Shown here piece by piece: positions 1 to 36,695 of a DNA stretch of 36,695 bases; positions within the stretch are counted from its first letter, which is position 1, and each line of letters begins with the position of its first letter. This DNA is from Cyanobium sp. T1B-Tous. GTDB lineage: Bacteria > Cyanobacteriota > Cyanobacteriia > PCC-6307 > Cyanobiaceae. The stretch covers positions 1 through 36,695 of the forward strand of contig NZ_JAGQBE010000019.1 in assembly GCF_024345475.1 (NCBI RefSeq), read 5' to 3'. The notes below the pieces were generated by a model that searched no databases, was not told the DNA's origin, and saw only the letters and a list, made by a program, of their open reading frames with translations. The position numbers and the translations under genes are program-made.

Positions 1-1
1 A

Positions 2-913
2 AACAATATCCAACACCACGAAAAAAACATCATATTCAGATGGAACATAGGCCTCAATCCCGACGATCCCGTCTGGCATCCCACCTCGTTCACCAAGAAC
101 AGAGACCGGCTGCTCAATGAGGAGCTGATGGCCAAGTTCCTCGAACTCCTGTTGGCAGCCCCTGAGGTCAAGCCGCTGCTGAGTTCGGAGCACTTCTCCG
201 TCGATGGCACCTTGCTGCGGGCCTGGGCCTCCCACAGCTCGCTGGAGCGGATCGACGGGCTCGACGACGATCCGCCACCGCCCAGTGGTGGCCAAGGGTT
301 TGGCGGCACTGCATCGTTTGGCACGAGGAGAGCCAAAGGCGACTTTCGCGGCCTGCTGCTCTCCAACCAGACCCACCGTTCCACCAGTGATGGCGAGGCC
401 CGGTTGTTCAAGAAGGCTCCAGGCGTTGGCGCCTTCCTGAGCTTCATGGGGCATTGCGTCATGGAGAACCGCAACGGCCTGGTGGTCGCCAGTGAGGTCA
501 CGCAGGCAACTGGCACGGCTGAGCGGGATTCAGCCCTGCGGATGGCCCGCTCGCTCCAGGGTGCCCATCAGAAAACGCTGGGCGCCGACAAGGGTTACGA
601 CACCCGGGATTTCGTGGCTGAGCTGCGCATCAGCGGCATCACGCCCCATGTGGCTCAAAACATCCAGCCCCACCGCCGTTCGGCGATTGATGGCCGCACC
701 GCACGCCACGTGGGCTATGTCCAATCGATCAACGCCAGGAAGCGGATCGAGCAGGTGTTTGGCTGGATCAAACAGGCCGCTGGGCTCCGGCAGCTCAAGG
801 CCCGAGGCCGAACCAAGGTGGGAGCGGTGTTCCGGCTGCATGTGGTGGCCTACAACCTGATCCGGATCTCCAACTTGCTCAGAGCCCAGAGCCAGCAGGA
901 GGTGATGGCATGA
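2..913 (+). CDS. IS5-family DDE transposase, 5'-truncated by window edge
   Basis: The frame is open from base 2 to the stop at 911-913, about 303 codons, with an internal ATG at 128. The reading before that ATG (FRWNIGLNPDDPVWHPTSF, then TKNRDRLL) matches the N-terminal part of IS5/IS1182-like transposases, so the true start lies upstream. A DDE triad is visible: Asp in FSVDGTLLRAWAS, Asp in LGADKGYDT and Glu in ARKRIEQVFGWIK. The C-terminus RLHVVAYNLIRISNLL is typical of the family. The first ~45 bases are much more AT-rich than the rest and read slightly off the family pattern (N for the usual aromatic in FRW-x-GL), so they may be poor-quality contig-end sequence. The catalytic part looks intact. 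Confidence 0.85.
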   Translation, partial: NNIQHHEKNIIFRWNIGLNPDDPVWHPTSFTKNRDRLLNEELMAKFLELLLAAPEVKPLLSSEHFSVDGTLLRAWASHSSLERIDGLDDDPPPPSGGQGFGGTASFGTRRAKGDFRGLLLSNQTHRSTSDGEARLFKKAPGVGAFLSFMGHCVMENRNGLVVASEVTQATGTAERDSALRMARSLQGAHQKTLGADKGYDTRDFVAELRISGITPHVAQNIQPHRRSAIDGRTARHVGYVQSINARKRIEQVFGWIKQAAGLRQLKARGRTKVGAVFRLHVVAYNLIRISNLLRAQSQQEVMA

Positions 914-1043
914 AGGCGCCGATCAAGGGGCCATTGGTCCTGGAGCGCAGGACTGAGGAAGGCCAATCGAGCCTGGAAGCGGTGCATGCGAGCCGCAGAG
1001 GACCGGTCAACCTGATTGACGCGGCGCTGCTGACGGTCACGAA
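914..1043 (+). other. non-coding tail of the IS
   Basis: About 130 bp between the transposase stop and the terminal hairpin of the element. I see no credible reading frame, RNA gene or repeat in it. Confidence 0.4.
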
Positions 1044-1077
1044 CAGGGCAAAAGCCCTGGTTTTCCTCGCTTTTTCA
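1044..1077 (+). terminator. possible hairpin terminator in IS tail
   Basis: CAGGGC (1044-1049), a four-A loop and GCCCTG (1054-1059) form a 6-bp stem, followed by T-rich sequence (TTTT, then TTTTT). It lies 130 bp after the transposase stop and within the terminal region of the element, so it may stop transcription leaving the IS towards the neighbouring gene. The T tracts are interrupted, which lowers confidence. Confidence 0.4.
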
Positions 1078-1101
1078 GCAGCCTCCTAGCGCCTCAACTC
1101 C

Positions 1102-2343
1102 TCAAATCACCTGGGGAATGGTGATCCAACAGAAGGTGATGGCCGCTCCGCCCACCAGCACCACCACCAGTGGCCAGGTGTCATCAAGGCGATGCAGGTG
1201 GCGCTGGAGGGCCTCCTTGGCGACAGGGTCCTCCAGAGTTTCCATGACGGCGTAGCGGCGGCCAATCCAAAGCACCAACACAAAGGCCGCCAGGGTGACC
1301 ACGTAGGCCACCACGTACACCTGATCGAGAAAGGTGAGGAAGGGGAGATCCGGCAATTGATCGCGGTAGGTCTGCTGCAGGAAGACCAGGGTTAACAGCA
1401 CGGTGACGGGGATACTGGCGCGGGCATCCTGTTCATCGGGACGCACCTTGAACACCAGCAGCACCATGGTCATCAGCACGGCCAACGGCAGCAGCAGACG
1501 CCAGAAGGACGACCAGGAGGAGGTGCCGTAGGAGATCTCAAACAGAATCTGGCTGTAGTCGTTTTCCGCCCCACCGAGCCCGAAGTTGGTGGCGTAGTGG
1601 TGGCGGTATTCGGCGATCGACCAGCCGGTGTTGAGCCAACCGATGATGCGGGCATAGAGGCCCATGCCGCTGTTGCGGATCTCTGGAATCAGGCGCAGGT
1701 TGCGGTAGCCCAGCTGGCCATCCACATCATTGGCCTCAATCACCAGCGGCAAGCTGATGGTCATGAAGGGATAGTGCCGGAAACTGGCCCGATCCACGTA
1801 ATAGCGGCCGATATAGGTGAAGAGCTGGTAATAACTCCCGTCCGCCAGCTTGATCGGGGCCTTGCCTACCGGAGCAAGGCTGGAATCCTTGTCGGAAAGC
1901 AGGGTGTTCAGGACAATAAAAAGACTGGAGATGTCACCACCACGACTCTCCACATAGCGCTGCATCGGCTCTTCCCAGCGCAGCCACACATAACCGCTGC
2001 TGGAATAGCTAGGCACCGTGAGATCCAGCTCATAATTGCTGGTGGAGTACACCCCCACCTGCACCTTGTAGGGGGCCTGCTCGAGTTCGGCGCGATCGAC
2101 CCGCTCCTCCCCGGCGCCGAGTTGATCGCCCCGCATGGCACTCCACACGCCGATGGGGGGCTTTTCGCCAAGGGGCAGGGTGGTGAGGGCGCGGGAGGTC
2201 GAAGACAGGCGCAGGGCGTCGCGGCTCTGCACCGGACTCACGTCGATGCGGCTGATCCCGAGAATGGCCAGGATGGCGGCCAGAACAACGGCCACCATCG
2301 CCAGAACGTTCCACGGCCTTTGCCTGCGCTGCCCCATGCCCAC
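1102..2343 (-). CDS. pentameric ligand-gated ion channel homologue (ELIC/GLIC-like)
   Basis: The protein has 413 residues from a GTG at 2343, or 411 from an ATG at 2337. An N-terminal hydrophobic segment (about 11-31) acts as signal or anchor. A large extracytoplasmic, beta-rich domain follows (about 91-278), then four helices: M1 280-299 with a central Pro (RLLLPLAVLMTMVL), M2 309-326 (ASIPVTVLLTLVFLQQTY), M3 339-360 and M4 390-409. The M2-M3 link QLPDLPFLTFLDQ closely resembles the LP-x-LP-aromatic-x-T pattern I remember from ELIC and GLIC. FRHYPF (188-193) matches the FR-x-[FY]-PF beta6-beta7 motif of Cys-loop relatives. The extracellular domain has no cysteine, as in bacterial members. 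Such channels sit in the cytoplasmic membrane as pentamers and pass ions when ligand binds. Ligand and ion selectivity cannot be read here. It is divergent from a periplasmic binding protein. Most likely this family; a less likely alternative is an unrelated four-helix membrane sensor. Confidence 0.8.
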   Translation of the reverse strand: MGMGQRRQRPWNVLAMVAVVLAAILAILGISRIDVSPVQSRDALRLSSTSRALTTLPLGEKPPIGVWSAMRGDQLGAGEERVDRAELEQAPYKVQVGVYSTSNYELDLTVPSYSSSGYVWLRWEEPMQRYVESRGGDISSLFIVLNTLLSDKDSSLAPVGKAPIKLADGSYYQLFTYIGRYYVDRASFRHYPFMTISLPLVIEANDVDGQLGYRNLRLIPEIRNSGMGLYARIIGWLNTGWSIAEYRHHYATNFGLGGAENDYSQILFEISYGTSSWSSFWRLLLPLAVLMTMVLLVFKVRPDEQDARASIPVTVLLTLVFLQQTYRDQLPDLPFLTFLDQVYVVAYVVTLAAFVLVLWIGRRYAVMETLEDPVAKEALQRHLHRLDDTWPLVVVLVGGAAITFCWITIPQVI

Positions 2344-2398
2344 CCGCTGCTGTTCACCGAAGTTAAAGCTGATCAGCGGGCATCAGCCAGTGGCGGCG
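2344..2398. promoter_or_regulatory. short divergent intergenic region, channel / binding protein
   Basis: Only about 55 bp separate the two divergent start codons, so promoters must overlap each other or the 5' ends of the genes. If the alternative ATG at 2336 is the start of the binding protein, the two start codons overlap in the sequence CCATG. I see no strong -10/-35 or Shine-Dalgarno sequence on either strand. Confidence 0.35.
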
Positions 2399-3538
2399 AT
2401 GGGCATGCTCGGACTCACCCTGGCCCTGGCGCTCCCGGGCCTGCCCGTCCTGGGCGCCCCCGCCCCCAACCCCAAACCCGCGGCGGCGGAGCTGGTGCTG
2501 GGCCAGTCAGCGGCCTTCAGCGGCCCCTCTGCCATGCTCGGGCGGGAGTACCGGGAAGGGGCCCTGGCCTACTTCTCCGAGGTGAATCGCCAGGGCGGCA
2601 TCCATGGCAAACGGCTAAAGCTGCTCAGCCTCGACGACCGCTACGAGCCTCCCCTCACCCTGCGCAACACCCGACAGCTGATCGAGCGCGACAAAGTGTT
2701 CGCCCTGTTCGGCTATGTGGGAACGCCCACCGTCAAGGCTGTGCTCCCCCTGGTGGAGAGCGCCAAGATCCCGCTGATCGCCCCCCTCACCGGCGCCCAG
2801 CTGCTGCGCCAGCCCCATCGGCCCATGGTGTTCAACCTGCGCGCCAGTTACCACCAGGAAATGGACCGGATGGTCAATGACCTGGTCCGCAGCGGACGCC
2901 ATCGGATCGCCGTCGTTTATCAGAATGATGCCTTCGGCCAGGATGGGCTCAAGGGGGCCCTGAAGGCCCTGAAGCGCCACGGCCTCAAGCCTGTGGCCAC
3001 AGCCAGCGTGGAGCGCAACTCCACCCAGACGGGGGGAGCAGCCCGCACGATGCAGCAGGCCAACGCCAACGCCGTGTTGATCGTGGCCGCCTACCCCAGC
3101 TCCGCCGCCTTCAGCCGCGAGATGCACAGGCAGGGCAGCACCGCGCAGCTGATGAACGTGTCCTTTGTGGGCACCAGTGCCCTGCGGGCCTCCCTGCAGA
3201 GCCACGAAGCCAGCGGCATCGGCGTGGCCCAGGTGGTGCCCTTCCCCTGGAATGAGCGGGTGCCGGTGGTGCGCGAATACCAGCACCTGATGCGCCGCCA
3301 GCAGGCCAAACCCCACTTCGGCTTCTCAAGCCTGGAGGGATTTCTGGCCGCCAAGATGACGGTGGAGGGCCTGCGCCGGGCGGGGCCTTCCCCCACCCGC
3401 CAGCGGTTTGTCACAGCCCTCGAAACGATGCGGAATGTCGACCTCGGCGGCTACCGGGTGCAACTGAGCCCGAAGGACCACAACGGCAGCAACTACGTGG
3501 ACCTCACCTTTCTGGGCTCCCAGCGCTGGGAGCCCTGA
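2399..3538 (+). CDS. orphan periplasmic binding protein, LivK/PBP-I type
   Basis: The protein of about 379 residues starts with a hydrophobic segment (MGMLGLTLALALPGLPVLGA) and then follows the type I periplasmic binding fold for branched-chain amino acids, amides or urea: LVLGQSAAFSGPSAMLGREY at the N-lobe ligand loop, GGIHGKRLKLLSLDDRYEP, then ALFGYVGTPTVKAVLP, AVVYQNDAFGQDGLKG and LEGFLAAKMTVEGLRRAG. Binding proteins normally hand ligand to an ABC importer, but no permease or ATPase gene is adjacent. It heads a plus-strand operon with three membrane proteins and is divergent from the channel-like gene. The start is uncertain: GTG 2390 and ATG 2405 are also possible, and ATG 2336 would give a positively charged n-region that better suits a Sec signal, but would overlap the other gene's start. 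Confidence 0.85.
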   Translation: MGMLGLTLALALPGLPVLGAPAPNPKPAAAELVLGQSAAFSGPSAMLGREYREGALAYFSEVNRQGGIHGKRLKLLSLDDRYEPPLTLRNTRQLIERDKVFALFGYVGTPTVKAVLPLVESAKIPLIAPLTGAQLLRQPHRPMVFNLRASYHQEMDRMVNDLVRSGRHRIAVVYQNDAFGQDGLKGALKALKRHGLKPVATASVERNSTQTGGAARTMQQANANAVLIVAAYPSSAAFSREMHRQGSTAQLMNVSFVGTSALRASLQSHEASGIGVAQVVPFPWNERVPVVREYQHLMRRQQAKPHFGFSSLEGFLAAKMTVEGLRRAGPSPTRQRFVTALETMRNVDLGGYRVQLSPKDHNGSNYVDLTFLGSQRWEP

Positions 3539-3576
3539 GGGCCTAGGGTCTCGCCCATCCCAACCCCACGCTGCCG

Positions 3577-4038
3577 ATGGCCAGCCTGCCGCTCGACCTG
3601 CCACCCGACCTGGCCGAGGGCTGGATGTTCGGCGACCTGGATTCCAGTGAGATCCTGCTGGAATACGCCCAGATCGTGCAACCCCCGTATCTGGTGGCCG
3701 GCGTGGGGCTGGCGATCGGCGTGCTCTGCGGCCTCACCTTCGCCAAGCTTGTGCAGGATCGGCTGGAGGGCTGGAAACAGGATCGTCTGGCCCTGCTGCC
3801 GCTGGGCAATGTGGCCATCACCCTGCCCTACATCGGCGTGGTGATCGGCATCACCCTGTTCATCGGTGGCAGCCTGCAGGTGTTCGGCTTCTCCGCCGGG
3901 GTGGCCTTGCTGGTGTCGTTTGTGCTCTCCATCGCCACCGCCGGAGCCCTGTGGGTCCAGCTGGAACGGCTGATGGGCCAGGTGGAGGATGGCACCTTCA
4001 GCGCAGTGGATTTCGACAACTTCGACCAATTCTTCTGA
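3577..4038 (+). CDS. small three-helix membrane protein, unknown function
   Basis: 153 residues with three predicted membrane helices (about 37-56, 78-101 and 104-126). Between the first two lies a basic cytoplasmic-type loop (KLVQDRLEGWKQDR), and the C-terminus is an acidic/aromatic tail (VDFDNFDQFF). I do not recognise a family. It begins 38 bp after the binding-protein stop and ends 4 bp before the next gene, so it is almost certainly co-transcribed with both. Context suggests a membrane partner in the same transport or sensing unit, but there is no motif that shows its activity. Confidence 0.8.
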   Translation: MASLPLDLPPDLAEGWMFGDLDSSEILLEYAQIVQPPYLVAGVGLAIGVLCGLTFAKLVQDRLEGWKQDRLALLPLGNVAITLPYIGVVIGITLFIGGSLQVFGFSAGVALLVSFVLSIATAGALWVQLERLMGQVEDGTFSAVDFDNFDQFF

Positions 4039-4042
4039 ACCC

Positions 4043-4546
4043 ATGCCCAGATTCTTTCGGATCGGCATTTTTACCGGCGTGGTGGGACTGATTCTCGCCA
4101 CCGTGCTGGTCTTTTCCCTGGCCGCCCTGCGGATGGTCAATGTGGCGCAAGATCTCCTCAAGGGCCAGGCAGGATTTGCCGAAGAACTGGAAATGATCGG
4201 GACGGTTGATCTGCTGTTGCTAGGCATTGGCATCCTGATTATTGCCGCTGGCATGATCAGCTTGACCATGCGAAATATCCCGATGCCGCGGGGCTTGCGG
4301 TTTCACGATCTGCATCAACTGAAAAGCACTTTTTCCAGCTTTTTGATTTTGATCATGGCCATTCTCTATCTGGAGAGCATGGCCTCCCTCAAGCAGCTGG
4401 AGATGAGCGCCAACACCCAACCAGAAGCCCTTCTCTATGGCGGGCTGGGCTTTCTGGCCGTCACCATTGGCCTAGTGATCTTTCAGCGGAGTGGCACCCA
4501 CCATCGCGCGGATCCCAAGGTTCCAGCACCCCACATCCAGGGCTGA
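4043..4546 (+). CDS. UPF0114 (YqhA)-like membrane protein
   Basis: 167 residues with four predicted helices (about 8-29, 50-74, 96-113 and 129-147). The middle, with VDLLLLGIGILIIAAGMISL followed by a short polar loop and LRFHDLHQLKSTFSSFLILI, fits the pattern I remember for the UPF0114/YqhA family, whose function is not established. The ATG at 4043 follows the previous stop by 4 bp, and the stop is 3 bp before the next start, so this is the third gene of a tightly packed operon. Upstream alternative starts would overlap the preceding gene and are less likely. Confidence 0.7.
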   Translation: MPRFFRIGIFTGVVGLILATVLVFSLAALRMVNVAQDLLKGQAGFAEELEMIGTVDLLLLGIGILIIAAGMISLTMRNIPMPRGLRFHDLHQLKSTFSSFLILIMAILYLESMASLKQLEMSANTQPEALLYGGLGFLAVTIGLVIFQRSGTHHRADPKVPAPHIQG

Positions 4547-4549
4547 GCC

Positions 4550-5233
4550 ATGACCACGCCTAGTCCCCAAAACACCAACCTCGGACCCGCGGATCTCCTC
4601 CGTAATCGACTCACCAGTGGTCGGGGAAGGCTGGCGGTGATCGCCGCCACCACAGGGGTATGGGTGATGGATTTGCTGCTGGTGCACCATCTCAAGAGCC
4701 GAGAGGTCATCACCCCCAATCTCGGCACATTGGTGCACAACATCGATGTGATCGGCACGATTGCTTTCATCGCCGTCACGCTGGGACTCACCATCAGCCT
4801 GTTCCGCGGCCACAAGCGCGAGCTGTTTCGCTGGGCCCTGGCCTACCTGCTGTTCTCCATGGTGCAGGTGATCACCAACGTGCTCTCGATGGTGGCCAGC
4901 GCGGGCAGTCAGCGGGGAGGGGGTCTTGGCGGCTTGTGGGACGTGGCCGCCGTTTACATGGAAAGCGTGCTGGTGTTCATGTTCGTGTACATCTTTCTGG
5001 ATGTGAGCACGCCAGGTGGGGCTTTTGTGTGGCCCAGCCGTGAAGGCGAGGAGCCACCTGAGCCCCACATCATCGACTACCTGTTCATTTCGCTGAACGT
5101 CAACTCCACCTACGGCCCCACCTCCGAAGCGGTGATGTCTCGGCGGGCCAAGTTGGTGATGGCCTTGCAGGTGTTGCTGGCCATCTTGATGCTCACCGTG
5201 CTGATCGCCCGCTCCGTGAGCTCCACGAGCTGA
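4550..5233 (+). CDS. membrane protein with degenerate K+-channel-like pore
   Basis: 227 residues. Four hydrophobic segments (about 29-48, 65-85, 93-115 and 130-152) precede a short re-entrant-like segment, IDYLFISLNVNSTYGPTSE (176-194), and a last helix (about 201-222, LVMALQVLLAILMLTVLIAR). The pore-like segment plus last helix resembles the two-helix ion channel domain, where T-x-GYGD is followed by an R-x-L-A...E...Q-x-Y-x-A-x-L-I-A-R helix. Here the filter reads STYGPTSE, so the GYG core and Asp are not conserved and potassium selectivity is unlikely to be standard. DUF1345-like proteins show a similar degenerate pore, an alternative assignment. It is the last gene of the binding-protein operon (3 bp after the previous stop). 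Confidence 0.65.
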   Translation: MTTPSPQNTNLGPADLLRNRLTSGRGRLAVIAATTGVWVMDLLLVHHLKSREVITPNLGTLVHNIDVIGTIAFIAVTLGLTISLFRGHKRELFRWALAYLLFSMVQVITNVLSMVASAGSQRGGGLGGLWDVAAVYMESVLVFMFVYIFLDVSTPGGAFVWPSREGEEPPEPHIIDYLFISLNVNSTYGPTSEAVMSRRAKLVMALQVLLAILMLTVLIARSVSSTS

Positions 5234-5254
5234 GTCCACCTTTTGCGGTGGCTC
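5232..5254. terminator. possible bidirectional hairpin between convergent genes
   Basis: GAG and CCACC (5236-5240) pair with GGTGG (5247-5251) and CTC across a six-base loop, with one bulged T. It starts at the stop codon of the channel-like operon and lies 11 bp from the stop of the convergent sigma factor gene. There is no clear T tract, so terminator activity is a guess. Confidence 0.3.
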
Positions 5255-5264
5255 GAGTGCAGAC

Positions 5265-6281
5265 TCAGGCCGCCAGATACCCCTCGAGCATGGCGGCCTG
5301 GGCGCGCACCCCCTCGAGGGCCTTGCGCTCCAGGTTGCGCGTCTTGTCGCGGCTCATGCCCAGGTGCTTGGCAATGGCGCTGAGGCTCATCGGTTCAGAC
5401 TGGCCGGGTGCCTGCTCGCAGGGGATGCCGTAGCGCATCTTCAGCACCCGACCCTGCAGCTCCGGCAGCTGCTCCAGCAGCGCCCGCAAATCCCCCTTCA
5501 GGCACTCCCCATCCACCCGGTCCTCCGGCAGCTCACCATCACCCGCCAGCAGGTCCAGCAGCTCGGTGTCATCCCCGTCCCCCACCTTCGTCTCCAGGCT
5601 CACCGGCTGGCGTGCCCGGCACAGCAGGTCCTTCACCTCCTCTTCCGGCAGCTCCACCGCTTCTGCCAGTTCCGTCACCGTGGGCGTGCGCCCCAGCAGT
5701 TGGCTCAACTCCCGCTGACCCTTCTTCAGCTTGTTCAGCGTTTCGGTGATGTGGATCGGCAGCCGGATCGTCCGGCTCTTCTCCGCAATCGCCCGCGTGA
5801 TCCCCTGCCGGATCCACCAATACGCATACGTACTGAACTTGTAGCCCCGCGTCGGGTCGAACTTCTCCACGCCACGCACCAAACCAATGGTCCCCTCCTG
5901 GATCAGGTCCAAGAGCTCCATGTTCCGCCGCGTGTACTTTTTGGCCACACTCACCACCAGCCGCAAATTCGCCGCCACCATCCGCTCCTTGGCCCGGCGG
6001 CCCGCCTGCAGCCGCTTTTTGAGCAAGGGCGCGCTCAGGCCCGCCGCCTGGGCCAACTCCGCCTGGCTCGGCTTGCTCCCGATCCGGCTCTCCAGTTCAC
6101 CCTCGAGCTCCTCCAGCGCCACCAGCTCCTGCACCTGGCGACCCAGCGTGATCTCCTGCTCGTGCGTCAGCAGCGGCACCCGACCGATGTCACGCAGGTA
6201 ACTGCGCACCAGGTCGCCGCCACCCAGGGCCGAGGAGCCGTCCGAACCTGAGCTGGAGCCGAGAACGGGCAGGGAGGGCAT
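5265..6281 (-). CDS. group 2 RNA polymerase sigma factor (RpoD/SigA-like)
   Basis: 338 residues. Region 1.2 (about 22-55, [20 protein letters not shown]), regions 2.1-2.4 (97-177, including [31 protein letters not shown] and [18 protein letters not shown]), region 3 (178-255) and region 4 (260-326) are all present. The long acidic region 1.1 of the primary sigma is absent, so this is a non-essential group 2 sigma of the kind cyanobacteria keep in several copies for stress, dark or circadian control. In region 4.2 the recognition helix reads [14 protein letters not shown] instead of the usual RERVRQIE. Individual sigma names (SigB-SigE) cannot be assigned from one sequence. It is divergent from the pseudouridine synthase across a 62-bp gap that holds an inverted repeat. 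Confidence 0.93.
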
Positions 6282-6294
6282 GGGAGCCGGAATT

Positions 6295-6314
6295 ACGAAA
6301 CGCTTTTGTTTCGC
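6295..6314. promoter_or_regulatory. inverted repeat between sigma factor and pseudouridine synthase
   Basis: CGAAAC (6296-6301) and GTTTCG (6308-6313) form a perfect 6-bp inverted repeat around GCTTTT, with partial extension outwards. It lies 14-32 bp upstream of the sigma start and about 30-50 bp upstream of the synthase start, in a sequence clearly more AT-rich than its surroundings. It could be an operator for the sigma gene or part of its promoter; there is no direct evidence for either. Confidence 0.4.
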
Positions 6315-6343
6315 AAACCTACCATCCTTTTCCAGGAGGCAGC

Positions 6344-7078
6344 ATGGGGGACATGGCCCTTGAACGGCTCCAGAAACTGATGGCCGCCGCCGGGCTGTGC
6401 TCCCGGCGCCAGGCCGAAACCCTGTTGCGGCAGGGGTTGGTGCAGGTGAACGGCGCGGTGGCCCAGCTGGGGGATCGGGCCGACCCCGCCCACGACCGGA
6501 TCAGCGTGCGGGGCCAGCCCCTGGCCAGCCGGCCGGAGCCCCTGCTGCTGCTGCTCAACAAACCGGCCGGGGTGGTCTGCAGCTGCCATGACCCCGAAGG
6601 ACGTCCCACGGTGCTCGACCTGCTGCCGGCCGAGCTGCGCGACGGCTGCGGGCTGCACCCGGTGGGCCGACTGGACGCGGAAAGCCGCGGCGCCCTGCTG
6701 CTCAGCAACCAGGGCGACCTGACCCTGCGGCTCACCCACCCCCGCTACGGCCACCGCAAGACCTACCGGGTGTGGGTGCAGGGCAGGCCCGACGGTCCAA
6801 CCCTGAGCCGCTGGGCCGCCGGCGTGCCCCTCGACGGCCGGGCCAGCCAACCGGTGGGGCTGCAGGTGCGGCGGCGCACACCCCAGACCACGGAACTGGA
6901 GCTGGAGATGGGGGAGGGACGCAACCGCCAGATCCGGCGCACCGCAGCCCTGCTCGGCCATCCGGTGCGGGATCTGCAGCGGCTGGCGATCGGCCCCCTG
7001 CCGTTGGGAGATCTGCCCGAGGGTCGCTGGCGGCGCCTCGATCGCCAAGAATGGCAAGCACTGACAACCCAGCCCTGA
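6344..7078 (+). CDS. RsuA/RluB-family pseudouridine synthase
   Basis: 244 residues that convert specific uridines in ribosomal RNA to pseudouridine in the cytoplasm. An N-terminal S4 RNA-binding domain (LQKLMAAAGLCSRRQAETLL, about 6-50) is followed by the catalytic domain: LLLLNKPAGVVCS, then VGRLDAESRGALLLSNQGDL with the catalytic Asp in GRLD, and the C-terminal EGRNRQIRR motif. The ATG at 6344 has a strong AGGAGG Shine-Dalgarno at 6334-6339, which favours it over the ATG at 6353. The 3' end overlaps the next gene by 28 bp, so translation is probably coupled. RsuA (16S) and RluB/RluE (23S) target choice cannot be told apart here. Confidence 0.92.
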   Translation: MGDMALERLQKLMAAAGLCSRRQAETLLRQGLVQVNGAVAQLGDRADPAHDRISVRGQPLASRPEPLLLLLNKPAGVVCSCHDPEGRPTVLDLLPAELRDGCGLHPVGRLDAESRGALLLSNQGDLTLRLTHPRYGHRKTYRVWVQGRPDGPTLSRWAAGVPLDGRASQPVGLQVRRRTPQTTELELEMGEGRNRQIRRTAALLGHPVRDLQRLAIGPLPLGDLPEGRWRRLDRQEWQALTTQP

Positions 7079-7977
7079 CCCGCACCCCCCAGCTGCCACC
7101 CAAGCGCCCCCAGGGCCAGCTCGGCCGCTGGTGGCGCCGGGGCCCCCTGCCGGAGCCCGTGAGCGCCCAGCAGCCGCCTGCCGATCCCCTGTTGGCGGCG
7201 GGCCAACGGCTGCGGCAACGGCGCGAGGAGCGGGGCCTGAGCCTGCGGCAGTTGGCCCTCGACACCCGCATCAGCACGGCGGTGCTGGAAGCCCTCGAAC
7301 GGGGCTGGCGCGACCGGCTGCCGGAGGCCACCTACCTGCGCACCATGCTGCCGTTGATCGAGCGGCACCTGGAGCTGCCCCACGGCTGCCTCGAGTCGGT
7401 GCTGCCGGACAACGACCGGCTACCCCAGAGCCAACGGCGGGAGCCGCTGCTGCGCCGCTTCACGCCGGGGTCGATCGATGTGTTCACCACCTGGCAGGGC
7501 ACCTTGCTCTACGGCCTGCTCACCCTGGGGCTGATCTACGGCGTGAACCTGCAGCAGCAGCAACTGGCAGCCCGGGGCCTGCTGGCCCTGCGACCGATCC
7601 CGCCCCTGCCGGCCCAGGAGCAGGCCAAGCCGCCGCGGCCCGAGCAGGCCCTGCTGACCCTCTATCCCGATCTGCGGCCCCTCGAGCTGGCGGCCCGGGG
7701 CCAGGGACTCGGCCAACTGCGGCGGGCACCGGCCGCCCAGCCGCTGCGCTCGGGGGTGCTGGAGCTGCAACTGGCCCAGCCCAGCCAGCTCAGCCTCGAC
7801 AGCGCCAGCGGAGTGCGCACCAACCTGCGAAGTGCCAGCGGCAACCTGAGCCTGCCCCTCACCGGCCGCTTCCAGCTGGAGATTGAGCCCCCTCCTAGCC
7901 CCGGCGACCGGGTGAGCTGGAACGGGACGGCCCTGAAGCCCCTCCAGGGCAAGCCCGGCACGTTCAGCCAGCCCTAA
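7051..7977 (+). CDS. RodZ-like helix-turn-helix membrane protein
   Basis: 308 residues. The N-terminal third holds a Cro/RodZ-type helix-turn-helix (AGQRLRQRREERGLSLRQLA then DTRISTAVLEALERGW, about 48-90). A single membrane helix follows (TLLYGLLTLGLIYGVNLQ, about 150-167) and then a Pro/Arg-rich stretch and a C-terminal beta-rich extracytoplasmic domain (RSGVLELQLAQPSQLSLDSA). This order, cytoplasmic HTH, one helix, periplasmic beta domain, is that of RodZ, which links MreB to the elongation machinery, although the sequence is divergent and the role is inferred. The ATG at 7051 lies inside the 3' end of the pseudouridine synthase gene, a 28-bp overlap in another frame. Confidence 0.75.
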   Translation: MASTDNPALTRTPQLPPKRPQGQLGRWWRRGPLPEPVSAQQPPADPLLAAGQRLRQRREERGLSLRQLALDTRISTAVLEALERGWRDRLPEATYLRTMLPLIERHLELPHGCLESVLPDNDRLPQSQRREPLLRRFTPGSIDVFTTWQGTLLYGLLTLGLIYGVNLQQQQLAARGLLALRPIPPLPAQEQAKPPRPEQALLTLYPDLRPLELAARGQGLGQLRRAPAAQPLRSGVLELQLAQPSQLSLDSASGVRTNLRSASGNLSLPLTGRFQLEIEPPPSPGDRVSWNGTALKPLQGKPGTFSQP

Positions 7978-7986
7978 CGGACAGCT

Positions 7987-9486
7987 TTAACGAGGAGCCC
8001 TGCCGTAGCGGGCAGCCATGGCGCCATAGCCCTGCAGGGCACCATCGAGGGCGGCGACGGACTGGTCGAGGCGCCAGGTCCAGTTGCCGGAGCTGGTGCC
8101 GGGGGTGTTGAAGCGGGCCCGATCATCGAGCTCCAGCAGATCCTGGAGGGGCACCACCGCCAGATCGGCGGAGCTGGCCAGGGCCAGCTCCAGCAGCTGC
8201 CAGGCCGGCGACGTGATCGGCGCCCCCACCGCCTCGGCCACCCGCCGGCGTCCGCCGGCATCGAGGCTCTGCCACCAGCCCACGCTGGTGGCGTTGTCGT
8301 GGGTGCCGGTATACACCACCCAGCGGGGGCCCTGGATGTTGGCGGGCAGGTAGGGGTTGGCGGGGTCGCCGTCGAAGGCGAACTGGAGGATCTTCATGCC
8401 CGGCAGGCGGAAGCCATCGCGCAGGGCCTCCACCGCCGGGGTGATCACCCCCAGGTCTTCGGCGATCAGGGGCAGCTTCAGCCCCCGCCGCAGCCACAGC
8501 AGGGTGAGCAGGGGCCAGCCCGGAAACCAGCGCCAGCGGCCGTGTTCGGCGGTGGGGGCATCGCCGGGCACGCTCCAGAAGGCCTGGAGGGCACGGAAGT
8601 GGTCAAGCCGCAGCAGATCCAGAAGGGCAAACTGACGCCCCAGCCGGTTGAGCCACCAGCGGAAACCACTGAGCAGGTGCAGGGGCCAGCGGTAGACGGG
8701 CGTGCCCCAGAGCTGGCCGGTGGCCGAGAAGTAGTCGGGCGGCACGCCGCTCTGGGCCGTGAGGCTGCCATCGGCGCGCAGGGAGAACAGGGCCCGGTGG
8801 GCCCACACATCGGCGCTGTCGTGGGCCACATAGAAGGGCAGATCACCCAGCAGCTGCACACCCACCCGCTGCGCCTGCTGCCGCAGCTGCTGCCACTGAC
8901 ACTCGAGCTGCCACTGGAGCAGCTCCTCCTGCAACAGCCAGTCGGCCCGCTCGCTGGCCAGGCGGCGCAGGGCCGGGCGCTGCCGGCGGGCCAGGGGCGC
9001 CGGCCAGAGCCACCAGGGCTGGCCGTCCTGGAGACGGCGGATCACCATGAACAGGGCGTGGTCGGGCAGCCAGCCGCGCTGGCGGCGGCGCCAGCGGCCA
9101 AAGGCGCGCTGCTGGTCCTGCGGCTGGGCCGGCCAGCGGCGGGCCAGGGCCTCGCCGAGGGCGCGGCTGCGGGCCGGCATGGCGGCCAGATCCAGGGGGC
9201 CGGAGCGGTCAGCGGCTCCGGGCAGGGCGTCCCGGTCGGAAGCCTGCAGGAAACCCTGCTGCACCAGCAGCTCCGCATCCAGCAGCCAGGGGTTGAGGGC
9301 CGAACCGCTGGGGGAGCTGTAGGGCGATCCGGTGCCGTCGGTGGGGGCCAGGGGCAGCAGCTGCCACACACCGATGCCATGGCGGCCGAGCAGCGCCAGC
9401 CAGTCGTGGGCGGCCTGGCCGAAGCCGCCGCAGCCGCCAGGGCCCGGCAGCGAGGTGGGGTGGAGCAGGACGCCGGCCCGTCTCAC
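7987..9486 (-). CDS. malQ: 4-alpha-glucanotransferase (amylomaltase)
   Basis: 499 residues, the usual length for MalQ (GH77), which transfers alpha-1,4-glucan segments in glycogen and maltodextrin metabolism. The N-terminus RRAGVLLHPTSLPGPGG and IGVWQLLPLAPTDGTGSPYS are diagnostic. Later come VQLLGDLPFYVAHDSADVWA, then LDLLRLDHFRALQAFWSVP with the nucleophile Asp, LPLIAEDLGVITPAVEALRD with the acid/base Glu, and YTGTHDNATSVGWW. I place the start at the GTG at 9486: the preceding 64 codons of open frame read as nonsense and lie within the bciB coding sequence. That GTG overlaps the bciB stop by 4 bp (GTGA), so the two genes are translationally coupled. Confidence 0.93.
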   Translation of the reverse strand: MRRAGVLLHPTSLPGPGGCGGFGQAAHDWLALLGRHGIGVWQLLPLAPTDGTGSPYSSPSGSALNPWLLDAELLVQQGFLQASDRDALPGAADRSGPLDLAAMPARSRALGEALARRWPAQPQDQQRAFGRWRRRQRGWLPDHALFMVIRRLQDGQPWWLWPAPLARRQRPALRRLASERADWLLQEELLQWQLECQWQQLRQQAQRVGVQLLGDLPFYVAHDSADVWAHRALFSLRADGSLTAQSGVPPDYFSATGQLWGTPVYRWPLHLLSGFRWWLNRLGRQFALLDLLRLDHFRALQAFWSVPGDAPTAEHGRWRWFPGWPLLTLLWLRRGLKLPLIAEDLGVITPAVEALRDGFRLPGMKILQFAFDGDPANPYLPANIQGPRWVVYTGTHDNATSVGWWQSLDAGGRRRVAEAVGAPITSPAWQLLELALASSADLAVVPLQDLLELDDRARFNTPGTSSGNWTWRLDQSVAALDGALQGYGAMAARYGRAPR

Positions 9487-10697
9487 GAGGCGGGCAGCCG
9501 GTAACGGCTGATGATCTTCTGGGCGAAGGCGGGGATGTGGGCGGCGGCCTTCTCCGGATGGTGGCGGCGCACCCAAAGGGCGTTGCGGGTGAAGTGGGAA
9601 TCGATCGAGAAGCGGCCGTACTCCAGCCCGCGGGGGCCGATCCACTGCACCACCCAGCCCACCAGCTCCGCCAGCCACATCGGCAGCTTCACGGCCTTGT
9701 CGTAGGCCTCGATGCCCTGCTGCACCGCCGCCTGGCGATCACCAGCGGAGGTCACCGGCGCCACGTCGAGCTCGGCTTCCACCAGGTCGAGCAGCTCCTG
9801 GCCGCGGTCGTTGCGCACGGTGATCCACTGGCGCCCGAAGCCGGCCCCCATGTAGCCCACCACCAGGTCGGCGCCCGCGTTGGTGTAGTCAAAGCAGCTC
9901 AGACAGCTCGGGGCGAACACGTCCTTGAGCTTCGGCGTATCGAGTCCAAAGAAGGGCACCGTTTCCTCGCGGCCATCGCCGTGGCGGAAGTGGATGCGGA
10001 AGTCCTGCATGAACTCGTAGTGCACCACCGTGTCCGGGGAGCTCACGGTGCTCTCCAGGAAGGTCTGCAGCCCCTGGCGGCTGACGTTGTCGACGCAGGG
10101 AAGACCGAGCACGTACAGGGCGTCGAGGGGCAGGGTGGGCTGCACGGCCCGCAGGGCCTGGATCTGACAGCCCACACCGATGGCGAGCAGGCGGCGGATG
10201 CCGCTGCCGGGCAACTGCTCGAGCACCTCCAGGTTGGGCGACAGGGTGGGCTTGTTCACCCGGGCGCTGAGCACCTCCTCGGGGGTGCGGGCCAGCCGCG
10301 GCACGGGCGTGAAGCGGTCGTCCTCGCTCTGACCCACGCACAGCACCGCATCCACCAGGCCGGTTTCCAGGGCGCGCACGCCGATACGGCTGACGATCCC
10401 GGTCCACTGGGCGCCTTCGATCGGCTGCTGCAGCCGGGCGGTGAGCATGCGCTGCTGCACGCCGAAGTAGAGCTCGTCCTCGTTGTCGAGGTCGCGGCTG
10501 CGGCCGTGGGCCGTGGCCTCCATCGCCTCAAAGCGCTGGTTCAGGAAGGCGCAGCTGTCCTTCACGTAGGCCACCCAGCGGCTGTCGCAGAGCCCGCATT
10601 GGCTGCAGAGATCCTTGGCGGGATAGACGCTGCCCTTGGCCAGGGGCCGGGCTTTGTCGTGGGGGGCCTGCCCTTGGGGAGCACTGGCAGCCATCAA
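9483..10697 (-). CDS. bciB: divinyl (proto)chlorophyllide 8-vinyl reductase, BciB type
   Basis: 404 residues of the coenzyme F420 hydrogenase/dehydrogenase beta-subunit family. The sequence tracks the Synechocystis Slr1923 protein as I remember it along its whole length. Cysteine motifs for iron-sulfur clusters are visible at KDLCSQCGLC near the N-terminus, VKDSCAFL, and FAPSCLSCFDY. Also conserved are HGRSRDLDNEDELYFGVQQ, EGAQWTGIV, ARVNKPTLSPNLEVLEQL, GVGCQIQALRAV and GLPCVDNVSRQG. BciB uses reduced ferredoxin and an FAD to reduce the 8-vinyl group of chlorophyll precursors, giving monovinyl chlorophyll. A related branch acts as 7-hydroxymethyl chlorophyll a reductase, but overall similarity favours BciB. 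It is the first gene of a two-gene unit with malQ. Confidence 0.9.
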   Translation of the reverse strand: MMAASAPQGQAPHDKARPLAKGSVYPAKDLCSQCGLCDSRWVAYVKDSCAFLNQRFEAMEATAHGRSRDLDNEDELYFGVQQRMLTARLQQPIEGAQWTGIVSRIGVRALETGLVDAVLCVGQSEDDRFTPVPRLARTPEEVLSARVNKPTLSPNLEVLEQLPGSGIRRLLAIGVGCQIQALRAVQPTLPLDALYVLGLPCVDNVSRQGLQTFLESTVSSPDTVVHYEFMQDFRIHFRHGDGREETVPFFGLDTPKLKDVFAPSCLSCFDYTNAGADLVVGYMGAGFGRQWITVRNDRGQELLDLVEAELDVAPVTSAGDRQAAVQQGIEAYDKAVKLPMWLAELVGWVVQWIGPRGLEYGRFSIDSHFTRNALWVRRHHPEKAAAHIPAFAQKIISRYRLPAS

Positions 10698-10785
10698 CGG
10701 AGTCCCCTCGCCAGATCAGCAGGGGCTCAACCTATCGGGTGCCGGCCGCAGGGGTGGGCCAAAGTGGTTTGCCGCTGATGCCCGA

Positions 10786-11736
10786 ATGGTCCGACGTCCC
10801 GCCCCGCCCAAGCTCCGCCGGGGGCCCGTCCTGGTGCGGGGGGTGGCGGCCATCGTCGGTGGGGTGGCCGGCCTGGGCCTGCTGGGCCTGCTCTGGCCCG
10901 AACCCGACCGCGCCATCCAGCCGGTGCAGCAGCTCACCCCGGCCGACCTGGCCAAACCCCCCAGCCGCAGCATCACCCTGCTGGTGATCGGCCTGGACAG
11001 CGACCGTCCCGGGGATCCACTGAACAGGGCCGCCCCGCCGGGTCCGGCCAACGTCGATGCCCTGCTGCTGGTGCGGGTCAACCCCCAGGGGCCCCTGCAG
11101 GTGCTCACCCTGCCCACCAACCTGGCCGTGCAGTTGCCGGGCCAGACCAAACCCGTCGGCCTGGGCCGCCTCTACCGGCTGGGCGGACCTGCCCTCACCG
11201 CCGATGCGGTGCGCAGCCTGGTGGGCCTCGAATCCGGCCAACCGGAGCGCTATCTGGTGATGGGACGCTCCACCCTGCGCAGCCTGGTGGACGGCCTGGG
11301 CAGCATCGCCGCCAACCCCACCTTGGCCCTGCGTTACAGCGACCGCAGCCAATCGTTCTCGATCAACTTGCAGGGCGGCCTGCAACGGCTCAAGGGCAAC
11401 CAAGTGGAGCAGCTGGCGCGCTACCGGGACCCCACCCGACCGGAGGACAGCCGGCAGGAGAACCAGCAGCTGGTGGTGCGCAGCCTGTTGCGGGAGATGG
11501 CCCTGCCGGAGCAGCTCGGCCAGCTGCCCGGGCTGGTGAAGTCGCTCAACGCCGGCGTGGTCACCAACCTGAGCCAATCGGAAACCCTCAGCCTGCTGGC
11601 TGCCGGACTCAGCCACGGCGAAACGGTGCAGTTCAGCGGCGTGCCCCTGGCCCCCGCCAGCGCCAACGTGCCCCTGCGCCAGATCGCCAGCAGCGCCCCC
11701 GAGCCCCTCTGGCCGGCCCCGCCAACGGCCAACTAG
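10786..11736 (+). CDS. LCP (LytR-CpsA-Psr) family protein
   Basis: 316 residues. A short basic N-terminus leads into one membrane helix (about 16-36, GVAAIVGGVAGLGLLGLLW), then an extracytoplasmic LCP domain: ITLLVIGLDSDRPGDPLNR, VDALLLVRVNPQGPLQVLTL, YLVMGRSTLRSLVDGLG, LKGNQVEQLARYRDPTRPED and SRQENQQLVVRSLL. LCP enzymes attach lipid-linked glycopolymers to the cell wall. The RYRD...RQ segment with the pyrophosphate-contacting arginines is kept, but the usual S-x-PRD motif reads LTLPTNLAVQL, losing that Arg-Asp. Activity on a standard substrate may therefore differ. The ATG at 10786 is used because the upstream in-frame stretch runs antisense over bciB. The gene is divergent from bciB across 88 bp. 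Confidence 0.85.
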   Translation: MVRRPAPPKLRRGPVLVRGVAAIVGGVAGLGLLGLLWPEPDRAIQPVQQLTPADLAKPPSRSITLLVIGLDSDRPGDPLNRAAPPGPANVDALLLVRVNPQGPLQVLTLPTNLAVQLPGQTKPVGLGRLYRLGGPALTADAVRSLVGLESGQPERYLVMGRSTLRSLVDGLGSIAANPTLALRYSDRSQSFSINLQGGLQRLKGNQVEQLARYRDPTRPEDSRQENQQLVVRSLLREMALPEQLGQLPGLVKSLNAGVVTNLSQSETLSLLAAGLSHGETVQFSGVPLAPASANVPLRQIASSAPEPLWPAPPTAN

Positions 11737-11741
11737 CTGAA

Positions 11742-12257
11742 TCAGGCGTCGGCGATCTGACGCCAGCGGAGCTCCAGGGCCCGGGCCATCGCCCCCAGCT
11801 CAGCGCCGTCTGGAGCGAGCCAGCCCAGCCAGGGCAGGCCGTCGCCACGGCGGGCATCCGGATCCCAGCTGCCGCCCCACTGCACCAGCCCCGCCAGGGG
11901 CACCTGCCACTGGTGCAGCAACGCCGCCATCGCCGCCGGCAGACCGCTGTCGAGCTGGTCGCCCGCCAGCAGCAGCAACACGGGCTGGCGCCAGGCGCCG
12001 AGGGCTTCGGCCCAGTGGCCAGCGCCGGGCAGGGGCAATCCCGGATCCAGCGGCAGGGGCACCAGGCCTGGCCCCTGCTGAGCCAAGGGGGCGAGGGCTT
12101 GCTGGGGAGGCCGATCGGCCAGGGGCTCACACCAGGGCAGGCCCAGGGCGGACGCCAGTGGCGGCCCAGCCTGCTGCTGCAGGGCGATCACGGCAGCGGC
12201 CGGACCGGCGGCCACCAGCACCAGCGGGCGCTGCATTCCAGGCCTGGAAAGCGTCAT
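11742..12257 (-). CDS. hypothetical protein, unknown
   Basis: About 171 residues from the ATG at 12257; GTG 12269 and ATG 12236 are also possible. After a short start it reads PLVLVAAGPAAAVIALQQQA, then LGAWRQPVLLLLAGDQLDSG and HQWQVPLAGLVQWGGSWD. This alternation of hydrophobic strands and helices suggests a small alpha/beta protein, possibly Rossmann-like, but there is no catalytic motif I recognise. The composition follows the high-GC genome, and the frame is clean. It ends 5 bp from the convergent LCP gene stop and is divergent from prs. Function unknown. Confidence 0.65.
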   Translation of the reverse strand: MTLSRPGMQRPLVLVAAGPAAAVIALQQQAGPPLASALGLPWCEPLADRPPQQALAPLAQQGPGLVPLPLDPGLPLPGAGHWAEALGAWRQPVLLLLAGDQLDSGLPAAMAALLHQWQVPLAGLVQWGGSWDPDARRGDGLPWLGWLAPDGAELGAMARALELRWRQIADA

Positions 12258-12325
12258 GGATGTTTGCACTAGGAGGGCAGGCTCGCTTCTACGATCAGGT
12301 TTCAGCCGACGCGTCCGCGCCCGCC

Positions 12326-13336
12326 GTGACCAGTTTCCTGACCGCTGATCGCGTGGAGCCCCAGGGCAGCGCGACCCAGTCGACTCACGACACCCGCCGG
12401 CTGCGCCTGTTCAGTGGCACCTCGAACCAGGCCCTGGCCAGGGAAATCGGCGCCTACCTGGGCGTGCCCGACGGCCCGCGGGTGATCAAGCGCTTTGCCG
12501 ACGGCGAGCTCTACATCCAGATCCAGGAATCGATTCGCGGCTGCGATGTGTTCCTGATCCAGCCCACCTGCGCTCCGGTGAACGATCACCTGATGGAGCT
12601 GCTGATCATGGTGGACGCCTGCAAACGGGCCTCCGCCCGGCAGATCACCGCCGTGATCCCGTATTACGGCTACGCCCGCGCCGACCGCAAGACGGCGGGG
12701 CGCGAATCGATCACGGCCAAGTTGGTGGCCAACCTGTTGGCCAAGAGCGGCGTGGATCGGGTGCTGGCCATGGACCTGCACTCGGCCCAGATCCAGGGCT
12801 ACTTCGACATCCCCTGCGACCACATCTACGGCTCGCCGGTGCTGGTGGACTACCTGCGCACCCGCGACCTGGGCGAGGTGGTGGTGGTGTCTCCGGATGT
12901 GGGCGGTGTGGCGCGGGCGCGGGCCTTCGCCAAGCAGATGAACGATGCCCCCCTGGCCATCATCGACAAGCGCCGCTCGGGCCACAACGTGGCCGAAAGC
13001 CTCACGGTGATTGGCGATGTGGCCGGCAAGACGGCCATCCTGATCGACGACATGATCGACACCGGCGGCACCATCTGCGCCGGTGCCCGCCTGCTGCGCC
13101 AGCGCGGCGCCACCCGGGTGCTGGCCTGCGCCACCCACGCCGTGTTTTCTCCGCCGGCGGTTGAGCGGCTGTCGGAACCCGGGCTGTTTGAGGAGGTGCT
13201 CGTCACCAACAGCATCCCCCGCAGCGACGACGGCCGCTTCCCCCAGCTCCAGGTGTTGTCGGTGGCCAACATGCTCGGCGAAGCCATCTGGCGCATCCAC
13301 GAGGAGAGCTCGGTGAGCTCGATGTTCCGCCGCTGA
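12326..13336 (+). CDS. prs: ribose-phosphate pyrophosphokinase
   Basis: 336 residues. Prs converts ribose 5-phosphate and ATP to PRPP, the precursor for purines, pyrimidines, histidine, tryptophan and NAD. The sequence is complete and typical: LRLFSGTSNQALAREIGAYL, FADGELYIQIQESIRG, ELLIMVDACKRASARQITAV, the flexible-loop YYGYARADRKTAGRESI, MDLHSAQIQGYFDIP, VVVSPDVGGVARARAFAK and the PRPP-binding loop LIDDMIDTGGTICAGA. I choose the GTG at 12326 (VTSFLTADRVEPQGSATQ) because picocyanobacterial Prs proteins start there in my recollection; ATG 12260 would add 22 atypical residues. Confidence 0.95.
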   Translation: MTSFLTADRVEPQGSATQSTHDTRRLRLFSGTSNQALAREIGAYLGVPDGPRVIKRFADGELYIQIQESIRGCDVFLIQPTCAPVNDHLMELLIMVDACKRASARQITAVIPYYGYARADRKTAGRESITAKLVANLLAKSGVDRVLAMDLHSAQIQGYFDIPCDHIYGSPVLVDYLRTRDLGEVVVVSPDVGGVARARAFAKQMNDAPLAIIDKRRSGHNVAESLTVIGDVAGKTAILIDDMIDTGGTICAGARLLRQRGATRVLACATHAVFSPPAVERLSEPGLFEEVLVTNSIPRSDDGRFPQLQVLSVANMLGEAIWRIHEESSVSSMFRR

Positions 13337-13377
13337 AACCCGTTCCGCTGAGACCCTCGCACCGCCCCCCGGCCCGC

Positions 13378-14595
13378 TTGCGCCGCGGCGCCCGGCTCAA
13401 GGCCCTGCTGCCCGCCGCGGTGAGCGTGCTGGTCACCCTGCCCTGGGCCCTCGGCGCGGCCACCGCCGGCCCCCTGCAGGGCCAGCCTCCGCCGCGGCGC
13501 ATTGGCGTGTGGCTCACCAACAGCCCCAGCCCCCTCTACTACGACCCGGCCCGCATCGATCGGGCCGTGAACGAGCTGGCCGACGCCGGCTTCAACACCC
13601 TCTACCCCAACGTGTGGAGTCGGGGTGCCACCTTCCACCGCTCCCGCCATGCCCCGCTGGAGCCGGCCCTGGAGCAGGCCAACCCCAACCTCGATCCGAT
13701 CTGCCGCTTCACCCAGGCCGCCCACCGGCGCGGGCTGCAGGTGATCCCCTGGTTTGAGTACGGCCTGATGGAGCCGGCGGATGCCGCGGTGGTGCGCCAG
13801 CACCCGGAGTGGGTGCTGCAACGGCGCGATGGCAGCAGCACCATGGCCATGCACGGCAAGCCGATGGTGTGGCTCAACCCCGCCCATCCCGGCGTGCGGG
13901 AGCGATTCTTGGGGTTGATCGGCGAGATCGTGCAGCGCTGCAGCGTCGACGGCATCCAGCTCGATGACCACTTCGCCTGGCCGGTGGAGCTGGGCTACGA
14001 CCCCTTCAGCCGCGCCCGTTACCTCCAGGACACCGGCCGCGAGCCCCCCGACGACCACACCGACCGGGCCTGGATGCGCTGGCGGCGCCAGCAGCTCACC
14101 GGGCTGCTGCGGGAGCTGCGGGGGCAGCTCAAGCGCCTGGATGCCCCCGCCGGATCGGTGCCGAAGCGCACGGTCATCAGCCTGTCGCCCGGCCCCTTCC
14201 GCTTCGCCTACAACCACTGGCTCCAGGACTGGGAGCTCTGGGCCCTAGGCGAGCTGATCGACGACCTGGTGGTGCAGAACTACGCCTACTCGGTGAAGGG
14301 CTTCGAGAAAGACCTCAACCAGCCCGCCCTGGTGAAGGCGCGCAGCTGGGGCATGCCCGTGGAGATCGGCATCCTGGCGGGCTTCGGCGGCCGGACGCCC
14401 GACATGGCCACCCTGGCCCAGAAGACCCAATTGGCGGCCAGCAAGGGCCACGGCGTGATCTATTTCTACTGGGAAGGCCTCTGGGGGCTGCATGCCGGAC
14501 CGGAGGGCGCGGCCTACCGGCAGGCCGCCTTCCGCCAGCTGCACCAGGGCCTGAATGGCCCCCTGCGCCCGCCGCCGCCCCTGCCCCTGCGCTGA
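13378..14595 (+). CDS. GH10-like (DUF187/GHL10) secreted glycosidase-like protein
   Basis: 405 residues from a TTG start. A basic start and hydrophobic segment (about 8-31, ending AATAG) form a signal peptide. The mature part reads RRIGVWLTNSPSPLYYDPAR, FNTLYPNVWSRGATFHRS, GLQVIPWFEYGLMEP, KPMVWLNPAHPGVRERFLGL, CSVDGIQLDDHFAWP and VIYFYWEGLWG. This is the (beta/alpha)8 pattern of the GHL10/DUF187 family, whose members include peptidoglycan or exopolysaccharide-related hydrolases; the Asp in DGIQLDDHF is a likely active-site residue of the family. The substrate is not known. It lies 41 bp after prs on the same strand. No ATG is available for this start; the TTG gives the first plausible signal peptide. 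Confidence 0.85.
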   Translation: MRRGARLKALLPAAVSVLVTLPWALGAATAGPLQGQPPPRRIGVWLTNSPSPLYYDPARIDRAVNELADAGFNTLYPNVWSRGATFHRSRHAPLEPALEQANPNLDPICRFTQAAHRRGLQVIPWFEYGLMEPADAAVVRQHPEWVLQRRDGSSTMAMHGKPMVWLNPAHPGVRERFLGLIGEIVQRCSVDGIQLDDHFAWPVELGYDPFSRARYLQDTGREPPDDHTDRAWMRWRRQQLTGLLRELRGQLKRLDAPAGSVPKRTVISLSPGPFRFAYNHWLQDWELWALGELIDDLVVQNYAYSVKGFEKDLNQPALVKARSWGMPVEIGILAGFGGRTPDMATLAQKTQLAASKGHGVIYFYWEGLWGLHAGPEGAAYRQAAFRQLHQGLNGPLRPPPPLPLR

Positions 14596-14598
14596 GGC

Positions 14599-17283
14599 CT
14601 AACCCGCCCCCAGGCACTGGCTCACCACCTCGCCGGTGTTGGGCGAAAGGGTGGCTGCGGCCAGCTGCTCGAGGGCTGCACGCATCGCGGCCGCGCGGCC
14701 CGGGCCGTAGCTCTGCCAGCGGCTGAACACCTTGGCCAGCCGCGAGGCGGTGATCGGATTGCGCTGGTCGAGCTCGGCGATGCGCTCCGCCATGAAGCGG
14801 TAGCCGGCGCCATCGGCGGCATGGAACACCGGCGCATTGCCCGCCAGCCCGCCCAGCACGGCACGCACGGAATTGGGCGCGGCCGGATCGAAGCGGGGAT
14901 GGGCCAACAGCCGGGCCACCCGCTCCAGCCCATCGGCGAAGGGGGCCGAGGCCTCAAGGGCAAACCAGGCATCGAGGATCACGGGTTTGTCCTGCCAGCG
15001 CTGATAGAAGGCGTCCACCGCCTGCTGCCGTTCGGGCACCGGGTGGCCTTGCAGGGCCCGCAGGCCGGCGCGGGCCAGGGTCATGGAGGGGCCCCGCACC
15101 GCCGCGGCCGCCGCCGCGCAGACGGCCCCATCGCCAGCCGCCACCCGCCAGCTCCACACCGTGCCGGTGAGCAGGCGATCGCCATTGCCCTCGGGCCAGG
15201 CCAACCCCCACTGGGGGGTGCAACGCTCCAGGGCCACCGCCAGGGGCTCGGCCAGGGCGGTGCCGAACCGCAGCTGCAGGGCCATCAGGGCGGCAAACAG
15301 GGCCGGCGGATCGGGTTCCTGGCCGGCGGCACCGGCGGCATCCTCCAGCTCCGGCATGCCCGGCAGCGCCAGCAGCACGCTGCGGCTGGCCTCCGACAGG
15401 GACGGATCCGCCAGGATCCGTCCGAAGGCATCGATCAACTCCTCCTCCAGCAGACCATCGGCCCGGCCGCCGGCACGGGCCAGCACGGCCTGGCGCAACA
15501 GCACCTGGCCCGCATCCCAGCGGGCGAAGGGGTCGCTGTCGGCCGCCAGCAGGTGCACCAGCTCGGCGGTGGGCCGCCCCATCTCGAGCACCACCGGAGC
15601 GGAGAACTGGCGCAGCAGCGAGAGGGCGGGTGGATGGGCCTGGCGCGGCAGCCCCACCAGGCGCAGGGTCTGGTCCGGCTGGTCGATCACCAGCAGGCGG
15701 GTGCGCTGCCCCCAGGAGGGCGGCAGGGGGGCGGCAGGGGCGGCCTCACCCTCCAGCTGCACCGGCAGGGGATCCCCTGCCTGGTCGAGCAGCCCCAGGG
15801 CCAGGGGGATCACCAGCGCGCTCTTGTGGGCCTGGCCGGGGGTGGCTGGGGTGTGCTGCTGCACGTGCAGCTCAAGCACGCCAGCCTCCCCATCCCAATG
15901 GCGCTGAATGTGCAGCCGGGGCGTGCCGGCCTGGTGGTACCAGCGGCGGAACTGGGCAAAGTCAAAGGACGCCTGCCCGGCGGCGGCATCCTGCATCGCC
16001 TGCACGAAGTCTTCGCAGGTGGCGGCGGTGCCGTCGTGACGGCTCACGTACAGCGCCATCCCCCGCATGAACGTCTCCTCCCCCAGCAGGGTGTGGAGGC
16101 AGCGGATCACCTCGGATCCCTTCTCGTAGATCGTTGTGGTGTAGAAGTTGTCGATCGCCTGGTAGGCGTCGGGTTGCACCGGATGGGCCGTGGGGCCGGC
16201 ATCTTCCCGGAACTGGGTGTTGCGCAGCATCGCCACGTTCTCGATGCGGTTCAGCGCCGCGCCGTGGAGATCGGCGGTGAAGCTCTGATCCCGGAACACG
16301 GTGAGGCCCTCCTTCAGGGACAGCTGGAACCAGTCGCGGCAGGTGATGCGGTTGCCGGTCCAGTTGTGGAAATACTCGTGGCCGATCACGCTCTCAATCC
16401 GCTCGAGCTCGCCGTCGGTGGCGGTTTCGGCGTCAGCGAGCACGAGCTTGGAGTTGAAGATGTTGAGGCTCTTGTTCTCCATCGCGCCCATGTTGAAGTG
16501 GCGCACCGCCACGATGTTGAACTCATCGAGGTCGTATTCGAGGCCGTAGCGCTGCTCATCCCAGGCCATCGAGCGCTTCAGCGAGGCCATGGCATGGGCG
16601 GTGTAGGGCGCATCGCCCGGCTCCACATGGATGCGCAGCGCCACCGGGCGACCACTGGCGGTGGTGAAGCTGTCACGCACCTCCTCGAGTTGGCCGGCCA
16701 CCAGGGCAAACAGATAGGAGGGCTTGGGGAAGGGATCGTCCCAGATGGCGTAGTGGCGGCCCCCCTCCAACGCACCGGTTTCAACGCAGTTGCCGTTGGA
16801 GAGCAGCACCGGGCAGCTGGCGCGCTCGGCTTCGATCCGCACCCGGAAGCGGCTGAGCAGATCGGGACGGTCGGGATGGAAGGTGATGTGGCGAAAGCCC
16901 TCCGCCTCGCACTGGGTGGTGAACAGGCCGCTGCTCACGTACAGCCCCTCGAGACTGGTGTTGGTTTCCGGGTGGATCCGCACCCGGCTCTCCAGCCGGA
17001 AGGGGCCGCTGGGGGGATTGGGGATCAGCAGCTGGTGAGTGCCGAGCTGGTAGGCCGCCGGCTCCAGCAACCGGCCATCAAGCCGCAGCTCCACCAGCTC
17101 CAGATCCACCCCTAGAAGCACCAGGGGCTCAGGCGCCCCCCCAACGGAGCCCGCGGCGGGATTGGGGCGGAAGGCCAACTGGGCCGCCACCTCGGTGTGG
17201 TCGGCGAACAGCTGCACCGTCAGGTCGGTGCGCTCCAGCAGATAGGGCGCCGGACGGTAGTCGGCGAGGCGCACCAGGGCCAT
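14599..17283 (-). CDS. pepN: M1-family aminopeptidase N
   Basis: 894 residues, a full-length cytoplasmic zinc aminopeptidase that removes N-terminal residues from peptides. The exopeptidase motif GAMEN (about residue 265, in NMGAMENKSLNIF) and the zinc motif HEYFHNWTGNRITC with the third ligand Glu in LKEGLTVFRDQ (about 302-325) are present. The N-terminal beta domain (RLADYRPAPYLLERTDLTVQ) and the long C-terminal helical domain match the Escherichia coli PepN type. It is 6 bp downstream of the next gene's stop on the same strand, so the two could be one transcript. It converges on the GH10-like gene with 3 bp between stops. Confidence 0.95.
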   Translation of the reverse strand: MALVRLADYRPAPYLLERTDLTVQLFADHTEVAAQLAFRPNPAAGSVGGAPEPLVLLGVDLELVELRLDGRLLEPAAYQLGTHQLLIPNPPSGPFRLESRVRIHPETNTSLEGLYVSSGLFTTQCEAEGFRHITFHPDRPDLLSRFRVRIEAERASCPVLLSNGNCVETGALEGGRHYAIWDDPFPKPSYLFALVAGQLEEVRDSFTTASGRPVALRIHVEPGDAPYTAHAMASLKRSMAWDEQRYGLEYDLDEFNIVAVRHFNMGAMENKSLNIFNSKLVLADAETATDGELERIESVIGHEYFHNWTGNRITCRDWFQLSLKEGLTVFRDQSFTADLHGAALNRIENVAMLRNTQFREDAGPTAHPVQPDAYQAIDNFYTTTIYEKGSEVIRCLHTLLGEETFMRGMALYVSRHDGTAATCEDFVQAMQDAAAGQASFDFAQFRRWYHQAGTPRLHIQRHWDGEAGVLELHVQQHTPATPGQAHKSALVIPLALGLLDQAGDPLPVQLEGEAAPAAPLPPSWGQRTRLLVIDQPDQTLRLVGLPRQAHPPALSLLRQFSAPVVLEMGRPTAELVHLLAADSDPFARWDAGQVLLRQAVLARAGGRADGLLEEELIDAFGRILADPSLSEASRSVLLALPGMPELEDAAGAAGQEPDPPALFAALMALQLRFGTALAEPLAVALERCTPQWGLAWPEGNGDRLLTGTVWSWRVAAGDGAVCAAAAAAVRGPSMTLARAGLRALQGHPVPERQQAVDAFYQRWQDKPVILDAWFALEASAPFADGLERVARLLAHPRFDPAAPNSVRAVLGGLAGNAPVFHAADGAGYRFMAERIAELDQRNPITASRLAKVFSRWQSYGPGRAAAMRAALEQLAAATLSPNTGEVVSQCLGAG

Positions 17284-17289
17284 GGGGAC

Positions 17290-17784
17290 TTACTTGCTGG
17301 GGGAGGCGGGCTTGGGGCTGGGTTGGGCAGCGGGCTTCGCGGCGGGCTTGGGGGCCGGTTGCTTGAGGGCGTCCTGCACCTTGGCCATCACGTCGGCGGG
17401 CACTTCCTTGGGGCAGATCTCGGCGGCGCCGAGCACGGCGGAGTTGATCGAGCCCTTGCGCAGGTCGTCGAGGCTGAGGGCCTTGGGCCCCACCTGGGTG
17501 ATCACGCCGTCGTGCTGCCCCTGGATCAACTGGGCCACCGTCTCGCCGGCGATGCCGACGGCCTTGTCGAAGGGCACCCCGGCACCCCGGGCAATGCAGA
17601 CATTCACCGCCGCAATCCGGGTGTAGAGGTTCATCTCCGCCTCGGTGGCTGGAGCCGCCAGGGCCGGGGCCGGAGCCAGCAGCAGCGGCAGCACCAGCAG
17701 GGGGGCCACCAGCAAGGGGGTGGCCAGCGACAGGGCGGAGCGGGGCATCAGGGGATCCGAAGGCGGGGCATCAAGTGCAGCCAT
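17290..17784 (-). CDS. conserved secreted small protein, unknown
   Basis: 164 residues. A long hydrophobic segment ending in APALAAPA is a signal peptide; starting at the internal Met before PRSALSLATPL would give a more standard one. The mature core, TEAEMNLYTRIAAVNVCIAR, then GETVAQLIQGQHDGVITQVG, KALSLDDLRKGSINSAVLGA and AEICPKEVPADVMAKVQDAL, has two cysteines that may form a disulfide. I believe this core is conserved in marine Synechococcus and Prochlorococcus, without known function. A Pro/Ala/Lys tail (KPAAKPAAQPSPKPASPSK) ends the protein and may contact cell wall or other polymer. It sits between pepN and the lipocalin-like gene on the same strand. Confidence 0.75.
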   Translation of the reverse strand: MAALDAPPSDPLMPRSALSLATPLLVAPLLVLPLLLAPAPALAAPATEAEMNLYTRIAAVNVCIARGAGVPFDKAVGIAGETVAQLIQGQHDGVITQVGPKALSLDDLRKGSINSAVLGAAEICPKEVPADVMAKVQDALKQPAPKPAAKPAAQPSPKPASPSK

Positions 17785-17808
17785 GCTGCTGCATCGGGGC
17801 TGGCCGCA

Positions 17809-18414
17809 TCAGGGTTGGGACGCGGGGCCCGAGGCCAGGGCCGCCCCGGCTTCCTCAACCCGGATTTCGTGGTGGGTTTCGGCCAGCTCCAGGGCCCCGT
17901 CCTTCCAGGAGTAGATCGAGCGGGAGCGGTAGCGGTCCTGGTCGATCAGGCGGATGTGCTCGAGGATGTCCCACTCCTGGTAGTGGGACTCGAAGATCAG
18001 CTCGTGCTCATCCACCTGGCGGATCTGGCTCTTGGTGGGGGTGCCGCAGAGGTAGCCGCGACTGCGCCGCAGCTGGTGCCCGCAGAGGTAGGCCTCCATC
18101 GTGCCCGTGGGCACATAGCGGGGTTTCTTGTCAAAAAACTCGTACTCCTGCTCGGGCCACCAGGTGAACCGGTAGGCCGCATCGCCCTCCACCGGTTCGC
18201 TGAAGGTCTCCACCCGCAGCATCATGTCGACGCGCAGGGCCTCGCCATCCGCAAAGAAATACAACCGGCGCGAGCGCCACAGGCCCAGGTTGCGGGCAAA
18301 CCAGCGCCGCAGATTGCTGTCGAGCTGGATGCGGGGTCGCGGCAGGGCCGCACTGGCAGACCCATCGGCCGGCAACGGATGCCTGACGGGGCTGAGATCC
18401 GAAAGCATGCTCAT
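17809..18414 (-). CDS. conserved cyanobacterial protein, possible CpcS/CpeS-like fold
   Basis: 201 residues with no signal peptide or membrane helix. The body reads RWFARNLGLWRSRRLYFFAD, LRVDMMLRVETFSEPVEG, YRFTWWPEQEYEFFDKKPRY, GTMEAYLCGHQLRRSRGYLC and DRYRSRSIYSWKDGALELAE. The order of short amphipathic strands, with GTMEA, a RSRGYL strand and a final RSRS-I strand, is loosely like the lipocalin-fold phycobiliprotein lyases CpcS/CpeS, but the similarity is weak and I do not assign lyase activity. It is divergent from sasA, with about 80-90 bp between starts. In picocyanobacteria this would be a typical location for a conserved gene of unknown role. Confidence 0.65.
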   Translation of the reverse strand: MSMLSDLSPVRHPLPADGSASAALPRPRIQLDSNLRRWFARNLGLWRSRRLYFFADGEALRVDMMLRVETFSEPVEGDAAYRFTWWPEQEYEFFDKKPRYVPTGTMEAYLCGHQLRRSRGYLCGTPTKSQIRQVDEHELIFESHYQEWDILEHIRLIDQDRYRSRSIYSWKDGALELAETHHEIRVEEAGAALASGPASQP

Positions 18415-18503
18415 GACATCCCGGCCCTAGGGCGCACGGCATTGAATGAACTAGTCATAGCGAGGATGGGCCGCACTGGCTCAATCCCCATAGGGTGAGC
18501 AAC

Positions 18504-19709
18504 GTGACTGCTGATCACCCCCCCACCGCTGACCAGGCCGACCCAGCGGGCCATGCCGAGGGGCAGGAGCTGAAGCTGTTGCTGGTGGCTGCCAACCACC
18601 ATCTGGCCAGCCCGGATCTGCGCAACCTGGTCCAGTTCCTCAAGAGCGAGGAATGCGGCTTCACGGTGAGCCTGGAGATCTCCGATCCCGCCCGCCAGCC
18701 CGAACTGCTGGAGCTGCACCGGCTCGTGGCCACCCCGGCCCTGGTGAAGCTCCATCCCCTGCCCAAGCAGGTGTTCGCGGGCAACGGCATCACCCAGAAG
18801 CTGCGCAGCTGGCTGCCGCGCTGGCAACAGATGGAGGTGGTCACCAGCCTGGGCATGAGCCTGCGGCCCGCCGAGATCGATGGCAGCCGCACCCAGCGCG
18901 AACTGCAGCTGGAAGACCAGGTGCTGGTGCTGCGCCAGGAGAACGAAACCCTGATCGAGCGGCTGGGGGTGCAGGAGCGGCTGCTGCGGATGGTGGCCCA
19001 CGAACTGCGCACGCCCCTGACGGCGGCCAAGCTCGCCCTGCAGAGCCACACCCTCGGCCAGATCGACGAGCCCCGTTTCCGCGATGTGCTCACCCGGCGC
19101 CTCGACGACATCCAGGAGCTCTCCAAGGACCTGCTGGAGGTGGGCACCACCCGCTGGGAAGCCCTGTTCAACCCCCAGCGCCTCGACCTGGGCAAGGTGG
19201 CCGCCGAGGCGATCCTGGAACTGGAAAAGCTGTGGATCGGCCGCGACCTGGAGCTGATCACCGACATCCCCGCCGACCTGCCGGATGTGTTCGCCGACCA
19301 GCGCCGCATGCGCCAGGTGCTGCTCAACCTGTTGGAAAACGCGCTCAAATTCACCCCGGACCGGGGGCGGGTGCACCTGACCCTGCTGCACCGCACCAAC
19401 CAGTGGGTGCAGGTGAGCGTCTGTGACAGCGGCCCGGGCATCCCCAAGGCCGAGCAACAGCGGATCTTTCTGGATCGGGTGCGGCTGCCCCAAACCTCCA
19501 GCACCACCTCCGGCTACGGCGTGGGGCTGTCGGTGTGCCGGCGCATCGCCGAGGTGCATGGCGGCCGCATCTGGGTGGTGTCCGAACCGGGCGAGGGGGC
19601 CTGCTTCCACGTCTCCGTGCCGGTGTGGAGCGGCCAGGTGCAACCCTCCTTCACCCCGAGGGGCCCAGACCGACGCACCTCCTTGACGAAGGGTCCCACC
19701 GACCCGTAG
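18504..19709 (+). CDS. sasA: adaptive-response sensory histidine kinase SasA
   Basis: 401 residues from the GTG at 18504; GTG 18495 is an alternative. The chosen start has GGTGA at 18494-18498 at a proper 5-nt spacing. The N-terminus ([20 protein letters not shown] then [19 protein letters not shown]) is the KaiB-like thioredoxin fold that binds KaiC. The kinase follows: H-box [18 protein letters not shown] with phospho-acceptor His at about 166, N-box [18 protein letters not shown], and the ATP-lid motifs [17 protein letters not shown] and [18 protein letters not shown]. SasA autophosphorylates when stimulated by KaiC and passes phosphate to RpaA, driving circadian gene expression. The Kai genes and rpaA are not in this window. 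Confidence 0.95.
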
Positions 19710-19722
19710 TTTCCAACACATC

Positions 19723-19740
19723 AACGCCGACGAGCGTTGT
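19723..19740 (+). other. small hairpin between sasA and tRNA-Glu
   Basis: CAACGC (19723-19728) pairs with GCGTTG (19735-19740) around CGACGA, 13 bp after the sasA stop and 6 bp before the tRNA. It has no T tract. It could aid processing of a sasA-tRNA transcript or act as a weak terminator. Confidence 0.3.
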
Positions 19741-19746
19741 GGCCTC

Positions 19747-19819
19747 GCCCCCATCGTCTAGAGGCCTAGGACACCTCCCTTTCACGGAGGCGACAGGGGT
19801 TCGAATCCCCTTGGGGGTA
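19747..19819 (+). tRNA. tRNA-Glu (UUC)
   Basis: The 73-nt sequence folds into a standard cloverleaf. The acceptor stem pairs GCCCCCA with TGGGGGT, leaving A as discriminator. The anticodon stem CCTCC/GGAGG encloses CTTTCAC with anticodon TTC at 19781-19783, and the T arm contains GGTTCGAATCC. CCA is not encoded. In cyanobacteria this charged tRNA also supplies glutamate for 5-aminolevulinate, the precursor of chlorophyll and bilins. It lies 37 bp after sasA on the same strand. Confidence 0.97.
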
Positions 19820-19831
19820 TTGCAAGTCAGA

Positions 19832-20437
19832 TCAGCCCAGGGCTGCGCGCCGTTCGGCTTCCCGCTGTACGCCGCGCAGGTTGTTGGCCAGATCTTCCCG
19901 CAGGCGCTGCTCGATCAGACCGATCGGCATGCCAGGACGGCCCTGCACCGTGAGCTCATAGAAGAGATGGGTCACCCCGCCGGAGCGGCCGATCTGCCAA
20001 ATGCCCTCGAAGCGACGGAAGTCGCCGCGGCACATGCAGAAGCGCAACTCGCCAGCCTCGGGATCTTCTTCGAGCTCGAGCTCCACTCGGGCACTGAAAC
20101 GCAGCCCGCAGAACTGCTGGGTTCCCACCTGTTCGAGGCCCACCTTGTTGCCCCGACGCCAGAGCTCGCGGGAGGAGGCCAGGTTGGGGATGTAGAGGTT
20201 GAGATTGGCGTAGTCGGTGAGCACCGCCCAAAGCCACTCCGGGTCGAGGGGCAGCCGCAGCTGGACGGCCAAGCGCCGGGCGCCCTGGGGTAGCCGCTCC
20301 ATCACCTGCTGGATGGTGTCGAGGCTGCAGGCATCACTCACGACGGCCGAAGACGGGTCGCTGGGGGGCGGGTCGGAAGGGCGGGCCTGGGCGAGGAGCT
20401 GGGCCAAAGGAGCACGGCGAAGTGTGCTGGCGCACAA
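19832..20437 (-). CDS. SRPBCC (polyketide cyclase/COQ10-like) protein
   Basis: 201 residues. After a poorly conserved N-terminus of about 50 residues, it follows the START/SRPBCC ligand-binding fold: VQLRLPLDPEWLWAVLTDYA, NLNLYIPNLASSRELW, GNKVGLEQVGTQQFCGLRFS, FEGIWQIGRSGGVTHLFYEL and MPIGLIEQRLREDLANNLRG. Such proteins bind lipids or polyketides in a deep pocket; some cyanobacterial and plant members serve in pigment or quinone biology. I cannot tell its ligand. It is divergent from petH with a 77-bp gap, an arrangement I believe is common in picocyanobacteria. The stop lies 12 bp from tRNA-Glu, on the opposite strand. Confidence 0.85.
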   Translation of the reverse strand: MCASTLRRAPLAQLLAQARPSDPPPSDPSSAVVSDACSLDTIQQVMERLPQGARRLAVQLRLPLDPEWLWAVLTDYANLNLYIPNLASSRELWRRGNKVGLEQVGTQQFCGLRFSARVELELEEDPEAGELRFCMCRGDFRRFEGIWQIGRSGGVTHLFYELTVQGRPGMPIGLIEQRLREDLANNLRGVQREAERRAALG

Positions 20438-20479
20438 ACCTAGCGGTGTCTCCTGGAAAACCGCAGCGGAAAGGTTCCG

Positions 20480-20485
20480 TATGAT
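20480..20485 (+). promoter_or_regulatory. possible -10 box of petH
   Basis: TATGAT at 20480-20485 is a good match to the sigma70-type -10 hexamer, about 30 bp upstream of the petH start. No convincing -35 is present at the expected spacing, which is common for cyanobacterial promoters. The match is suggestive only. Confidence 0.35.
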
Positions 20486-20508
20486 CAGCGCGCTTTTGAG
20501 GGGGCTGA

Positions 20509-21687
<1,179 letters not shown>

Positions 21688-21715
21688 GCCCGGGCCCAGC
21701 CCACTGCTGTCGCCC

Positions 21716-21744
21716 AGCCCGCCTCCCCGGCGGGCTTTTTATTT
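21716..21744 (+). terminator. intrinsic terminator of petH
   Basis: AGCCCGCC (21716-21723) pairs perfectly with GGCGGGCT (21729-21736) around TCCCC, and is followed by TTTTTATTT. This is a textbook rho-independent terminator, 29 bp after the petH stop, so petH is probably monocistronic. Confidence 0.93.
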
Positions 21745-21814
21745 GGCGAATCCCACACAGAAACCATCACAAAGTGGGCCAAGCGGTGGGCGTGGCCGCC
21801 AGGCCCGTTAAACC

Positions 21815-23359
21815 ATGGTCACCGCGAAGGCTTCCATGGGCGCCGTGCTCACCAATCCACTGCGGGTCGGCCTCCGGCAGGAGCGGGTGATCCCGCCCCA
21901 ATGCCTGGTGATCTTCGGGGCCAGTGGCGACCTCACCCACCGCAAGCTGATTCCGGCGCTGTTCGAGCTGTTCCGCCAGCGGCGCCTGCCCAGTGAATTT
22001 GCGGTGCTGGGTTGCGCCCGCCGCCCCTGGAGCGACGAGGAATTCCGCCAGCGCATGGCCGAGGCGATGGCCAGCGAGGTGGCCGAGCACCGCATGGCCT
22101 GGGAGCAATTTGCGGCGGGGCTCTTCTACGAGCCGGTGGATCTGCAGGAACCGCCCACGGTGGTGCAGCTGGGCCAGCGGCTCGAGGCGATCGACCGGCA
22201 GCGGGCCACCCGTGGTAACCGCACCTTCTACCTGTCGGTGTCGCCGAATTTCTACGGCAGTGGCTGCCGGGCCCTGGCCGCCGCCGGCCTGCTGAGCGAT
22301 CCGGCCCGCAGCCGGGTGGTGATCGAGAAGCCCTTCGGCCGCGACTACGGCAGCGCCCAGGAGCTCAACCGGGTGGTGCAGGCGAGCGCCCAGGAAAACC
22401 AGATCTTCCGGATCGACCACTACCTGGGCAAGGAGACGGTCCAGAACATCCTGGTGCTGCGCTTCGCCAACACGATCTTCGAGCCGATCTGGAACCGCAA
22501 CTACATCTCCAGCGTGCAGATCACGGCCGCCGAGACGGTGGGGGTGGAGGAGCGGGCCGGCTACTACGAGAGCTCGGGCGCCCTGCGGGACATGGTGCAG
22601 AACCACCTCACCCAGATGCTCGCCCTCACCACGATGGAGGCGCCGGGTCGCTTCGACCCGGAGTCGATGCGCAACGAGAAGGCCAAGGTGCTGCAGGCGG
22701 CGCGGCTGGCCAACGAGGACGAGCCCTGGAAGTGCTGCGTGCGGGGCCAGTACGGGCCCGGCGGCTCCAACACCCGGCCAATCGCCGGCTACCGCCAGGA
22801 GCCGGGGGTGAACCCCGAGAGCACCACGGAGACCTACGTGGCGATGAAGCTGTTCATCAACAACTGGCGCTGGCAGGGGGTGCCCTTCTACCTGCGCACC
22901 GGCAAACGGCTGCCCAAGCGGCTCTCCGAGGTGGTGCTCACCTTCCGGGAGGCCCCGGTGCACCTGTTCGATGCCGCCGGTGGCGCCCCCACCCCCAACC
23001 AGCTGATCCTGCGCATCCAGCCGGACGAAGGGGCCGAGTTCAAGTTTGAGGTGAAGGCCCCCGGCTCGGGCATGCGCAGCCGGCCGGTGGACATGGCCTT
23101 CTCCTACGACGACAGCTTCGGCGAACCCAGCGATGAGGGCTACGTGCGCCTGCTGGCCGACGCCATGCTGGGCGACCCCACCCTCTACACCCGCAGCGAT
23201 GAGGTGGAAGCCGCCTGGCGGCTCTACACCCCCCTGCTGGAGCTGATCGAAGACTCCCCGTCCCAGCTGCCCGCCTACCCCTACGAGGCCCGCACCTGGG
23301 GCCCCGCCGCCGCCGACAGCCTGCTGGCTGAGGACGGCCTGGCCTGGCGACGCCCTTAG
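21815..23359 (+). CDS. zwf: glucose-6-phosphate 1-dehydrogenase
   Basis: 514 residues from ATG 21815; ATG 21836 (MGAVLTNPLRVGLRQ) is a possible start too. Zwf oxidises glucose 6-phosphate with NADP+ and opens the oxidative pentose phosphate pathway, which supplies NADPH in the dark. The nucleotide fold motif is VIFGASGDLTHRKLIPALFE, and the active-site motif is FRIDHYLGKETVQNILVLRF (about 195-214). Also present are GRDYGSAQELNRVV, RGQYGPGGSNTRPI, RTGKRLPKRLSEVV and the C-terminal RTWGPAAAD. It is followed 19 bp later by opcA, its activator. In cyanobacteria Zwf is thiol-regulated through OpcA and thioredoxin; this is known for the family and not shown by the sequence. Confidence 0.96.
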   Translation: MVTAKASMGAVLTNPLRVGLRQERVIPPQCLVIFGASGDLTHRKLIPALFELFRQRRLPSEFAVLGCARRPWSDEEFRQRMAEAMASEVAEHRMAWEQFAAGLFYEPVDLQEPPTVVQLGQRLEAIDRQRATRGNRTFYLSVSPNFYGSGCRALAAAGLLSDPARSRVVIEKPFGRDYGSAQELNRVVQASAQENQIFRIDHYLGKETVQNILVLRFANTIFEPIWNRNYISSVQITAAETVGVEERAGYYESSGALRDMVQNHLTQMLALTTMEAPGRFDPESMRNEKAKVLQAARLANEDEPWKCCVRGQYGPGGSNTRPIAGYRQEPGVNPESTTETYVAMKLFINNWRWQGVPFYLRTGKRLPKRLSEVVLTFREAPVHLFDAAGGAPTPNQLILRIQPDEGAEFKFEVKAPGSGMRSRPVDMAFSYDDSFGEPSDEGYVRLLADAMLGDPTLYTRSDEVEAAWRLYTPLLELIEDSPSQLPAYPYEARTWGPAAADSLLAEDGLAWRRP

Positions 23360-23378
23360 TTTTCCCGCCCGTACCCCC

Positions 23379-24674
23379 ATGTCGACCCAACTCACCCTCC
23401 AGGCCCCGCTGGCGTTGCCCCCCGCCGAGGTGCCCAGCTACCTGGAGCGCCTCTGGAGCCAGGAGCTGGGCAGCTCCCCCGGCGCCGCCACCTTCACCCT
23501 GGTGGTGTGGGAGGGCTCCTGGCTGGAGCAGCAGCTGGTGCGCTGCGGCCGGCTGGATGGGCCAATCACCGGCCTGCTCAACGAGACGGTGCTGGAGGCG
23601 GCCCGGGCGGCGGCCGGCAGTTGCGGACTGCCCCTGAGCACGGCGCCGATGGATCCCCAGCTGGCCTGGGCGATCGGCCAGCTGGGCGGCGATCACCACG
23701 CCGACGACCTGCGGGGGCAGTTTGTGGAAGGGGCGATCAGCGCCCACATGCCCCGGCGGCTGATCACCCTGGCCCCCACCCTCGATGGCGGCCAGCCCCT
23801 GGAAACCCTGGTGGCCGCCTACTGCCCCCTGCCGGAGGAGGGCTCGGGCGGGTCGGCCTGCGGCGATGTGGTGGTGCTGCGCGGCGGCACCGGCGCCCTG
23901 CGCCAGAGCCTGGATCTGGTGCAGCCGCTGATCGCCCCCGACCTGCCCTGCTGGGTGTGGTGGAACAGCAGCCTCGATGAGGCCCCCGAACTGATGGCGG
24001 CCCTGGCCAGTGGCCAGCGGCGCCTGGTGGTGGATTCGTCGTTGGGCGATCCACGCCGCTGCCTCGACCTGCTGGTGGATCGCATCGATGCGGGCCAACC
24101 GATCAACGACCTCAACTGGCTGCGGCTGCGCAGCTGGCGCGAATCCCTGGCGATGGTGTTCGACCCCCCCTCCCGCCGGGATGCGCTCAACCATGTGGTG
24201 CAGCTCGACCTCGACGTGGAGGGCACCAACCCGGTGAAGGGGCTGCTGCTGGCGGCCTGGCTGGCCGACCGGCTGGGCTGGCACCTGATTTCCACCTATG
24301 CGGTGGATGGCGAGGGCATGGGCCAGGGCATCGGCGCCGAATTCGAGCGCACCGATGGCGAAACTGTGCGCTTCCGCCAGATGCCCGTACCGGTGGGCGT
24401 GCCCAAGACCCACCCCGGGGCGATGGTGGGATTGCGGCTGATCTGCCAAAGCAGCCAGGGCTCGCCCCTGTGCGTGATCCTCTGCTCGGAGTCGGGCGGC
24501 TGCATGCGGCTCGAATCCGGCGGCATGGCGAGCATGGAACTGGCCGAGGAGGTGGTGCCCCTGCCCAACGAGAGCGAGGAGATGGAGATGGCGCGGCTGC
24601 TCTCGGGCGGCCACGACTCCACCAACCCCCTGCTGGCCGCCGCCGCGCCGCTCGCGGCCAAACTGCTGCCCTGA
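23379..24674 (+). CDS. opcA: OpcA, glucose-6-phosphate dehydrogenase assembly/activator
   Basis: 431 residues. OpcA is a cytoplasmic protein that assembles and redox-activates Zwf. The N-terminus VPSYLERLWSQELGSSPGAA, then FTLVVWEGSWLEQQLVRCGR and the middle DLPCWVWWNSSLDEAPELM are characteristic, as is the C-terminal repeat of the OpcA domain with SESGGCMRLESGG. Cysteines are present (RCGR, SESGGCMRLES) that could relate to redox control, but I cannot assign them. The gene begins 19 bp after zwf and ends 13 bp before cbiA, so all three may be one transcript. Confidence 0.95.
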   Translation: MSTQLTLQAPLALPPAEVPSYLERLWSQELGSSPGAATFTLVVWEGSWLEQQLVRCGRLDGPITGLLNETVLEAARAAAGSCGLPLSTAPMDPQLAWAIGQLGGDHHADDLRGQFVEGAISAHMPRRLITLAPTLDGGQPLETLVAAYCPLPEEGSGGSACGDVVVLRGGTGALRQSLDLVQPLIAPDLPCWVWWNSSLDEAPELMAALASGQRRLVVDSSLGDPRRCLDLLVDRIDAGQPINDLNWLRLRSWRESLAMVFDPPSRRDALNHVVQLDLDVEGTNPVKGLLLAAWLADRLGWHLISTYAVDGEGMGQGIGAEFERTDGETVRFRQMPVPVGVPKTHPGAMVGLRLICQSSQGSPLCVILCSESGGCMRLESGGMASMELAEEVVPLPNESEEMEMARLLSGGHDSTNPLLAAAAPLAAKLLP

Positions 24675-24687
24675 GAGCCCGCCCTGA

Positions 24688-26136
24688 ATGGCCTGTCTGA
24701 TCGCCGCGCCCAGCAGCGGCAGCGGCAAGACCCTGGTGTCGCTGTGCCTGGCGGCCTGGGCCCGGCGCCAGGGCCGGCGCCTGCAGCCCTTCAAGGTGGG
24801 GCCCGACTACCTCGACCCCCAGCTGCTCAGCCGGGTCAGCGGCCTCACCTGCCGCAACCTCGATCCGCTGCTGTGCGGGCCGGAGTGGCTGGAGCGCTGC
24901 TTCGCCTGGCACGGCAGCCGGGCCGACCTCGCCTTGGTGGAGGGGGTGATGGGCCTGTTCGACGGCCGCGGCCCCAGCAGTGAGGGCAGTTCGGCGGCGG
25001 TGGCGGCCCAGCTGAACCTGCCGGTGGTGCTGGTGGTGGAGGCCTCCCGCCAGGCGGGCTCCCTGGCGGCCCTGGTGCGGGGCTTCCGCGACCATGGCCC
25101 GCCGCCGGTGCAGCTGGCGGGCGTGGTGCTCAACCGGGTGGGCAGCGAGCGCCACCATGCCCTGCTGGCGGAAGCGCTCGAGAGTATCGCCGTGCCGCTG
25201 CTGGGGGTGCTGCCGCACCACCCCAGCCTGGAGCTGCCCTCGCGCCACCTGGGGCTGCTGCCGCCGGGGGAACTGCACGACCTCGAGCAACGCCAGGACC
25301 AATGGGCCGACCTGGCCGCCCGCCACCTCGATCTCGAGCAGCTCGAACCCCTGCTGGCACCCCCCGCCCCCCAGGCCCGCGCCGAGGATCCGATCCGCTG
25401 GTGCCTGCGGGATCACGCTGTAGCCCTGGAGCAGCCCGAGCCGCCCACGGTGGCCATCGCCAGCGACGCGGCCTTCCACTTCCGCTACCCGGAGGCCGGG
25501 GAGCTGCTGGAAGCGGTGGGGCTCGAACCGGTGTCCTGGAGCCCCCTGGCCGACGAGCCGCTGCCGGCGGGCTGCCGGGCGGTGCTGCTGCCGGGGGGCT
25601 ACCCGGAGCTGCATGCCGCCCAGCTGGCCGCCAGCCGGCGCAGCCTCCACGACCTGGCCCGGGCGGCGGCGGCGGGCCTGCCCGTGGTGGCCGAGTGCGG
25701 TGGGCTGCTGCTGCTGGGCTCAACCCTCAGCGACGCCGAGGGCCGCCCGCACCGGATGGCCGGGGTATTGCCCTTCTCTGCCCAACAAGGGGCGCTGAGC
25801 CTGGGCTACCGCCAGGCCACAGCCACCGCCCACGGGCTGCTGGTGCGGCCGGGTGAAACCCTGTGCGGCCATGAATTCCACCGCTGGCAGCTTGAACCTG
25901 TGGCCACAAACGGCGGGCTGTGGCAGCTTGAAGGGTGGGGCACTCCACAGCGAAGCGAAGGATGGACAGCGCCGAACGTGCACGCCAGCTGGCTGCATCT
26001 CCACTGGGCTGGATGCCCGGTGATTCCCTCTCGCCTGGCCGCCGCAGCCGGGCGCGCCGCGCCGCTGCCGACGAGCGCCGCTTCATCCAGCCCCATGAGC
26101 CCAAGCCCCAGATCCAGCAGGAGCGCTGGCGGCTGA
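24688..26136 (+). CDS. cbiA: cobyrinic acid a,c-diamide synthase
   Basis: 482 residues. CbiA/CobB uses glutamine and ATP to amidate the a and c side chains of cobyrinic acid in corrin synthesis, consistent with (pseudo)cobalamin production by picocyanobacteria. The N-terminal P-loop is APSSGSGKTLVSLCLAAWAR, then KVGPDYLDPQLLSRVSG and EGVMGLFDGRGPSSEGSSAA. The glutaminase part has LLPGGYPELHAAQLAASRR and the nucleophile Cys in VAECGGLLLLG, with HEFHRWQLEP and HASWLHLHWAGCP at the end. Residues beyond about 445 are a Ser/Pro/Arg-rich tail overlapping the next gene in another frame and do not look like the family. It is 13 bp after opcA. Confidence 0.93.
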   Translation: MACLIAAPSSGSGKTLVSLCLAAWARRQGRRLQPFKVGPDYLDPQLLSRVSGLTCRNLDPLLCGPEWLERCFAWHGSRADLALVEGVMGLFDGRGPSSEGSSAAVAAQLNLPVVLVVEASRQAGSLAALVRGFRDHGPPPVQLAGVVLNRVGSERHHALLAEALESIAVPLLGVLPHHPSLELPSRHLGLLPPGELHDLEQRQDQWADLAARHLDLEQLEPLLAPPAPQARAEDPIRWCLRDHAVALEQPEPPTVAIASDAAFHFRYPEAGELLEAVGLEPVSWSPLADEPLPAGCRAVLLPGGYPELHAAQLAASRRSLHDLARAAAAGLPVVAECGGLLLLGSTLSDAEGRPHRMAGVLPFSAQQGALSLGYRQATATAHGLLVRPGETLCGHEFHRWQLEPVATNGGLWQLEGWGTPQRSEGWTAPNVHASWLHLHWAGCPVIPSRLAAAAGRAAPLPTSAASSSPMSPSPRSSRSAGG

Positions 26137-26387
26137 TGGTGCGGGGCCAGGTGCAGGGGGTGGGCTACCGGGCCGCCTGCTGCTCCCGGGCCCAGGACCT
26201 CGGCCTCAGCGGCTGGGTGCGCAACCGCCCCGATGGCTCGGTGGAAATCGAGGCCGAGGGCTCCCCCCTCGAACTCACCGAACTGCGCCTCTGGTGCGAG
26301 AAGGGTCCGGCGGAGGCGGTGGTGAACAGCGTGGCCAGCAGCCAGGTGGCCGCCACCGGCGCCGACTGGTTTGAGGTGCGGCGCTGA
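26013..26387 (+). CDS. acylphosphatase
   Basis: 124 residues from ATG 26013, or 83 from ATG 26136. The small alpha/beta domain reads RWRLMVRGQVQGVGYRAAC with the catalytic Arg in GVGYR and then LSGWVRNRPDGSVEIEAEG with the catalytic Asn in VRN. It hydrolyses acyl phosphates such as carbamoyl or 1,3-bisphosphoglycerate. ATG 26136 overlaps the cbiA stop (TGATG) but would remove the first beta strand (RWRL), so I prefer 26013, which produces a 124-bp overlap with cbiA in a different frame and an Arg-rich N-terminal extension. No other in-frame start lies between the two. The gene ends 5 bp before the next start. Confidence 0.8.
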   Translation: MPGDSLSPGRRSRARRAAADERRFIQPHEPKPQIQQERWRLMVRGQVQGVGYRAACCSRAQDLGLSGWVRNRPDGSVEIEAEGSPLELTELRLWCEKGPAEAVVNSVASSQVAATGADWFEVRR

Positions 26388-26392
26388 CTGGG

Positions 26393-27019
26393 GTGGTGGC
26401 GGCAGAACCCACGCCCGCGCCGAAGCTCGAGCTGTGGCTGCTGCGCCACGGGGCCACCGCGTGGGCCCTCAACGGGCGCCACACCGGCCGCACCGACCTG
26501 CCCTTGCTGCCGGAAGGGGAAGCGGAAGCTCGGGCCCTGGCGCCGGTGCTGGCCCGGCAGCCCTTCGCCGCCGTGCTGGTGAGCCCGCTGCAGCGGGCGC
26601 GGCGCACCGCCGAGCTGGCCGGGCTGGGGGCTGACGCCCGGATCTGCCCCGACCTGCAGGAATGGGACTACGGCCGCTACGAGGGGATCACCACCGCCGA
26701 GATCCGCGCACAGGTGCCCGGCTGGACCGTGTGGAGCCACGGCTGCCCCGACGGAGAAAGCAGCCCCCAGGTGGAGGCGCGCTGCCAGCGGGTGATCGCC
26801 CTGGCTGAAGCGCTGGTGGAATCGCAGGCAGGCGCGGGCGCGGTGGCGCTGGTGGCCCACGGCCATATCCTGCGCAGCCTGGCGGGCACCTGGCTGGGCC
26901 TGGGGCCGGGCGGCGGAGCGTTGCTGAATCTGAACACGGCCACCCTCTCGGTGCTCGGCCATGAGCGGGAGCGGCGCACGGTGGTGCGTTGGAATGCCCC
27001 CGTGGTGCCCCCAGCGTGA
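26393..27019 (+). CDS. histidine phosphatase family protein
   Basis: 208 residues from a GTG. The RHG motif (LLRHGATAWALNGRHTGRTD, phosphohistidine site) is near residue 18. LVSPLQRARRTAELAGLG, QEWDYGRYEGITTAEI and VALVAHGHILRSLAGTWLGL complete the pattern of the phosphoglycerate-mutase-like superfamily. GpmB/CobC-type sugar phosphatases fit best in length. CobC, an alpha-ribazole phosphatase, is conceivable next to cbiA, but the sequence does not prove it. It sits 5 bp after the acylphosphatase and 15 bp before the membrane protein, in the same direction. Confidence 0.88.
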   Translation: MVAAEPTPAPKLELWLLRHGATAWALNGRHTGRTDLPLLPEGEAEARALAPVLARQPFAAVLVSPLQRARRTAELAGLGADARICPDLQEWDYGRYEGITTAEIRAQVPGWTVWSHGCPDGESSPQVEARCQRVIALAEALVESQAGAGAVALVAHGHILRSLAGTWLGLGPGGGALLNLNTATLSVLGHERERRTVVRWNAPVVPPA

Positions 27020-27034
27020 TCGCTGCCCTCGTGA

Positions 27035-27748
27035 ATGACTGATCTCCAGAGCACGGGCCAGGGTCTGGCCGCCCTGCTGGGGGAGCTGGCCGCCTATGGC
27101 CTGGCGATCGGCTTCTCACCCCTGCACATCGGCCTGCTGCTGCTGCTGTTGCTGGGCCCGAAACCCGTGCAGCGGGGCGGCTGGTTTGTGGTGGGCTGGC
27201 TGGCCACGGCGGCCCTGGCGGTGACGCTGCTGCTCACGGTGGGCCATGGCCTGCTGCTGACCATGGACAAGGGCAGCAGCCACCGCACCGGCCTCGACCT
27301 GCTGGCGGCCGGGGCCCTGCTGGGGCTGGGGCTCAAGGAGCTGCTGGGCAAGGAGGAGGACGGGGCCGAGCCCCCGGCCTGGACCCGCAAGCTGGACCAG
27401 TTCTGTGCCATGCCACTGCCCCTGCTGGTGGGGATCAGCGCCGCCCTGGAGGTGGCCAGCCCCGATGATCTCTTCCTGTTTGCCAAGACGGCCGGCAGCC
27501 TGCTGGCGGCGGACCTGGGCCACGACCAGGAGGTGCTGGCCACCGGCGTGTTCAGCCTGGTGAGCGCCAGCCTGCTGCTCACACCCCTGCTGGCCCTGGT
27601 GCTGGCCGGCCCCGAACGGGTGCTGCCCCTGCTGGAGCGGGGCAAGCAGTGGCTGTTCGCCAAGGGCGACCTGCTGGTGGGCCTGGTGAGCGTGGCCCTG
27701 GCGGGCTACCTGGGCTGGCAGGGCATCCAGGGCCTGCAGCTGGGCTGA
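27035..27748 (+). CDS. GAP/Sap-type six-helix membrane protein
   Basis: 237 residues with about six membrane helices: FSPLHIGLLLLLLLGPKPVQ, GWFVVGWLATAALAVTLLLT, LLAAGALLGLGLKELL, LPLLVGISAALEVASPDDLF, GVFSLVSASLLLTPLLALVL and GLVSVALAGYLGWQ. It fits the GAP family (related to mycobacterial lipid-addressing Sap/Gap), known for lipid transport in mycobacteria; the function in cyanobacteria is not known. It is the last of the plus-strand run and is followed 40 bp later by the first 37-nt hairpin repeat. Confidence 0.7.
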   Translation: MTDLQSTGQGLAALLGELAAYGLAIGFSPLHIGLLLLLLLGPKPVQRGGWFVVGWLATAALAVTLLLTVGHGLLLTMDKGSSHRTGLDLLAAGALLGLGLKELLGKEEDGAEPPAWTRKLDQFCAMPLPLLVGISAALEVASPDDLFLFAKTAGSLLAADLGHDQEVLATGVFSLVSASLLLTPLLALVLAGPERVLPLLERGKQWLFAKGDLLVGLVSVALAGYLGWQGIQGLQLG

Positions 27749-27912
27749 GCGGTGGGTCCTGGCAAGGGCTGGCCTGCAACACACCCTCTCCTGAAACCTG
27801 TACAGGTTGTACAGATTCAAGGAGCGTTCCAAACCCACACAAACCCGGGGGGCGAACCCCACCGGAGCGTCTCGCGATCACCCGCAACCCATCACCCGTA
27901 ACCCATCAGCCA
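27749..27912. other. convergent intergenic region, GAP-type gene / helicase
   Basis: A 164-bp gap between two convergent genes. It holds the first 37-nt hairpin repeat (27788-27824) and, closer to the helicase stop, short tandem-like copies of CCCATCA / CCCGTAACCCATCAGCCATC (about 27886-27915). I see no gene or RNA in it. Confidence 0.5.
27788..27824 (+). repeat. 37-nt hairpin repeat, copy 1
   Basis: The sequence starts CTCCTGAAACC and ends GATTCAAGGAG. The core CTGTAC-AGGTT-GTACAG forms a perfect 6-bp stem with loop AGGTT; the outer arms CTCCT/AGGAG and GAA/TTC pair with one bulged A. It is 31/37 identical to the reverse complement of copy 2 (32640-32676). It lies 40 bp after the GAP-type gene stop, in the convergent gap with the helicase gene. 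No T tract follows it. Confidence 0.75.
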
Positions 27913-29391
27913 TCAGGGATCGGCCTGCAGCCAGTCGCCCCAGAGCTGTTGGTCGGCGAGGGCGCTGGCACCGGCACCCGGCGCGCCGGCCTGGAGGGTC
28001 ACGGCCTGGCTGGCGCGGCTCACCGCCACGTACACGAGCTGGCGGCGCAGCACCAGGTCGCTGGGCCAGAACACATCGCCATCGACGAACACCTCGGCGA
28101 AGGTGCTGCCCTGGCTGCGGTGCACGGTGAGCACGGCAGCCGGACCGAGGGAGGCAAAGGCGTCCCGCACCAGGAAAAAGCGGCGCCACAGGCCCTTGCC
28201 CTCCTGCTTGCCAGCGTCCCTGGCCCGTTGACGCAGGCGGGCCAACACCGCCTCGAGGGCGCTCCGGCCCGCCGTACCCAGGGGCGGCAGCAGCCGCAGG
28301 CTGAGCTGGCTGTCGCCGGCCTCCACCTTGGCCATGAGCGTGTCAATCACCGGGGGGCAGAGGTCGCCGCCGAGATCCGCCGTGGCTATGCCGAAATCGG
28401 CCAGGTCGCAGCGCTCGGGGGTCACATCGCGCACCACCAGCTCCCGGTTGGTGCCGAGCACCATGTCGGGCTCCTCGGCGGCGTCCTCGCCCTCGCGGCA
28501 GGCGGGGGCCATCACGGCGGCACGGGTGATCAGCACCTCGCCGGGCAGCACGGGCAGCTGGTCGGCCATCTCGCCGTGCAGGGCGCGGCGGGCGATCGGC
28601 ACCAGCTGCTCCAGGGAGCGGTTGGTGTAGCAGAGGATGCGGGCCAGGTCGGGGTTGTCGGTTTCGGCGCTGCGGCGCAGGGCGGCCTGGGCGGCTTCGA
28701 GCCAGGCGCCGCGCTCCAGCAGGGCCACCTGGCCCGTGGCGGTGCGGATCGGTGGCAGGGCCGGCGGGCGCCGGCAGGGCAGGGCGCCCTGGCGCAGGCC
28801 CGAGGCCAGCCGCAGCACGGGCCCCTGGTGGCGCACCACCTCGCGCAGCTCGGCCCGGCAGGCCCGGCCCAGGCTGAACACCGGACTCTCGGGCTCGCCC
28901 ACCGGCGGCAACTGGGCCGGATCGCCCACAAACACCAGCCGGGTGCGGAAGGGGTGGGCGCAGCGCAGGCTGATCTCCAACAGGGTGGAATCCACCATCG
29001 AGGCCTCGTCGATCAGCACCAGGCCCAGGTGCTCGAGGGCCATGGCGGTCTGCTCGGTCTCCTCACAGCGCTCCAGGTCGCGCTGGCGCTTGAGCTTGAG
29101 GCGCAGCAGCCGGTGGATGGTGGAGGGAAACCAGGTGGGCGAGAGGCCCGCCAGGGCCAGGTGGGAGCGCAGCACGCCCACGGCCTTGTGGGTGGGGGCC
29201 ACCACGGTCCAGCAGAGGCCGGTGGCCTCCACCTGGGCCAACAAGCGCATTGAGAGAAAGGTTTTGCCGGTGCCGGCGTAGCCGCTCAGCACAAACGGCG
29301 TGCCATCCCCAGGCGCGGCTAGCCAGTCGGCGAAGGCGGCCGCCGCGGCCTGCTGGTCGGCGGTGAGGGCGGGAGCTTCGGCGTCAGCCAA
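27913..29391 (-). CDS. RecD2/Dda-like SF1 DNA helicase
   Basis: 492 residues. Walker A is LSGYAGTGKTFLSMRLLAQV (about 36-55), followed by APTHKAVGVLRSHLALAG (motif Ia), LVLIDEASMVDSTLLEISL (Walker B with DEAS), VFVGDPAQLPPVGEPESPVF (motif III) and near the C-terminus AVLTVHRSQGSTFAEVFVDG and YVAVSRASQAVTL (motifs V and VI). This is the superfamily 1B helicase set of RecD2 and T4 Dda, without a nuclease domain. A DNA repair or replication role is likely. The start is 5 bp after the stop of the DUF212 gene, so it is the third gene of the crtE unit. Confidence 0.9.
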   Translation of the reverse strand: MADAEAPALTADQQAAAAAFADWLAAPGDGTPFVLSGYAGTGKTFLSMRLLAQVEATGLCWTVVAPTHKAVGVLRSHLALAGLSPTWFPSTIHRLLRLKLKRQRDLERCEETEQTAMALEHLGLVLIDEASMVDSTLLEISLRCAHPFRTRLVFVGDPAQLPPVGEPESPVFSLGRACRAELREVVRHQGPVLRLASGLRQGALPCRRPPALPPIRTATGQVALLERGAWLEAAQAALRRSAETDNPDLARILCYTNRSLEQLVPIARRALHGEMADQLPVLPGEVLITRAAVMAPACREGEDAAEEPDMVLGTNRELVVRDVTPERCDLADFGIATADLGGDLCPPVIDTLMAKVEAGDSQLSLRLLPPLGTAGRSALEAVLARLRQRARDAGKQEGKGLWRRFFLVRDAFASLGPAAVLTVHRSQGSTFAEVFVDGDVFWPSDLVLRRQLVYVAVSRASQAVTLQAGAPGAGASALADQQLWGDWLQADP

Positions 29392-29396
29392 CAGGA

Positions 29397-31001
<1,605 letters not shown>

Positions 31002-32609
31002 ATGGCCCCAACGTCCTTGCCGGCCGCGCCTCCAGTCGCTCCCGGCCCCCTTGCTCCACCGGTTCCGGTGATGCCCCCGGCAGCCGCCCCTGACAACTGG
31101 CTGGCCTTCCTGCAGACCCAGGTGCTGCCGATCGTGATCAACCTGATCGGTGCCCTGGCGATCCTGCTGGTGGGCTGGCTGGTGGCCGGCGTGGTGGCCA
31201 GCACCTGCCGGCGACTGCTGCGCCGCACCCGCCTCGATCGCCTCGTGGGCAGCGGGCCGGAGCCCAGCGGCCCGGGCTTCTCCCTTGAGCGCTGGATCGC
31301 CACCCTGATTTTCTGGGTGATCCTGGTGCTGGCGGTGGTGGCGGCACTGAACGTGCTCAACCTCGCCACGGTTTCGGAACCGCTCAACCAGTTCCTCAAC
31401 CAGATTTTTGCCTTCCTGCCCAAGCTCGGCGCCGCGGCGGTGCTGGCAGCCGTGGGCTGGCTGGTGGCCAGTTTGGGCCGCTCGGCGGTGCGCCGCAGCA
31501 ACAAACTGCTGCGCTTCGAAGAGCGCTTCATCGATGTGGACGACAGCGGTCAACACCTGCTGGTGAGCGAAACGCTCGCCAACCTCCTCTACTGGCTGGT
31601 GCTGCTGTTCTTCCTGCCGCTGGTGCTCAACGCCCTCAATCTGGGCAGCCAGCTGGCGCCGTTGGCCAACCTGCTCAGCGACCTGCTTGCCGCCCTGCCG
31701 CGGCTGATCAAGGCGGCCGCCATTGCGGCCGTGGGCTGGTTCATCGCCCGCAGCGTGGGGCGGATCGTGCGCCAACTGGTGACGTCTGCCGGAGGTGATC
31801 GCCTCGGCGAAAGCTTTGGGCTCAGGGCTGAAAACGGCCAGGGGCTCTCCTGGCTCCTGGGCACGATCACCTACGTGCTGCTGCTGATCCCAACGGCCAC
31901 GGCGGCCCTGGAGGCCCTGGCGATCTCGGCCATCTCCCAACCAGCCACCGCCATGCTCAACCAGGTGATGGGCAGTCTGCCGCAGGTGTTCACCGCCGTG
32001 GTGATCCTGGTGGCAGCGGTGGCGATCGGCCGCTTCGTGGGCCAACTGGTGGCCCAGATTCTCGAGGGTTTTGGCTTCGACCGGGTGTTCGCCTGGCTGG
32101 GCTTTGAAAGCCGCGGCACAAACCTCAGTGACGGTGACGCCGGCGCCTTCAACGCACCGGGCCGCCGCCGGCCGTCAGAGCTGGTGGGCGTGGTGGTGAT
32201 GGTGGGCATCCTGCTGTTCGCCCTGGTAGCAGCCACCGACGTGCTCGGCCTGCCGGCCCTCACCGGCGTGGTCACGGGCCTGCTCTCCCTGTCCGGCCAG
32301 GTGCTGGCGGGGCTGCTGGTGTTCGGCGTGGGGCTCTACCTGGCCAACCTGGCGGCTGGGCTGCTGCGCAGCTCCGGCAGCCAGCAGGGCGCCCTGCTGG
32401 CCCAGATCTCGCGGGTGGCGATCGTCGCCTTCAGCGGCGCCATGGCCCTGCGCCAGATCGGCGTCGCCCCCGACATCGTCAACCTGGCCTTCGGCCTGCT
32501 GCTGGGCGCCATCGCCGTGGCCGCAGCCCTGGCCTTCGGTCTGGGAGGCCGGGATGTGGCCGCCGAGCAGTGGCGCGCCTGGATGGAGGACTTCCGCCAG
32601 CGGCGCTGA
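31002..32609 (+). CDS. TM-helix-repeat mechanosensitive-type membrane protein
   Basis: 535 residues. A Pro-rich start (MAPTSLPAAPPVAPG) is followed by about five internal repeats of a hairpin unit: QVLPIVINLIGALAILLVGW, AFLPKLGAAAVLAAVGWLVA, AALPRLIKAAAIAAVGWFIA, GSLPQVFTAVVILVAAVAIG and LSGQVLAGLLVFGVGLYLAN. Each has a Leu-Pro, a run of small and aliphatic residues and a Gly near the end. This is the conserved TM-helix repeat (PF05552-like) of CmpX-type proteins, which are linked to MscS-type mechanosensitive channels; the MscS beta domain itself is not seen. A role in osmotic response or membrane homeostasis is likely. It is divergent from crtE over a 178-bp gap and convergent with folD. 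Confidence 0.85.
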   Translation: MAPTSLPAAPPVAPGPLAPPVPVMPPAAAPDNWLAFLQTQVLPIVINLIGALAILLVGWLVAGVVASTCRRLLRRTRLDRLVGSGPEPSGPGFSLERWIATLIFWVILVLAVVAALNVLNLATVSEPLNQFLNQIFAFLPKLGAAAVLAAVGWLVASLGRSAVRRSNKLLRFEERFIDVDDSGQHLLVSETLANLLYWLVLLFFLPLVLNALNLGSQLAPLANLLSDLLAALPRLIKAAAIAAVGWFIARSVGRIVRQLVTSAGGDRLGESFGLRAENGQGLSWLLGTITYVLLLIPTATAALEALAISAISQPATAMLNQVMGSLPQVFTAVVILVAAVAIGRFVGQLVAQILEGFGFDRVFAWLGFESRGTNLSDGDAGAFNAPGRRRPSELVGVVVMVGILLFALVAATDVLGLPALTGVVTGLLSLSGQVLAGLLVFGVGLYLANLAAGLLRSSGSQQGALLAQISRVAIVAFSGAMALRQIGVAPDIVNLAFGLLLGAIAVAAALAFGLGGRDVAAEQWRAWMEDFRQRR

Positions 32610-32737
32610 CGCGGCCCACCCCCACTGCTTGCAGGACTTCTCCTGAATTCCGTACAACCTGTACAGAATTCAGGAGGGCCTCAACGGGGCCCTATGGGTC
32701 TCTCCAGGCAGCCCAAGCGATCCCAAGCCTCCGCCGC
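32610..32737. other. convergent intergenic region, TM-helix protein / folD
   Basis: A 128-bp gap between convergent genes. Its only structure I see is the second 37-nt hairpin repeat (32640-32676). Confidence 0.5.
32640..32676 (-). repeat. 37-nt hairpin repeat, copy 2
   Basis: Arms CTCCTGAATTC (32640-32650) and GAATTCAGGAG (32666-32676) form a perfect 11-bp inverted repeat. Inside, GTAC pairs with GTAC around a five-base loop, with one mismatch; on the minus strand that mismatch becomes a T-G wobble, so the folded RNA would be better on the folD-sense strand. It matches the reverse complement of copy 1 at 31 of 37 positions. It lies 61 bp downstream of the folD stop in the folD-sense direction, in the convergent gap with the TM-helix gene. 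No T tract follows. Confidence 0.78.
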
Positions 32738-33616
32738 TTAGGGCACCAGATCGTCCAGGCCGTGGTCCACACCGGCGCGGCGGCACCAGGCCACTACCGT
32801 GTTCACCAGCAGCAGGGTGACGGTCATCGGGCCGACGCCACCGGGCACCGGGCTGATGGCGCTGGCGATCGGCTCCACCTCCTCGAAGCGCACGTCGCCG
32901 CAGAGGCCGCTCTCGGTGCGGTGGATGCCCACATCCACCACCACGGCACCGGGTTTCACATGCTCGGCGCCGATCATGCGGGGGCGACCGGCGGCCACCA
33001 CCAGCACATCGGCCTGGCGGGTAAGGGCAGCCAGGTCGGCGGTGCGGGAGTGGGCCACGCTCACGGTGGCGTGGGCGGCCTGGAGCATCAGGGCCATGGG
33101 CTGGCCCACCAGGATGCTGCGGCCCACCACCACGGCCCGCTGGCCGGCCAGCTCCACCCCATGGCGGGCCAGCAGGGCCATCACGCCGGCGGGGGTGCAG
33201 CTGCGGGGCCCCGGTTCACCCTTGAGCAGCCGGCCCAGGTTGAGGGTGTGCAGCCCGTCGGCATCCTTATCGGGATCGATCGCCAGCAGCAGCGGGCCCT
33301 CGTCGAGGCCGGCCGGCAGGGGCAGCTGCAGCAGGATGCCGTCGCAGGCGGGGTCGGCGTTGAGGCGCTGCACCGCGGCCAGCACTTCGGCCGGGCTGGC
33401 CGTGGCGCTGAGGTGGGCCCCGAGGCTGGTGATGCCCACCCGGGCGCAGGCCTTCTCCTTGTTGGCCACGTACACGCCGCTGGCCGGGTCGTCGCCCACC
33501 CGCAGCACCGCCAGGCCGGGGGGCCGCCCCACCGCGGGGAGATGCTCGGCGATCACCGCCTGCAGCCGGGCTTCGATCTCACCGGCGAGCTGGCGGCCGT
33601 CCAGACGGGTGGCCAT
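32738..33616 (-). CDS. folD: methylenetetrahydrofolate dehydrogenase/cyclohydrolase
   Basis: 292 residues from the ATG at 33616. FolD interconverts 5,10-methylene- and 10-formyl-tetrahydrofolate, supplying one-carbon units. Motifs: [20 protein letters not shown] then KACARVGI with the catalytic Lys, [55 protein letters not shown], and [20 protein letters not shown] near the C-terminus. Codons upstream in the same frame lie over the neighbouring gene and do not look like this family. The start is 78 bp from that of the divergent phosphohydrolase. Confidence 0.96.
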
Positions 33617-33694
33617 GGGGCAAACAACGACTGCGTCCCTCCAGCTTGCAATCCCAGGGGCGTGCCAGCCCACCGGCAGGGTTAGCGTTTGCCC

Positions 33695-35752
33695 ATGGTG
33701 TGGCGGTGGCTGCGATCCCTTTGGCGTCAGCTGCTGCGGCTGGAGCGTCCGCGCCAGTCGCCGGGAGTGTGGCGCGCCCGCGACACGGCCTCGGTGCTGC
33801 TGGTGTGTGCCCTGGTGGCCCTGGTGGCCAGCTGGCCCTGGCTGGTGGAGCCGAGCCTGCGGCCCGGTATGGCGGCCCCCTTCACGGCCCGGGCCCCCAA
33901 GGCCGCCCGGGTGGTGGACAGCACGGCGCTCGAGGAACGGCGCCAGGAAATGGTGCCCCGCACCACCGTGCAGGTGGTGGACGAGCAGGCCAACCGCCAG
34001 CTGGGCCAGGAACTGGAGAAGGGCCTGCGGGCGGTGGAGCTGCAGGCCAACAGCGACCAGCCCCGGGTGGAGCCGGTAACGATCACCGCCGAGGAGCGCA
34101 CCTGGCTGCGGACCGTGGGGGCGGCGGAGCTCACGGCCTGGGGCCGGGAGGTGCGCCAGGCCCAGCTGCGCATGCTGAGCCAGGGGCTGGCGCCGGGGGT
34201 AGCCGAGGGCCAGCTGCTGGAGGCGGCCACCCTGCAGCTCGAACCGCTGGCAGCGGTGCCGCGGGGGCTGGGGGCGCGGCTGCTGGCCAGCTCCCTGCAG
34301 GGCCACTCCAACCTGCGCAGTGATCCGGGGCTGAGCCAGCGGCGCATCGAGGCCCTGATCACCCAGCAGGGGATCCCCACCATCGAGGTGCAGCAGGGCG
34401 ACCTGATCACCCGCCAGGGGGAGACGATCAGCCCCCAGGCCTTCGACGTGCTCGATTACTTCGGTCTGGTGAACCGGCGGCCCCGGCCGCTCACCTGGCT
34501 GGGCCATTTCCTCGAGGCCCTGGCGGTGGCAGGGGTGCTGGTGCTGGTGCTGCGCCGCTGGCGCGCCTGCCTGGAGCCCCGCCAGGCCCTGCTGGCCCTC
34601 GGGGCTCTGCTGGTGATGCAGGGCTTCTCGCTGTGGCTGGGGCCGCTGGCGAGTCCGCTGGTGCTGCTGGTGCCGCCCACCCTGCTGCTGGCCCAGGGGC
34701 TCGGCACTCCCTGCGGCCTGGCCTGGCTGGCGGCCGGCAGCCTGCTCTGGCCGGTGCCGTTCACAGCCCTGGCGGGGGTGCGGCTGCTGGTGGCGGGGGC
34801 GGTGGGCACGGTGGCGGCGGTGGCAGCTGGCCGGCAGCGCAGCCGGGCCGAACTGCTGCAACTGGCGGTGCTGCTGCCGGGCGCGGGCCTGGCGGTGCAG
34901 TGGCTGCTGTTGCAATCGGTGCTGCGGCCGAGCCAGGTGGACCTGCTCAGCGAGGCGCTGCTGCTGGGCGGCCTGCTGATGGCGGGCCTGCTGCTGGCGC
35001 CGCTGATGGAGACGTTCTTTGGGCTAGTAACCCGGGCGCGGCTGATGGAGCTGGCCGACCTGCAGCGGCCCCTGCTGCGCAGGCTCTCGGTGGAGGCCCC
35101 CGGCACCTTCGAGCACACCCTGATGATCGCCGGCCTGGCGGAGGAGGGGGCCCGGGCCATCCAGGCCGACATCGACCTGGTGCGCACCGGGGCGCTGTAT
35201 CACGACGTGGGCAAGCTGCACGGCCCGGAGTGGTTCATCGAGAACCAGGGCGAGGGCACCAACCCCCACGACACGCTCAACGACCCGCTCGCCAGCGCCG
35301 CCATCCTCCAGGCCCACGTGGATGAGGGCCTGAAGCTGGCCCGCCGTTACCGGCTGCCCCGGCCCCTGGCCGACTTCATTCCGGAGCACCAGGGCACCTT
35401 GAAGATGGGCTACTTCCTGCACCAGGCCAGGGAGCGGGATCCGGCCATGGCCGAGGAGCGCTTCCGCTACCGGGGGCCCACACCCCGCAGCCGCGAGACG
35501 GCGATCCTGATGCTGGCGGATGGCTGTGAGGCCGCCCTGCGCTCCCTGCCCCCAGGCACCAGCGAAACCGAGGCGCGGGCGATGGTGCGACGGATCATCG
35601 AGGCCCGCCAGAGCGACGGCCAACTGGCCGAGAGCGGCATCAGCCGGGCCGAACTGGAACTGCTGGTGCGGGCCTTCGTGCGGGTGTGGAGGCGGATGCG
35701 CCACCGCCGCATCCCCTATCCGATTCCCGCGCGCAAGGGCTACAGCGCCTAG
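33695..35752 (+). CDS. PgpH-type 7TM HD phosphodiesterase (c-di-AMP)
   Basis: 685 residues from ATG 33695 (TTG 33689 possible). An N-terminal helix (about 32-50) leads to an extracytoplasmic 7TMR-HDED domain (about 60-265), then seven membrane helices (about 268-445) and a cytoplasmic HD domain: [76 protein letters not shown] and [15 protein letters not shown]. The metal-binding His-Asp pair is in YHDVGKL. PgpH proteins hydrolyse c-di-AMP and so help set ion and osmotic balance and cell wall state. The stop TAG overlaps the stop of the convergent J-domain gene (CTAG). Confidence 0.93.
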
Positions 35753-36300
35753 GGCCCGCCGGGGTGCTCGAACTGCTGCCAGGCCTCGAGCAGGGTGTAG
35801 GCGGCCAGCTTGCGGCTCCAGAGCTCGGGGCTACCGCCCTGGTCGGGGTGCCAGCGGGAGAGATTGCGGCGCCAGGTGGCGCGCACCACGGGCCAGGGGC
35901 TGCCGGGCTCCACCCCCAGCTCGGCGCAGGCCCGGCTGTAGGCATCGGGAGGGGCTGGAGCCTCAGCAGGGGCCGGAGCCGCTCGAGCCGGCGCTGGCGG
36001 CGCGTCACGCGGCGGAACCACGACCCGGGGCCGCACCCTGCTGCTCCGCGGGCGCATCAGCCAAAGACTGCGCACCAGCCCATTGGCGATCAGCAGGGCA
36101 CCCACCCCGGCGAACACCGCCGGCGACCAGAGCATGTGCAGGCTGTCGGCGGCGAGCTGGGGGTTGCCGTGACGGCCGTGCTGGGTGGCCGTGGCGAGGA
36201 TGAATCCCGCCAGCACCAGGGCGATGCCCAGGCTGATCAGCCCGTGCAGCAGCGACTCCAACGCAGCAGCCATGGATGGGGGTGACGGTGGGGCCAGCAT
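35749..36300 (-). CDS. membrane-anchored J-domain-like protein
   Basis: About 183 residues from ATG 36300; GTG 36324 and ATG 36273 are alternatives. Two hydrophobic segments (LLHGLISLGIALVLAGFILA and WSPAVFAGVGALLIANGLV) are followed by a basic stretch and an Ala/Pro linker (PAPARAAPAPAEAPAP). The C-terminal 60 residues read AYSRACAELGVEPGSPWPVV, RATWRRNLSRWHPDQGGSPE, ending in [19 protein letters not shown]. The HPD tripeptide is in WHPDQGG and the helix layout is that of a DnaJ J-domain, which stimulates a DnaK-type chaperone ATPase. The substrate is unknown. It is convergent with the phosphodiesterase and divergent from the ATP-grasp gene. Confidence 0.8.
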   Translation of the reverse strand: MLAPPSPPSMAAALESLLHGLISLGIALVLAGFILATATQHGRHGNPQLAADSLHMLWSPAVFAGVGALLIANGLVRSLWLMRPRSSRVRPRVVVPPRDAPPAPARAAPAPAEAPAPPDAYSRACAELGVEPGSPWPVVRATWRRNLSRWHPDQGGSPELWSRKLAAYTLLEAWQQFEHPGGP

Positions 36301-36332
36301 GGTGGACACGCCGAGATCCTGCACCTGCCGCC

Positions 36333-36695
36333 ATGACGCTGCTCAGCTTCCACGAGCTCCAGGCCCAGCTGCAGCCCGAGTGGGGCCTGGCCACCAACGC
36401 CCAGGGCCCGGATGTGGATGTGCTGATGGTGCCGTCGCTGTCGATGGACCAGAACCAGATCGACCTGGTAACCGGCGCCCACCACTACGAGGAGCGCCAG
36501 CTGTTTTCGCTGATCCGGCTGCGGGATCCGGGGGTGCGAATGGTGTATGCCACCAGCAAGCCCCTGGCGGAGCTGGTGGTGGATGCGGTGCTGGAGCTGC
36601 TGCCGGGGGTGCCCACCTCCCACGCGCGGCGGCGGCTGCACCTGGTCGACACCGACGACGCCTCCAACCGGCCCCTCACCGCCAAGCTGCTGGAG
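36333..36695 (+). CDS. PGM1-like ATP-grasp peptide ligase, 3'-truncated by window edge
   Basis: The frame is open from ATG 36333 to the last base (121 codons shown). It reads DVDVLMVPSLSMDQNQIDLV, then TGAHHYEERQLFSLIRLRDP, VRMVYATSKPLAELVVDAVL and LLPGVPTSHARRRLHLVDTD, then DASNRPLTAKLLE. This matches the N-terminal part of proteins annotated as PGM1-related peptide ligases, ATP-grasp enzymes named after the pheganomycin pathway. The catalytic ATP-grasp domain would lie beyond the window edge. The start is 32 bp from the divergent J-domain gene; no strong ribosome-binding site is seen. Confidence 0.8.
   Translation, partial: MTLLSFHELQAQLQPEWGLATNAQGPDVDVLMVPSLSMDQNQIDLVTGAHHYEERQLFSLIRLRDPGVRMVYATSKPLAELVVDAVLELLPGVPTSHARRRLHLVDTDDASNRPLTAKLLE

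Follow-up and report, generated by a model that had tools for sequence, protein, structure and literature searches.

The window (the whole 36,695-nucleotide stretch of Cyanobium sp. T1B-Tous analysed here) probably encodes a two-protein ligand-gated channel. Sequence comparison suggests that it consists of a pentameric ligand-gated ion channel (pLGIC) and a separate binding protein (PBP-I), which would dock on a linker near the N-terminus of the channel.

Channel gene, fold and pore

The pLGIC subunit gene is located at 1102..2343 on the minus strand (413 aa as listed). The open reading frame check showed that this frame is open. A 98%-identical stop-free frame over residues 1–413 is present in another genome of the genus, and matches at E ≤ 0.001 were found in 21 of the 60 genomes searched, host genome included. 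A chance open reading frame is therefore excluded, and 1102-2343(-) is a real gene. Translation of the channel probably does not start at the GTG at 2343. The conserved N-terminus of the relatives begins at residue M3, so the likely start is the ATG at 2335–2337. The first-pass annotation placed a signal segment at the N-terminus. A helix (residues 9–31) is indeed present, but by its sequence it looks like an uncleaved anchor, not a cleaved signal peptide. W11 and N12 are invariant in an alignment of 14 close relatives. The putative anchor TM0 (2251..2310, minus strand, residues 12–31) has basic residues before it and a conserved linker of about 60 residues after it.

A sequence search with the single channel protein matched ELIC at 1.8e-7. 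The family profile, built from a 16-sequence alignment of relatives, matched ELIC at 3e-15 (profile positions 28–305) and GLIC at about 1e-9 (positions 29–342 of 346), and these matches span the extracellular and membrane halves. Of the two Pfam families named in the first-pass annotation, PF02932 was matched by the channel protein at E 0.0016 with 19.2 bits, below the cut-off of 28.1, and PF02931 gave no match at E ≤ 1. Among the 16 relatives, PF02932 was matched in 8 at E ≤ 0.1 (best 2.6e-5) and PF02931 in none at E ≤ 0.1. The NCBIfam models TIGR00860 (9.1e-7) and NF033918 (2e-6) were matched with scores far below their curated cut-offs.

The single-chain AlphaFold2 model of the channel was built on 36 sequences and had a mean pLDDT of 63.6, with weak confidence in M2, the M2–M3 region, the linker and the Pro loop. 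It predicted confident beta strands between residues 92 and 274 of the extracellular part, and helices at 276–299, 302–327, 334–369 and 373–407, where M1–M4 are expected. At moderate model confidence, a beta-sandwich extracellular domain and four membrane helices in the pLGIC arrangement are thus present, as the first-pass annotation had anticipated. All 50 Foldseek matches listed for the model were pLGICs (best E 4.6e-14). The second aligner, VIA, re-aligns Foldseek matches only; its 50 listed matches were likewise all pLGICs, with DeCLIC (Z 16.7, rmsd 3.9 over 286 residues), GLIC (Z 16.6) and sTeLIC (Z 16.4) in effect tied. Residues 1–84 of the channel lie outside the coverage of the fold matches listed.

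The sequence features that the first-pass annotation had described were recovered: FRHYPF is at residues 188–193, and the M2–M3 link with the beginning of M3 (LPDLPFLTFLDQVYVVAYVV) is at residues 330–349. The extracellular part is cysteine-free, since the only cysteine is Cys405, and the Cys-loop disulphide of the animal branch is absent. The Pro loop FRHYPFM (1762..1782, minus strand, residues 188–194) has Met at the position that is usually Asp. M1 (1447..1518, minus strand, residues 276–299) contains Pro286, and the pre-M1 position that is usually Arg is G273 or T274. This position is uncertain by one, because R in the relatives lies 13 residues before the M1 proline and in ELIC 12. M2 (1363..1440, minus strand, residues 302–327) carries D306(-2'), R308(0'), S310(2'), P312(4'), T314(6'), L317(9'), F321(13') and Q324(16'), with prime numbering taken from the ELIC alignment and from ELIC mutant names in PDB titles. 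M3 (1237..1344, minus strand, residues 334–369) follows the M2–M3 link LPDLP, and M4 (1123..1227, minus strand) spans residues 373–407, both as predicted by AlphaFold2. We conclude that the product of 1102-2343 is firmly placed, by profile and predicted fold, as a divergent member of the pLGIC/Pro-loop receptor superfamily.

Conservation was examined in 117 family rows with both motif columns, obtained from 177 channel frames (125 distinct, 119 of at least 250 aa). P192 of the Pro loop, P286 of M1 and P331 of the M2–M3 link are each kept in 117/117 rows, and so are the basic 0' residue (R/K), the 4' Pro and the 9' Leu. An acid at -2' or -1' is present in 115/117 rows. In the motif account of the 2016 inventory PMC4795631, the Pro-loop Asp (93%) and pre-M1 Arg (94%) of 561 sequences form a salt bridge, the Pro-loop proline is called absolutely conserved, and Table 1 gives 77% for the M1 proline and 88% for the M2–M3 proline. 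The Asp–Arg interface pair is absent from the window channel (M194, G273/T274) and from the window-type copies, in which residue 194 is M, V, L, I or T and residue 273 is Gly. Across the family, position 194 is acidic in 31/117 rows, R/K occurs at 273 in 23/117 and at 274 in 10/117 rows, and both an acid at 194 and R/K at 273 occur in 15/117 rows. Strict covariation of 194 and 273 was considered; besides the 15 acid–basic rows there are many mixed rows, and a compensatory pair is not claimed. Superfamily membership stands despite the missing pair, because that account in PMC4795631 names only the proline as absolute. Regarding selectivity, D(-2') argues for cations and A(-1')-R(0') resembles the anion motif given in PMC549065. 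Cation flow appears likelier, since nearly all relatives have acids at -2' or -1'.

Relatives of the channel were found at 1e-8 in 100 of 300 genomes of the host's family, presumably Cyanobiaceae to judge by the named hosts, host genome included (79/197 good-quality genomes, 18/59 genera). Phylum-wide, 25/292 genomes matched at 1e-8, again with the host genome included. PF02931 matched 12 of the same 292 genomes, the host genome not among them, and coincided with 2 of the 35 channel match places listed, so the Pfam ligand-binding-domain model largely misses this family. With 100 of 300 family genomes matching and at least one Synechococcus sequence in the 2016 inventory (PMC4795631), the patchy distribution assumed for such bacterial channels is tempered for this group. 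The absence of a characterised picocyanobacterial example agrees with searches of the open-access literature. Most named records with the channel come from strains and bins of Cyanobium or Synechococcus. The gene pairs also occur in L046 and L073, whose titles give Bifidobacterium breve and Phycisphaerae bins; mislabelling or contamination of these bins is the probable cause. Three full channel copies (C34, C65, C58) are present in the host genome, along with a fragment lying at the end of a contig. Contig C65 terminates (22252–22443) in a second 3' end of the channel gene, 95.3% identical over 215 bases to window 1083–1296; either the gene occurs twice or the assembly mixes strains.

Binding-protein gene and its pairing with the channel

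The PBP-I (Peripla_BP_6) gene at 2399..3538 on the plus strand encodes the proposed partner, with a hydrophobic N-terminus and the C-terminal tail GSQRWEP. The two genes of the window are separate and divergent, with no PBP domain fused into the channel chain. Between their 5' ends as listed is an intergenic space of 2344..2398, in or near which both promoters would have to lie because the genes diverge there. PF13458 matched the product at 1.3e-60 (206.3 bits, Pfam cut-off 31.7). The PBP model had a pLDDT of 82.8 and the PBP-I fold by Foldseek (1.2e-30). Its fold and profile neighbours include 4kv7 and 3lop, with profile E down to 8.8e-75. Leucine, hydroxybenzoate, urea and other compounds appear in the titles of its fold matches; those of the three nearest mention no ligand.

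The pairing was examined at 33 named loci, of which 32 were testable after L054 was dropped for having no upstream sequence. At 29/32 loci, no more than about 260 bases separate a divergent PBP gene from the aligned start of the channel. L071 and L072 have a disrupted channel frame, L072 a disrupted PBP frame as well, and the PBP of L058 and L065 continues past the contig end. L061, L069 and L070 have no PBP beside the channel; a search of their genomes turned up no close PBP, with a best E of 1.2e-6 in one and nothing in the other two. In the 300-genome survey, a divergent PBP lies beside 41 of the 46 strongest channel matches (E ≤ 5.5e-139). The other five are G253:C155, at a contig end, and G084, G287, G201 and G189, without a PBP beside the channel and with no PBP match at 1e-40 anywhere in the genome. 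The PBP is therefore not indispensable, because these four close relatives keep the channel without it.

Entered in the neighbour tally were every PBP match at E ≤ 1e-40 (61) and 63 of the channel matches listed, made up of all 46 down to E 5.5e-139 plus 17 further ones. Forty-nine of the 61 adjoin a channel gene, 44 divergently and 5 convergently. Profile position 360, in the C-terminal tail, is reached by 45/61 PBP matches, all beside a pLGIC. Of the remaining 4/49, three convergent ones stop at 324 but reach 360 in a separate search, and one is cut by a contig end. None of the 12 PBPs without a pLGIC neighbour reaches position 360. At the 9 of these 12 places that were fetched, the proteins end in ..FIH, ..YIH or ..FIN, not in a GSQRWEP-like tail. 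These PBPs without a channel neighbour (L169–L177) thus carry another C-terminal tail. In L175 (3530–6500), the PBP gene appears to share an operon with genes for a membrane protein and a PstS-like protein (identified by eye), perhaps another partner system.

Tandem pairs in G014 and G001 show that both genes were duplicated together. The six a-type pairs form one group in the channel and PBP trees alike, with a common-ancestor size of 6 for the 6 rows. Channel and PBP distances are correlated (Spearman 0.87, 0/1000 permutations); this figure includes ordinary vertical descent and is for that reason not counted as evidence of contact. Other ARRANGEMENTS were found: in a subclass of about 41% identity, the PBP is convergent and 15–24 bases away (L122, L137, L141, L143), and in a subclass of about 27% identity, a more distant PBP-I lies downstream on the same strand (L119, L133, L135, L138, L142, L065). 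The PBP of L038 is convergent and 431 bases away. Most fetched copies of the distant subclasses have no PBP beside the channel. A shared promoter cannot explain all of the pairing, since pairs are also convergent or on the same strand. Overall, the gene arrangement suggests that the PBP-I product and the channel are likely partners.

A small membrane protein gene at 3577..4038 (plus strand), of no firm family, lies beside the pair in 16/33 named loci and is a candidate association only. A role in the system for this protein or for the sigma factor at 5265–6281 was considered and set aside; they are neighbours in many loci, probably by plain synteny. Two membrane proteins, UPF0114 (9.2e-9) and a weak DUF1345, are encoded at window 3989–5233, between the pair and the sigma-70 factor, and a DDE transposase is encoded at 128–913, just downstream of the channel gene. 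Long frames in L104–L109 (676–885 aa) were considered as PBP–channel fusions and rejected by eye, because the upstream parts look like non-coding open frame. A Met and a signal-like stretch precede the domain, and the long frames appear by eye to be read-through upstream of the real start. L104–L109 and L123 form a further subclass with a PFG loop, SERLAIPPVILLTLVFMQQ in M2 and an acidic pre-M1 residue (E or D); no PBP was found beside these channels. A PF02931-positive pLGIC (G112:C1:712684-713259) lies about 3.6 kb from a PBP–channel pair (716857–719275). The spacing is the same in G137, and the two pLGIC kinds cluster.

Linker and proposed mechanism

The linker (2071..2250, minus strand, residues 32–91) has 14 columns that are at least 90% conserved among the 38 PBP-paired rows. 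Its core (2185..2223, minus strand, residues 41–53) contains R41, D42, L44, R45, L46, R51 and L53 and is the proposed PBP contact. The pattern R41 D42 x L44 R45 L46 is common to all 38 window-type paired rows and L129, with Val for L44 in one row; the convergent subclass has Glu for D42. Unpaired copies with a linker mostly have TGDYLEL or are otherwise diverged. The RDxLRL-like motif was tested as R[DE]x[LVI][RH]L; motif and region had been seen before testing, and the alignment was at hand when the pattern was drawn up. The tree held 64 rows (42 paired, 17 unpaired and 5 outgroup, outgroup row L119 having a PBP-I gene downstream) and left out near-duplicates, L054 (contig edge), L071 and L072 (broken frames) and most distant-subclass rows. 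The motif is present in 42/42 divergently or convergently paired tree rows and absent in 16/17 unpaired ones, two of the 16 being without an aligned linker. The exception, L114, keeps the motif through the allowed H (RDSLHL); a 42-residue PBP-like stretch lies beside its channel, and no PBP of the window type was found in its genome. At L152 and L153, the lack of a PBP is uncertain because only 381 and 172 bases are available on the 5' side. Seven PBP-neighboured rows have no linker motif, namely L119, L133, L135, L138, L142 and L065 (same strand) and L038 (convergent). They belong to distant subclasses without a linker and are outside the 42.

Changes at conserved sites were concentrated in the linker of PBP-less copies. 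The proportions in linker and elsewhere were 5/14 vs 3/143 in L061 (p 1e-4), 6/14 vs 12/143 in L069, 6/14 vs 9/143 in L070, and 6/14 vs 4/143 in L178 (p 3e-5), the last fetched after the idea was formed. The paired control, at first 15 paired rows and later all 38, gave 26/552 in the linker vs 180/5552 elsewhere when pooled, and the lowest p was 0.14. A scan without a preset region placed the densest changes of L061, L069 and L178 in segments beginning in or overlapping the linker. Four new paired loci (L183, L184, L185, L188) keep the motif; they are 80–99% identical to rows already used. Most changes are common to L069, L070 and L178, which were therefore counted as one loss, making two losses in the window-type clade. 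In the tree-based pair test, 2.9 of 3 supported pairs agreed (median p 0.25, not significant), a test that cannot reach significance with only three supported pairs and few independent losses. In L061, the small membrane-protein gene directly adjoins the channel gene, a layout that a clean excision of the PBP gene would leave.

We infer that the PBP docks through the channel linker. The soluble PBP would capture a small molecule in the periplasm, amino-acid-like or an aromatic acid by fold kinship. Once liganded, the PBP would dock on a presumed homopentamer, at the linker and the top of the extracellular domain. Docking would open or close a pore lined by S2', T6', L9', F13' and Q16', and a flux through it, more likely of cations, would report the solute to the cell. 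Gating would have to cross from the extracellular domain into the membrane domain with the usual Asp–Arg salt bridge missing; a hydrophobic or Thr residue and Gly occupy those positions. Tentatively, we speculate that ligand sensing may have been handed to a diffusible PBP docking on a purpose-made N-terminal linker, that the Asp–Arg coupling bridge may have been given up, and that loss of the partner may lead to linker decay; such a history is possible, if somewhat short of probable.

Alternatively, the pLGIC could itself bind a ligand or protons, as ELIC and GLIC do, and the PBP could be functionally related and never touch it. The PBP might, for example, feed an ABC transporter for the same solute, with the divergent layout co-regulating both. 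ELIC and GLIC function on their own, the aromatic residues W120 and W123 are conserved in 108 and 104 of the 117 rows, respectively, and PBP-less orthologues persist. A PBP could also draw on permeases of the host genome, which has five PF02653 matches, but they are on C70, C51 and C43, and none is on C34 or C65, the contigs of the paired PBPs. Co-regulation does not account for the convergent pair, which shares no promoter region. The linker is changed where the PBP is missing, and PBPs with the tail type occur only beside pLGICs in the 300 genomes. We consider an own-ligand channel unlikely, and doubtful too the transporter-feeding role of the PBP that would go with it.

The loss of the Asp–Arg interface pair also raises the reading that channel function has been lost and that the PBP signals through a non-conducting or non-gating pLGIC fold, a receptor scaffold. 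Met at the Asp position and Gly or Thr at the Arg position would suit such a scaffold, as would the family frequencies of the acid and the acid–basic pair given above, set against 93% and 94% in the superfamily (PMC4795631, same account). The 9' Leu, the basic 0' residue, P331 and the acid at -2' or -1' are nevertheless retained almost throughout, which is not expected in a dead pore, and a scaffold is improbable. A chance resemblance, with the product being a secreted beta protein with four helices and not a pLGIC, might be read from the Pfam and NCBIfam scores under the cut-offs and the unmatched PF02931. It is contradicted by the profile and fold matches over both halves and the invariant Pro-loop, M1 and M2–M3 prolines, and hardly any weight remains on it. 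A PBP-gated channel is the reading that we prefer.

Relation to known systems

ELIC is the best sequence match of the window channel in the extracellular and membrane domains. In the profile alignment, ELIC has the Pro-loop Asp and the pre-M1 Arg, whereas the window channel has neither. To our knowledge, ELIC has no N-terminal helix and linker of the window-channel kind and no partner protein. GLIC and sTeLIC share the fold with the window channel (VIA Z about 16 over about 280 residues) at 12–15% identity, and GLIC is also cyanobacterial. They are described as proton-gated and alkaline-pH-gated, respectively, in PDB titles and names. DeCLIC and other pLGICs with extra N-terminal domains have the core fold and an extra N-terminal part in common with the window channel. 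The DeCLIC-type extra domain is within the chain, whereas the window system has a separate protein and a short linker. The LIVBP-like proteins 4kv7, 3lop and 4m88 share the PBP fold with the partner at 28–35% identity, and we know of no action of these proteins with a channel.

Tasneem et al. 2004 (PMC549065) reported bacterial pLGICs with fused PBP-I domains or with stand-alone PBP-II genes as neighbours, and proposed a chemotactic role. The PBP-I-fused pLGICs of Magnetospirillum and Bradyrhizobium and the PBP-II neighbours described there have the idea of binding-protein and pLGIC cooperation in common with the window system. The window system differs from those cases in that its PBP-I is stand-alone and divergent or convergent, its hosts are picocyanobacterial and its linker pattern tracks the pairing. 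No account of pLGIC–PBP pairs in picocyanobacteria was found in the open-access literature. The finding is only partly new, because the idea of a binding protein with a pLGIC dates from 2004 (PMC549065). The pairing fits this idea, and the new parts are the separate PBP-I and the linker that follows the pairing. The first-pass annotation mentions neither the binding-protein gene nor the linker pattern nor the absent Asp–Arg pair.

According to a passage of the 2016 inventory (PMC4795631), none of the unicellular pLGICs has a known biological role. The window channel offers a natural absence of a gating salt bridge that is otherwise 93–94% conserved. The genome comparisons point to a likely partner and a candidate docking site, and the orthologues that lack the partner serve as natural controls; with these the role of bacterial pLGICs becomes testable.
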